The notes beneath the pieces are model-generated. The model did not search any database. It had not been told where the DNA came from and worked only from the letters and a program-made list of their open reading frames with translations. This document shows positions 1 through 64,000 of a stretch of DNA of 64,000 nucleotides, one piece after another (position 1 is the first letter of the stretch; each line of letters starts with the position of its first letter). This DNA comes from Thoreauomyces humboldtii (lineage: Eukaryota; Chytridiomycota; Chytridiomycetes; Spizellomycetales; Powellomycetaceae). A program made the position numbers and the translations under genes. The DNA lies in the NCBI GenBank assembly GCA_027596035.1, contig JADGJA010000004.1:1-64000 (forward strand), given 5' to 3'.

Positions 1-348
1 ACGAGTAAAAACCTGTTGCAGACTGCAACAGAGAAGTACCTGAATGTACTTCACGTCTGAGAGAGGATGCCTGTTGCAGGAAGGCTTACTGGCTGCGCCA
101 GCAGCCTCCCCCACCTTGCCAGTTGCAAGAAAATGCGAACCCTGTCCAAAAATGTGGCTTGGACTTCCATTATCTGACATGCCAGTATAGTATAGTAAAG
201 GCAGGACCTCAACGATCGCGCAAGGACCAGAAATGGAACCCTGCAGAGCACCGTGCTTCTCTTCGTAGATGTGATCAACCAGTCTCCGCTGTCACCAAAA
301 ACCATCGTCAAGGATCCTCCTTCTGTTGGACTAGTCTCGCTGGGAACA
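1..348. other. Upstream region of PIG-M, no gene seen
   Basis: No convincing coding sequence is visible. The open frames here are short and resemble nothing I recognise. The open frame of the next gene extends back to 253, but similarity to the PIG-M family begins only at the ATG at 349, so this stretch is probably promoter and 5' UTR. Confidence 0.4.
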
Positions 349-2117
349 ATGGCGTGGTCGTTTTTGAGGCTCGCGGTCGCTTCCCTTCTGCTCCACGCAG
401 GGTTCCTCATCTATGGGCACTTTCAGGATCAACACCCCGTCGTAAAGTTCACTGACGTCGACTATCTGGTCTTCACCGACGGAGCTCGCTTCGTGACTGC
501 TGGGGAATCACCGTATCTACGCGCAACCTATCGCTACACGCCCCTGCTGGCCTGGCTCGTCGTTCCCAACGTGGTCTGGCACCCCGACTTTGGAAAGTGG
601 CTGTTCTGCGCGTGCGACCTGCTCGGCGGATGGTTCATCCACGCCATCCTCTGCAGGGTCGGGTGCGCCCCGGACCGTGCGACCAAGTACACGGCGGTCT
701 GGCTGCTCAACCCCTTTGTGGTCGCCATCTCCGCCCGCGGGAACTCGGAGAGCGTGATCACGGTGCTCGTGCTGGGAGCCTTGTGGGCGTTGATGACGGG
801 ACGTCAGAACCTGGGCGGGATCCTGTATGGGATCAGTGTGCACTTCAAGATATATCCCATTGTTTACGCTTTACCGTTTTGGCTGTATCTCGATTCCAAT
901 TATCCTTGCAAATCCGCATCACTCCTCCGCGAGTACTCTGGAGGAAACGGTGGTACAAGCACCGCTGGGAGGGCCCCTCTCCTTGGTGTACGGAAGGGGC
1001 TCGGAGAATTCTTCAGCTGGCGTCGCCTTCAGTTTGCTATCTTGAGCGGAGGCGTCTTCCTTCTGTTGACGGCAGGAATGTATTATCTGTAGGTGGAATC
1101 CAGGTCAAGACCGTTGCATAATTTTAGCTGATGCACCAAAGATGCTTGCAGGTACGGCTTTGAGTTCCTTCATGAAAGCTACCTCTACCATATCACCCGC
1201 AAAGACCACCGGCACAATTTCTCAGTCTACTTCTACCACATGTACCTATCGTCCGGAACGGCGGGTTCACAAGACATAGTGCGTAGTGCCGTTTCATCCA
1301 GAATTTCAGCATTACTCTCGTTTCTCCCGCAACTGGGCCTCGTCGCTTTGCTCGGCGGGGTATTGGCGAAAGATCTGGCATTGGCCTGCTTCGCGCAGAC
1401 GTTTGCCTTCGTGATGCTCAACAAGGTCTGCACTTCACAGGTAATCACTCTGTGTATTTCTGCTCTGGTGTGTGGCTACCATGTCGGGCTCACATACCTA
1501 TCAAATGCAGTATTTCATGTGGTACCTTTGCCTTCTACCTTTGATCTTGCCCAGCAGTGCGCTCTTGCAAAGTCATCGGAGAGAAGGGCTTCTCCTTCTA
1601 ATTGCGTGGGTCCTGGGGCAGGTGAGCGGGACAACTGGTTCTCTTTTCGGTCCTCCTATCTGACCATTCATGATACCAGGCTTTGTGGTTGTCCCAAGCA
1701 TACGGTCTCGAGCACTTGGGTTTGAACAAGTTCCGAGAGTTGTGGGTCGCTGGCGTGATTTTCTACCTTGTCAACGCTATCATCCTGGCGCGCATCATCC
1801 GACATCACCAGACGCTTACATCCGTGGGAACTTCTGTCGAACAAGTCACTGGGACGGACTCTTCTCGAAAAACTAAGACCTCTGAGCCCTCCTCGGAGAA
1901 GCGGACGTCTCTGCCAATGCTGGAGCCCTTTCAGAGCGCTGCTTGCCGGAACCTAGAGGAGATCAACGTCGGACAGAACGTTACAGAGTTCCGCGTACGA
2001 CCTGTCGGGTCCAGTTGGGTCAGGCCCTTCGATGTGGCAACTGCTTTAAGCTTCCTCCCGGCTATCCTGAAGGTACCAGCATGTTCGGGGTTTCAGCTTT
2101 TGCTTCAAGGACTCTGA
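349..2117 (+). CDS. GPI14: GPI mannosyltransferase 1 (PIG-M / Gpi14 family)
   Basis: This is the ER multi-pass enzyme that adds the first mannose, from dolichol-phosphate-mannose, to the GPI-anchor precursor. Exon model: 349-1088, 1152-1440, 1511-1621, 1680-2117 (525 aa, all junctions in frame). The luminal acidic motif near the N-terminus reads FTDVDYLVFTDGARFV, followed by SPYLRATYRYTPLLAWL. Later family blocks are RKDHRHNFSVYFYHMYL, NKVCTSQ joined exactly to YFMWYLCLLPL by splicing, and LNKFRELWVAGVIFYLVNA. The ATG at 349 is preferred over 253 because the first transmembrane segment starts right after it. Beyond about residue 430 the protein carries roughly 100 Ser/Thr-rich residues not typical of the family, so the 3' end may be mis-modelled. 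The stop lies 37 bases inside the next gene, PIG-H, which acts in the same pathway. Confidence 0.9.
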
Positions 2118-2660
2118 ATCCTTCTCTACAGTATGTCTCTGGGACGACAGAACTGCAATCACTCTGCTACCTGCTTATTCCGGCAGTTCTTCTCTTGATC
2201 GGTCTCTACGATGTCCGTCAAGGTATATGCTACTGTTAGTTATGGGCGCATGCGCGTGAGATTGATGTGAATCATACAGAATCCATTGTATTCATGCGAA
2301 CGCTTGGAATATCGATAACGACCACTTCCAGACTGGGTCTCAAGTCCAACCGCTTCATCCCTCTACACGACGTCGCCGGTCTCATCATCAACGAGGGAAT
2401 TCGCCGGTTAACCGTCCGGTACTATCTAGCTGTCGTCGTGAAAGGAGAAGCTTCGCTGGTTGTCGTCTTCGAGGTGGGTTGTTCCGATGCTCGCGTGTTG
2501 TCTTCTCACCTGAGACTCATCGAGCAAGGTGGATGATTGTCGGGCACAGAACACTTTGCCCCGACTGGACGTCCTGCGCGTGGTTCACAAATGTGGGAAC
2601 CAGATTCTGTGGGGAGACGCCTTGGATCAGGAAACGACAGTTGGACAGCCCTCGTTTTGA
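2081..2660 (+). CDS. GPI15: GPI-GlcNAc transferase subunit PIG-H / Gpi15
   Basis: This is a non-catalytic subunit of the ER complex that transfers GlcNAc to phosphatidylinositol, the first step of GPI-anchor synthesis. Exons 2081-2222, 2280-2473 and 2550-2660 give 148 aa. Exon 1 holds a hydrophobic hairpin (LLIPAVLLLIGLYDV). Exon 2 encodes the family signature ESIVFMRTLGISITTTSR, then NRFIPLHDVAGLIINEGIRR, then YYLAVVVKGEASLVVVFE. Exon 3 continues NTLPRLDVLRVVHKCG, as in other PIG-H proteins. The family is usually somewhat longer at the N-terminus, so an upstream start or exon inside the PIG-M tail is possible. The gene overlaps the predicted end of PIG-M on the same strand. Confidence 0.88.
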
Positions 2661-3651
2661 GTGATTCTGTCGGTGGGCATCGAAGAACGGATTGAACTGG
2701 GTGTCGGCACGCGCCCCCGATTGAGCGGACTTGTTACAGATCCCATGGTCGCTGCCCCGACAGGTCATGCCGCTGGCGCCCCGCCACACGTTTCTGCAGA
2801 GAAGGCTGGCTATCATATTACGAACGGTCTACCCTTGAGACGTCGACCACTCTTCCTGTTGCAACAATGTTTTTTGGAAGGCATACCCAGGCGTCACTCG
2901 CGCAGTTGATGGTCTCAACGTAGTACGCCGTGCCCGATCTACTGGAGACTAATTGCGAGTAATCCTGTGGAGCTCAAGCTTCCTTCAGAGCACCAAGCTT
3001 CCATGGAAACCTCTTCCTTTCGTATATGAGAAGAGTGGATTTTTGTGCGTGCAGCACTTACGGGTGCGATCGAACATGAACGTTCGTTCATACAGGTGGT
3101 TGGCATACCGGCATCCTACATAACGCGTCATGCTTGTGAAGGCACAGCCAAGGAATCATACGTGGTTGCAGAAATCCCGGGCACGTTCTTGGCACTATAA
3201 AAATAGAAACTTCGACGGGAGAGCACAGCGGGAATGTTCGAAAACAAAGAACGCGGATGCAGTAGCCTGATTGCGGAACCGTGGTCGGCTGAATGCTGAA
3301 TCTGGCGCTGGATGCAGGGGCTGTCGAGGAACCCCTCTCGCTGCTTCTCGGTCTCAGAACTCGCAGGTCTCAGACTCCGACGCACCCAGCACTCACCCTG
3401 ACCGGGACCCCGTCATCGCATTGCCACGTCCCCAGCCCGCTGATTCCGCGCCATATAGCGTAGCCACCACCACTTTTGGCACACGCACAGGCTTCTCCTC
3501 TCCTTGCGTCACGAACGCGTCTGAACAAACAAGATCGCTATAGCTGTCCATTCGCAGGAACACCCGCACGCCGCAGTCCTGAAAGAGTATAAGACAACCG
3601 ACTCACGTCTGCTCTCCCTCCTAACAATTCATCCTCACCACCTCCTCCAGC
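2661..3651. other. Intergenic region, promoter of the aspartic protease
   Basis: No supported gene lies here. Open frames at 2661, 3128 and 3271 are short and of random composition. A TATA-like stretch (gagtataagac) near 3587 lies about 65 bases upstream of the protease ATG and is followed by a C/T-rich leader, a common core-promoter arrangement in this window. Confidence 0.4.
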
Positions 3652-4995
3652 ATGCAGATCTGTAAATCTCTCGCTTTTACCCTGGCAGTCACATCGACAG
3701 TTGTGTCAGCTGCCCCTGCGCCTGCTGGCAAGATCGCGATCAAGCTGCCCAAGAACCAGCACGGGGCAATCCTCAAGCACCGTCTCCCCGCCATCATGAC
3801 GAGCCTAGCCACTAAGTTTGGGGGCACCCTCCCCCCTCACCACGCCGGAAGCTTCATTGTCGATGCCGACACCGAAACCCTGACCAACGACTCTGGACTG
3901 GATTACTGGGGTCCCGCGACGGTCGGTTCCCAGCCAATCAACCTCTTGTTCGACACTGGGTCGGCGGACCTGTGGGTCCCGGGCATCAGCTGCGGCCTGT
4001 CCTGCCCCGGAACCCAGCAGTTTGACCCATCGGCCTCGTCGACGTTTCAAAGCATCGGCGCCACATTCGATATTCAGTATGGGAGCGGCTCTGCCGAAGG
4101 AACAACAGGTAAGGACATGGAGAAACAGGAAGAAAGAGAAAGAAATCGGGGACCCTGCTTGTAGATTTACATACTGATATCGTTCGACATCTGCAGGCAG
4201 CGACACAGTCGAAGTTGGAGGCGTGACCGTCACCGGTCAGGTAATAGGGGTAGTCACATCTGAAGGCAACGACCCCCAGACATCGGAATATGATGGTAGG
4301 AGAGAAGACGAACAACAGCAAATTCAAAGAAGACAGGACCTGAAATCTGTATTTTTTTTTCAGGCATTCTCGGCATGGGCTTCTCCACTCTCGCCGCAGA
4401 CCAAGCGACGACATGGTTCGAAAATGCAGTTGCGCAAAACCGGGTCTCCAGCGCCGTCTTCAGCTTCTACCTGGCCGGCGGTGACAACACAGGATCTGAG
4501 CTCTATCTCGGCGGAGCCAACTCCGAGCACTACACTGGTACGATTCAATACGTTCCGCTCACCAGCGCCACTTACTGGCAGTTCGCATTGAACGGCATTT
4601 CCGCCGCTGGGTCCGCCATCACTCTCACCCAGAACACCGCGATCGCGGACACCGGAACGTCGCTCATCGCGGGTCCCACGTCTGACATCACGGCGATCAA
4701 CAACGCCATCGGCGCTCGGGCCGCGTCCGGACAGCAGGGACTCTGGGAGATCGACTGCAATGCCACCCCCGGAGACGTGTCGTTCGCTCTCAACGGCGTC
4801 ACCCTCTCCCTCTCCGCTTCCGACTACATCGTGGCCGCAGGTGACGGAACCTGCATCTCTGGCTTCTCGGCCATGGACGACACGCCGTACATCCTTGGAG
4901 ACGTGGTACTGCGTCGATACTACTCCGTCTATGACCTCGGTGAAGTTTCCGCAAATTACAGCGGGGCGCGCGTCGGTTTCGCCATCGCCCGGTAG
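3652..4995 (+). CDS. Secreted pepsin-like aspartic protease
   Basis: This is a predicted extracellular A1-family peptidase. Exons 3652-4108, 4197-4295 and 4364-4995 give 395 aa. Residues 1-20 form a signal peptide ending VVSA before APAP, followed by a propeptide of about 60 residues. Both catalytic aspartates are present: DTGSADLW in exon 1 and ADTGTSLIAG in exon 3. Between them lie the flap (YGSGSAEGTTG, with GG completed across intron 1) and DGILGMGF across intron 2. The C-terminal motif YILGDVVLRRYYSVYDL is typical of fungal secreted pepsins. No GPI-attachment or transmembrane tail follows, so the enzyme is likely released. Intron 2 ends in a run of ten T before CAG. A role in saprotrophic or pathogenic protein digestion is inferred. 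Confidence 0.93.
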
Positions 4996-5668
4996 ATTGC
5001 GCCCCACGCTGTGAACCCGCACATGGAGTTCATGCGCAGGCCAGTTTCACCCCTTCACCATGCACATAATCCCGGCCCTTGAATCCTCTGCTCCTAAATT
5101 CAATAGAATTGTCTTTTAACACACTTGGGTTTCGGTTGGTCTCTGATTTTCGACAGACGGTTTCTGCCTCGCCATGCGGAAGTTCCTCGCCTTCCTGGAC
5201 GGGGGCTGGTTAGAGCTTGGACCTTACATTTGAGAGCAAGGTGATTGTTTGCGGAAGTGCCGAGGCAGCGGGGTTGTCAGACGCTTGCAGTCGATGATTC
5301 GCACATGGTAGAACAAGTTTCGATGTCCGGGCGTCCGGCGTCAGGGAAGTCATGACAATGAGCATACGTCGTAAGCAATTGTGAGCACTAGCCTCGGGAA
5401 CTTCTGTGAATTCTTGCTAAGCAGACATTTTCATTGGCGGAATGCGGGATGCAGGATGAGAGTCCAAGACTGCAAGAACACGAGCCAGCCGTTTACCTAC
5501 GAGGGTGACCGCTTGTTCAGACACCCCGCAGCCCGTTCTTCCCTTTTCCCCGCCCACAAGCAACCCTTTCAAAAGTCCCAGCCATTCTCGTCGCCTTCCT
5601 ACACAAAAAGAGCACCGCTTCTTCCATCAACCAGTCTATCAACAAACCGCAGCAACATACCTTCGGCA
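4996..5668. other. Intergenic region between protease and MOB1
   Basis: The 3' UTR of the protease and the promoter of MOB1. The last 150 bases before the MOB1 ATG are rich in C and T. No coding sequence or repeat was seen. Confidence 0.4.
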
Positions 5669-6802
5669 ATGGATTATCGGAAGTTTCTGTAAGCTTCGTC
5701 CTCGCGGGTCGCTTTCCTTCCGCCTCTTTGACGTATCACATTCCTGAACCCTTTCTTTCGCTTCAGTGGAAACTACGAGGGGAAAACCTTCAAAGCGAAG
5801 AAACAGTTCTTCCAGGGGACGAAGAGGGATCAGCTTCAGAAATACATTGTGGTATGCGTCCTTCTGGGGAAATGCGAAGGGTATACATTGGCTTGACGGA
5901 AACATGGAAATGTCATCAGAAAACTCTAGGAGGAGAGAGTCTCCGCGCCGCCGTGGAACTACCGCCAGATGCGAGTCGGGAAGAGTGGCTGGCAGTCAAC
6001 AGTGAGCTCGGGGATTCCCCCGTTTCGATCCTCTTGGGAGAACCCAAGCAGCTCTAACTTGGGGTATCGGCGTTCGGCTCAGCCGTGGACTTTTACAACC
6101 AGATCAACCTTCTCTACGGATGCATATCAGAGTACTGCACGGCACAGAATTGTCCTACGATGACAGCAGGGCCCCGTTATGAGTACCTCTGGGCGGACGG
6201 GAAGACGATAGTCAAGCCAATAAAATGCACGGCGCCAGAGTACATCGAGTTCTTGCTCGGATGGGTAGATAGGTGAGGGAGTGGAGGACGAGGGAGGACA
6301 GAGACGATATCGAAGAATACCCGACATTGATGCTTCACTCCGACAACTCAGTCAACTGGACGATGAAACGATATTCCCAACATCAGACGAGTTCCCACCG
6401 CAATTCATAGTCGTAGTCAAGCAAATCTTCAAGCGACTCTTCCGGTTCTATGCTCACGTGTATCACAACCATCTGAGCGTGAGTCGTGTTCTTAGGGAAC
6501 TGTGTGCCGATTGGACCGGACTGACCGATATCTGCTTTCCAGCAACTGGAAGACGTCGGCGAGGATCGACATCTCAATACGTGTTTCAAGCATTTCATCC
6601 TTTTTGTCACAGAGGTGCGTTTGCGTGGAGTGTCTCCGGAGGGCTTCTCTCCCTTTGGACCAAAAAGCCCATTGATTTCCTTGCCACGCAGTTCGATCTC
6701 GTCGATTCGAGAGAGCTTCAGCCGCTGGCTTCCATAGTCCAGCAGATCCTAGAACAAAACCCAAAAACCTCATCTTCCGCCGACAACTCCATGTCCATGT
6801 AG
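5669..6802 (+). CDS. MOB1: MOB1 kinase activator
   Basis: MOB1 binds and activates NDR/LATS-family kinases and acts in mitotic exit and cytokinesis. Seven exons: 5669-5688, 5767-5851, 5920-6001, 6083-6272, 6352-6478, 6543-6614, 6692-6802 (228 aa, the usual size). The first exon is only 20 nt. Family motifs in order: [35 protein letters not shown] (joined across intron 3), CTAQNCPTMTAGPRYEYLWAD, KQIFKRLFRFYAHVYHNH and LNTCFKHFILFVTEFDLVD. The zinc ligands (Cys-x4-Cys and His-x4-His) are all present. The intron density is among the highest in the window. No sign of decay. Confidence 0.95.
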
Positions 6803-7030
6803 ACCAACCTCATGCCCTCAGTGCTTTGGTGTGACCGACCGCACGATGGCCACATTTATACCGCATCTAGACTTTATGTCGAGTAGATTTTTCCGTAGCA
6901 CCGCTGCCATGCCAGGTTTACCGACAAATCAGATCATTTTTGCCCACGGACTTGTTACCATTGATCTTGTGAACCAGAATTTTAGGGTGTACGCCGGATA
7001 TGATCGAATACAGCGCGTTGCCACGCGCGT

Positions 7031-8886
7031 TCATTCTACCAGTTTCTTCCCACGAGCCAATTTCGATGCTTTCCCAGGTGTTGCTGCGCCGAAGGTAGGT
7101 ACATCCCGTTTGGCGCTTCTAGCAAGAACAGTGGCGTTGGCTAGCAAGAGCAGGAGCGACGAAGTTGGTGTAGATGGATATGTGTTCCATGCGTATTCCA
7201 AGCCAACCATCACGGCAACTCTGAAGGAAATCCTGAAGGATTAGGAACTTCAAATTGCCATCAAGATGAAAAGGAAAAAAAAATGCACTCACTTCGCAAG
7301 GAAGAGCAGCATCGTGATCAGTCTAAATGCACGAGATCCAGTCCCCGATGCCATGGTTTCCCTCGAACCCCAAAGTAGGTATGGCACAGTATGTGCGTAC
7401 CACGACCAGAACTGATAGTGCAGGGATCGTGCGCAGATGATTCCAATGAGGTTCGTCGTGAACATGACAGTGAGGATATCTGCACGAGAGACCAAGACAT
7501 CAAAGTTAGGTTGTACGTTAACAGATGGCTGCTGCAATCCCAGGATAGCTTCGGACACCTACAATCTCCATCCAACGATACCACCGATCGGGTAAGCAGT
7601 CCCTTTCGCACGACCGTCACGATCCCCCCGCTTCTCGCTGTCCACTTGACAAGAAAGATGGCCACCAGTCCAACGTGCAAGAGAAGCAACCCCTTTGCGA
7701 AAGGCTTGCTCAGAAAAGTGTCTTCATCTATGAACCGCCAGTTGACGGTCCACTTGTAGAAAAAGGCACGACTGAAATCGAACGATCTGCTCAGGTAGGA
7801 ACGGGGTTGGACGAGAAGGAAGGGCAGTCCGACGAAAACCTGGATGAGAACAGCTGATGCCGCGTTTCGGATCGATCGTCGCAATCCGACGGCCTGATAA
7901 GTCAGGAGGGCGAAGCCAGGTGCAAAGAGGAGGATGTTCATCTTTATGGAGAGAGCGGCACTGTTTGCGACGTGTAGAACATGATAAGCTATATATACCA
8001 GGACTAAAAACCAGAGGTTTTCCTACCTATACAGCACCGTGGCAAGGCCCCATCTCCCGTTCAGCATGGCGAGCATGCATAAATAGAGAGGAAGCATCGC
8101 CACGGGGTCGTTGAAGAGACGAAGGACGTAGATGGAGTGGAGACGTTTGGACAGCGTCAGGAAGACCAGCACGTATGACTTCCGGGCCAAAGATGAGCAA
8201 CGGTAGATGGCCATCACAACCGCCAGGGTCACGATATCGAGAGCCGCGAATGCGTATTGGGCGATGCGGATGTCTTTGCCCGAGGAAGTGAGCCAGTGCA
8301 GCGCAGTGTATATGTAAAGGAAGCCGCCCGGATATCTGAAGAGGAAGACCGTCAACAGTGTAAAAACCCCAGTATTCGACGGCTCCGGAAAGACCCACAC
8401 GATCGGTCCAGTGTCACCCTCCAGTTTTACGTAGTCTCGCTGCCCTGATAGGAAGCCTTCGACTTGCTGCATGTAGGCCTGCCAATCAATATTGGTATCT
8501 TCCTGGTGAAAGCGAATTCAGATTGGGTGTCCAGGTGGTAGAAGCCTTTCGCGGCTCATCGAAGGGCTGCAGCAGGAGAAGCGCCTACATCGAACTTTTT
8601 GAATGATAGCGATTGATAGGAACGCCTCGAAGATCAGCAGCGCTGCTCCCACGAGCCAGAAATATTTAGGGTCGGTCGCCAAAGCTAGGCCGACAGATGC
8701 CAGTTGGCTCGACGAGGAAGCCAGGCTCTCTTCTTTGATTGCCGAAACATGCCGAGTCCGTCGTGGAATGTGGCTCGAATCCAAGGCATCATTACTCGGC
8801 TCTTGAGGTGGTTTGACGACGGACGAGGGCGAGTCCTGCCCACCTACCCTTCCCTGCAGCTTGCGAAGCGTTGATTTCTCCGCCAT
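7031..8886 (-). CDS. ALG3: Dol-P-Man:Man5GlcNAc2-PP-Dol alpha-1,3-mannosyltransferase ALG3
   Basis: This ER multi-pass enzyme adds the first luminal mannose to the lipid-linked N-glycan precursor. Exons on the minus strand: 8886-8589, 8498-8399, 8335-8027, 7960-7612, 7558-7293, 7220-7031 (503 aa, in frame). Family motifs: [16 protein letters not shown] (restored by intron 1), [20 protein letters not shown] (across intron 2), [74 protein letters not shown] and [12 protein letters not shown]. About 75 residues before the first transmembrane segment are hydrophilic and not conserved. The gene ends 228 bases from convergent MOB1 and starts 302 bases from divergent LTV1. Confidence 0.94.
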
Positions 8887-9188
8887 CAGCCTTATGATCT
8901 CCTTCTAGATGCTGACGAGGCTTGACTCGTGTCGGTTCAGTAGATTGATCTCGTAGATAAAATGCGTGGGAGGAAGCGCAGCAACGATACCAACGGCGGG
9001 GAGATGGAGAGGGGGAGCCTCCGCCGTTTGCCTTTCCCCCTTCAAAGCAAAAACAAAAAACACACACGACGCTTGCACATTTCTCAACCCATTTAGTGCC
9101 CGACACATACGCAGAACGTCTCACAGAGTCCAAGTACATTCCCTCTTTCCAAGTGCAAAGACTTTTGTGCGAATCGTAAACCGACAGC
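8887..9188. promoter_or_regulatory. Shared divergent promoter of ALG3 and LTV1
   Basis: These 302 bases separate the two start codons. No TATA box is obvious. A purine/pyrimidine-rich stretch occurs around 9000-9060. Both genes serve growth functions (glycosylation, ribosome assembly), so co-regulation is possible but is inference only. Confidence 0.35.
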
Positions 9189-11292
9189 ATGGGCAAGAAA
9201 CAGTTCATCGACAAGTCAAAGTCGGTCCACTATCAGGTCGTACACAGGTCTCAGCGTGACCCAGCTTTAGCAGACGACGAGTCGTCAAAGTATGTCCTCA
9301 AGCCAGTACCACCGAGCTACAATCTACTAAAGGTATGAGTGTGTGTGTGTGTGTGCGTGTGTGTTTGTCTCTGTATGTGTGGTGTTGAAACTTGGTCAGA
9401 ATGCATGCTCACATGTTTCTTCTCCTTCCAGAAAGGCAAGTACGACGCTGAGGTTCCAGACGGAGACTACCCCGAGTTTGAAGAGCGGGATGGCGAGTAT
9501 GACGGACACGACAACCACGACTTCTCCGACGACGAGGACTACCAGCACGAAGACGAGGAGGACTACGAGGGAGAAGATGGCCAGGAGGAGGGAGACGAGG
9601 AAGACGACGGCAAACCAGTAGTGGCAGTGAGCTCGACAAAGTCTCGTAAGGCGTCCGGGAAAGTCCCTGCACAAGCAGCACCGGAAGCGGACCCTTCGCT
9701 CTACGGCATCTTCTTTGATGACCAGAGCAACTACGACTATCTGAAGCATCTGCGACCGATTGGCGAGGACGCCACGGCCACTTTCATGGAAGCAAAGGGT
9801 TCGCAGAAGAAGGACAAGTCGGGGGGAATCAAGTTTGTCGTACGTCGTTCCCGTGTCTATGTCGCTTGGGTATGCTGTGAATCGGCACTCACAACCACAA
9901 ATCCGCGATCCCAACAGGATGATGATGCGTCCGAAGCGCTAACAGGACGCAAGGTCCAGTTCGACATACCAAGCGAAGCCTTGGCGTCAAAGTACGAGGA
10001 CAGCGTCGGCATGCTTAACCGTCCCGCCGCGCCCTCCATGCTCGACGTGGAGCCCGATGTTCGAGAAGTGATGTACGCCCTGCAGGACGAGGAGTACGTC
10101 GAGGAGGACATTGACGACTTTTTCGCCGCGCTGGATGCGGACGAGGTGCCTGAAGAGTTCCACGTCGCGGCGCGGGAGGCCGAGGCTCAGGCCAAGGCGA
10201 AGGAGGAGGCTGCCGATGCTGCCGAGGCCGAGGGCGAAGGAGCATGGTACAAAGATTTCAAAAAGTATCAGAAGGGCGTGGACGAGTTTTCGGACGATGA
10301 GGACTCTGAAGACGAGTTCGAGTTCGACGAGGCTGGAAACGGTGGAGGGAAGCTACGGAATCCCCGCTGGGACCGTCGTACCGCCGAGACCTCCCACTCT
10401 GTCATGTCCTCCTCCACCATGTTCCGAAACGACAAGCTCACACTCCTCGACGACCAGTTCGACCAGGTCCTCGGCGAGTACTCTGACGACGAGATGGGCG
10501 AGCTGGATCCCGAGGATCCGTCCGTGCGAGGTGACAACCTGATCTCGAAAGGTCGCCTCGAGGACATGTTCGACGAGTTTCTCGACGCCACCGAGGTGAT
10601 GGGACACAAGAAGCGACTCGTGACCAAGATCGACCGGATGGGACTCATCGACAGCGTGCGAGGGGAGCTGAAGGAGAACGCCATGGACGCCATTCGGATG
10701 TACGAGGCCGGGGAAGGCTACATGAAACCCACTCCCGACGACGAGGAGATCGAGATGCCCGAGGCAAAGGTTCGCGACACGTGGGACGTTGAGACGGTTC
10801 TCTCCACCTACTCGAACATCTACAACCGGCCCAAGATGATCAGCGAGCGTACGGCAGCGGGAATGGCGCCCGCTCGCATTAGGCTGAGGGGAAAGCTCGG
10901 AATGCCCGTCATAGATGCCGCCACCGCCGCGGGACCAAGAAGGTCAGCCGCTCCTGCTCGCGGTCTCGACAGTCAGGGATCCGACGAGGAAAACTCAGAC
11001 GATGACGGCGAGGAACCCATCAACCGCGGAGTCGCCAGGTCGAAAGAGGAGACGAAGGAGGAGAAGAAGATGAGGAAGCAGGAGCTCAAGGCAGATCGAC
11101 GGGTACGGTTTTCTCCGATTTTGTCTGCTAGGTCCTCTCTTGTCTCGCCGCTGACCGTTTCATTCCGCGTGCCCTCAGAATCGACGAGTGGAAAAGAAGG
11201 CCACAAAGACTGCATTCAAGGACGAAAGCAAGCGTCAAGGAAAGACTTTCCGTAACGTTCTTGCACAGGAACAGAGCCTTCACATAGAGTAG
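9189..11292 (+). CDS. LTV1: 40S ribosome biogenesis factor LTV1
   Basis: LTV1 is an assembly and export factor for the pre-40S subunit. Exons 9189-9332, 9432-9839, 9918-11102 and 11179-11292 give 616 aa. The N-terminus MGKKQFIDKSKSVHYQVVHR, then SQRDPALADDESS and a block ending FFDDQSNYDYLKHLRPIGE, matches the family. It is followed by acidic stretches, TSHSVMSSSTMFRNDKLTLL and DEQFD-like segments (LLDDQFDQVLGEY). The C-terminus NRRVEKKATKTAFKDESKRQ, reached only by splicing intron 3, is the basic tail expected of LTV1. Intron 2 (9840-9917, 78 nt) has no in-frame stop, so a retained-intron form would stay in frame. Intron 1 contains a GT microsatellite. Confidence 0.93.
9334..9366 (+). repeat. 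(GT)n microsatellite in LTV1 intron 1
   Basis: An alternating GT run interrupted by one C starts right after the 5' splice site of LTV1 intron 1. Such runs vary in length between isolates and may affect splice-site use. Confidence 0.85.
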
Positions 11293-11554
11293 ACTCTGGT
11301 GTTTGCCCCTAGTTTCTCCTCAAAATTCACGCGCGCTTTTCAGCATGTGGTCCAAATGCAATTTCATAGATACTTTTCAACGTATAAGGTCGAATAGTCA
11401 TAGATGTGATAGATGGTTCAAAAATCCTTGCGTCTATTTACAATATCGTAACAGGCCTAACCCGAATTACGCGGATAGGGTGCTAAAGATGTTCGCAAAG
11501 GGACGTGATGTCAATACAGTTACGATGAATCTGCCAGAATGTTTTGCCTGAGAC

Positions 11555-13792
11555 TTACCTAGTCACGGGTGCAGCATCGTCAAAAATCTCGAAGATGGTC
11601 TCGGGACTGCCCCTGTAATTGTTGTCGACGACGTTCATGAGGTACCACGTGTCCGAGAAGTCTTGCACGACCTTGTTGCTCGCGGTACCGGCTTCGTAGA
11701 GCAATGCCCAGCTGTTCCACAGCTCAAAAGCTTCATCCTGAAAGTTATGCGTGAGGCGACTAGTGTCAGAAAGCGATAGCCCGGCCTATCCTCTCACACC
11801 TTCCAAGCCATGAAGCTGGCAGCGTCGACAATGGTAGGCTGCAGGATCTCTTGTCCGGGGAAGACTCCCCACGTGACAGCGTTGGGAGAATCTCCTCGGG
11901 TGTTCGTGGACAAATCTCCCTGAGGGAAGAGACAGCGGTATTCACAACCGTGCTATTCGCCGTAAGAATGACAACACTGACCTGCTTGTTAACGGCGTAG
12001 TATGTGACATACGGACACGCAGCGATCTTGGCCACTACCGCGTCAAGTGCCATCGGACTCACAAAGAATTCGAGGTACGCCTTCTGGTATACGAATCCGT
12101 TTTTGGGACCCCACCCGTACACTGGATGGGAAGATAAGGCTCCGTCGATGGCTGGCTGCGAGTTAATGGTTAGGAAGCCTTTTGAATTGATCTTTGTGAG
12201 GTGGGAACGGATCACGTCTGACTCTGGGAACAATGGCGCGTCACTCCATGGCAACACGTTGAGCTCGTTGGTGCAGTACTTGGCGAACAGGTCAAAGACA
12301 TCTTGCGGTGAAGCTGGATGATTCCACAGCTGCAAGCACTCAGCGGCGGGGTACTTGAGATTGAATCCGTATCCGTCGATTTCACCGAAAGCTAGCAGAA
12401 ACGCATGAGTTTACCAGCAATCAACCTGTGGAAAGACACAAGATTCACGACACTCCTCACCTGGCGATCTGGCATCTCCCCAACGTCCGTTCGGGAAATC
12501 ATCCCACGCCTCCGTTCGCAGGATGTAGCTTCGTGTCCGGTTCTTCCAGAAGATCGGACGGACATTCTCCTTTTCCCGATTTTTAGCGAGCGACTGCAGA
12601 TCCACAAGGAACTGATCAGCCAAGTGAGATACTGCCAACGAAGATGAAGATGGGCAACCGTCGGTTTGGTACTCACTGGATTCCATGGCAAAGGACGAAC
12701 ATTCTCGATCGGTGCAATGAACTCGAGACCTTCCAAAATGAGCCTCGTCGAGCGCTCCAGGTTGAGAGTGTAAAAGTGGAATCCACGGATGCCGTTGCTC
12801 TTCATCTTGTTGCACATATCGACAGCTAGTTGAACGCCGTAATCCTTCACGGCCTTGTCGTCTTCCTTGATGGGTTCTAATGCTTCAAATATGGACTGCG
12901 GAACGTACGTTTTGCATAGCTGCGTCATGCGTTTGAACCCTCCAAAGTTTTGGATGGGCATCAGTCCCGGCAGGATCGGCACAGCGATGCCAGCATCACG
13001 GCATTTCGTGAACCATGTGAGGAATCGATCGACGTCGTAGAAGAGCTGTGTGACGATATAATCTGCCCCTGCATCGACCTTTGCCTTCAAATGCCTCATG
13101 TCCTGCTCCACATCCGGGTTCTCGGTGTGACCTTCGGGATATCCAGCAACGCCGATGCAGAAATGGTCGCCATGCTCGGCTCGGATGTATCTCACGAGAT
13201 CTTCCGCATAGGAGAAGCCAGTCTCGACCTTTGTCCAGTTTTCCTGGCCTCTAGGTGGATCTCCACGAAGTGCCAGGATGTTCTGTATCCCTGCGGCTTT
13301 GGCGTCCGTCAAAGCTTCGTCAATCTTCTCGCGGGGCATGTTGGTGCAGGTGAGATGCATGCACGTTTCGAGGCCATAGACGGACTGGGCGGTCGTGCAG
13401 ATCTGCATCGTAACGTGTGAACTGCTCCCTCCAGCGTTCCAAGTGACATCTACGAACTCGGGTCCAAGCTGGTACATGCGCTCCTGCTCGAAGGCATCGA
13501 TGCCTGTATAAGTAACGATGAAAGATCTGCCAAGATTTGCTGACAGCGAAAAGCACTTGCCATGCGATCATATAGGTTGATGACTCCGGCTTCGGTCTTT
13601 GGTGGAAAGTACTCGAACGACTAGAGCCATAGACAGTCTGAGTGTCCCGTGCACGGTAAAGACCCACGTCTACATGCATACCCAGAAGCACCTGCCTTCC
13701 CCTGCAACGAAGACGTGTCAGACGAAAGAGAAGTTGGCGACAAGACAACGACACGAACCCAACGCCTTGTCGATTTTATCTGTGATTTTCAT
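11555..13792 (-). CDS. MTHFR: Methylenetetrahydrofolate reductase (Met12/Met13 family)
   Basis: The enzyme reduces 5,10-methylene-THF to 5-methyl-THF for methionine synthesis. Minus-strand exons: 13792-13755, 13701-13692 (10-nt microexon), 13620-13557, 13503-12677, 12593-12461, 12391-11982, 11919-11800, 11737-11555 (594 aa, all phases consistent, normal fungal length). The N-terminal FAD barrel shows [50 protein letters not shown]-like ([14 protein letters not shown]), [19 protein letters not shown] and the [12 protein letters not shown] block. The C-terminal SAM-sensing domain shows [36 protein letters not shown] and [18 protein letters not shown]. The last exon ends at TAA within a GTAAGT context, so a further 3' intron cannot be ruled out. 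Confidence 0.93.
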
Positions 13793-14480
13793 GCTCGATT
13801 GCGATCTTTAGAAGCGTCTACCCGTTGCGAATTGTCTAGGCTTCTGTTTGTTAGCTGCTTGCGGAGAAGGGGTGAACTTTCCAAGATCTAAGATGCGTGG
13901 CGCAGATCTTGATCTTTTATGGACCTGCGCAAATGAAACTCTGGCACAACCCTACAAGTATGGAAGCCCATTAACTATTCATAAACAATAAGCACAATGT
14001 ACGCCCTGTTCATGGTAGGGAGGATCAACAGTAGCGCCCTGTTCGAAACTAAGCATATATTTGAAAGGTATGTCGATACTTGAGACTTTCGAAACAACCA
14101 CCTCTGTATGGTTATATTGGCAATTGGAAGTGTGCGATATGTGGCTGTGCAAGTTAGTTGACGTGACGTCAGACTGGGGAGGACTCCCCTGCGTCATCAC
14201 GCGAGCGATTCTCTCTGTCTCCCTCCTCACCTTTGCCTGAACGGCGCCTGGGGGTTGGGATGTTGTTGTTTTCGTCTGGTCTGGTGGCTCACAACTGGCT
14301 ACTCTTGTCCTCTCTTTTGCATGACGTGCTTCTACCGGTCCTGTAAACGACCCCGCATATAAAACAGGAAGAGGACCCTTCCCGCCCCACGCCTATTCCC
14401 ACGCCCTTCCCAACAAAGCATACACACTACATCACGCATCGCTCTCTACCCTAATACTCGAAACCACCTTTCACCACCAC
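13793..14480. other. Intergenic region between MTHFR and the BAP31-like gene
   Basis: This is the divergent promoter region, 688 bases long. Apart from the TATA box listed separately and a C/T-rich leader at about 14380-14480, I see no gene or repeat. Confidence 0.4.
14358..14364 (+). promoter_or_regulatory. TATA box of the BAP31-like gene
   Basis: TATAAAA lies 117 bases upstream of the first in-frame ATG (14481) and is followed by a C/T-rich leader. It is one of the two clearest TATA boxes in the window. Confidence 0.6.
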
Positions 14481-15363
14481 TTGAACTCATTGACCATGGA
14501 GACCGTAAACGCAGCAATGGCCGGCGCAGCAGCCAGCACTCCTCACGCAAGCACTCCCGCGAGCGGAACAGGAACCCCTCTCATGAACCTTGCCACCTAC
14601 CTTCTGTGGGCTGAATGTGCTGCCATCCTCGCACTGAGCGTACCAGTCTACGTGCCTTACCGGAGACAGGTCATGGAGTGGATCCAGCACTCGCCGCGAC
14701 TGTGGACTCTGCGCGTGATCGGTACGTCGGCTCAGATCCTCCTTGCCTGTTACCCAACTTCCCCAATTTCTGACTCTCTCTCTTCTCCCCACAGTTGTCT
14801 GCGTTCATGCCTTTGTTGCCATCCTCCTCGGAGACACTTATCTCCGTCTCAACCGAACTACTCTCCAGATCCAAAGCATTCAGGCTGCTCAGGCGCAGAA
14901 CCTTGCTGGAGCTGCCGGAGGAGTACCCGGACAGATCGGTGCGCAAGGAGGATTTACTGCTCCCACCGACGCGACCGGTCCCCTTTACTCTGCCCGGTTC
15001 CGCGCCCAGCGCGACCTTCAGATCCTCGGCTTCACCCTCTTCTGCAGTGTCGTCCTTGGACAGCTTTACCTTCTCATCTGCAAGATGGACCGATTCCGAA
15101 ATGAGCGCGACGAATTGAGGGCCAGGCTCAACCCCGAGTCCGTGGAAACCCCATCCGCCGGCATCGCTGCGTCCATCCGGAACGCAACTCACGCTGTCAC
15201 CGACAAGGTCGATGCCCTCCTCCACCACAATGCTCCTCTCGTCGAGCACCAAGTGCCTGCCGTCTCAACAAATGCGCGCGCCACGCTCGTCACCCCCGTA
15301 GTTGCCCCTGCAGAGTCAGACAACGTTGTGCAGCAGCGCGTCGTCTATGCTCAGCAGGAGTAG
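14481..15363 (+). CDS. BAP31/Yet-family ER membrane protein
   Basis: Two exons, 14481-14721 and 14795-15363, give 269 aa; a second in-frame ATG at 14496 (264 aa) may be the real start. The layout fits the B-cell receptor-associated protein 31-like family: three transmembrane segments (LLWAECAAILALSVPVYVPY; VVCVHAFVAILLGDTY joined across the intron; LQILGFTLFCSVVLGQLYLL), then a cytosolic tail beginning KMDRFRNERDEL. These proteins act in ER export and quality control of membrane proteins. The tail is shorter than in animal BAP31 and lacks a C-terminal KKxx signal; it ends VVYAQQE. Family placement rests on topology and the LGFTLFCSVVL segment, so it is less certain than for the enzymes nearby. 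Confidence 0.72.
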
Positions 15364-15739
15364 GATATCACTTTGATTCGCCCCACTTTTCGGTTCGTGC
15401 ATGGGTTCATTGTATAAAGTCTGCATTGTTCGAGCCCGCACCTCCAAATACATGATTTGTTATGGCTATCATACTGTTTCCACAAATCTTTCGAGGTCCC
15501 TCTTGTCGGTGCCGCAACCAACTTCATCTTGCGGTGCCTCATGCCACCAGAGCGCCCGTCACGCCATCGGTGCGCGTCGCTGTCTACTGTATCCGCGGCG
15601 CCCATTCCCAGATTCCCTGTCACGATCTCTATGCAAAGGAGCTCAAATGTTATTTGCCTAGGGCCTACTAGGGCCGTTCCCGCCCACAGAGCTGTCCGTT
15701 ACAGCAAAAGGTCAAATAGGACATGATCCAAAACGATCT
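15364..15739. other. Intergenic, 3' of the BAP31-like gene
   Basis: 3' UTR and spacer before the tRNA gene. Nothing else was recognised. Confidence 0.4.
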
Positions 15740-15810
15740 TCCCCATCAGGGAATCGAACCCTGGCCATGCCGGTGAGAGCGGCAGATCCTAACCACTGGA
15801 CCAATGAGGA
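15740..15810 (-). tRNA. tRNA-Glu (anticodon CUC)
   Basis: The 71-nt gene on the minus strand folds as a complete cloverleaf. Acceptor TCCTCAT pairs with ATGGGGA (one T-G), D stem GTCC/GGAT, anticodon stem TGCCG/CGGCA around the loop CTCTCAC (anticodon CTC), and T stem CAGGG/CCCTG around TTCGATT. No intron. TTTT follows within 15 bases as the Pol III terminator. It is identical, base for base, to the gene at 22125-22195. Confidence 0.96.
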
Positions 15811-16453
15811 ATTTCCAATATATAGCCGGATTTTTTTTGCAATAATATCCAAAAGCGTTATGAATCGAGGCTTCAGCCACGTTTCGATGGTTGCGGCAGT
15901 TGTGGAACTGAGCAGAAGATACTGCACGGTCAGGATAACTCTGGTCAACCTATGACATTTGATACGTTAATGGTGCTCATCCACTGTACCAGTATATTAT
16001 GCATGATGTCGATGCGGACCGTGATGAGAGGAGCGAGGCTCTTTTGCTTACGAAAGCAGCAGCCATGACTTTTCTGAGCGTGCTGCATACCCTACACACC
16101 TACACATGTAACTCTCTGTGCAGAGCGGAGTTGATGCCGGTCGGCATCGGAGCGGCGGGAGATCCAAGTCAGCGCGTAGTGACTGTACGGGTACCAGGGG
16201 ACGGGACCTTGTGAGGGCTCTGGATCATGGGCGCCGGCAGCGATCCGCTTTTTTCGCGAGCGAGCCGAACGCATGGGGCAAAAATGGAAGATGATTCACG
16301 AGAACCTAAATGACGCCGGTCTGTTTCCACCTTTCCACCCACTGGCGCTTCTTTTCGCAACACCGAACATTGCGCTCTTTTGACTCGGGCCTCTTCCGCA
16401 ACCGTGTTCTCCACGACTAATAGGGACCTTCTCATCTGATACACGTGCCCTCC
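15811..16453. other. Spacer between tRNA-Glu and the histidine kinase
   Basis: 643 bases hold the 5' flank of the tRNA gene and the promoter of the kinase. No coding feature or repeat was recognised. Confidence 0.35.
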
Positions 16454-19400
16454 ATGAGTCTCAATGTTGGGTCGGATGGAGGCATCGAGCAAACACCGCT
16501 CGTTCCGCAGGACAAGCCGGCCGAGGTTGCGCTTTCGATGGACTTACGGACCGGCGGAGAGATGGGCTTACGAGTAAAGGAATATGACTGGAGCTCTACT
16601 TCGATCGGACTTCCGCACGAATGGCCTCCCATACTGGCGTCCACCGTCACGTTGATGATGTCGACTTCAATAGCTATCGCCCTGTTTTGGGGGCCTGATC
16701 GGTGAGGCCAAAGAGCAGCAGCATGCACTTGGAAAGCGCGAGATGGCTGAAAGGTTTCTCTCACACAGTTTGATCATATGTGAGCACCAAAGCGTGAGGA
16801 CGCGGATCGGTCGTTCAACTTCTCATTCGAGACTCTAGATAACGATGCCTATTCGCAAATTCTTGGACCCAAACATCCGGAGGCACTAGGAAAATCGGCA
16901 CCAGCCGTGGTATGTCTAGATAGCTGGCACATAGCCTGCTGTATTCTCATTGACCCTCTTCGTTAGTGGGGTGTGCGGGTGTGGAAGGAAATCGGAGGTA
17001 CTGCCCTTCGAGAATGGACAAGCGAGCGTTCACCCGGCTTTTCTCAAACTCCCACTGCAATGCTTTCGTAGGCGACATTGATCTCAGTTTCGAAGGCCTT
17101 TCCGTTTACAAGACAAAGAAGCAGTTCTTCTTTGAACGTCCTACCTATACAAAGGAGGTACTTATAACGTGTGTTTTCCCTGGGGCATCTCAAATAATCA
17201 ACTTGCTTGAACACAAGATGTACTATTCATACAATCTATCCCCGGTGCTTCTCATGGATGGAACCGTCGGCGGATCGCTCATCATAGCAACCGAAGAAGC
17301 TTCTCGCGTCCTACACGAACGGTAGGAATGCGAAAGAAGAAATCATCTTGGCGTACGCGACTCTAAAAGAGTTGTCGCAGTCGCGAAGCTGCCGTGCGAA
17401 AACTTGGCGCGCAAGCTGGATCCTCAGGAACTCTTCGGGAGGTAGGTAGGCCAGACGGCGGGAGTCAAGGCAAGGTGGCTCGCGGTGCTGACGACCTTGC
17501 ATTAGGCCTGTACATCCGCTGTCGCGTGTTTCGAGGAGGAGCAGGCCGACATTGCGTTCAGTCTGATGTATCTGGTAACGCCGTCGGATAAAGCGGTTCT
17601 TGTCGGTACCAGCGGCCAAGGGATGAAGAATCATCCCTTAGCCTTCCCGATTATTGATCTGAACGGTGCGAGTCCATGGCCGATTGGAGAGGTGGCACGT
17701 AATCTCGCACCCGTTGAGCTAGTCATCGGCGATATGAACCTACCCGGCGGGGTTTGGCCAGAACCGAGCCGCGAGGCCATCGTTATCCCAGTATCAGGAC
17801 CCCGAAAGGAATGTTTGGGAGTCTTGGTTCTGGGACTTAGCCCTCGCCGAAAGATGGACGAACCGTTCAGAAACTACTTCACGCTCATCGGCCGACAGCT
17901 ATCGTCAAACCTTCAAACCGCACAGTCAACCGAGGAAGAGCGACATAAGACTTCTGAGCTAGCGAAGCTAGGTAGGACTTTCGTGTACAAGAAGATTACG
18001 GTTCACAAGCTGACGGCCTTCCATTGACTGAACATCAAGATGCGGCGAAAACTGCATTCTTCTCTAGCTGTTCGCATGAGCTCAGAACACCTTTGACGCT
18101 TATCCTGGTAAGTTGACCTGTGCCCCAAATGCCAGCAAGTGGAAGCAGACCGGGAACACTCTCGCGATATATGCTTGGAGAAAAGAAAGGGTTACTGTTA
18201 ACGCACCTCTTTCGCAGGGTCCTTTGGAAGAGATTCTTCTCGACACTACACTATCCGAGGCCGTAAGGAGTGAGCTTCTGGTCGTTAAGCGAAATGCCCT
18301 GCGGTTACTCAAACTTACGACGAACTTGCTGGATTTCAGTAGAGTGGAAGGTATGGTTTGTTACTCCCGAGGTCATTTTGGTTCAAAGCATTCAAACTTT
18401 AGCTTTCAGCGGGGCGAATGCGGGGTATATTCCGACCCATGGACCTCGGCGCAGTTATCAAAGATTTCTGCGGTGTATTTCGTTCCGCGATTAATCGAGC
18501 TGGATTGAAATTTCTTGTTGATGTTGAATCAAGCACCGAAAAGGTGTATATTGACGCCGATATGTGGGAAAAGGTTAGGAGGTTGAGTGCTCAATCACCA
18601 TAGGGATGAATGTTTCTGACTGATGTCTAATTTCCTGGGGTAGATCGTGTATAATCTGCTCTCCAACGCATTAAAGTGCACCCTGCGCGGGAGCATATCG
18701 GTCCACTACCACCACGTTGATGGTTTTGCCGAAGTGACTATCGCAGATACCGGCGTCGGAATCCCTCCCGAAGACGTCGAAAAGGTGTTCGAGCGATTTC
18801 ACCGTGTCGAACAAGTCTACAAACGGTCGAGCGAGGGCACAGGGATCGGATTAGCATTGACCTTGGAATTGGTGCGCCTTCATAGTGGGACAATAAGCCT
18901 CTCGTCGAAGTTGTCAGAGGGATCTTCCTTCACGGTTCGTGTACCGCTCGGACGAGATCATCTACAAAATTCGCAGGTTCTGGAGACCGCCAGTGATGTT
19001 CAGAGTCAAAACTCCGTTCGGCTTGACTCTCAATTTTTGGAAGAGATCAAGGGATGGGATGCAAGCGCCAAAGAGGACACATCCTCGACTAACGACCTGC
19101 TGCGCTCTCCCGATGGAACGTCCGCGGCAGAAACTCCGGAACGACCGAGTCTTGTAACCGAAATTCAAAAGAGCGGCATCGCGCATTGGGGAGGAGGAAT
19201 GGGTAAAGCTGCGCCTTTCCCATACGTGTTAGTCGTGGATGACAATCGAGGTACTTACAGTTTGAGCTTGTCGCTCGAGCAATACGCGTGTTCGCAGTGA
19301 CTGACTTGTGTCGCCCGATTGCACAGATATGGCGAGCTATACCAAATCGCTGCTCGCCCCATTCTGGCCCGTAAAAGTAGCACGGGACGGTCAGGAGGCC

Positions 19401-21801
19401 TGGGAGACGTGCCAGCGCAGGGCCCCTGGCCTTATTGTCAGCGATGTAATGATGCCGCGAGTATCGGGACTGGAGGTAAAGTTAGTGGGACCCGGCGGAT
19501 TGTAATTTATACTGACTGAAGTTCTCGTAGCTAGTGTATAAGATTCGCTGTTCGAAAAAGCTGCGGTTGGTCCCAATAATCTTGCTCAGCGCGAGAGCAG
19601 GAGAGGAAGCGCGTGTCGAAGGTCTTGAGAGCGGAGCAGATGACTACCTTGCCAAGCCGTTCGGGGCTCGCGAATTAGTGGCGCGGGCCCGAGTGCACTT
19701 GGAACTTGGGCGGCTACGATCCGAGCTTATGCATCTTGGTCAAGTCAGCCCTGTCGCGATCTTTCGTACGAACCAAACTGGCGACACGATGTACCGATCC
19801 GAAAAGCTCGTTGAGCTGACGGGAGAGAGTCCGTCAGCACCCGCTTTCGCTACCGTCTACCCCGATGATTTGGAAGCAACACGAAACGTCTGGTACGAGT
19901 CGGTCCGGACTGGAACGCCGTGCAAGCACGAGTTTCGGTGCTTGCGACCTCAGGATGGCAAGATCGTCCATGTTCTCGCGCAATGGGAGCCCGAGTTTGA
20001 CGAGGATGGCTCTGTCCTCGGATATCTGGGCGCCATAACGGATATCACTGAACGCGTTACGCTGCAGACCGCGCAGCTCAAGGAGGCCGAGGAAAATCGG
20101 AAGAGTCAGGAAATCTTCATTGATATGATATCACATGAAATAAGGAACCCCATCGCTGGCATCGCGGGTAGCTGCGACCTGCTCAGGGCATCTTTAAGGG
20201 AGCGCAAGCTGATTGAATCCGTTGCCGTCCCGAAAGCGGCCGAAGATTTCGGTGTCTGGTGGGAAGGGGTTCGCAGCAGATTACAGACGGCGACTGACGA
20301 GGAGTCCTTGGACGCTATCGAAAGCTGTGCGCAGCATCAGAAAATGATCACCGACGACGTGTTGAATCTTTCGAAACTCAAAAGCGGAACGTACAGCGTG
20401 GTTAAGTCGTGGTTCGATCCAATTCGGCTGGTCCGAAACTCTGTGAATATGTTCAGGGCTCAGATGGAAAAGAAAGATATCAGTTTCCAGATGAAGATGG
20501 ATTGGGAAGGTCGAGGTTTCGCTTGTGGGGACCCGGAAAGGTTAACTCAGGTTATCGTGAAGTGAGTGGATTTCCCATGTTTTGTTCATATCGCTCTTTT
20601 GCTGAACATTCTCTACGATTTGCAGTTTGCTGAGCAATTCGATCAAGTTCACCGCCAACTGCCCCCATCGTTTTATTGAAGTCGGTCTGAAAGCGGTTCC
20701 GCGGGACCCGGAACTTGATGCTGGAGATAAAGTAGACATGGAGATTACTGTCACGGATACGGGCATCGGCATGACACCGGAGGCACAGGCAAAGCTCTTC
20801 GAGCGATTTAGCCAAGCTACTATCCGTACACATCGAGAATATGGAGGGTAAGGATATCGACCCATCGGTCCGAAAGCAGCCACCACTGACCCGTCAACGT
20901 TGTTTCCTCTTCGCAGGACAGGATTGGGGCTTCACATCAGCAAGCAGATGATCCAGATGATGGGCGGAACGATCGGCATGGTCTCCGAACTAGGGAAGGG
21001 CACTACTTTCACCTTCCGTGTGCCGACCTGCAGTGCAGATGATCCATCTCAACCAGATTCTGTATCACCTGAGCGTCCTGTTTCGACAACAAGTCTCAGC
21101 CCAAGTTCGAAAGCAAAACCTCCACTGAAAAGTATGCCCGGCCTCCCCCAGTCAGGCGACGCGGATGGACGCCGCAGGTCGGACCGAGTTGGTATGGTGG
21201 TCCTCATCGTCGAGGACAACAGAATCAATCAACGAGTGCTCAAGAGACAGCTTGAGGTATTTGCAAGAAGTTCCCGAAAACAACTTTCCGCTGCTCACCT
21301 TGTTGACTGTGCTTCCAGCGAAGCGCTTATTCCACCATCACAGCCGACAACGGCTCCGAGGCTGTTCAGATTGTGCAGGCCGCCAAACCGGGATCCATAC
21401 ACGCGATCTTGATGGACATCGAGATGCCCGTTATGGGTGGCCTTGCGGCAACCATGGCTATCAGAGAATTCGAAGTACGACTGCGATGCTGTCCGCCAAC
21501 CTCGATCTCTCAAGATACCGACACCACACCGATCAACATATCAACCGCCTCTATACCCTCGGACCCGCTGGCGCCGATTGCAACGATACCCCCGTTCTCC
21601 CCTTCAAGTCTTGTCGACTCTCCGCTAAATAATGCCCAGAGCATCCCCATCATTGGCGTCAGCGGGAACGCGCGACACGAGCATCGGGACTCGGCATTGA
21701 GAGCGGGAATGGACGCTTACCTCGTCAAGCCTCACTCTTTGGAGGTTCTGCTCTCGATGATCGACCACTGGGTTCGCAAACGCAAGTCCGGGTCTCCTTG
21801 A
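16454..21801 (+). CDS. Dual hybrid histidine kinase (two HK plus two receiver modules)
   Basis: A cytosolic sensor predicted to feed a phosphorelay. Seventeen exons: 16454-16701, 16769-16779 (11-nt microexon), 16839-16909, 16967-16997, 17072-17157, 17218-17321, 17372-17441, 17506-17971, 18040-18107, 18218-18350, 18410-18573, 18644-19250, 19327-19475, 19531-20561, 20626-20847, 20916-21255, 21319-21801; 1427 aa. Domain order: PAS-like ([27 protein letters not shown]), GAF ([10 protein letters not shown]), HK1 ([12 protein letters not shown]), ATPase 1 ([16 protein letters not shown]), receiver 1 ([22 protein letters not shown]), PAS (ITDITERV), HK2 ([12 protein letters not shown]), ATPase 2 ([21 protein letters not shown]), receiver 2 ([28 protein letters not shown]). 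All phosphoacceptor residues are present. Receiver 2 has a Pro/Ser/Thr-rich insert of about 55 residues before IPIIGVSG. The layout resembles Tco2-type dual kinases of basidiomycetes. No transmembrane segment was seen. Confidence 0.93.
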
Positions 21802-22124
21802 GCGTTTCACTTACATCTTTTCGACACTTTGCCATCTCATTTTTGGATGTTTTACACTTTCCCGCTTCCTGCTATATCTCCTCAATCTTCTGTACACATT
21901 TCTTCTCCGCTCTCACCGGTGGACAATGACGAAATAAGCATCCCAGCCTATCGGCTTCTTCGCTCTCATCAATCGCATGCATCATGTGAAACTGCAGATG
22001 AGCATCAACGTGTCGACTCCAGCCACACCGCAATCGAGTCACACAAGTGCCGCAACTGTGGCTTGAGCCTTGATCCATAACTTTATGGATATAATTGTAA
22101 CGGGAATCCGGCGTCATATCAAGA

Positions 22125-22195
22125 TCCTCATTGGTCCAGTGGTTAGGATCTGCCGCTCTCACCGGCATGGCCAGGGTTCGATTCCCTGATGGGGA
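22125..22195 (+). tRNA. tRNA-Glu (anticodon CUC), second copy
   Basis: Identical over all 71 nt to the gene at 15740-15810 but on the opposite strand. It has the same cloverleaf and anticodon CTC in loop CTCTCAC. A TTTTT tract begins about 7 bases downstream. Flanking sequences differ from those of the first copy. Confidence 0.96.
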
Positions 22196-22520
22196 ATATT
22201 GTTTTTCTCTACTGGACGAAGACCCCCTTTTGATGCTTATTCTTGGGTTGAAGTTGCGCATCCGAAATATCGATGCATCCTCTGAGGAACCTTGAAACGG
22301 CATCGTTTTCTTGCAGGAAATGCCGAGCAGACGAGGGCGGCTTTGATGTTTACGGGGCTCACGGCTGCGCGTGTCTTGAACGCGTGCCGTATGAGACTAG
22401 CTACTTTACGCGTCTGGTCTTCCTCCTTTACTTTTGGACAAAACCACCCAACCTGCCCAGCTGCGACCGCCCGCGAAAACAACAACCATAGGATTCTACG
22501 AGTAGGTGTTGGAAGCCAGC
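22196..22520. other. Spacer between tRNA-Glu and EHD
   Basis: Promoter and 5' UTR of the EHD gene. The open frames here run into the EHD exon but show no conserved sequence. Confidence 0.35.
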
Positions 22521-24670
22521 ATGAGTTCATCACCGGCAGCGCCCCCTCTTCCTACTCGCTCCATCTCGCCTCAGAAGGCCAAGGCCCCTTCCAGTCCCAG
22601 CAAGTCTTCGGCTGGCAGTCCCAGCACTCCCAATGCGAATAAAAATGAGTATTCGGATATTGTCGACGGACTCAAGAGCATCTATAAGAATAAGATAAAG
22701 CCATTGGAGCAGGTTCGAGCTGAGACCTGGATAAGGAATGAGGTTACGGCGAGCGGGTTACTCACGAAATCCCTTCGCGGTAAACTACCAGACGTACAAC
22801 TTCGAGCAGTTTCACAGTCCGTACCTCACGGATGCAGACATCGAGGTGAGAAGCTCTTTGGAAAGTTGGCTTAGTTGACTCTCGTTCCGGGAACTGATCA
22901 TCGAGTTAACATCCACAAGGCCAAACCGATGGTGTTGATCATTGGTGGATACAGTACTGGCAAGAGCACCTTTGTCAAACATCTACTGGACAAAGAATAT
23001 CCTGGAATTCACATTGGGCCAGAGCCAACTGTACGTCGAGCGATGGGAGCCAGCGACGAGGGGATCGTCTTTATGTTGATCTTCCGACGGTTTTTAGACA
23101 GACCGGTTTGTCGCTGTGATGAACGGAGCAGAAGAAAGAGTTATTCCCGGAAATGCAGCTGCCGTGAGCTCGGATTTGCCGTTTACGGTGAGCACTTACT
23201 TCCTTACGATGCTCGGACTTGTGTGCCAGGCTGAATCGACCCTCGGAGACCCAACGCTGACCACATTTCTTGGACAAGGCAATTCAACGGTTTGGTTCGG
23301 CGTTTTTACAAAAGTTCCAAGTCTCCTTCGTGAATTCTCCCGTTCTAGAAAATCTCATCATCATCGACACGCCGGGAATTCTTTCCGGCGAAAAGCAAAG
23401 GATAGGTCGTGCCTATGACTTTACCGCTGTCATTGAATGGTTCGCGGGAAGATCGGATCTGATCCTCTTGCTGTTCGACGCGCACAAGCTGGACATCAGC
23501 GACGAGTTTAAAAGTGCGATCAACGCTCTGAAAGGAAATGAGGATAAGATTCGGATCGTGCTCAACAAGGTAATGTGTTCGAGAACATACAAACATCACG
23601 GCAAGGTTCGGTAACTGTACGCTGACACGTTGGCAGGCGGACCGAGTAACTGGACAGCAGTTGATGAGAGTTTACGGTGCGCTCATGTTCTCGCTGGGAC
23701 GAATCTTCCAGAGCCCCGAAGTGTCCCGAGTCTTCATCGGTAGCTTCTGGGATCAACCACTCCACAACACGGACTCTGCAAGCTTGCTGGAGGCCGAACA
23801 CAAGGATCTCCTCGCGGACCTTCGAAACCTTCCTCGCAACGCGGTGGTCCGCAAGATCAACGAGATCGTGAAGCGGACGCGAATGGCCAAAGTCCACGCT
23901 CTGATCATCGGACACCTAAAGAAGGAAATGCCTTCCATGTTCGGAAAAAAGGACAAGCAGGACGAGCTCGTTGCTGGCCTGGAGGCGGAGTTTCTAAAAC
24001 TCGAAAGAATTTACGGACTTGTCCCGGGCGACTTTCCGGACCCAAACAAGTTTCGAGAGACGCTTCAGATGTTCAAACTCGAGAAGTTTGCGAAACTGGA
24101 TCAAAAACTTCTGGACAAGGTCGAGACTGCGTTATCCATCGATTTCCCCAAGCTCATGCAACAGGTGAGAGACAGCCCAGAATGAAGTGGAAGTGCTTGA
24201 TTCTGATTACTGACTACTTGGAAAGTATCCGAGCTCGCAGCCTACGATCACTGCGATGGAACGGAACCCGTTCGAAGAAGGAGGTGGAACGGACGCTCCT
24301 GACAGGGAAGACCTATGGCGCTACGACCAGATCAGCCGAAAAGTATACGTAGATCAATTCAGAGGGGTGGCTGGGGTTGACGGCAAGGCCTCGGGAGCCG
24401 CTTGCAAACCGCTGCTTGAAGCGACCGGTATCGACAAGGGCTCTCTGTCGAAGGTCTGGAAGTTGGCGGATTGGACCAAAGGTAGGAAGAAGATGACGTT
24501 GTCGCATCCTCTCCCCAGCTGTCGCTGACCATGTTGTGGTTCTTGCAGATGGTTATCTCGACTTGGACGAGTTTGTGGTGGCGATGCATCTCTGCACTAT
24601 AGCAAAAAAAGGCTGGGCGGAACTCCCGGATTCCTTGCCACAAACTTTAATTCCACCACGAAAGATATAG
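22521..24670 (+). CDS. EHD1: EHD-family dynamin-like ATPase with C-terminal EH domain
   Basis: EHD proteins bind ATP, oligomerise on endosomal membranes and help endocytic recycling and ciliary-vesicle formation. Exons 22521-22712, 22792-22845, 22920-23030, 23098-23187, 23279-23569, 23637-24164, 24226-24481, 24549-24670 give 547 aa, the family length. After a Ser/Pro-rich leader come [16 protein letters not shown]-loop [29 protein letters not shown] (joined by splicing), [64 protein letters not shown] and [11 protein letters not shown]. The C-terminal EH domain has [21 protein letters not shown], a calcium-type loop. The exon 5 acceptor is an AAG-type site and is the weakest junction. The gene faces OFD1 tail to tail. 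Confidence 0.93.
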
Positions 24671-24916
24671 GGGATTGCTAAATCCACTGTCAATTCTTAT
24701 TTCCACTGCATTCTCAAAAGATCTTACAGCCACTGCAGCCAATGTCATAACATACAATTAGCCTTCACGTGACCAAAAGCTGGAAGTGCGCACGTCCTAT
24801 ACTGATTCTTGCTGGAGCAGTAGGGCTAGAATGGGGACATCTTCTTTCCCCGTCCACAATTACCCCATCCCAGTTGCGATTTTTCATGGGATCCTACACT
24901 ATTTGATAGATTAGCT

Positions 24917-27900
24917 TCACCAGCCGTCATCTTCAGTGGTGTCTTCGAAAGCTGGAGCACTGCCGAGGGATGAAGTATCAACGTCTGTGTTTTACATGAC
25001 TCAAAGAGCTGTAGCCATACCTGACTTGCTCGTCACCCGTATCACCAGCACCGTAATCTAATATCTCAGAATGCGACGATTGACTGGAATCTTGAAAGGA
25101 AGGCTGCAATGGAGATAGAAGGTTAGCAAAGTCGATTCAAGCTCGTCCCAATATTGTTGGCTCGGTTCAGATAGGACTTCATACCGGTTCGATATTTCCA
25201 GGTAGTCTGACAGCGTCCGAAGTTTCTCCCGCTGCAGTTCCTGAGGTTCTCTTTTCCTTTTGCTCCGCAAGTTTTCTGGCCGTAACAACAGCTATGTACT
25301 TTTGCATCTCGGGATCTTCCTCTAACGCAGCGATGGTTTGGAGCGTGGGATCCACGGCCGGGCTAACATGTTGAGGAGCCACATCCGATAGCGGCTCTGA
25401 CGACGCCGATGGGTGGATAGACGATGGAGGCGTTCTATCCTTGGCCCTTTTGCTTTCTCTCTCGCGACGTTCGCGTTCCTCGATCTCTTCCAGTTCTCGC
25501 TCACGAGCGAGGCGACGAAGACGGGTGGTCTCAGCTCGTTCGGCTTGGACGCGAGCTGCTTCTTCTTTTTCTTTTTGTTCCTTGTCTGCACGCTGTCGAG
25601 CTTCCTCGCATTCGCGTTCCTGTTTCTCGACTTCCCGACGTGCAGCTTCTGCTTGCTCTCTCTCCCGAGCCTCGACCTGCTCTCGCTCCTGCGCCTCGTG
25701 TTTTTGCCGCGCATTAACCATTCGTTGTCGTTGTAGCTCGTCCTCACGGCGATTCCGAGACGCGTCGGCAACTGTATTCTCGGCTGCAACCGGCTCTGAG
25801 CTTTTCGCGAAAAGTGGTGGCATGAGTGGCGGCGCTGGACTTTGCCGCTTGGGAGGGTCATCAGCTGTATTGTGAATCGCTCCGGAAGTTTCCCGGTCGG
25901 GTTCGCCGGCTTGACGTTGGGGATGTAGCTCGTGGCCAACTTCTTGCCGCCGTTCAGTACTCGGCAGAGCTGGCGCAATTCCGTCCGTCAGCTCCTCAAG
26001 TAGCGGTAGCCCAAGCGCCCCAGCCTCAACTCGCGCGGCAACGCCCCGATCAAGCACTGGCGTTGCCGGTCCGCTTGTTAGCTCCGGGACCGGTACCTGG
26101 GCGATTTGCTGCTCTTGCCTCCAGTCCCGGGAAGGCTGAGATCGATCCGTTTTCCAATCCTCATGCTTCGATCTCGATGCAGGCGTCAAACCCGCGAGAA
26201 TTTCTTCCACGTCCGGCAACCTTGTAGCGTACATGTCATCAAGGTTGTATGGATCCGGGAGGGCATCGCTGCGGAGGCTTCTGGCTCCTGGTCCTTGAAA
26301 GGAGCCAGCGCTGGTCTGAACCTCCTTCGCTTGATGCAGAACAAGCCGTAGGTCCGCATTGTCACGCTTCAGCTGCTTGATCTGAAGAATCTTTTCCTCG
26401 CACTTTCTATGGAGAGTTTCGTTCCTGTTGATTTCAACATCCAATTTCATCACCAACTGCTGACATTCGCGTTGCCAGTTGGCTTCCGATCGGCGACACT
26501 TTGCGAGCTCCTTCTGCGTGTCAGGAACCATGAAGCTCTTCAGTAGAGACTGGTAGTCCTCCTGACGCTTTTCGGCCATCTTTTCCGCGTCGGTGAGCTG
26601 CTCTCGTAGGTTATGAATCTCGAATTCCAGGGCACCCGATGTCTTGACGGCCGCTGCCTGTGCTTGTAATTCTCGGACCAATCGCTCAGAGTCTGCAAGG
26701 CTGGTTTTCAGAGTATTGATCTCACGATGCGCATCTGACAGCGAGGTTTTGACGTTTTCGAGCTGTTCCAAAGCGTCTTTCTTCTTGTTTGTCGCAACTT
26801 CGGCGACTGCTATTCGTTCCCGCAGCAGGGTTCGCTCGGCTTCCACCTTGGCTTTTTCAATCTCAACTCGAGATACCATCGTTTGGTACTCTTTGTTGGT
26901 ATCAATTTTATACCTGAAATGCAAAGATATATGAGTCACGCCAGCGCCAGAGGAGGTTACAAAGACCAACTTACATCGCCATAGCCTCCTGCAGCTTTTC
27001 GGAATACTTGTCTTTCAGACCGCGCAAAAGTTCCAACTGTGCAGCAGCTTCCTCATAGCGGCGCTGAACCGCATCGCGTTCCAGACGTGTCTGCTGAGCC
27101 ATTAGATCCGCCTCGGTGCGCAAAGTGGCCTCCTTCATGACCGCACGGTTGTTTTCTTCAAGGAGGCGTTGCCGAAGATCCAGATTTAGTTGTTCCATCA
27201 TCTGATGATTGGACAAGCTGTTAGCAGCGGGCAAATGCGAGGGCCATATGGAAGCCGGTATATCAAAGCCAGTGCATTACCTTCTCCCGCTCAGCCAGAC
27301 GCGCACGCTCCCCTTCAGCCGCTTTCATGCCGCTTTCCCGCAGCTCATCGATTTTCTGCGATGATTCCGCACGCAAGACCTCAATTTCCCGCTCGTGCCG
27401 ACGTCTTTCTTCGATCCGCATCTGCGCGAGCTCGATGCTTCGGAACTCTGTGAACTACAGCACTGGAGTACTTCAGTTCCGGGAACACGGTCAAAGCCTC
27501 GACAAAGACATCGGTAGAGGAGACACACCCGTTGTTCTGCCTCTCGTTGCAGACGATTCTCAATCTCCCGTTGGAATCGCAGCATTCGTTCCTCCAGAGC
27601 TACCGCGTGCAGACGGCTTTGATCCTGGGTTCTTTGGTCTAGTCGGCGGTCTGTCTCTCGAACGCGACTTTCTAAGGTCGATGAAGAAAGTCCTTGAGCG
27701 AGGAAGCACCCTCATCGCAGCAGCGTGGCTGGCTGAAATGTACCTATGAGATCTTCAACCTCCAGCTCGGTCTGACACCCTGTTTCCACCATGCCAAGAT
27801 CCGCGACGTGAATCAATCCAGTGACGAGATTCACCAAAAGTGTCTCTGAGGTAGGGCAAGTTGATTTCAGCAAGGTGCCGAAACCCTCGACTGTCTGTAC

Positions 27901-28476
27901 AGCGCTGCAACTACCGTTCGTGTTTCCTTCCATGGAACCCCGTAAAGCATGGTAGAAGGGCGTCCTGTGGTCAAGATGCAGCGCTTGCATGACGTCCTCC
28001 TCTGTCAGAACCTAAAGGAGCCTCCTTAGTGTCAGAAAGGTCCTTATGCATATATCACGCGGGACATTGATCAGCGTATTCTCTCCAACTCACCCGAATC
28101 CCGTCCGAGCATCCGCTTTCTGGCAAGAACACCGAAAGTGTAAAATCCAGCCCCCGAGAGCGCAGATACCCGATAACGAGGCTGTCCAGCACCTGATTGA
28201 GGAGCCTTCCGCGAGAAGCTTCGAGCGCTGGGTCTGACTGCTCGGTGGGTCGATGTATGCGAAGCTTCAGCTCTGCAACAATCTTGGCCCGTAGCTGAGA
28301 CTAGGGACATCCGAATAGGAGTCAGACTGTATGCAGACGGCAGGGGTTCTCCAAAGGAGAAAAGGGACGCAACGCGGTACCTTCAGCTTATCTGCGACGC
28401 CCTTGCTCCTGAGTGTCTCGAAAAGCCTGGTCCGGAGTTCTTGCCGACTAAGCGATCCATCTGAGTAGCCTTGCAT
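24917..28476 (-). CDS. OFD1: OFD1-like centriole/basal-body protein
   Basis: OFD1 sits at distal centrioles and centriolar satellites and is needed for basal bodies and cilia. Minus-strand exons: 28476-28381, 28294-28094, 28011-27744, 27671-27529, 27454-27281, 27201-26975, 26913-25185, 25103-25021, 24959-24917; 987 aa, close to human OFD1 (about 1010). The N-terminus has a LisH motif (LSRQELRTRLFETLRSKG), then LNQVLDSLVIGYLRSRGLDF and TLSVFLPESGCSDG, then VLTEEDVMQALHLD, in the order seen in OFD1. A long coiled coil follows (REIENRLQREAEQR; MMEQLNLDLRQRLLEENNRA; RYEEAAAQLELLRGLKDKY), then a low-complexity region of acidic/basic repeats. OFD1 is kept only in lineages with centrioles, so this is strong evidence for a flagellated stage. 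Confidence 0.88.
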
Positions 28477-28754
28477 CCTCTTTGAGTTGGTGAGGTCTGC
28501 AACCGTTCCGAAGAATGTTTGCGGGTACAGTAATATGCGGGAGTGAGTGGATGCGCAGTACGCGTGCTCCTCGTGTTGTTGGTTGCACAGTCCGGACGAG
28601 TCCGATCTCTCATTTGGGACAGAACCGCGTCCGCCGCTTCCAAGTTTCCAACCTCACTGTCAAGGACCAAACAAGTACCAGGGTCTGAAGTCCGGCTCTC
28701 TGGTCACCGCTCACGGCCTCGCTCGAGCATTCCCCGAATCCGTCCGTTCGTGCT
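28477..28754. promoter_or_regulatory. Bidirectional promoter of OFD1 and the Cep57-like gene
   Basis: Only 278 bases separate the two start codons, and the genes diverge. Both products are centrosomal, so shared cell-cycle or sporulation control is a natural inference. I did not find an RFX-type site (imperfect GTTGCC palindrome) by eye. Confidence 0.45.
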
Positions 28755-31700
28755 ATGGAGTCCGGGGATGACGACCTCCGCGACCTTGACCGCGAGTTTT
28801 CAACCGAGGCTGGCAATGGGGATGAGCATGACCAAGAGCAGGTCTTAGATGCCCAAATTTCAGGCGCGAGGGTTTCTCGTGAACAATACGATGGTATGGG
28901 AGACTAGTGAATGATTGGAAAACGCCAAAGGGAAGCGTAGCTCACACGCGTGTTGTTCATCAGAGGACGATGGCATCGACAAATCGCTCGATGACATTGC
29001 GTCTCTGTCTCTGGCCGGACGCTCCATTTCTCAATTTTTGGATGATGAGCTCGAAGGTCAACTTGGCATCTTAAAAATGAGCCAATCTACCGCTGAGAAG
29101 AGTCGAACTCGAGCGGCGTCTCGAGGCAGTCAGCGCGCGGATGACCACGATCGCATCAGTCCGAGCTCCAGCCGCATCTTTGCTCAGATGGACGCCCACC
29201 TTGCCGCGAATTTTAGCGGATTCAGCGTCCCGTCCCGGATGACAGACTTCGGCGGCGCCATCGTGGATTCTAGTGGCGTTGCCGGAGCAGTTTTAGGACC
29301 AGACTTCAGCCTTTCCTTCGATGTTCATAATAGTAACATGCACGGACATGGGCAAGCGGACGATGTGGAAAGGAGCCACTCTCGCACGCATTCTCACTCG
29401 CGACACAGCCCTTATCATGAAAGCCGGGATTTCCGACGCATCTCGGGCGCTGACGACCTAGACACAAACGGTTCGCTAGAATACGGGGACAATTTTCATG
29501 GCAATAGCATTCAGCTTCCCGTTGCGCAGGAAAGTCATGTTCGGGATGACGCGAGGAGCCATGGTCTGCGTGCTGGCAGCGAATCTGCAGAATACGACCT
29601 GGACAGAGACGTCCAGTTCCAAGGATATTATGAGCGCGACGATCGGCCATTAGACAGAGAGGCAGGCGTGAAGTACGATGTTAATCTGGACCGTTTGAAG
29701 GATGACGATATACAAGAATTTAGCATAGAGGCGCGGCGCGCCGCTTTGGAAGCAGCGAGTCACGACTATGACGCGGGAGCGCACGATTTCGATCTTGACG
29801 ATCCTGCCTACGACTCTCATAGTCTCGGCTTCGGTCAATCAGCCTTTGACAGACTCGATAGCCTGATTCGGCAGGAGGATGGAAGTCAATCTGAAAGCTT
29901 GGATGCACGGAATGCGTCGGTGTCTCAGACCCGATATGAGGAGTATGGGGAGGACGCAGAGTCTTCCCGGGCATTCGATCGGAAGTCCCTCGATCTGCTT
30001 CCCAGTGTTTATGATGAGCATCGATCGTGGGCGCAGGTCGATGACGCCCCTCATGAAGAAGGGGCCAGTAACGCATCTTCCCCTGTCCTCCGGGCCGATG
30101 TGGAACATGTGAAGTCTATCCTGGACGAGTCGGATCTGGACGACCTCTCCCTTCCCGAAATGTCCGCAAACGGTAGCCCTGTGCGCCCATCGCCCATGCA
30201 GCAGCAGCTAAGGGCGTCGCTTTCTGCTAGCCCAAACCGCTCCGCCAATGCACATTACCAACATCCCGATGTATCATCCTCCATGCACGACTGGGAAAGG
30301 AATGAAGCAAAGCGTGATCGTCAATATCTTGACATGTTTGATAAAGAGCTCGAAGCCGCTTTGCCGCTGAAGTACGACTCTGCCATGGACCAGAGGCTTG
30401 CCAACAGCGTTTTCGGGCAGTCCCTTTCAGGGTTCATCGGGTCAAGCGGACGAGAAGACCGCGCGGATCGGTCCGAAGACCGCGCGGATCGGCAAACTGA
30501 GGTCTCTCCAGCTCAGCCCAATACCCAGGACAGAAACGTCCGACTATCTCCGTCTAAGATCCCAAGACTATACCCAGAGACAGGGAGACTGTACCCTGAG
30601 CATGCGTCCGACACGGCCGAAAGCGGATTTCTTGCTGGCGTGGATGTTTCTTCCCTCAAGAGGAACGCGGCCCGACCACCGCGGGAACCTCAACCACCAC
30701 AAGAGCGCGCTCGTGATGAAGGGCCTAGCGCAGCCACTGCCACTACCCGATCCATGCATCACGTAGATTCCGCGCAATGGCGACCGCCATCCCGCTCTAG
30801 TATCGATATCGGAGAGCCGAGTCTCCTCGACCTTCCAGCTGCACGCACGGGACCAGACGCATCGCCTCTAAGAGATCTGGGTGATGAAACTCCGCCTTCT
30901 GCGTCCTCTGTGGATTTGAGGGCTAGCAAAGCTGTCGACGAAAACATACGAGCTTCTCCCCGAAGTCGTGCAGCCCCCGTCCGGATCTCTCCGTTAGAAG
31001 ACCGGGAAGATGAGCCAGGCCGGCGGCGTGGTCTGAACGAGAGCAATAGCACCCTTATTGTTGGAGTCGGTGGCGTAACTCGGGCACCCACTTCCTCATC
31101 GAAAGCGACGGTTGATACCCTCCGCGTGCTCCAAGATCAGAATTCGCGCTTGAAGTCGGAAAAGGCAATGGCAAAGGATGTCATCAGGGATCTACAAACC
31201 GAATTGGCGAGATTAAGGGGCCTTGTTATGTTTGAGCGCGTGGAACCCCCGGTAAAAGAGGCAACACTAGAAAAAGACCTCCGAAGAAGCGCACAGACCA
31301 ATGAAGAAGAGCGGATAGAAGCGATCCGTACAGCTGAAGGCTTGAAGGCGGAACGACGCGACAACGAAACAAGGGCAGGCGTCGGAGAGTCAGCGCCGTT
31401 TGAGAAAACGAGCCAAGAAGCAGGCGATACAAATGGTGTTCTAAAATCAGCAACTTCTAACGCGAATCCGGGGCCATCTGGACCGCCGCCGCCTCCCGAA
31501 CGAAAGGTTGACGACGAACTCCTTCGCTCCTTGCAAACCCGCTCGGAAACTCTGGAACAACAACTTGACGCTACCCGCCGAGCGGCCCACGATGTGGAGC
31601 GCGACCGCGACCTCGTTCAGCACCGCTTTGAGGAGACGTGCCGCGAGGTTGAAACGCTTCGCAGGGAGGTTGTGATGAGGGAGATTGAGAGCGAGAGGGC

Positions 31701-33624
31701 CAGGCGAGCCGCCGCCAGAGCATCGAAGGGGAATGCAACTTCGACATTTACGGACGATGAGGTCAGCGCGCCTGTCACGGAAGAAGCTGCCAGGCCGGTA
31801 TCAAGGGTGTCGTACACGCACGTCCCGGAGGTAGCGCAGCCGGAAGTTCTCCGAAAGTCCGTTGCAAGCAGCAGTCGTTCCAAACCGCGAACTGCTCGTT
31901 CCTCTACATCGCCAGTTCGCGCTGCTACTTTGGCAGCTCCTTCTGGAGAAGTTCCCACCAAAGGCTCACCATCCCGTCGCGCACAAGAATCTTTGCCCCA
32001 AACTGCCAGTCACAGCCAGTCACAGCCAGTCAAAGATACCCCGCCGGAAGCCTCAGCAGGAGCACCGGAGAGTGCGAGTTTTCTTCAGCGAGAAGAAATC
32101 GAGTCTCTCCGGAGAGAGATTGCGGCAGAAAGGGCTGAAGCGGCAAGGCTCAGGGATTTGGCTGCATCGCGAGAACCCCGCAAGGCGCGAAAATCGACCC
32201 GAGCTCCCGGGGAAGTTGGTGAGTCTGTGGCAATAACACCGGGCACGAAAGAGCGGTTGAGAAGACTTGTGGTGACCAGGCTATTGGGGAACAATGCAGC
32301 GGAAACGAAGGACTCAAAGGTAAGAGTAAGAGAGGCTACCCTTTAAAATTTCAACTTGCTTGTACTGATTCTCAACTACTTCACGACCAGACGACACGCA
32401 GAAAAGTTCCCTCATCATCTGCACCTGCCTGGCGACTGGTTGACACGCACGTGCCCCATCATGCAGGACGGGCCGGACCCCGTCCATCACGCGGACCTGC
32501 TCCGTCGCCCACTTCCGTCCCTCCTTCCGCTCCAACTTCCCGTGCCGGATCAGGAAAGGTTCGTGCTACTGCAGCGCCATCAAATCCGTCCCGGCAAATC
32601 CCCACAAAGCCCGCCTCCATTCCAAAGCGCATAGTCACTGTCGGCAACCACAAGCAACCCTCCGCGAATCCGCGCCCAACACCGCGCACGCTTCAACCCG
32701 CAGGCACGCAACCTGGCATCGTAAGAGGGAGAGACATGCCCTTCTTGGTCGGAACGGTGAGCTAGGTCCTTACGAGCTGTCGGAACGGTCGAACGGATTT
32801 GACCAATACGATTTTCAGAGTACCACAAAGTCCCACTCTGTAACAGCCAATCTTCAACAGGTGTTTTCGCTTCTAAAAGCCCACAATCCGTCTCGATGTT
32901 CGGTGTGTCAGCCTCCTACGGTCACCACAACGCCTCGACGGCGTCCAATCCCGACCGCCCGTCGCCGCGAGGAAGCAATCGATTTCGACCATGACGACGA
33001 TCACGCATCGTTTCATGGAGAAGTTTTGGACGGCGCGGCCGCGGTGGCAGCTGCCTCAGTGGTGGGAAGGCGAAGAACTCCGGCAGCCGCAGGGAAGAGC
33101 GAGGGTAGAGGGGACGGCGTGACCACCTTGCAGGCGGTGCTGGCGGTATTGGAGGACGAGTTTGACGCCTTGAAACAGTGAGTGATGAATGGTCGTGGGT
33201 CGAAGGTCGAGGGTCTTCTTCTTGAAGGCGACTGACCGAATCACCCGCTGTCGACAGGCAATATCACCAGCTTGTGACACAGTACAATGTCACGGCCAAC
33301 GGGACCACAAGCCCCATCGATGACCGGCGAGAGAATCAACGACCGGGACCTACAACGTCGGGTCTCGCCCTCCGAGCTCTCGGGGATGAGCTGCGCCAGG
33401 TTATCCGGAGCATGGAGACCAAGGGAGATCAGATCCATATCCTGCGCGACATCCTGCGGTCGTTTGGTGTTCACTTCGGCAATGGGACTGTAGGACCCTC
33501 GCATTTGGATCGGCACCGAGAACGGGAAAGGCAGAAGGAGCGGGCAAGGGAAAGGACGTTTGATACCAGACGGAGTAAGGATGAGAGGCTGCCGAGCGGC
33601 GTGCGAGCCATGCCAAAGCAGTGA
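28755..33624 (+). CDS. Cep57/Ppc89-like centrosome (spindle-pole) protein
   Basis: Predicted centrosome or spindle-pole scaffold. Exons 28755-28893, 28964-32319, 32391-32756, 32819-33177, 33258-33624 give 1528 aa, all in phase. Residues 1 to about 750 are acidic, Ser/Asp/His-rich and probably disordered. A coiled coil follows (VDTLRVLQDQNSRLKSEKAM; ALEQQLDATRRAA-like segments). The C-terminus holds the fungal Cep57 microtubule-binding pattern: SLLKAHNPSRCSVC, then LQAVLAVLEDEFDALKQ joined by splicing to QYHQLVTQYN, then ELRQVIRSMETKGDQIHILR. The final exon ends in a basic Arg/Glu tract. Short tandem repeats occur (EDRADR twice near 30460-30495; the codons for SQSQP near 32010). Family assignment rests on the C-terminal block only. 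Confidence 0.8.
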
Positions 33625-33961
33625 GCTTGCATTCTCGCCTTTTCCCACTATACATGGAGAATAGAAGTCATTGCAAGGAGAGGAGGTCCTAGTAGACTTG
33701 AGGTTCGTACCTGAAAGAACGGTGGTTACCGATAGCCTGAACGCCACGAGTGTCTGACGGCCATAGTCTCGAGTGGTTCCTTGCTCCCTTCCCTTTCTCT
33801 GCATTTCTTCGTCATCATCTTTGCAACATTCCTCTCTTTCGCTCTCTTTTCGCTCTCTCTCTCTGCTCTCTCTCTCTCTCTCTTCCGCATTCTCCAGAGT
33901 GTTATCGCTTGCTTGCCGTCTTTCGTGGGATTAGTCAGTTGCGTTCCGGAAAGATCCCCGC
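33625..33961. other. Spacer with CT-rich tract upstream of NAA50
   Basis: A nearly pure C/T stretch (about 33826-33890, mostly CTCTCT) lies upstream of the NAA50 frame. Such tracts often mark fungal core promoters and 5' UTRs. No gene was seen. Confidence 0.5.
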
Positions 33962-35305
33962 ATGCTCGCACTGGCTCTTGCAGAATCCCTTACTTCAGCC
34001 AACCATCGCCTTAGCGAGACAAGTAGTGACTGTAGCAGTAGTGGCAGCAGCAGTTGTGCGCCTGCTCCACTTTCTTCAGTGGTAATCCCCGACATACCGC
34101 CTTCTTCTCGAGCCCACCCGCAAGCGCAAGCGGGGCCGGGTGGACTCCCCGACCGTTCGAGGGGCTCAAAGGTCTTCTCCTCGACATCAACGATCACAGC
34201 ACCGACTGTTGCTCAGACCACCCTATCCTTTGCGAAACGACCTGCCTCGTCCTCTCCGCCCCATTCACCGCACTTTCAACAGCAGCAATCGAATGCCCAT
34301 TCGCCTACTGTCGCGCGGAGACCGCGTCGCGATCTCGCTCCGCCTATCGAGCGAGCAGGCATCAGCGCCCTGAGAGCTTGGTTGACTGCAGGGAGCGTAG
34401 AAGCATCGTCCGCTGGAAGGACTTCGAACCTGCGTCCTGGGGATGCCAGAGCACTTGCACAGGCAGCCGATCAAGACCTTCTGCAAGAAAGTTCTGCATC
34501 AACACGGTCTCGGCCGACGAATTCGGCTCCAATTGAGTCATTGGGCCCGTTGTCGTTGCGACCACAGCATCCACTCTCTCTTCGCCATCCGAGTCCCGGA
34601 CGACTACGATCGGTGATATCATCTTCAGCGACGGAAACGTCTTCACCACCATCGGCCGAACCCTCATTATCCCATCTGTCCAGGCTGGCTCCTCCACCAG
34701 CTCACATCAGTGCTCAGCTTGAGTTCTATCCTGTCACCTCCAACAATCTACCGCGACTGAAACACTTGAACACAGTAATCTTTCCAGTAACGTACAACGA
34801 CAAGTTCTACTACGATGTCTTACATACACACCCTCAGCATCTTTCTCGCATCGCCTTCTACGATGGTGCGCCCGTCGGCGCCATATGCTGCAGGAGGGAG
34901 CTATTGCAACCAACGCCAAGTCATACCCTAGCACCGGAAAGGCAAATGCAGTCCAATCCCGGGATGATGCCTAGCGTGCCAGCATCTCGAGTGTCCCCGG
35001 CGCCCGCGCAGCAACCACTGCGGAGAGGTCTTCGCGTGTACATCATGACGTTAGGCGTTCTTGCACCGTATCGGCGTCTGCATGTCGCGTCGGAGCTCCT
35101 GGAAGAGATCGTGGAGGCCACGACGCGACGAGAAACTGACGTTGAAGAGCTCGCCCTGCACGTGCAAACTACAAATACGCAGGGATTGGCATTCTATCAG
35201 CGCCACGGATTTGAAAAAGTGCAGCTCGTCAAGGACTACTACATCAAGAACAAGGGGGTTGTGCCGCCCGACGCATGGGCCTTGAGACGGCGCATCATCC
35301 GGTGA
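33962..35305 (+). CDS. NAA50: N-alpha-acetyltransferase NAA50-like, with long N-terminal extension
   Basis: A GNAT acetyltransferase of the NatE type, which acetylates the N-terminal Met of nascent proteins and supports sister-chromatid cohesion. The single open frame is 447 aa. The catalytic part is the last 190 residues: LEFYPVTSNNLPRLKHLNTV, IFPVTYNDKFYYDVL, the acetyl-CoA loop region VYIMTLGVLAPYRRLHVASE, LHVQTTNTQGLAFYQRHGFE and DYYIKNKGVVPPDAWAL. These match human NAA50 (about 169 aa) closely. The first 250 residues are Ser/Pro-rich, without similarity I recognise; the true start could be later or after an upstream exon. Between GAICCRRELL and RVYIMTLG there is an insert of about 35 residues absent from the human protein. 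Confidence 0.87.
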   Translation: MLALALAESLTSANHRLSETSSDCSSSGSSSCAPAPLSSVVIPDIPPSSRAHPQAQAGPGGLPDRSRGSKVFSSTSTITAPTVAQTTLSFAKRPASSSPPHSPHFQQQQSNAHSPTVARRPRRDLAPPIERAGISALRAWLTAGSVEASSAGRTSNLRPGDARALAQAADQDLLQESSASTRSRPTNSAPIESLGPLSLRPQHPLSLRHPSPGRLRSVISSSATETSSPPSAEPSLSHLSRLAPPPAHISAQLEFYPVTSNNLPRLKHLNTVIFPVTYNDKFYYDVLHTHPQHLSRIAFYDGAPVGAICCRRELLQPTPSHTLAPERQMQSNPGMMPSVPASRVSPAPAQQPLRRGLRVYIMTLGVLAPYRRLHVASELLEEIVEATTRRETDVEELALHVQTTNTQGLAFYQRHGFEKVQLVKDYYIKNKGVVPPDAWALRRRIIR

Positions 35306-35423
35306 AGAAGGCGTGTCGAAGGGGGTGCTCTATTTCCTCTGCTTTTCTGTAACCTGCGTGATTCACGCGGTCCATTTGTAATTTATTCCCGAGTTGCCAA
35401 ACTAACACATGTGAATAAGGGAT

Positions 35424-36440
35424 CTATAAGCTAGCACCGCATCGTTCGAGATGTCTGCTCAGTGTGTCCCAGTCTAACACCAAGAATGTAAAGCCTGAGG
35501 TTTGCTGCCCGTCGAGAGAATCCTCGATCGTATCGGGCGCAGCTATACGACATATAGCGACAGGATGCTCAGCATCCAGGTCTGCGACCTCCATTACTGC
35601 ATGCTTCAGGACGAGTCCATCCAGGGCAACCGTGATACCTCGAGGTCCCGCATCTTCACCGACACCAAACTCGACCCTCCTGAGGTCCAGGCCCAGACCG
35701 ATCCCGACGGCCTTGACGTACGCCTCCTTGAGCGTCCAAACGCGATGAAACCTCGCCATCCTGCCTCTACGGCCCACGTCGCTCCGTCCACCCAAGTCCA
35801 TCGCGTCGACCGCTTCTTCCAGTTTCTGCACGCGTGCTCCTCGGTCAATGTACGCCCACTCGCTCTTCGTAAAGCACGTGTCGAACGCAGAGTAGAAATC
35901 CTCATCTTCCGTCTGAGATTTTGGCAGGTCCACCCGAGCCACGTCCACGCCTAGGTTCGCGCAGGACGAAGAAGCGGCCGTCACCACCCAGGATCCGTGA
36001 TGAGATGTATTGAAAGCGATGCCAGGTGCAGTCGGAGAGACCTGTGCCGCAAAAAGTCGGTCGAAGAGGAAGAACCACGCTTGAGCCATCGTGAAGGAGC
36101 GGAAGGAAGAACGTCATCCTGATACCAGCTCCGGTTTGCCGTTTTCGCCACGCTGCATCACGATCTGATGCCATATCGTTTCAGATGGAAGGTATCCCCC
36201 AACGATGAGGATAGCGCGGGCCATCAGCTGTCCGATCACCGTTCGTCGCGCATCAACGGCAAAGTGGAATCTCTTGGCCCGCGCTTGTTCATCTGGCGGA
36301 AGGAGATCGAGAAGTCTTGCGAATTGCTACGAGGAGAAGTTTAGCCTTCAGCTTTCTTCTTCGCTGGAAGCACCATGTTTAACGTCACAAACCTCCTCGG
36401 TGGGATTCCAAGACGATACGTCGAATGCCCAGCGATGCAT
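35424..36440 (-). CDS. 4'-phosphopantetheinyl transferase (Lys5/AASDHPPT type)
   Basis: The enzyme moves phosphopantetheine from CoA to carrier proteins. In fungi it serves alpha-aminoadipate reductase (lysine) and often polyketide or peptide synthases. Exons 36440-36393, 36326-36126, 36041-35424; 288 aa. Motifs in order: RWAFDVSSWNPTEE joined to QFARLLDLLP, FHFAVDARRTVIGQLMAR, GENGKPELV, FNTSHHGSWVV, magnesium-binding LGVDVARVDL, and FHRVWTLKEAYVKAVGIGLG (W-x-x-KEA-x-x-K). The C-terminus is SFGFT-like (SGFTFLVLDWDTLSRHL). No carrier-protein gene is in the window. It converges on NAA50 with 118 bases between. Confidence 0.92.
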
Positions 36441-36831
36441 GCGCGATCAATTCAAGCCGTGCGGTCGTGGCAGGGCAGACACTACAACCAGACAGCTGAC
36501 GTTTGAGCTAAGGGGCCAGGTGATCCCGAGTTGACATTGGGGACCGCGAAACGGCTTCACAGCGTACATCGAGAAGTGGACGGTTCCTTTACTATGTAGC
36601 TTGACGGAAGTAGCGATATTTTAGTAATGCGAAGTGAAATGGCCCTGCGGAAGGTTGCAGGTTCGACTTGTTTGCATGACTTTGGACTAAGAGGCTCGGG
36701 AAGGTTTGAACCACGCGTCGTTTCCTCAAGATCCCTCGACGAAAGTTCATTTCCCAATAGCAACAGCGACCCAACACTTAGGGCTTCCTTTGACCAACGA
36801 ATAAGATCCGTTTACCACCAGGTCTACAAGC
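36441..36831. other. Divergent promoter between the PPTase and RPT1
   Basis: 391 bases between two diverging start codons. No canonical PACE (GGTGGCAAA) proteasome element was seen. No other feature was found. Confidence 0.35.
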
Positions 36832-38806
<1,975 letters not shown>

Positions 38807-39262
38807 AGCTCCAGCCCTCTGCCTTCCCAATGCAATGGTCAAAGGATGCTCAGATCGTCGTATATCATGGACTTAGCCGAGCCCGAAGGGCAGCAATGGG
38901 CGTGGCACGTGCTTGTATGACCGAGGAGAGAACTCTCTGTAGGTTATCGCTACTTCCGGAACCTCCTTTCGTATAGTTATCTTGCCTTCGAGTCCCCTAG
39001 TTATCCTGGAGCGATCGAAGGGTGCAAAAGATGTGCGGGGCAATGCCTGTCGAAGGGGGCAGTTGCGCGTCGTTCCCCCCAGGACGCTCTGCATGCTCAA
39101 CCGTCGCGATCGTCTTCCTTACCCCGAATTCCCATCACCCCCACCGCTACACGCAAGGAACACAGCTCTCCCCCGTCTCTACTCGATAATCCTGACATAT
39201 ACTCCATCTAAGCAGTTGATATTACAGTACACTACAATCGGCCTCTGAAAAAACGCGAAGCA
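38807..39262. other. Intergenic between RPT1 and RPN8
   Basis: 456 bases of 3' UTR and promoter. No further coding sequence was seen. Confidence 0.35.
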
Positions 39263-40461
39263 ATGCCGTCTGCAACAGCCAAGAGCGTGGTAGTACATCC
39301 TCTGGTCCTCCTCTCCGTCGTCGACCACTACAACCGTACCGCGCGAAACACAAAGAAGCGTGTCGTGGGAGTGCTACTTGGACAGGCGGTTGGGGAACGT
39401 GTTAATGTTGCCAACAGCTACGCCGGTCAGTGGGGGCTTGGGCCGCGTGCCAAATGCCGGCAGTGTATCGGGAGTTGGAGGAACGACATGAACTGACGAG
39501 CGATGCCTTCCGACTCTTCAGTACCGTTCGAGGAAGATGAGAAGGATCCGTCCATCTGGTTCCTTGACCATAACTACCATGAGGCGATGTACGATATGTT
39601 CAAGAAAGTGAACGGTATGCGTAGCTGGAATGGGGTCGACTTGCCGCACCCTCTCAGCTTTCTCATGCGCGCGTTTTGAACTAGCAAAGGAAAAGGTGGT
39701 GGGATGGTATCATAGCGGACCCAAGCTGCGGGCATCCGATTTGGAAATCAACGAGCTGTTTAAGCGGTACATCCCAAACCCAGTCCTGGTCATCATTGAC
39801 GTCAAACCAAAAGATCTGGGCATCCCGACCGATGCTTACTACGCCGTCGAGGAGATCCACGATGTAAGGACGAACTATTCTCAACATGGTTGCACCGTTC
39901 TCATCCAGAATTTAATTGCAGGATGGTACGGCAACGACCAAGACGTTCAACCACATGCCCTCGCTCATCGAAGCCGAGGAGGCCGAAGAGATCGGTGTTG
40001 AGCACCTCCTCCGTGATATCAAGGACACGTCGGTTGGAACGCTTTCGACAAAGATCACGGCTCAGCTCAACTCCTTGAAGGGATTGCAACTGCGTCTCGA
40101 GGAGATCCGCGACTACCTCTCCAAAGTCCTCTCCAACGCCTTGCCGGTCAATCATCAGATTCTGTACAACCTTCAGGACATGTTCAACCTCCTCCCCAAC
40201 CTTGCCCTTCCACCCACCGTCAAAGCGTTCGCCGTCAAGACGAACGACGAGCTCCTCGTCCTGTACCTCTGTTCGCTCGTCCGCGCCGTGATTGCGATGC
40301 ATGGGCTCATCGAGAACAAAATCACTCTGAGAGACGCGGAACGCAAAGAGGAAGCGGGACCTGCATCGGATGCCAAGAAGGCCATCGAGAAGGGTGGGGA
40401 GAAGGACAAGGAGGCTGTCGAGGGAGACAAGCCCAAAGCGAAGGACGGGGAGAAGAAGTAG
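39263..40461 (+). CDS. RPN8: 26S proteasome lid subunit RPN8 (PSMD7)
   Basis: The non-catalytic MPN-domain partner of the RPN11 deubiquitinase. Exons 39263-39425, 39522-39614, 39685-39863, 39922-40461; 324 aa. Motifs: [101 protein letters not shown]-like ([17 protein letters not shown]) and [17 protein letters not shown]. The JAMM zinc ligands are missing (YHSGP where an active enzyme has HxH), as expected for RPN8. A Lys/Glu-rich tail ends the protein. It lies directly downstream of RPT1 on the same strand. Confidence 0.96.
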
Positions 40462-40851
40462 ATTCGGTGGAGCCCATCATGTTCCTCTTTGATCTCACCA
40501 TCGCAATATGAACCTACATTGAACTCTCGAGCTGCCTGCCAGAGCACGAAGTTTGAGCTGTTGAATTTCCCATCAAGTGCACAGCCCTCCTGCCAGCTCT
40601 CTGCCGACCCCTCTTCCAGCGCGTAAGCCTTTGGTCCAAAAAATATCCAACCTGAAGGAGGACGTTGTGTGATATCCCGCCCATTCCCCACCTGGAGATC
40701 ACTCCCGACCTCGCAGCAGCAGCTCGTGATCGTCCTAGCCTTACCCAGTCTGAAACGGCACGTCCAGTCTTCCAGCGTACCTGCATTCGTCGGCCCCTAG
40801 TACAAGTACACAAGAACTGCAGAATCTCTACTCAAACCCGAAAGACCGGAA
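40462..40851. other. Intergenic between RPN8 and DAP3
   Basis: 390 bases of 3' UTR and promoter. Nothing else was recognised. Confidence 0.35.
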
Positions 40852-42709
40852 ATGATCTTCTCAGCAGCTCGCTCTGCGTCGGCAGCACTGAGGCGCTCTG
40901 CCTCTACTTCCGCCGGCGGAAGCGTCTCACGCAAAGCTTCCGTTACCGCGATGACATCTCAGCTCCGACGCTTCGTGGTGTCACCCCATGCAATGGCAGG
41001 GAGTTCTTGGAAGAAGGAGAAGGAAGTGAAGGTGCGCTCGGCATGCAATTGACGGAGCCTTGATGCTTCCATGGACTGAGATATGTGATCGATCAGGCCC
41101 CTCGGAGTGAACTGCCAACTTCCACCGCCAGCTATTCCAGTTCCAAAGCAGCGGTCAAGTGGGCACATCCCGAGACCCTTCTCGGAGAGTTTGGACCGGT
41201 ACGGCGCAGAAGAGCGAATCTTCCCAGCTGTTGATCATCAGCTGATGCTCATCTCGGCCTTGCTCAGAAAAAAGCTCTGGTGGAGAACCTCGGAGAGGTC
41301 CTACGACTTCCAGCCAAAATGCTTGAAGCAGCGACGACGAATCCGAAGGGCCTCTACCCGCTCGCTCTGGCAAAGGAGGGACTATCATCGTTTATGCTAC
41401 GACAAGTAACGTTGGACGTTATTGCGGCGGCGGGAAAAGCGGCTAGGGAATCTCACTCGAAGGGTGTCATTGCGATCGGTGCGAAACATAGTGTCAGAGC
41501 CCACTTCTGGGCTGTATGTGCTGAACTCCAATCCCATAGACGGCGTTCGTGGGGTGGGAAAAACTGTGACCATGCTGCAGACGGTCAGCTACTACGTGAG
41601 CGAGGGGTGGATCGTATTTTACCTGCCACAAGGTGCGAAACGGCAACTAGTTGCTGTAGTGTCACAAAGATTACGGAGCTGATATAGGATTCCTTGCAGT
41701 ATCACAATGGGTAAACGGTATCGAACCGTTTGAATTCGACCCAAAATCATCCACATACCAACAACCAGCTGTGGCCGCGAGGATACTTGAGCACTTTGTG
41801 AACCTCAATAGCTCCAAAGTACTGGGACAGCTCGTGACGAAGGACGGAAAGAAGGTAGCCGATGTCGCGCGAGATGGCGCTGAGAACCCGGAGCGCGCAC
41901 AAACAGCTTTGGATGCTGTGCTGGCAGCGCTGGCTGGAACATCGACGGAAAGGTATTGAGTTTGGTTACAAATACCTTTGAAGTATGCCGCAGTTCTAAT
42001 TTCAACCTTGGTATAGGCCATCCGTCCTCCTCGCCGTTGATCAGGTCAATGCTTTTTACTGCAAAACTGCGTATCACAACACCGATAGCCAAGTTATAAC
42101 AGCCAACCAGCTGGCAGTTGTCAGGTCATTTTCTGACATCCTCAACCAACAAACTAAAATCGTAAGCTCGTATCGAACAGCTTCACGCTAGAATTGTTCT
42201 GACCCGTCCCTGTTGCAGCCCAATTCGGCGGTCATCTGCTCCGTAGATCGAAGCGACACACAGCACAGCTCTCCACTGATCAACAAGCTCTTCAGCACCA
42301 CCGAGGCTGCCGAAGTTACGAAACAAACCCCCAACGCGAATCCGCAATTGGAAAAGCGATACCATGACCTGGCCGCTGTCGACGAGTTTGGCGTCCTCCT
42401 CCCCGAGCGCCTCGCACCAGCGAGCTACGACCTTCTTGCCACCACCGCTTCTGAACTGCTCCCCAAAATCTCGCAACTCGTTAAAGTCCAACCGTACAGC
42501 CTCTACGAGGTCGCATCTGCGGCTTCTTACTACGTTGATATCGAGGCTTTGGCCACTGGTGAGACTAGAGACATGATGCTTTCTTCAGTATGTTTTGTTC
42601 TGACTCCATCATTATTTCAGCGCAACTCACGCGGGAGTACGTTGAAAAGGAGCTGGTGCTCACGGGAGGAAACCCGCTCAGGTTGCACAGGCGGTGCTTG
42701 TCTCTGTAG
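40852..42709 (+). CDS. DAP3: Mitochondrial small-subunit ribosomal protein mS29 (DAP3)
   Basis: A GTP-binding protein of the mitoribosome head. Exons 40852-41031, 41097-41198, 41268-41478, 41540-41632, 41700-41952, 42017-42161, 42219-42558, 42621-42709; 470 aa, in frame. The N-terminus is Arg/Ser/Ala-rich without acids (a mitochondrial presequence, residues 1 to about 40). Further on come KKALVENLGEVLRLPAKM and the P-loop IDGVRGVGKTVTMLQTVSYY (formed across intron 3), then GWIVFYLPQ, QWVNGIEPFEFDP, Walker B-like VLLAVDQVNAFYCKTAY and the C-terminal EKELVLTGGNPLRLHRRCLS. It ends 317 bases from the convergent kinesin. Confidence 0.92.
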
Positions 42710-42909
42710 GCAACAATTATCTAAACTATACATAGAGGCGTCGAGGCACCTGTGCGTAAGGGAATCAGCTTTGTCGGGGAGGCTGCTGTCTCGTACATTC
42801 GATAAAAACGGAACGTTCCGGTACACCGGGTGCAAACACGCTACGTAAAGCTGTTGGCTCGAACGACTTGCGCCTTCGACGAGACTAGCTGCGCCAGTCA
42901 AAGCATGTT

Positions 42910-43007
42910 TAGTGTTGGAAGGCCTTGGACTTCCATGATGTGATGCAGCAGAAATATATTATGATATTGGGGCATTGTAAAAGCATATCACTTTTTGTTC
43001 CGAACAC
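42910..43007. repeat. Direct repeat, left copy (paired with 47292-47385)
   Basis: About 95 bases, beginning agtgttggaaggccttggac and ending near ttgttccgaacac, recur in the same orientation at 47292-47385 with roughly 85-90% identity by eye and one gap of about 8-10 bases. This copy lies just 3' of the kinesin stop codon. Confidence 0.85.
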
Positions 43008-43025
43008 AAGCTACCTTGGCCCGAT

Positions 43026-44573
43026 CTAACCCCACCTATCCTGCGGTCTACTACCGCGTATGAACGTCTCCTGACCATACCACGAAAAGCCATTGACGTC
43101 CTCGATGGCCGCCGTTTCTCGTTTGGCGGCGGTTCCGTTGACGGCCTGAAGCACTTTTCGATTCGGAAGGACGTTCCCCGTTACCTTTACCGTTGGCTTG
43201 AAGGCCTCAGCATATCTGAAAGCAACGACAAAAAGGAGACAGTGTGAGGCGCCAAACATTCGATTGGTAAAAAGGTGATGAGAATGCAGCGTTTCGCACC
43301 GAAGGGTATTAAGGGAATGGCTCCAGTCCAGGACGGACGGCGCAACGCACGCAATCAGCACAGCAGCGCGCTCAGTTGATCCGCCGGACAAACACAGCTG
43401 CGGTCTCAGGTATCGCGTCAGGAGACTATCGCGCCACGGCCCCGGTTTGCCGGCAGCGAAAGCCACCAGACACGCCTTCAAACTCGCCAGCGCCTTGTTA
43501 TTGTCAATCGTCTCCTTCCTCCGCTCCTTTGAATGCAAAGCCGAATCGGCTGCGCGCTCGGATCCCGCAAGATCGACCACAGTCACGGTCCATGCGGCTC
43601 CTCCGGCCCGCTCTCCACGAACGTGTACGATGCAATGGGACCGAGAGGACGTGTCGTTCTTGGCGGTTGAGGCAGTAGCGCGTAGGGCCGAGACCTCCGA
43701 CAACAGGGATGCAAGCTCCGTGGGCGAACTAGCTGTTCGGTTGACGAGGCGGGATGCGGACACACCCCCTCCAGGACCCAGTCCGCTGGTGCCTTTGTCC
43801 AAAAGGTCCTTTGCATTGGATCCCATAATCTCCAACGCGCTGATGGTGACCTTCCCTGACGCGCTACCATCAAGCAAGTGCGGGATCATCTGCGAGTAGA
43901 TTCCAGCAACGGTGTGTGTCTTGCCGGCGCCCGTTTGACCATAACTAAGTGCCCCGAAAGGCGATGAGAACTGCCCTGGCTGGCCTCCGCAAGGGTTCAG
44001 ACTACAAGAGGACACTCACGCGAGTAACAGGAGACTCTGGAGCGATCCCTCAATGACCCGAGCTATTTGCGGCGAGATGCGGTGCTGGTAGATCTCACTG
44101 TCGGTGGAGTCCGGCCCGAAGGACGCATCTAAGTGGAATTCGTTGGAAACAAAGGTCGGTCCGGTAAATTTCACAATCGGTTGATACAGTCGAGTCTCTT
44201 GAAGGTTCAATGCAATATGAGCTTTGATGACATTGGAGCCGGTGGAGGAGCGGCATACCGCTGGCGTGGACGTCAATAACTCCATAGTGAAGGGCGTCGT
44301 TCTCGCGAGGCAGCAGAGGCCGCGTTCGGGCGCAAACTAGCAAACAATCAATTTCCTTTTTGACCACTGGCAAAACATGAATCTTGGTTGATATGCGAGA
44401 CACATCTGTTCGTTCTCTCGCTTCTTTCAAGCGACTGAAGGAACAAAGGTGGTCAGTAGGTGAGGCCCGACAAGTATGGGGGCGGCGATGGCGATCACTT
44501 ACGCGGTGTAGGCGGAGCGAAACTTCCCTAGAATGCTTTGGGCCGTCAGCAGCTCTGGTGAAGGACCGGACAT
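43026..44573 (-). CDS. Motor-only kinesin, kinesin-13-like
   Basis: A microtubule motor or depolymerase. Minus-strand exons: 44573-44503, 44434-44259, 44197-44020, 43944-43300, 43215-43026; 419 aa. Motor motifs: KEIDCLLVCARTRPLLPREN, VSNEFHLDASFGPD, P-loop AYGQTGAGKTHTV, switch I NDTSSRSHCIVHV, switch II VVDLAGSERA, NNKALASLKACL and HSLNTLRYAEAF (completed by splicing). The segment KKEIDCLLVCARTRPL before the motor and the order of blocks recall kinesin-13, but the neck is very short (about 60 residues) and there is no coiled coil after the motor (only about 50 residues). L-T-R-Y-L-R-P replaces the common LTxLLxDSLGG. Whether it is a diverged kinesin-13 or another orphan class is not settled. 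Confidence 0.88.
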
Positions 44574-45054
44574 GTTCGCTTGCCGTGTGCATACTGTAAG
44601 ACGGCAATTGGTAGGGTAGGTTCACTATATACTGTATGCGCTCAGGGTGGGATGCGGGCGTTCGATCTTCCAGATCCCCTACTGTACACATGTACAGCGG
44701 AAAGTGAGCGGACTCGCACAAAATATGTTGCTATCCCACCCCGCCAAAATCTCGCCTGCAGAAAAACCACGACTTCTTGTACGAGGCCGTTCACGCTTGG
44801 GTTGGTTACACAAGCTGTCTGGCGCCAAGAAGATGGAACACCGGATGGAACAATCCTTTGAATATTCCTTTCCCAGCTCACCACTGTCTAAACCAGTTTT
44901 CGTCTTTCGTCAGTCTTTCGAAAATGACACAGGCGACGAGATCGCTTGTCACCTCTTTGCCTCACCTGTAACTAACCCTCACCCATCCTTCACGTACAAA
45001 TGGACTCTCCTAGACTTGCCAATCAAGTTGAATTCAAATTGAAAAGGGGTTATG
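44574..45054. other. Spacer between kinesin and the UstYa-like gene
   Basis: 481 bases. Kinesin promoter on one side and the 3' end of the UstYa-like gene on the other. No gene was recognised. Confidence 0.35.
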
Positions 45055-45743
45055 TCAAGCTTGAAAGGGGAAACTATTCGCAGTATCGTATAGGACAGAC
45101 CAATCTCGGCATGTATGAGTGATATTAGCGCCGATCGCAGGCACGTAAGGCTCTAGGGTGGAGTCCGCCCCGCAGAGTATGGCTTGCCGTATGTAGTAAA
45201 AGCAGTGGTCTATGTGATCAGGCGTGCTGGAAGTATGGTCTTGATCGTTCCTTGCGTCGCGGTGTGGATCCGACTCGCTGCTCTTCGGACCGGAACCCCC
45301 ATGGTAGGGAAGACCCGCGACGTGCTTGCGAATGGCGTCAAGACAATGGAGCTGGTGGAACATCGAGATTCCGTAATGCAAGCTCGTTGGAGGTATGGTG
45401 ATGAAGCCGCCACCACGGGGGAAGAGCTCCAGCCATTCGGACTCGCGCAGAGGCCCGTGCTTGGCAAAGGACCCGACGTCTTTGAATGTAAGTGATCTGA
45501 GGCGCTCCTCAGAACACTTGTTTCCTAAGCCGCAAAAGAAGCAACATCAATAAAACTGTACGTTTCGTCTATGTCAATATCACCAACCATACCAAGATTG
45601 CCAGCCAGTACAAAGGTGATGAGCATGGTACCCACCAAAATAATGGCAAGGCACGACGCCAGAGTGCGCGCGACGCTGCTCTTTGTGCCGCTGTGATTGC
45701 TCAAGCCTACATTTTGGGCGAGCAAGGCTTCTGTGGACTCCAT
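45055..45743 (-). CDS. UstYa-family (DUF3328) oxidase-like membrane protein
   Basis: UstYa-family proteins are copper-dependent oxidative enzymes that cyclise ribosomal peptides (ustiloxin, asperipin, phomopsin) or act in other secondary pathways. Exons 45743-45562 and 45496-45055 give 207 aa. Layout: about 30 residues, one transmembrane segment (LASCLAIILVGTMLITFVLA), then a luminal domain with ESEWLELFPRGGGFITIP, the first metal motif in SMFHQLHCLDAIRKH (HxxHC) and the second in DHIDHCFYYIRQAILC, followed by ADSTLEP. Both HxxHC motifs are intact. An in-frame ATG at 45920 lies within the adjacent MITE-like arm, so I chose 45743. The gene diverges from the secreted tandem-peptide precursor at 46873. 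Confidence 0.87.
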
Positions 45744-45911
45744 GAAAGGGGGAGGTGGGGGCGGGAAAGAGGAAGAGAAAAGACTTCCCATCATCATCTT
45801 CCGGAGACGACAACAAATGTATATGAAGATATGTGTACTGAGTCGGGCGCGGAAAGTCAGCCGGACCTGTACGGTCGTATGGACGCCAGCGGCCACTGGA
45901 AGGAATTCAAT

Positions 45912-46401
45912 GGAATCCAACGCACCCTAACACCAGTGTCGTTTCCGTGAAACCGCATGTGCCTGTCCGCTAAATTACAGGTTGCATATGGTGCAACGTT
46001 TGAGACCGTCCCTTTCCGTCAAATTACTGTACATGTTATACAAGGCGCAACCTGTGGGACCCGTCCCTTTCCGTCAAATTACAGGTTATACACAAGGCGC
46101 ACGCGGTAAGTTAGAATGAGGAAAATTCTACAGTCGAGCGTAGAAAGTACAGTAGGTGGACTGTCACAAGAAGTTGTGGTCGTGATGCAGGCACGATTTC
46201 GGCAGAGTGGTCCTTGTCCCCCTATACTGTTTTTACGCTCGACTGTAGTAGTCCCGAGGCAAGAAACTGCGGGATAACCTGTACAGTAATTTGACGGAAA
46301 GGGACGGTCTCAAACGTTGCACCTTATGCAACCTGTAATTTAGCGGACAGGCACATGCGGTTTCACGGAAACGACACTGGTGTTAGGGTGCGTTGAATTC
46401 C
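45912..46401. mobile_element. MITE-like foldback element
   Basis: Arms of about 121 bases (45912-46032 and 46281-46401) are inverted copies, nearly identical, reading from the outside aacgcaccctaacaccagtg and ending at attactgtac. Inside are a second perfect 15-base inverted pair, ctacagtcgagcgta (46128-46142 and 46234-46248), and an extra copy of the arm segment ccgtccctttccgtcaaatt near 46060. There is no coding capacity. Size (about 490 bp) and structure fit a non-autonomous DNA transposon. Target-site duplications could not be fixed because the flanks (gaattcaa on both sides) are themselves similar. It sits between the UstYa-like and precursor genes. Confidence 0.8.
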
Positions 46402-46872
46402 TTTCCTTGAATTCCTTAATTTGCTTCATCGATGTGAGGACCAGCAAGGTGATCAACCTCGAGTGATACAGTACGTACTGGTACGCAAATGGTGGTGCAC
46501 GGATTGAGAGAGAGGGGGAAAGAGTGGAAAGGGGCGTTGCAAAGAATGGCGGTCAGGGTGTGAATACTGTATGACTGTCGGGAAGCAGTCCGGAAACAGC
46601 GGGATTAGGAAACACGAACACCCATGCTGCCAAGAAGACTGCAATGCGATAAAACAAATCACGCATTGAAACAAGACGCCCAAGTGTCTCCATCATTGTC
46701 CGCACCCATCAGCTGTGCGACGAGCAACCCGCAACAATTTGGCGTCCGCTACGCTGTTTACAGTCAAAGGGACTGCACTCTGTCAACTGTATAAAATCAG
46801 CACAATATACTGATTCCCCAGACCTCCCCAGTTCATCGGTCAACCCGCAACCATTCTTCAAAACAAGTCAAA
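46402..46872. other. Promoter region of the tandem-peptide gene
   Basis: 471 bases between the MITE-like element and the precursor ATG. The only clear signal is the TATA box listed separately. The open frame at 46453-46683 on the minus strand is of random composition. Confidence 0.4.
46790..46796 (+). promoter_or_regulatory. TATA box of the tandem-peptide precursor gene
   Basis: TATAAAA lies 83 bases upstream of the ATG at 46873. This suggests a regulated, potentially highly expressed gene, as is usual for small secreted proteins. Confidence 0.6.
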
Positions 46873-47281
46873 ATGCTTCTCAGCATCGGTCCTGTGTTCC
46901 TCGCTCTCGTTACCGTTTCTGTCGCACTTCCAGCACCTGCCCAAGTCAAAACTCTGGACAAACGCTGTACGTGACACTCTTTAATGTGACAAACCCTCGC
47001 TTCCTGTGTTCATTTTTATAAACAGGCTTTGCACATGAGAATGGCGGCATTTTTACCCACTGGTGCCCTTTCGACAACAACCCCCCTGTCGAAAGCGATG
47101 GGACCGTCAAAGCTCTGGACAAACGCTGTACGTGACACTCTTTATGTAACAAACCCAGCGCTTCGCGTGTTCATTTTTATAAACAGGCTTCGCACATGAG
47201 AATGGCGGCATTTTTACTCACTGGTGCCCTTTCGACAACAACCCCCCTGTCGAAAGCGATGGGACCGTGCAAGCCGATTAG
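46873..47281 (+). CDS. Small secreted precursor with Kex2-spaced tandem peptides (candidate RiPP precursor)
   Basis: Exons 46873-46966, 47026-47127, 47187-47281; 96 aa. Residues 1 to about 22 are a signal peptide (MLLSIGPVFLALVTVSVALP, then APA). The spacer ends LDKR at residues 28-31. Two repeats follow, residues 32-65 and 66-96, identical over their first 28 residues: each starts CFAHENGGIFTHWC and continues PFDNNPPVESDGTV. The first ends KALDKR, giving a second Kex2 site; the last ends QAD. Each core has two Cys 13 positions apart plus Phe, His and Trp. Both introns interrupt the first Cys codon at the same place (phase 1), so each core is its own class 1-1 exon. I know no matching family by sequence. 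Signal peptide, dibasic sites and identical cores are the hallmarks of fungal dikaritin precursors and of other Kex2-processed repeat proteins. It diverges from a UstYa-like gene. A secreted effector or pheromone-like peptide is the alternative. Confidence 0.75.
46945..47266 (+). repeat. Tandem duplication of a 161-bp exon-intron unit
   Basis: Two copies of a 161-base unit (46945-47105 and 47106-47266) each hold the LDKR site, a 59-base intron beginning gtacgtgacactctttatg (one extra base in the first copy) and ending tttttataaacag, and one core exon. Exonic parts differ at only a few silent or near-silent positions and the introns at a few more, so the copy is recent or under gene conversion. 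Confidence 0.93.
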
Positions 47282-47291
47282 TCCCCATACC

Positions 47292-47385
47292 TAGTGTTTA
47301 AAGGCCTTGGACTTTCATGATGTGAAGCAGCAGAAATATATCATTGGGGCATTGTAAAAGCATATCACTTTCTTTTCCGAACACC
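47292..47385. repeat. Direct repeat, right copy (paired with 42910-43007)
   Basis: Begins agtgtttaaaggccttggac and ends ttttccgaacac. Same orientation as the left copy, about 4.4 kb away. It starts 11 bases after the precursor's stop codon and overlaps the last codons and stop of the minus-strand TmcB-like gene. Confidence 0.85.
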
Positions 47386-50300
47386 ATCGTCAGCGAACAT
47401 CCCGCCGCTTTCGATGAAACGTTTGATTTCTGGGACCGCCTGGATGACTGTTTCTGGAATGCCAAAGACAAGTGTTACGGCGCACTCCATCTCCACGAGA
47501 CGAGCCTTGACAGTGGCGTGGAAAAGGAGCAGATACACCAGGAGGGTTCCGACGAGAGTGAGTGCAAAAATGATGGTCATCGCCGTTTGACCAAGCGAGT
47601 TCCTAGATTAGAAGACGAAGTGATCTTAGCGTATGTATGTGTGGTCTCACATAGAGGAAGCTCGGAGCCGTACCCGTCCAAGATGATGGATTGGAAGCTG
47701 GTATCCATGTTGTTCAGGTTATCCACCACACTATTCAGCATCTCGTTCATGAACAGCATATTGCTTTGTGCAGTTGCCGCTAGCGCCAACGGGCTGCCTT
47801 GCGCCAAGTACCCTCCAAGGTCCGTCGCGGCCGTGATGAACATGCTTATCTGGGCGTCGATGCCCGCGGTAATATTCCCGCATGCGGGTTGACAGGGGGC
47901 CGAGACCAAGGTCACTTGTTTGAGAGCCCCGATAGAAGGCGTTGCAATACAGTTCGTGCCTGTGATCGAGTCTGATTGACGGCTAACAAGGGACGAGAGA
48001 CGATCGCGATAGTTCATGAGGGGCTCGTAAGGGAGCCAGGTCGTGTTGTCATATATCAAAGACTGCAAGGAACGCAAGCGATCAATTGAGAGTTTTCCGC
48101 CACAGCGTGAAGGACAACTTTCCCACCTCTTTGCCCAGGAACACCACTGCTTGAGCAAGGGACCGCCGCTGATTCGTATAAGACATGGTTTGCGCGTAGT
48201 TAACCGAATCGACTGCTCTCAACTGTGGCGGAAGTTCGTAGAAGGTGAGAAGAGCTAATCTGTCGCCTTTTAAATCCCACGGAAAACTTACGATCGGTGC
48301 AAGCAGCAAACTGATGCCTGGCAAAGCCAATACAACGAGACCTGAAGCGTAGCGTACGACATGTTTCTTGATCGAAGATTGTTTGACCAAATCGTCAGGA
48401 TCCATGTTCCGGTTGATCATGCGGTTGGCCGCCATCGCCGCTGACTGATTGTTGACGTTGGCGCCCGAGGAAGAAGCTGGGTTCTCAAGTCCATTCTCGT
48501 CTACGCCCTGTGACGCAGCCGTCATCTCGTCGGAGATGGACTCAATCTACCATGGGAAAGCACTGGTCAGCGAAAAGGCGAGCTATGCAAGAAAAACATC
48601 CGCAGGTGCTCACCTGCTCCTCGATTTCCGTTAGCATGCTCATCAATGCCTTTTTGGGTATCATGGCGTACATCTTCAACGTTCTGGTCTGCTCGTCAGA
48701 AGAATGCCTAATCATGGGCCAGAAGACAAGGTACGCCCATCCAAGCATGCTCAGCACTAGAAGACACAAAAGTCCGTAGAGCACGTAGACATTTTGCATG
48801 GAGGACTGGATCCAGGTTTCCTGGCCCGTCGACATGGCATCGTCGAAGCCCGCCGCGATGGTGAGGACGTTGTCCAGAAAATATCGCACTGTATTGTCCG
48901 TCTGGAGAACGTTATTTTGAAAGTACGAATAATCTGGGAGAAAAATCAGATTAGATTCCGATTGACATATGGATGGAGGCGAGGCGCCGACTGCGACCAA
49001 AAGCACTTACCACGCCCTTCAATGGTTGTCCCATACTGATGGATTGTTTTCGCAACTTCGTAAGCGTTCGTGTGAGCCAAGTCCTTGTAAGGCACAGGGT
49101 AGCTGGATGTCTATAGCACAGAAAACAATGAATCAGTCCGAGAAATTGATGAGATAGGTCTCTATAATCCGACTTACCTCTAGAGTAATGGAATCAGCTG
49201 CCATGTAGAACTGTGCCAGATAAGGCAAGTAAAACGTGGTGTAGTTTGTCATCAGACTTGACAATGACGCCATCGACGAATCATACACATCGCGACTCGC
49301 TACAGGGTCGGTCGAACTAGAGATCTGAGTCAGATCCCTTACAAGTCCAGCGAGGAAAATGGCGGTTTTCGAGAGACGAGTCCCGCGCACGAAACCGTTG
49401 ATGGAAGACTCGGCGGCTGAGAACGACCATAGACCGATGGAAAATGCTACAACAATATTGGCTAGGTAAAAGCAAGTGGTAAGCTTTTGATTCCGATCAA
49501 GCTCGACCACGGGTGCTTTTAAGCGAGTTTGCAGCTGCATCTTGTTGTAGACCTGCAACAAAAATGGACGCATAAGACAAAAACGATCACAGGAATGAGT
49601 GCATTCATTACCTTGAGCTTGGCCTCCCTTTCGGATGATTTCGTGCTTCCTCCCGCGCTTTCACTCGGCATTCGCCCTTCTAGTCTGGTTGTATCATCCA
49701 TGTCCGGAGAGATGTTAAACCCGACACCTTTCGCCTCCCCACTGCCAACTCTTTCCAAATTTCCCATTCCCTCATCATCCTCGTCGGTCCGCGGTTGCAT
49801 ACTCATTCGACGCCGCAACTGCGAGGTGTTTTTCACAACGGGAAACTCTCGGGAAGGCATCTCGTCCTGGTCGTTTCGTATGCTCGATCGGCTCAGAACA
49901 ATTTCGGGAACCGTCACGACTTCGTTGGCAAGGGAGTCATCCGAATCCTCTCGGGTCTCCTTGACACCAGAAGCACCAGCTATCGCATCCGACCGCGTGC
50001 CCGTATCCATCTGTGCATGCATGCGACCACCGGCCTGCTGAGCCAGGGAAGCCCCGACTTTCGTTGACGGAGAAGATCGCATGGATCCATGACGTTGAAT
50101 GGGTGCCGAGCTGGTCATGCGCATTTCGATCTCTTCAATCTCTTCGGCCATCATCATGTACTTTGCGGCCGTTTCTTTCTCGTTCTAGAAATCAAGCGCT
50201 GAGTGAAGGATATTCGATAGATAACGTGCCAGGAGCGCCTACCTTGATCTGAAGCAGGAAACTCCCATACATCCGGAGCAGCACCTTGCTTTTTGGCCAC

Positions 50301-52435
50301 CTGGCAATAAGCTTCTTATAGTAATCCGTGGCCCTCTGCTCAGCCTCACTGATCCGCTGCAAAAAGATTGGATAGGTCTTCGGATCGCGCCCGCGCTGTC
50401 CGCTTCGAACATGCGACAGGAATGCCCGAAGTTCGATGAGCGTTGCGAGGTGATCGCGCCTCGCACCGTTTTGCATTGTCTGGAACTCCACATATGACGA
50501 GCTGAGAAGATGTTGATATATCAGCGTAAACTTGAACTGATGTACATGTCTTTACGCTCGTACATGTTGAGAGTCGATGAGTTGAGTCCCTCCGTTCTCT
50601 TGGACTGCTCCAGGATTCGATCCTGAACAACCCGTTAGTTTTTTCATCACGGAACACAAGCCCTGCTCAACCTTCGTACCTGCATAAAGATGAAGAATCG
50701 AGCATCAAATGGCGGTTTCAGAGACTTCGCTAGATTTACAAAATAGACTGGCTCCTGGCTTTCGGACGTATAGGTTTCTAGATAACCGGCATAACTGCTC
50801 GGAGGTTAACGCAGGTCAATTTAATACTACAACTTGGCACTTACATTAGCTTGAGCATCGAATTCCGGGGGAACTGGTCGAACCCTTCCCCGAAAATCTC
50901 TTCCATGATGTAGAGGGCTTGCGGGGTACGGTTATCGTGGACGAACCGACAAGCGAGCTCAACTTCCGCGGGATGAGTGAAGACCTTGATTGTCTGCAAA
51001 TGCGGAAGGCCGTTAGTGAAAGCTTTCTCATAATGGAAGCAAGACTGACCTTTGGTCTGGTCCGCGTCCCAGTGATGGTATGAAGATCACGCATGGCTTG
51101 GATCCCGTCAAAGCCTTCTCCTCTTTCCGCCTTATCTTCCAGCGATTCAGTGGTCTGACGATTTGGACCACTCGTCACCCCTAGGTCCTGCATGCTCTTC
51201 CCGAGCCCCTTGTGCTTCATCTGTATCCGGTTGTAAACCCTTCGAACTGTGATTCGGAAAATGGCGCGGCAGGTGGCCGCACCCGTGATGGCGCCGACCA
51301 GCACGCTGACAACCGCAGCGATGGGAAGCGTTTTACCAGGGCTTTTCGTGACGTGGGACACTAGAGCTACGACGGCTGCGAAAGCCGAAGCCATGAAGAG
51401 TGCGGCCCGGAGCTCGTTGTGAGATCGAATGTAGAAGGGTTGATACCGGATTATCAGAACGGAAAGCAGCGCCGTAACCGGGATCAGAAAAGCTATTCGG
51501 AGGACAGCCGAGCTTGACAGAGTAAAAACGAGAGTAACGAGAATTCGAGATATAGCATAGATGGTGTCTAGTCTTCCGATAGGAACTCTCGCCGTTTTGT
51601 TGCTCCTGTTCGGACTGGTGTCGAGGTAGATGGCTGACATGCACACATTGTACGGTACGAAGACCATCAGCACGAATAAAACGATGATGGTCAATGCGCT
51701 ATTGCTTCCGCTGAAGCATTCATGGTTCGGATACTCGACGAGTGTATTGTTTGGTCCCGAGCAAGTCACGGCGACGAAAAGAATTTCGATGACGGGGATG
51801 AAAAGAATAGTGCCCAGAAGCTGCGTGAGCAGTCGTAGCGTTTTGAGCGCATACAAAGAGATCCCGGCGAACTAGACACGGTGACAGAATAATGTGGCAT
51901 CTGTCAACATATGTCCGATCACTACCTTAGGACACTGCTGCTAACCCAATACCTTTCCACTTCCGAAGCTCATAGCAACCTCCACCGCAGAAACAACCGC
52001 AAGCATGACAAGGCCAATGACCACACCAAGCAATACTAAAAATCCACTGTAGCTGTGCGGTCGATAGCTCAGCGGATTGGTGATATACGGCGCCCAGTCC
52101 GGCATGTCGTCATAAAAGATCGGGTTGAAGGCAAACGAAATCAGCTGCATGTCCTCGAACAAAGTGATAAGAACTGAGAGCAGGGAATTGACGTCGTTGT
52201 CGTGCACCCTTTGTTCGAGCAAAGACTGCAATGTTAGATCAGGGCGAACAAGGTCAATGGACGATGTGTCATACATCGAGTACAGCACGCTGAAGGTGAC
52301 ATCTTCGACTTTGCTCTGAAATGAGCAATAAGTTGAATACTTGCTGCTATCCAATGGAGTCTCTCGTTCACTTCCTCGACATACCGCAAACGACGTTGCC
52401 ACGTGCTTTTCAGCATTTCCTTGCTGATTGACCAT
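47365..52435 (-). CDS. TmcB-like large multi-pass membrane protein
   Basis: Minus-strand exons: 52435-52385, 52315-51953, 51871-51050, 50993-50845, 50794-50680, 50622-50546, 50501-50243, 50184-49612, 49552-49178, 49110-49011, 48933-48614, 48546-48127, 48062-47674, 47602-47365; 1416 aa with every junction in phase. The order fits the tiny-macrocysts TmcB-like family: an N-terminal multi-pass region (SVLYSMYDTSS, LITLFEDMQLISFAFNP, about eight hydrophobic segments); a helical repeat region (HPAEVELACRFVHDN, ALYIMEEIFGEGFDQFPRNS, LATLIELRAFLSHV, YYKKLIARWPKSKVLLRMYG, MMAEEIEEIE); a disordered Ser/Arg/Asp linker; then more transmembrane segments around an extracellular loop with cysteines (CQPACGNITAG). 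Its function in fungi is unknown; a sensory role is inferred from the family in amoebae. The family call is from layout and motifs, not a search. Confidence 0.75.
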
Positions 52436-52917
52436 GATTAGTTCTCAGTTTTCAGAGTCGTTCGGCGCCGTGCCCCTGTATAAGAAGAAGTAGGCGACCG
52501 ATGTCACGTCTTCCTTGGAAAGAAGCCCGCCCGGCCATAGGACGACATGAAGCAGAAATGGCGGGAAGCACAGTAGAAGTGGGGCTTACTACCGTGGAGC
52601 CCAACTGTGGGGATCGGCACCACCCACTTGGATATATATAGGCAAGTCCCTCTGCTCCCCTGCTGCCTGGCCTGCTGCTCCTTTAACGGCAGCTCCGACA
52701 GCTCCAGCGGAGTGACGGCGGGTCGCTTACCTAATCCGTCGCGGTGGAATCGAGTCAGTTCCACGCTTCGGGGAGCAGCTCACTTCCAGGGGTTGACAAG
52801 AATCTTTAGCGGCGTGAAAGCTTGCAACAGCAGTCATCAAGCTGTCATCGATGGGTCCGCATTTCCGAATTGAATGAGCAAAAGCTGCTTAAAGCATGCA
52901 TTAAATAAATTCAATAT
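52436..52917. other. Spacer between the TmcB-like and DHX37 genes
   Basis: 482 bases with a TATA-like tract (gatatatatagg near 52630 on the plus strand) but no convincing gene beside it. It contains the promoter of the TmcB-like gene and the 3' UTR of the helicase. Confidence 0.35.
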
Positions 52918-55900
52918 CTAGTAATCCGAATCCCCATCGCTATCACTAACTGCTCTAGCGGCCGCGCTCGCCTTCTTCCTGGAACCCGCCCCTGAGTCTG
53001 CCATCTCTGACACGCTGCGGACCATCTCGCTGCATCGTATCGCATCTCGCTCGTCGTCGTCGTCATCGGGATGAATCAGAGCCGCCGGTGGCCAGTACTG
53101 CGAGAGGGCGGCGTGGAAGGCGTCGGGGGCCCAGAGCAGATACGACGTCAGAAGAAACTTCGGGTCCTTTCGCCACTGGGCAAGAAGCTTTTCCCGAGTG
53201 TCGACTTGGGCCGAAACGAGGGCGGCGACGAGGGTGCTGACCTTCTGCTGCGTCTGACCCCACGGTTTTGTGATGGTGACGGTTTTGGTGTCGAGGAAGG
53301 GAAAGAGAAGTGGGAAGATCTCGACGGGACCATTCTTTTTGCTGGATTTCTTCGCCTTCTTCTTCTTCTGTTGTGGCTGAGCGATCCGAGCGACAAGGGG
53401 TTCTTTCGGGGGTGCCATCAGCGGAATCTTTCCTTCGATAAGACTCCTCGCTAGCCACCTACACCGGTCGTCGAGACGGGGCAGTTCCACCTCTCGAGTG
53501 GGGAGCTCCCACATCTTGGGACCGTAAGTGGGTACGCAGAACCCGAGGACGCAGTCCTGTACAGGATCCCATCTAGGTTCCGGTTGGTCGACCACCTTGC
53601 CGGTTCGACAGAGACTGCGAGGTGCGACGGGAGCGATCCACGCTGCATCGACGGCTGACACACCCTTGAGCCAGACGCGAGTAAGGTCAGTTCCGTCTGC
53701 CGCCTTGACTTGCGCGTTGAGACGGGTGGCCACGACGCCGCTGTTGTCCGCCGCCATCTTCTCTTCCCTTCCCACAAGCTCCTCGTAAACGACGAAGCGA
53801 GGAGCGGGGCGCTCACGATTCAAACAGCTGGATGGATGAATCTGACCGACTTGTTCCTTTCCGCCCCAAAGTGTTCGATATACAGGAACGTACTTCTGTC
53901 CTGCGTACCCTTTGCTCGTCGCTTCGTCCAGCTGCGCCACGCGGTCAGCGAAGCCTGCAAGTATTACCTGCAGAATCGCTGCGGAGTCACGTGCGGACGG
54001 CGGTGGAAGTCCTGGATCAACGCAGAGACCCGCCACAGCCGGGTAGAGCTTGTTGTTCCCGCTTAGGCTGAGTTTGACGAGATTGGTGAGCTGCTGACGG
54101 AGCTTGCGCATTTCCTCCATAGCCTTTGGCCGTAGGAAATTGGCATCGCAGAAGGCAGTCGGGTCACCTCCTCGTCGGTTCGATTCTGCAGTATGTGCGC
54201 CAATGGCCGTGAGGAGTCGCAGAGCATCTGACGTAGGTGGATTGCCTGAGAAAACAAGCATCGTCTTGTAAAATGATGCTCGTTTGGTGCTTCGCTTGTC
54301 CTTTTCGTCCGCGTCTACGTCTTCATCATCTGAGTCGCTCTTGGGACGCCCAATGATATCCTCGTCACGAATGAAGGGATCCCCGACAGAAAGACCCGAT
54401 ACGATGGCGATGACATATGCCAAGATATTCCCTGGCTGCGACGCTGCGACGATCACCATCTTAGCGTAACGAGGCGAGACAGGGAATTTTGACATGACAC
54501 GTCCGAGCTCGGTGATCTTGAGCGTGTTAGATTCGTGGTCTACGGCGCCGAGATAGGTCAGGAGCTTCTCTGCAGCTCGCAAGTTTGCTTTTCCAGGTGG
54601 TGTTGGGAACGGGAAACCGACGACGTTGTTGATCCCCATGCTCTTCATCGAGAGTACGACGCCTTCGATAGGGATGCGAAGGATTTCCGGTTGGGAAAAC
54701 TGCTCAAAATAGTCATTGAAGACCGCCGAGCTGAAGAGTCGGTAGCAGTGACCAGGTCCGACACGACCAGCACGACCAGCACGTTGATCTGCCGAGGCTC
54801 GGGATGTCCAGCACACCTGGTACGTCTGAACGCCAGAGTGCGAGTCAAACTTTCGCTCCTTCACCTTGCCGCAGTCGACGACATATTTGATGCCGGGGAT
54901 AGTCAGAGAAGTCTCAGCTACGTTGGTGGCAACCACGACGAGACGAGTTCCTGGGGGTGGCGACTCGAACACGCGCATCTGCGCGGCTGTTGGCAAGAGC
55001 GAGTAAAGAGGCAGGACGTGAAGTGGTAGAGCTTCATCTCTACTCGAAGGCTGGAACTTCTCGAGCTCGTCGTCTTCGTCTCCGCTCAGGCCCCCAAGCA
55101 CATCGACGTCCTCTTCTTCGGAGTCACCTTCCGAGTCGCTCCCGTCTTCCTCCTGGTAGTCGTCGTTTCCGCCGCGTCCAAGCTCGACGTCCGCTTCAGC
55201 AGTCTCGTCAGCCTCCCCGAAGAGGGCGTCAGAACGATCCGCAGCCGAAGCTTTCGAGTGTTCCTCCAAATCATTGCGTTCCGCCTCCTTCGCTCTCCGC
55301 AGCGGAAAGGCCTTGCGCAGGTTCCGCACAAGGACTTGAATCTCCTGCTGACCAGTCATGAAGACCAAGATGCCACCTGGGGGGAGTTGTGTGTGGATCT
55401 TCGTGATCTTTTTCAGCGCTTCGCTGCCATAATCGATCTCAGGAGTCTTTTTGTTATAATGAATAACAACCTTAAAACCGCAATCGTTCAGTAAAGAAAA
55501 CTCTTCCCCGCAGTTACTCGCAATTGATCCCACCTTGTGCTGTCGGCCATCGACCTTTACAACCGGTGGGCGCTGCAGAACTGGGAACAGTGTTTCGTTC
55601 ATAGTGAAGTCCTCCACCCGGAGAGTCGCAGACATGATAACCAGCTTCAGAGGTTTTACGCCAACCACCTTCCCAGAGTTCCGCAACGAAACGATCCTGG
55701 TGAGCCAGCCGATGAGAACATCGGTTCCGATGGTTCGCTCGTGAGCTTCATCTATGATGATGCAGGAGTACTTCTGCAAGAGTATGTCCGGTGGTCCGTC
55801 TTTACTGGCCGACGGATGTGACTCCCCTCCCGCCGCAACGCTCAGCTCTCGTAGCAGAATACCATCCGTCATGAACTTTATACGCGTGTTCTTGCCCGTT

Positions 55901-57418
55901 CCACCCTTATCGTATCGAATTTGATAAGCGACCTCTCCGCTCTTCAGCGCCATCTCGTCCGCGACACGTTGCGCCATGGATACCGCTGCGACTCGACGCG
56001 GCTGGGTAATGCCAACCATGCCTGGGAATTGAGGGTGCGCGGGATCACCGAATCCAGATTCGTACAGGAACTGCGGTACCTGAGTCGTCTTTCCGGACCC
56101 GGTCTCGCCACACAGGATCGTGACGTCGTTCTGGAAGATGGCTTCCATGATTGGCTGTTCTTCCATGACGACTGGAAGCGATATTCGAGCAAGCTGGATA
56201 GACTCCGGGCGGTTGACCGGCACGTGGAACGCCGACTGCGCTGCTATTCGCGGACCTTTTGCCTTCATAGTGGGAGCAACCACCGCTTTCTTCTTCGATG
56301 GAGCGGGAGCCGGCAAGCTTTCTCCATCCACGACATCGGCGGCCCAGATATCTTTCCTTCCGCGCTGAACAACGACCTCCTCCTCCTCCTGCTCCATGGC
56401 TTCATCGTCAGTGTCATCCAAGTCGCTGTTGGAGAGATCAGAGTCCGAGGCAACCATAGGGGCAGCCTTCTCCTTCTGTTGCTTCTTCTTCTTTCGCTTC
56501 GGAATGGCGGTGTCGCCAACAGCGTCGTCTGCCTTGCGTTTGAGGGCTCCTCCAAACACCGCAGGTGCCTCCTCCTTCCGAGCGTGCTCTCCAAAAACCT
56601 GCACATCCGCTGGACCAGCCACGGCTTGTCCAAACGCTTGCCCTACCAATCCCAGCGAAGAGTTCGCGGCGCTCGGCTGAGCGGCAGCCATCAAGTCCTC
56701 GCCATCATCGAAGTCGTGACCGTCGTGGTCGCTGCCGGCGCCGGCGGGCACGTAGAGCTCCGCGCCGTCGTCCTCGTCCTCCATATCCTCCTTGTACTCC
56801 TGGGCATCCTTCTCGACTACCAAGCGGCCCGAGGCATCAGCGTAGGACGATGCGATGCCAGCTCGCTCCTCCAACAGGGCTTGACGCATGCGCTCTCTTG
56901 CAGTGAGTTTCTAGAGGGGAAAGAGTCCTGTCAGATCTGCAGTCCGGGCGCCTGAATCTGCCACGTGCGCCCCCTCCCACCTTCTGCCCGAACGCTTTGC
57001 TGGATCGAAGGAGGCCGGAGGAGAAGGTGGTCTCACTCAGCCTCTGCAGTAGATTAATCCGTTCGTCCTTCTTCATCTGCTTCTCGATGAACTTTTCCAG
57101 ACGCTTCTTCTTCTTGGAAGTCATCTTTCCCGTCGGTTCCTCGGGAAGCAACGTCGTGTCGAGCGTTCGGGCCTTGTCCTTGGGTATGATGATGTCCGGG
57201 ATGGATGAAGAGGATGCATTGTATGCGACTCCATCGTCTGCCAGGGACGATACTGCTGGCGGTAGCGCGGGAGACGGGTTCTGTGCGGTTGTCGCAGGAC
57301 GTTTCCTTGCCAGCTGCTTGAGGCCACCGTCGCGGGCCGACGGATGTGGCTTTGCTGTCTTTGCCAGATGCGAGCCGGCCCTTGCCTTCTCGTTGTACCG
57401 AGGCCTGAGCTTCCCCAT
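52918..57418 (-). CDS. DHR1: DEAH-box RNA helicase DHX37/Dhr1 (Ecm16)
   Basis: The helicase releases U3 snoRNA during 40S subunit assembly. Minus-strand exons 57418-56981 and 56910-52918; 1476 aa. Exon 1 begins MGKLRPRYNEKARAG and ends with the basic helix SKKKKRLEKFIEKQMKKDER. Exon 2 starts KLTARERMRQALLEER. Helicase motifs: I GETGSGKTTQVPQF, Ia TQPRRVAAVSMA, II IIDEAHERTIGTD, III IMSATLRVEDF, IV ILVFMTGQQEI, V ATNVAETSLTIPGI, VI QRAGRAGRVGPGHCYRLFS. Acidic low-complexity inserts (near 55080-55200) lie between the RecA domains, as in other Dhr1 proteins. HA2 and OB regions follow. LTV1 at 9 kb acts in the same pre-40S pathway. The antisense open frames here are by-products of its GC-rich codons. 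Confidence 0.95.
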
Positions 57419-57826
57419 CTTGTATGCGGGGAGTAGGGAGAAAGGGTTGCAGTGCTGTAATGCTCGAGAAATGGCGGGTTCGACCAACTTTTGGGACGGG
57501 GGAACAAGTTTGCCAAAAAAGAAGCATAACCATTCGACAGTGTGGAAAATGACATTTACCGGTAGCCCCGCAACCCCGCCCCCAGATTTCGCCGGACGTC
57601 TGCCAGACCGTCCAGACGTGGGAGGTTGCACGTGGGGAGTATACCGTAATACCTGACCCTCCTGGAGGACGCCGGGGAGGACGAAGACCTGTCGCGGATG
57701 ATTTGATGCATATGATTCAGGGAACGACTTATGACTACGCTTCCCGTTTACGAAAGCCCGTACGCAAATGTCTAGTGTGAGTGAAAGCTTGCAGAAGTGC
57801 TTGCGCATGGGGGGCTTTCAGCCCTC
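57419..57826. other. Spacer upstream of DHX37
   Basis: 408 bases containing the helicase promoter and the 3' UTR of the next minus-strand gene. The open frame of DHX37 continues upstream to 57808 in phase, but the added residues show no conservation and the family start is at 57418. Confidence 0.4.
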
Positions 57827-58840
57827 TCAAGGGAGGGACGCGACCCAGTGTCCAGCAGTCCCAGGAGGGTACTGTTGGAGGTTCTGTTCCTTCAGTGCCC
57901 TTTCGGCGGCTTGATCCTTTAGAACACCGTCCATGATGGCGCTGCGGAACGCTCGTTCTTCTTCGTGGCTGACGAGAGGCTTGCGCATCTGCTCGTCGAA
58001 CATGCTCCATACGTGCTCATCCGAGTCATCGACATGAACAAGGACGCGTGGAGTCTCACGGTTCTTCTTGTTGATGGACTGGTTGGGGTTGAACCTACGA
58101 CCATCGTAGATCAAACATCAGCGCGTGAAGAAGAGGCTACGCTATAAGGGCATCTGGCAAACCGTTTCAAGAGCAGCTTCCTGTTGCACGCCCTGATGTC
58201 CAGGTCATCGATGCCATACTCGATGCAGCGGGGCACGAAGTTGGTGGTGTCGCCTGTTCGAGAGAGCTGGAGTTAGCTGGCGATCCTCTGCTGGGGACCA
58301 AGGCTTCGAAGGCCCTGTTGTGCCACTTGCCATCCTCCACAGCCTTCTCCACGACCGCGGTCAGCTTAGTGTCGCCTGCCCAGAGCAACAACATTTCAGC
58401 GTGCATGCATTCACTGACAAGAACAAGAACAAGGACACCCACCAGAAGTGTACTCAAACGTATCGTCTACGGCTAGCTCAAAGACTGCGTCGAAACGGCC
58501 GCTCTTGGTCGACTTGGGTTTGAGTTCTCCCTGCCTGAACGCCCACGGCTAGTGCGGGAAGCTGAAGTTCAACATACACGGCGAGAATTCCGCGTACCCT
58601 TGAGTTGGTCCAACCTTTTTGTCGATAAACGTATCGTTCGTTCCAGGTTTTAAACTGTACTGAAGCATCCTTTGCCATCACGGACGTGAGCAGGGCATCT
58701 CATGTCACCAGGTGAGCGGGAGAGGCTAACCTGTGGACATTGTAGAGCGTGAAGGATCGCGGAAAGACGAGTGTTCGCGAGAGCTTGTCCGAGGTGACGC
58801 GAATCTGCAGCAAGGGTCCTGATCCTTTTCTCATGATGTG
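57827..58840 (-). CDS. Unassigned multi-exon gene, possibly disrupted
   Basis: Coding segments can be traced on the minus strand: MRKGSGPLLQIRVTSDKLSR with FTLYNVHR (58840 to about 58734), MLQYSLKPGTNDTFIDKK (about 58670), GRFDAVFELAVDDTFEYTSG (about 58500-58440), GDTKLTAVVEKAVEDGKWHN, VPRCIEYGIDDLDIRACNRK and, after a TAG acceptor, FNPNQSINKKNRETPRVLVH to the stop at 57827. The pattern loosely recalls the MM3350/pRiA4b ORF-3-like domain, but I am not sure. Two problems remain: a TAG lies in frame at 58551-58549 between SFPH and PWAFRQGELKPK, and the junction near 58310-58260 does not keep phase with any good splice site. It may be a decaying gene or have introns I could not resolve. Confidence 0.4.
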
Positions 58841-59440
58841 TACGGTATAGTTGTCTTGGGTATGTCAAACGAAGCTATCCTACGCTTGCTCGCCATCCCC
58901 AGGGGAACCGGTCAGACAGTCGGGCAGCAGCAGCACGCGTCTCCCACCCTCGGCTTGTAGTCCGGATGGTCCGAGAGACGGTGTGTCTTTCTGGATGAGG
59001 TTAAGGTCGACAGGAGACTCTCTTTCGCCCTATACAATACATCATCCTCCTTCTCATCCGCTTTTTGGACAATACATCATGTAGTCATTCCGGCCCTTGA
59101 GGAATACAGCCTTGATCGGGTATAGCTTCGAAGAAAATAGTAAATTTGTCCTTAGCAAATCGGTGCTTTATTATGGAACCCAAAGCTACTTGCCCAAAAA
59201 TATGCCCCGACCAGCGATACGCCCTGGGGACCGACTTGGCTAGACACTAGACCCGCTAGACGATGAACACCAAGCCAAAGTAATTTTCCCAATGGTCAAC
59301 GGAAGGGCGCTGTGGTTCAGACTGCATCAGACTGCGTGCCCGTTTTGAACCCGAGGCGCTTCGACCCGGCCCGGCTCGAGAGCCAACAGGTTCGGGCGTC
59401 TTCGGCGAATGAAAGAAACTTGGCAGGCCAGATGCCCGCG
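58841..59440. other. Spacer upstream of the unassigned gene
   Basis: 600 bases. A short direct repeat (acaatacatcat) occurs at about 59034 and 59069. No gene was recognised. Confidence 0.35.
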
Positions 59441-59722
59441 AAATCGCCCCAGGAACAAGTGGTTCTTCGACAAGTTCTGATGGGATCAAGGCCATTGACA
59501 AGCCCAGCGGCGGAATTTGTCGCGCGAAATGCCAAGGACGTGACGGTCATCTCGACGTCTCGACGGTGTCGAGTCTCCCACTCCGAGTACTCCTGGAGCG
59601 TCGACGCTGAGACGACCGTCACGTCCTTGGCATTTCGCGCGACAAATTCCGCCGCTGGGCCTGTCAATGGCCTTGATCCCATCAGAACTTGTCGACGAAC
59701 CACTTGTTCCTGGGGCAATTTC
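59441..59722. repeat. Long inverted repeat (hairpin) with about 109-base arms
   Basis: Arms 59441-59548 and 59614-59722 are inverted copies with about four mismatches by eye, separated by about 65 bases. Both read aaatcgccccaggaacaagt (left arm) or its near-copy on the other strand, through ccgcgcgaaatg-like sequence to gacgtgacggtc. As a result the same peptide (QVLMGSRPLTSPAAEFVARN and a near-copy) can be read from both strands. Confidence 0.9.
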
Positions 59723-59765
59723 GTTTGCTTCCTCCAGACGTTGACTTGACCTCTCCACGAACGAG

Positions 59766-60607
59766 CTAGAGAAATGGATAGTTGGGCGTGAGCTGCCGCA
59801 GGCGAGAGGACACAAGCGCGCGACTCGCGATTCGAGCAGCGTTTTCTATACGCTTACATTCAGGCGCAGCAGGATTGCGTGCAAAAGCAGGCAAAAAGAA
59901 TGTGGTGTCCTTTGACTGACGTCCATGTAAACGACGACAATTGTGTCTGTCAGCCCTGCCGCGACGGCGGCAAACTGACAAACAAAAAAATGCCAGGATC
60001 GTTGTCAGATGCGGCAAACGTGTTGGGATAAAATGTGAGTCCAATAAACTTACGTTTGAGATTTCCCGACGCCTCGAATGCCAGTCAGAATTACAGAGGC
60101 ATCGTGGTGCTTGGCTCCGATGTTCAAAGGGGAACAAGCCAAGGCATCTACAACCGGGCGAGCGGGGCTGTTTGCGGGGAACCAGGTGTTTGGCGCCTGG
60201 CTGAACTGGGAAGGCATGTATGTTCTGAAGGACGTTTTTCTTGGGTCGAGGAGGGCGGCATTGGACTGGTAGTCCGGCGCTTTTGCAGCGGCGGGGGGGA
60301 AGACTTTGAGATAGCCCGCCTCCTCCCACTCGGGTATAACAGACACGAACTGCTGGATCAGGTTTTCAGACGTGCGCTCGGGAAGCAGCCAACGCAGTTG
60401 GAGGCGGGTGGTAAAGGATAGCTTGATTGCATGAGACAGCTCGTCGATATCGGCGCGGCTGAAAAGAGAGGCAAAGTTGAGTATAGTCGGCCCGGCAGGT
60501 GGTGTTGCGAGTCGGGGCGGAAGCGCGAGGCGGACGGCGGTATAACGGTCTGGCGTTGGCAGGTGTGGTGGGTGGTGGTGGGTGGGGGAGTATGTCTCAA
60601 GTTTCAA
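59766..60607 (-). pseudogene. Broken P-loop ATPase-like gene
   Basis: On the minus strand an open frame from 60607 encodes about 185 aa with LLPERTSENLIQQFVSVIPE, FSQAPNTWFPANSPARP and the Walker A motif VILTGIRGVGKSQT, where a GTAAGT donor follows (60056-60051). The likely continuation is FAAVAAGLTDTIVVVYMDVS then FCLLLHAILLRL near 59970-59860, plausible as the strand and helix after a P-loop. The phase across the intron does not match any AG I can find, and the downstream frame runs into the hairpin at 59722. I read it as a truncated or frameshifted gene of the AAA/STAND type. The family is not identified. Confidence 0.4.
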
Positions 60608-61979
60608 CTCGGTTTAACCGTTTAGTGTGTGTGGGTGTTGATTTGGCCCTATTCGGGTTAATGAACTCAACGCTTACGGCATACGTTCAGGTGTTCCGTA
60701 GGTTTTTTTTTTTCTTCTTCTTCTTCTTCTTCTCTCTCCGGACGGAAGTATAAAAGGGACGCGATGCCCCGCATGCCCGCTCCCGTTTTCTCTACTTTGG
60801 GCGTGCCGTAAAACGTACGTCCTTCGTAACAAATTAATACACATATCACCCGATGATGAGAACTCACGCTAAACAAGGGTCTCCTTGATCCCCGTGGCAG
60901 ATAACGGAGGGTGCATCACTTCTTTTCTCTTTGGTAACGTATCATGGCATGCGAGGACTCCGTCGTGCTCGCCATCGTCTCTTGCGCTGGGTCCTGCAGA
61001 TGGGTTCCACCGCACGAACGGATTTCGGACCGCGGCTGTAGGCTCCTCTCACCTTTCATCATTTTCACCCAGCCCTTTATGCGGACCCGCGCTCTTCCTA
61101 CGCGCGGGCCACCCTGAGAGGGCTAAGACGCGAAACGACGGCGTGGATCACTGGGCGTCGGAACCCGGCCCATGCCTGGGGCTTTACAGCACGTGCTTTG
61201 TTATTTGATACGAAGTGTGTCTAGAGAGTTTCAGACATAACTTTCAATCCAAGTGCTATCGTACTTAGCATCACATGTTAGCCGCTGAGATTTAGCTACC
61301 TCGAAAGGAGATAAAGACCTGCTTATTTGTGTAATTGCTGAAGGGGACCCTGACTGCCAGCAGCCCGCTGTTTGTTGTTTGGTTTGTTCGGATGCGCTAA
61401 TGCTAAAATGGCTTACGCGACGCTTTTCCTCCCTTTACCGTCCCGCCGTCTGCTGGCTGCTGCCGGGATCGCGAACACTTGCACTTGCGCTCACTTCAGT
61501 CCACTTCAAAACCAAGTGTTCACAACATGCTATCAACAACCCTTGCTCCAGCGGCCGAGACTGCTCACGGCCAGCATCCACATCACCCTACTCCGTCCAT
61601 TCCGTTCGCCACCGCCTGCGGTCGACTGGGGAGAGTAGGCAACAACTCTCGAAATGCCAGCGACAATGTCTTCGCCTTCGGTGGATGCATGGAAGGTAAA
61701 CGCAGGCAACGGCGACGGGCCCGAGGGATGTAAAAACCAACCTGACGGATTCGAGTGATGGCATGGTAGACGTGACGCGATACAGGACAGACGCAGCAAA
61801 AGCAGAAACCGAACGACGACTGGCGGAACGGGATAGAAGGAGTCAGAGAGTGGAAGTCCGTCGGTTGGTTGCAACTCTCGTCGCTGGTCGCTTCCACACT
61901 GCTCGAGTCTGATCCCGAAAACTGTGGGATCCACCATAGGAATTGGCTGTCCAACATCGAAACGGCGCGGTGGGATCGC
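60608..61979. other. Gene-poor spacer
   Basis: 1.4 kb without a gene I can support. It holds a T/TTC tract (listed) and several short open frames of random composition. A frame at 61533-61733 (starting MLSTTLAPAAETAHGQHPHH) has a GGTAAAC donor at 61694 and might be a first exon of the next gene, but the join is uncertain. Confidence 0.35.
60703..60737 (+). repeat. Poly-T / (TTC)n tract
   Basis: Eleven T followed by about six TTC units and CTCTCTC. A simple-sequence pyrimidine tract with no coding role. Confidence 0.9.
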
Positions 61980-62579
61980 ATGGCGGCCGAAACAGAGAAG
62001 GGCGCCGCTCTTTTGCAGAGCAAGCAAGGTCAATCGAGATCGGGGATCAGCACGTAAGATTAATCAGAGTTTGGCGACTCTTCATGCACGGAAGACCAAT
62101 TTCCTGGGCCTACAGCTCTGGTTATAACCCGATCACGAACGGCTACGCGAGTACTGCAGAGGGGGCTCAGCTAGCACAGCGAGATGCGGAAGACAGGGTG
62201 AGTTCATCCAATCTTTCCCAACATCTTTCCTCCTGCAAGCTTTGAATGCTCATAGCTCTATCCTCGTCAGCGGAGACTAGCGAAACGAGCGACTACGAAT
62301 TACCTGAGGTCAAACACGTTCGACCCGATCGTGGGACAGGACGTTCGACCAGACCTTCCGGTCAGGACTGTACCTTCCACAGCGTCGTCATCAACCGCGC
62401 CAAAGAACCCCAAGTTCCCACGAAGAGCAACCTCCGATTTGATCAACCACATTGTACCGAGTGAGCCGATGCCGTTCAGGGAAGGGTTCGAGGACGCGCT
62501 GCGGGGCGCCGCTCAGAATCCGACTATTGCGGGAACGAAGAGAAAGGAGGGAGGAAAGAGGAGGGCTATGTGGTCATAG
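61980..62579 (+). CDS. Small basic protein of unknown family
   Basis: Best model: exons 61980-62053, 62095-62197, 62271-62579; 161 aa. It starts MAAETEKGAALLQSKQGQ, then SWAYSSGYNPITNGYASTAE, GAQLAQRDAEDR joined across intron 2 to RRLAKRATTNYLRSNTFDPI and VGQDVRPDLPVRT, and ends in a basic tail KRKEGGKRRAMWS. Intron 1 is only 41 bases, so an alternative start at 62084 within exon 2's frame is possible. The frame is open upstream (NWLSNIETARWDRMAAE), so the protein may be longer at the N-terminus. The style (short, basic, NPITN near the middle) recalls small axonemal inner-junction proteins, but I cannot name a family. Confidence 0.5.
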
Positions 62580-62869
62580 GCGATGGGTACTGTTCGACGC
62601 TACAGCTAGGAGGGTCTCGATATGCATTATGAATACAAATAAGACTCTTCGTCGTGCCCACTGACGCCCTTATTATCATTCCCGTCTTAGCTTCAATGTC
62701 TCAGTCAGAGAGCTTGTGGCTAGTCTGCTGCAGCTGTGCTTCCAGGTCTTCCTTGGTACAGAGGATTCGCCAGCGAATTTTCGGACTTCTGCTTCGTCTC
62801 TGCTCTGTCTTCGTTTCTCGCCCAGCCTGACATTCCAGAGATCGTTCAAACCCACATACCAGCAACACA

Positions 62870-63834
62870 ATGACAACATCATCCACAGCAACTCGGCTTC
62901 GGCCAGACAAGCGAAGGTCACCTTTAGAGATGCGGCCATTTCACTGCAGCGCGGCGCTTCTCTCCCGATCGGACGGTTCGGTCCGGTTCAAGTCTGGTGA
63001 GAAAGCTGAAATGCGTTGATACCCCCCTTTGACTTCTCGAATAGCAGTTCGCTGAACCCTCAACAACTGTACAAAAAATTAGGTTCCAGTGCGGTTTTGT
63101 GCTCAGTTTTCGGTCCAATCGAGGTCAAAATCCGCGACGAGAAGTTGGACAAGGCGACCGTAGAAGTCGTCTTCAAATGCGCGTCAGGACAGTCAACGAC
63201 GACGGAACGACTCTACGAACGTATCGTGCGGGAGACTCTCGAAGCGTCCATCCTCACCGCCCTTCACCCTCGTACCCTCATTCGGATAACCCTGCAGGTC
63301 TTGACAGACGACGGAGGGGTAAGCTTTCCATGACCTCGTGCTTATGGTCATGGTCGAAGTAGCCTGGATTCTCAACAAAAACGGGAATGCATCTTTTCGT
63401 AGATTCTCTCCACCGCCCTTAACGCAGCCATCCTCGCACTGGTGGATGCCGGAATACCCCTACGATCCCTTCCCGCCGCCGTGACGTGCATGATGGATCG
63501 CGAAGGTGTCCTGTTCCTCGATCCCACGACCGTGGAGGTGGAAGGGTCGCAGTCTTCTCACGTGTTTGTGTTCGACGATGCCGGGGAAGGAACGTTGGCC
63601 AACGTTTCCACAGGAGCGTTCACCATGGATGAGGTATGGAAACCCTTGAGGATCAGAACTTGGCCTCTCGGATGCTGGATCTGGGTGCAGGAGTCCTGAC
63701 CCCTGCTTCCCTTGCATTTTTTGTCTTAGTACACGAACTGCTATGATCAGTGTCTCTCGGCGGCAGCTACTCTTCAATCATTGTTCCGCTCCTCGATAGA
63801 GGGAAAGGTCGTGAGGGAATACGGACCGATCTAA
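62870..63834 (+). CDS. RRP46: RNA exosome core subunit RRP46 (EXOSC5)
   Basis: A RNase PH-like ring subunit of the exosome. Exons 62870-62996, 63083-63318, 63403-63633, 63730-63834; 232 aa, the family length. Motifs: MRPFHCSAALLSRSDGSVRF, KSG joined to SSAVLCSVFGPIEVKIRDEK, ERIVRETLEASILTALHPRT, ITLQVLTDDGG joined to ILSTALNAAILALVDAGIPL, then DREGVLFLDPTTVEVE and STGAFTMDE-YTNCYDQCLSA. The arginine and aspartate positions of bacterial RNase PH catalysis are not all kept, as usual for RRP46. It is the last complete gene in the window. Confidence 0.94.
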
Positions 63835-64000
63835 GGGGAATCGGAAATCGGAAACATCTGTCTCCAGGCTCCTCCTCCACGACGTATGCAACCACCGTTC
63901 GCCGATTCGCGCGCGCACGTGGCGCTCAAGAAGCATTGGATACCAGATCGTTCTTGACGCGCTGCCTTTATGGCCTCCGGTGTCCCCGAAGTGGAGAGGA

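Follow-up and report, generated by a model that had tools for sequence, protein, structure and literature searches.

A UstYa-family gene beside a two-core Kex2-type precursor in a chytrid suggests that UstYa-type ring-peptide chemistry may occur outside the fungi of earlier reports

The closest described systems are the ustiloxin and phomopsin pathways and that of asperipin-2a. In established pathways of this kind, cyclisation of the peptides set free from Kex2-type precursors requires UstYa-type proteins. In the former a secreted, repeated precursor lies beside UstYa-type oxidases, several of which are needed together with a tyrosinase, and the core contains tyrosine (PMC7329392). Asperipin-2a from Aspergillus flavus is the product of a cluster of four genes (aprA, aprY, aprT and aprR) with a transporter and a reductase; its one UstYa-type protein, AprY, is essential, and the account in PMC6514808 names no tyrosinase in the cluster. 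The asperipin-2a core, FYYTGY, is cross-linked via its tyrosines. In the survey of PMC7329392, DUF3328 genes are most numerous directly beside Kex2-repeat precursors; 65.6% of the repeats with such a neighbour contain tyrosine and about a third do not, and the known repeats measure 8-14 aa. The same source reports that the six phyla other than Ascomycota and Basidiomycota yielded no DUF3328 proteins, and that none of 178 Kex2-repeat genes from 19 chytrid strains had a DUF3328 neighbour. UstYa proteins have further substrates, as in the case of cyclochlorotine (PMC12048977).

Here we describe a pair of genes from a stretch of 64,000 nucleotides (the whole stretch analysed, called the window below) in which a UstYa-family gene and a Kex2-type precursor gene stand head to head and are transcribed divergently, with their start codons 1,129 bp apart. 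The splice sites of both genes were read from the sequence and the signal peptide was judged by hydropathy. The features of the locus are as follows.

45055-45743, minus strand: UstYa-family gene, two exons, 206 aa (spliced model, PF11807 match)
45202-45216, minus strand: second HxxHC motif, HIDHC, UstYa residues 154-158 (sequence check)
45343-45357, minus strand: first HxxHC motif, HQLHC, UstYa residues 107-111 (sequence check)
45606-45662, minus strand: hydrophobic stretch, probable membrane anchor, UstYa residues 28-46 (hydropathy only)
45909-46404, no strand assigned: long-inverted-repeat element between both genes, 496 bp, with 131-nt arms that are 97% complementary
46790-46796, plus strand: TATAAAA, possible TATA box of the precursor gene (read in the sequence)
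46873-47281, plus strand: precursor gene, three exons, 96 aa (spliced model)
46873-46941, plus strand: signal-peptide-like N-terminus, about residues 1-23 (hydropathy)
46945-47268, plus strand: 161-bp tandem duplication, two copies, each with spacer, intron and core (Tandem Repeats Finder)
46960-46965, plus strand: first KR (Kex2-type) site, residues 30-31 (sequence check)
46966-47108, plus strand: core 1, residues 32-59, split by the intron 46967-47025 (spliced model)
47121-47126, plus strand: second KR site, residues 64-65 (sequence check)
47127-47269, plus strand: core 2, residues 66-93, split by the intron 47128-47186 (spliced model)

The UstYa gene consists of the exons 45743-45593 and 45524-45055, with the ATG at 45743 and a stop codon that ends at 45055. 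In the sequence model its 68-nt intron (45592-45525) has GT-AG borders and the phase agrees on both sides. A Pfam profile scan of the 206-aa protein with PF11807 (UstYa, formerly DUF3328) gave 73.4 bits and an E value of 3.2e-20 at a cut-off of 25 bits, in an alignment that spans only positions 123-214 of the 220 in the profile. Residues 28-46 have the highest 19-residue Kyte-Doolittle mean of the protein (2.58) and would fit as the probable N-terminal membrane anchor that is usual in this family. The protein further contains ELFPRGGGFITIP, which starts at residue 83, and two HxxHC motifs, which are also present in 11 of 13 homologues; start to start the motifs are 47 residues apart here, compared with 21-41 in those 11 proteins. 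All 15 alignment columns that are invariant among the 14 sequences are preserved. By profile and motifs the protein is thus a member of the UstYa family. A sequence search matched no solved structure.

The precursor gene is composed of the exons 46873-46966, 47026-47127 and 47187-47281; both of its introns are 59 nt long, have GT-AG borders and interrupt the frame in the same phase. The N-terminus of the predicted protein has a top 12-residue hydropathy mean of 2.76. This signal-like start is followed by a short pro-region ending in LDKR, the first core, a KALDKR spacer, the second core, the residues QAD and the stop codon. The two cores, which begin CFAHENGGIFTHWC, are identical over 28 residues and each is preceded by LDKR (core unit 28-31 aa). 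Both start with CF and have two cysteines, at positions 1 and 14, and there is no tyrosine in the 96 residues. The precursor matched one place in the assembly, as three exons, and no second copy was found in the genome. Hence the original prediction of a 96-aa two-core precursor with two KR sites, adjacent to and divergent from a UstYa-type gene with an anchor-like stretch, ELFPRGGGFITIP and both HxxHC motifs intact, was borne out at exactly the coordinates it had given.

Tandem Repeats Finder scored the 161-bp repeat at 583 with 94% matches. Since the unit holds spacer, intron and core, exon 2 is a phase-1 cassette that carries one core and one Kex2 site; skipping of this exon (102 nt) would preserve the reading frame. 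The core copies differ at 3 of 84 nucleotide positions and all three differences are synonymous. The spacer copies show one amino-acid change, from KTLDKR to KALDKR, and the intron copies four substitutions and two indels. About 23% of random changes in the core codons are synonymous, which gives a probability of about 0.012 for three out of three at kappa 2 (0.008-0.018 across the transition biases tried). The raw difference rate of core versus intron is not significant (Fisher P 0.44); the comparison of the estimated non-synonymous core sites with the intron gave P 0.047. These values, with a synonymous excess of three events, hint at selection that keeps both cores alike. A six-frame scan, from which low-complexity words were left out, looked across the window for 8-residue words that recur exactly within 700 nt and found the precursor repeat as the sole case.

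A precursor of this kind lies below the published mining rules. PMC7329392 demands three or more tandem repeats, each 8 aa or longer and separated by Kex2 sites, and the present precursor has only two repeats. Under the rule given in PMC6339444, cutting at KR or RR must yield four or more fragments, and two KR sites give three. More than two copies are also required according to PMC11109268. As stated, the detection rules of both surveys (PMC7329392, PMC6339444) would have missed a two-copy precursor, and since this one is in addition split by introns, more such loci may be hidden.

The host had been predicted to be zoosporic rather than a member of the Dikarya, and the genome agrees with this. 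A DHX37 gene at 52918-56910 (Pfam DHX37_C), which starts 5.6 kb past the precursor on the same contig, is closest to the Thoreauomyces humboldtii protein: of 1330 aligned positions 1252 match and 44 are gaps, which amounts to about 97% if the gaps are set aside. The next matches are from Geranomyces, Powellomyces, Fimicolochytrium and Spizellomyces, and among the best 120 the first named match outside the chytrids and their kin is at rank 61. Thoreauomyces is placed in Chytridiomycota, Spizellomycetales, Powellomycetaceae. The genome also encodes a protein of the flagellar PACRG type (PF10274, E 2.1e-28). We reject contamination as unlikely because the chytrid DHX37 shares the contig and because the coding GC3 of the pair (0.62 for UstYa, 0.58 for the precursor) is like that of other genes in the window (MTHFR 0.62, DHX37 0.63). 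The public DHX37 model of T. humboldtii lacks blocks that are present in the window gene, including conserved helicase sequence; these gaps are probably annotation errors, and other genes may be absent from that annotation too.

A search of the 20.7-Mb assembly with PF11807 returned one match, the gene at the locus. The protein itself matched its own gene and, weakly, a frame on contig C230 (E 0.1). As this frame contains stops and overlaps an 867-aa chitin synthase frame (PF03142, E 6.8e-199), the match is due to chance and a second UstYa copy on C230 was rejected. Proprotein-convertase P-domains occur at two loci in the genome. On C132 such a domain adjoins an S8 protease frame, which makes it likely that a Kex2-like enzyme is encoded there. 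The second match (C365:14214-14537) has three internal stop codons, which may reflect introns or a decayed copy.

Next to be considered are the relatives of the two proteins. Among 147 candidates we found 13 UstYa homologues at E up to 0.001; nine of them carry an organism name, all from Ascomycota or Basidiomycota, and four do not. The best, from Tetrapyrgos nigripes, has 32% identity. No chytrid occurs among the named homologues, though the database includes proteins of T. humboldtii and of other relatives. Since a close annotated ortholog would share many words with the query, the gene is absent, unassembled or unannotated in those relatives; a divergent chytrid member of the family could have escaped the word-sharing search. 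In a tree of 14 rows the UstYa protein joins Tetrapyrgos (Basidiomycota). The support is weak (82/60) and the branches are long, and the tree thus argues for neither descent nor transfer as the origin of the gene. For the precursor, none of 27 word-sharing candidates was a homologue at E up to 1. Among the titles and abstracts listed from the open-licence literature on UstYa/DUF3328 in chytrids or early-diverging fungi and on RiPP clusters in Chytridiomycota, none reported a chytrid UstYa gene. Since the survey in PMC7329392 likewise has no DUF3328 proteins outside Ascomycota and Basidiomycota, a chytrid pair appears to be new to the literature.

The locus had been called dikaritin-like, and this holds as an analogy: a UstYa gene stands beside a secreted, repeated Kex2-type precursor, here with two repeats. 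In other respects the resemblance ends. The tyrosine that is ether-linked in known products is missing, the 28-residue core exceeds the known repeats of PMC7329392 two- to threefold in length, there are two copies, and the host, nearest to Thoreauomyces, belongs to the Chytridiomycota and not to the Dikarya. Clustered partners belong to the older five-gene definition of dikaritins, and not all of them are always present; among the 33 other ORFs of the window that were scanned there was no tyrosinase, methyltransferase or transporter, and the sole peptidase was an aspartyl protease about 40 kb from the pair. By definition, then, the locus is not a dikaritin. The statement that exactly this pair makes dikaritins was too strong, since a tyrosinase is required for ustiloxin and phomopsin as well (PMC7329392). 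Asperipin-2a is the nearer model, because its repeated Kex2-type precursor is likewise paired with a single UstYa-type protein. It differs from the present locus in its tyrosine cross-links, in its Aspergillus host and in its larger cluster, of which we found the counterparts of two genes.

By this analogy we propose a minimal two-gene, RiPP-like and asperipin-2a-like locus, in which the UstYa protein would oxidise the peptide of its neighbour; we regard this reading as evenly balanced between right and wrong. In such a pathway both genes would be expressed and spliced as modelled and the precursor would enter the secretory pathway, where a Kex2-like protease would cut after LDKR and release two copies of the peptide beginning CFAHENGGIFTHWC. 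The membrane-anchored UstYa protein, in the same compartment, would then use its double HxxHC site to oxidise the peptide. Since the core is free of tyrosine, a cross-link between side chains would be most plausible, or else a hydroxylation, with Trp, His, Phe or Cys as the residue modified. A Tyr-free cross-link at one of these residues, in a UstYa-modified peptide of a flagellated chytrid, is a tentative suggestion that we consider more likely wrong than right.

One argument for a link is position: the single UstYa gene found in the assembly directly adjoins a two-core Kex2-type precursor. If one assumes 6,000-9,000 genes and 9.4-20 precursors per genome, the latter taken from three-copy precursors, adjacency by chance has a probability of 0.2-0.7% for direct neighbours and of 0.6-2% within three genes; two-copy precursors must be commoner than three-copy ones and it was its appearance that drew attention to this pair, so that the true figure is higher. 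Even so, this favours a link. The PF11807 match well above the cut-off, the intact motifs and invariant residues, the synonymous core differences, the Kex2-like locus and the published association of DUF3328 genes with such precursors also count for the proposed pathway. Against it count the surveyed chytrid precursors, which lack a DUF3328 neighbour, the other substrates of UstYa proteins, the long core without tyrosine, the two copies, the partial span of the HMM, the 47-residue spacing of the motifs, the 496-bp element between the genes and the lack of a shared promoter word beyond chance. The longest word common to both promoters is 9 nt, a length of at least 9 was reached in 94 of 300 shuffles, and a shared promoter motif was accordingly rejected. 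Altogether we judge the odds to be about even that the two genes are linked and that the peptide is oxidatively modified.

The alternative that survives best, and which we still consider rather unlikely, is an unmodified secreted peptide with a Cys1-Cys14 disulfide that acts as an effector, an antimicrobial or a signal, while the adjacent UstYa gene is unrelated to it and its protein serves a different substrate. The two cysteines of the core, at positions 1 and 14, speak for it. The 178 chytrid precursors reported without a DUF3328 neighbour (PMC7329392) imply that precursors of this type work without the enzyme, and PMC6339444 describes chytrid precursors with longer motifs whose roles are not known. 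The existence of other UstYa substrates (PMC12048977) and the inserted repeat element that parts the genes point the same way. This alternative has to reckon, however, with the low chance of adjacency under the assumed numbers, with a UstYa gene that is the sole one found, and with the absence of any other biosynthetic partner for it among the 33 further ORFs of the window that were scanned. Chytrid precursors in the surveys resemble ours in the signal peptide, the KR-separated repeats and the long motifs noted in Chytridiomycota (PMC6339444); they differ in that ours has two repeats and the DUF3328 neighbour that those in PMC7329392 lack.

It is improbable that the precursor encodes a peptide for mating or signalling of the kind known as alpha-pheromones in ascomycetes, with no tie to UstYa. 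The architecture of signal peptide, pro-region and KR-separated repeats is the same, and two cysteines and a Trp also occur in some alpha-pheromones (PMC6339444). However, no Ste13 dipeptide (XA or XP) follows the KR sites, the cores being different and starting with CF, and a UstYa gene is adjacent; the putative pheromone genes in PMC7329392 are, with three exceptions, reported without a DUF3328 neighbour. A search of the genome for a STE2-type receptor gave no match, and the control genomes were likewise silent.

We give equally little credence to the idea that the expression of one gene or of both departs from the model, owing to wrong splicing or a decaying locus: the lack of a precursor homologue among the 27 candidates and of a chytrid among the named UstYa matches would fit it, but the open frames and agreeing intron phases in both genes, the invariant UstYa residues, the exclusively synonymous core differences and a GC3 like that of other window genes speak against it.

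If the reading with a Tyr-free cross-link is true, the chemistry of UstYa on peptides would extend beyond Dikarya, and there would be a two-gene, Tyr-free subclass in which the number of cores grows by duplication of phase-1 intron-exon cassettes. With such a pair in a chytrid one can ask whether the chemistry is older than Dikarya or came in by acquisition, and the Tyr-free core points to unexplored reactions.

Part of the centre of the 496-bp element (about 46128-46248) has short matches on five contigs (C480, C182, C574, C174 and C426), as a nested small transposable element would have. The surroundings look like ordinary genes and not like a conventional secondary-metabolite cluster. The Pfam scan covered, besides the pair, 33 of the ORFs of the window: 17 had a family at E up to 0.001 and 16 had none, some of the latter probably being antisense frames. 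The families are kinesin, PIG-M-type mannosyltransferase (two ORFs), aspartyl protease, ALG3, LTV, MTHFR (two), Bap31, parts of histidine kinases (three), DUF5600, GNAT, phosphopantetheinyl transferase, MitMem_reg and DHX37. Beside the precursor, between 47326 and 51871, the minus-strand frames 47577-48218, 48082-48546, 48542-49006, 49133-49660, 49519-50184 and 50846-51871 reached no Pfam family over the cut-off and look from their sequence like one long multi-exon membrane protein. In the genome, tyrosinase gave five matches, on C36, C122 and C58, and none on C334, the contig of the UstYa gene. An Rfam scan found two tRNAs elsewhere in the window and gave no match at the locus. The phosphopantetheinyl transferase-type ORF lies at 35424-36113 on the minus strand (PF01648, E 5.6e-12).
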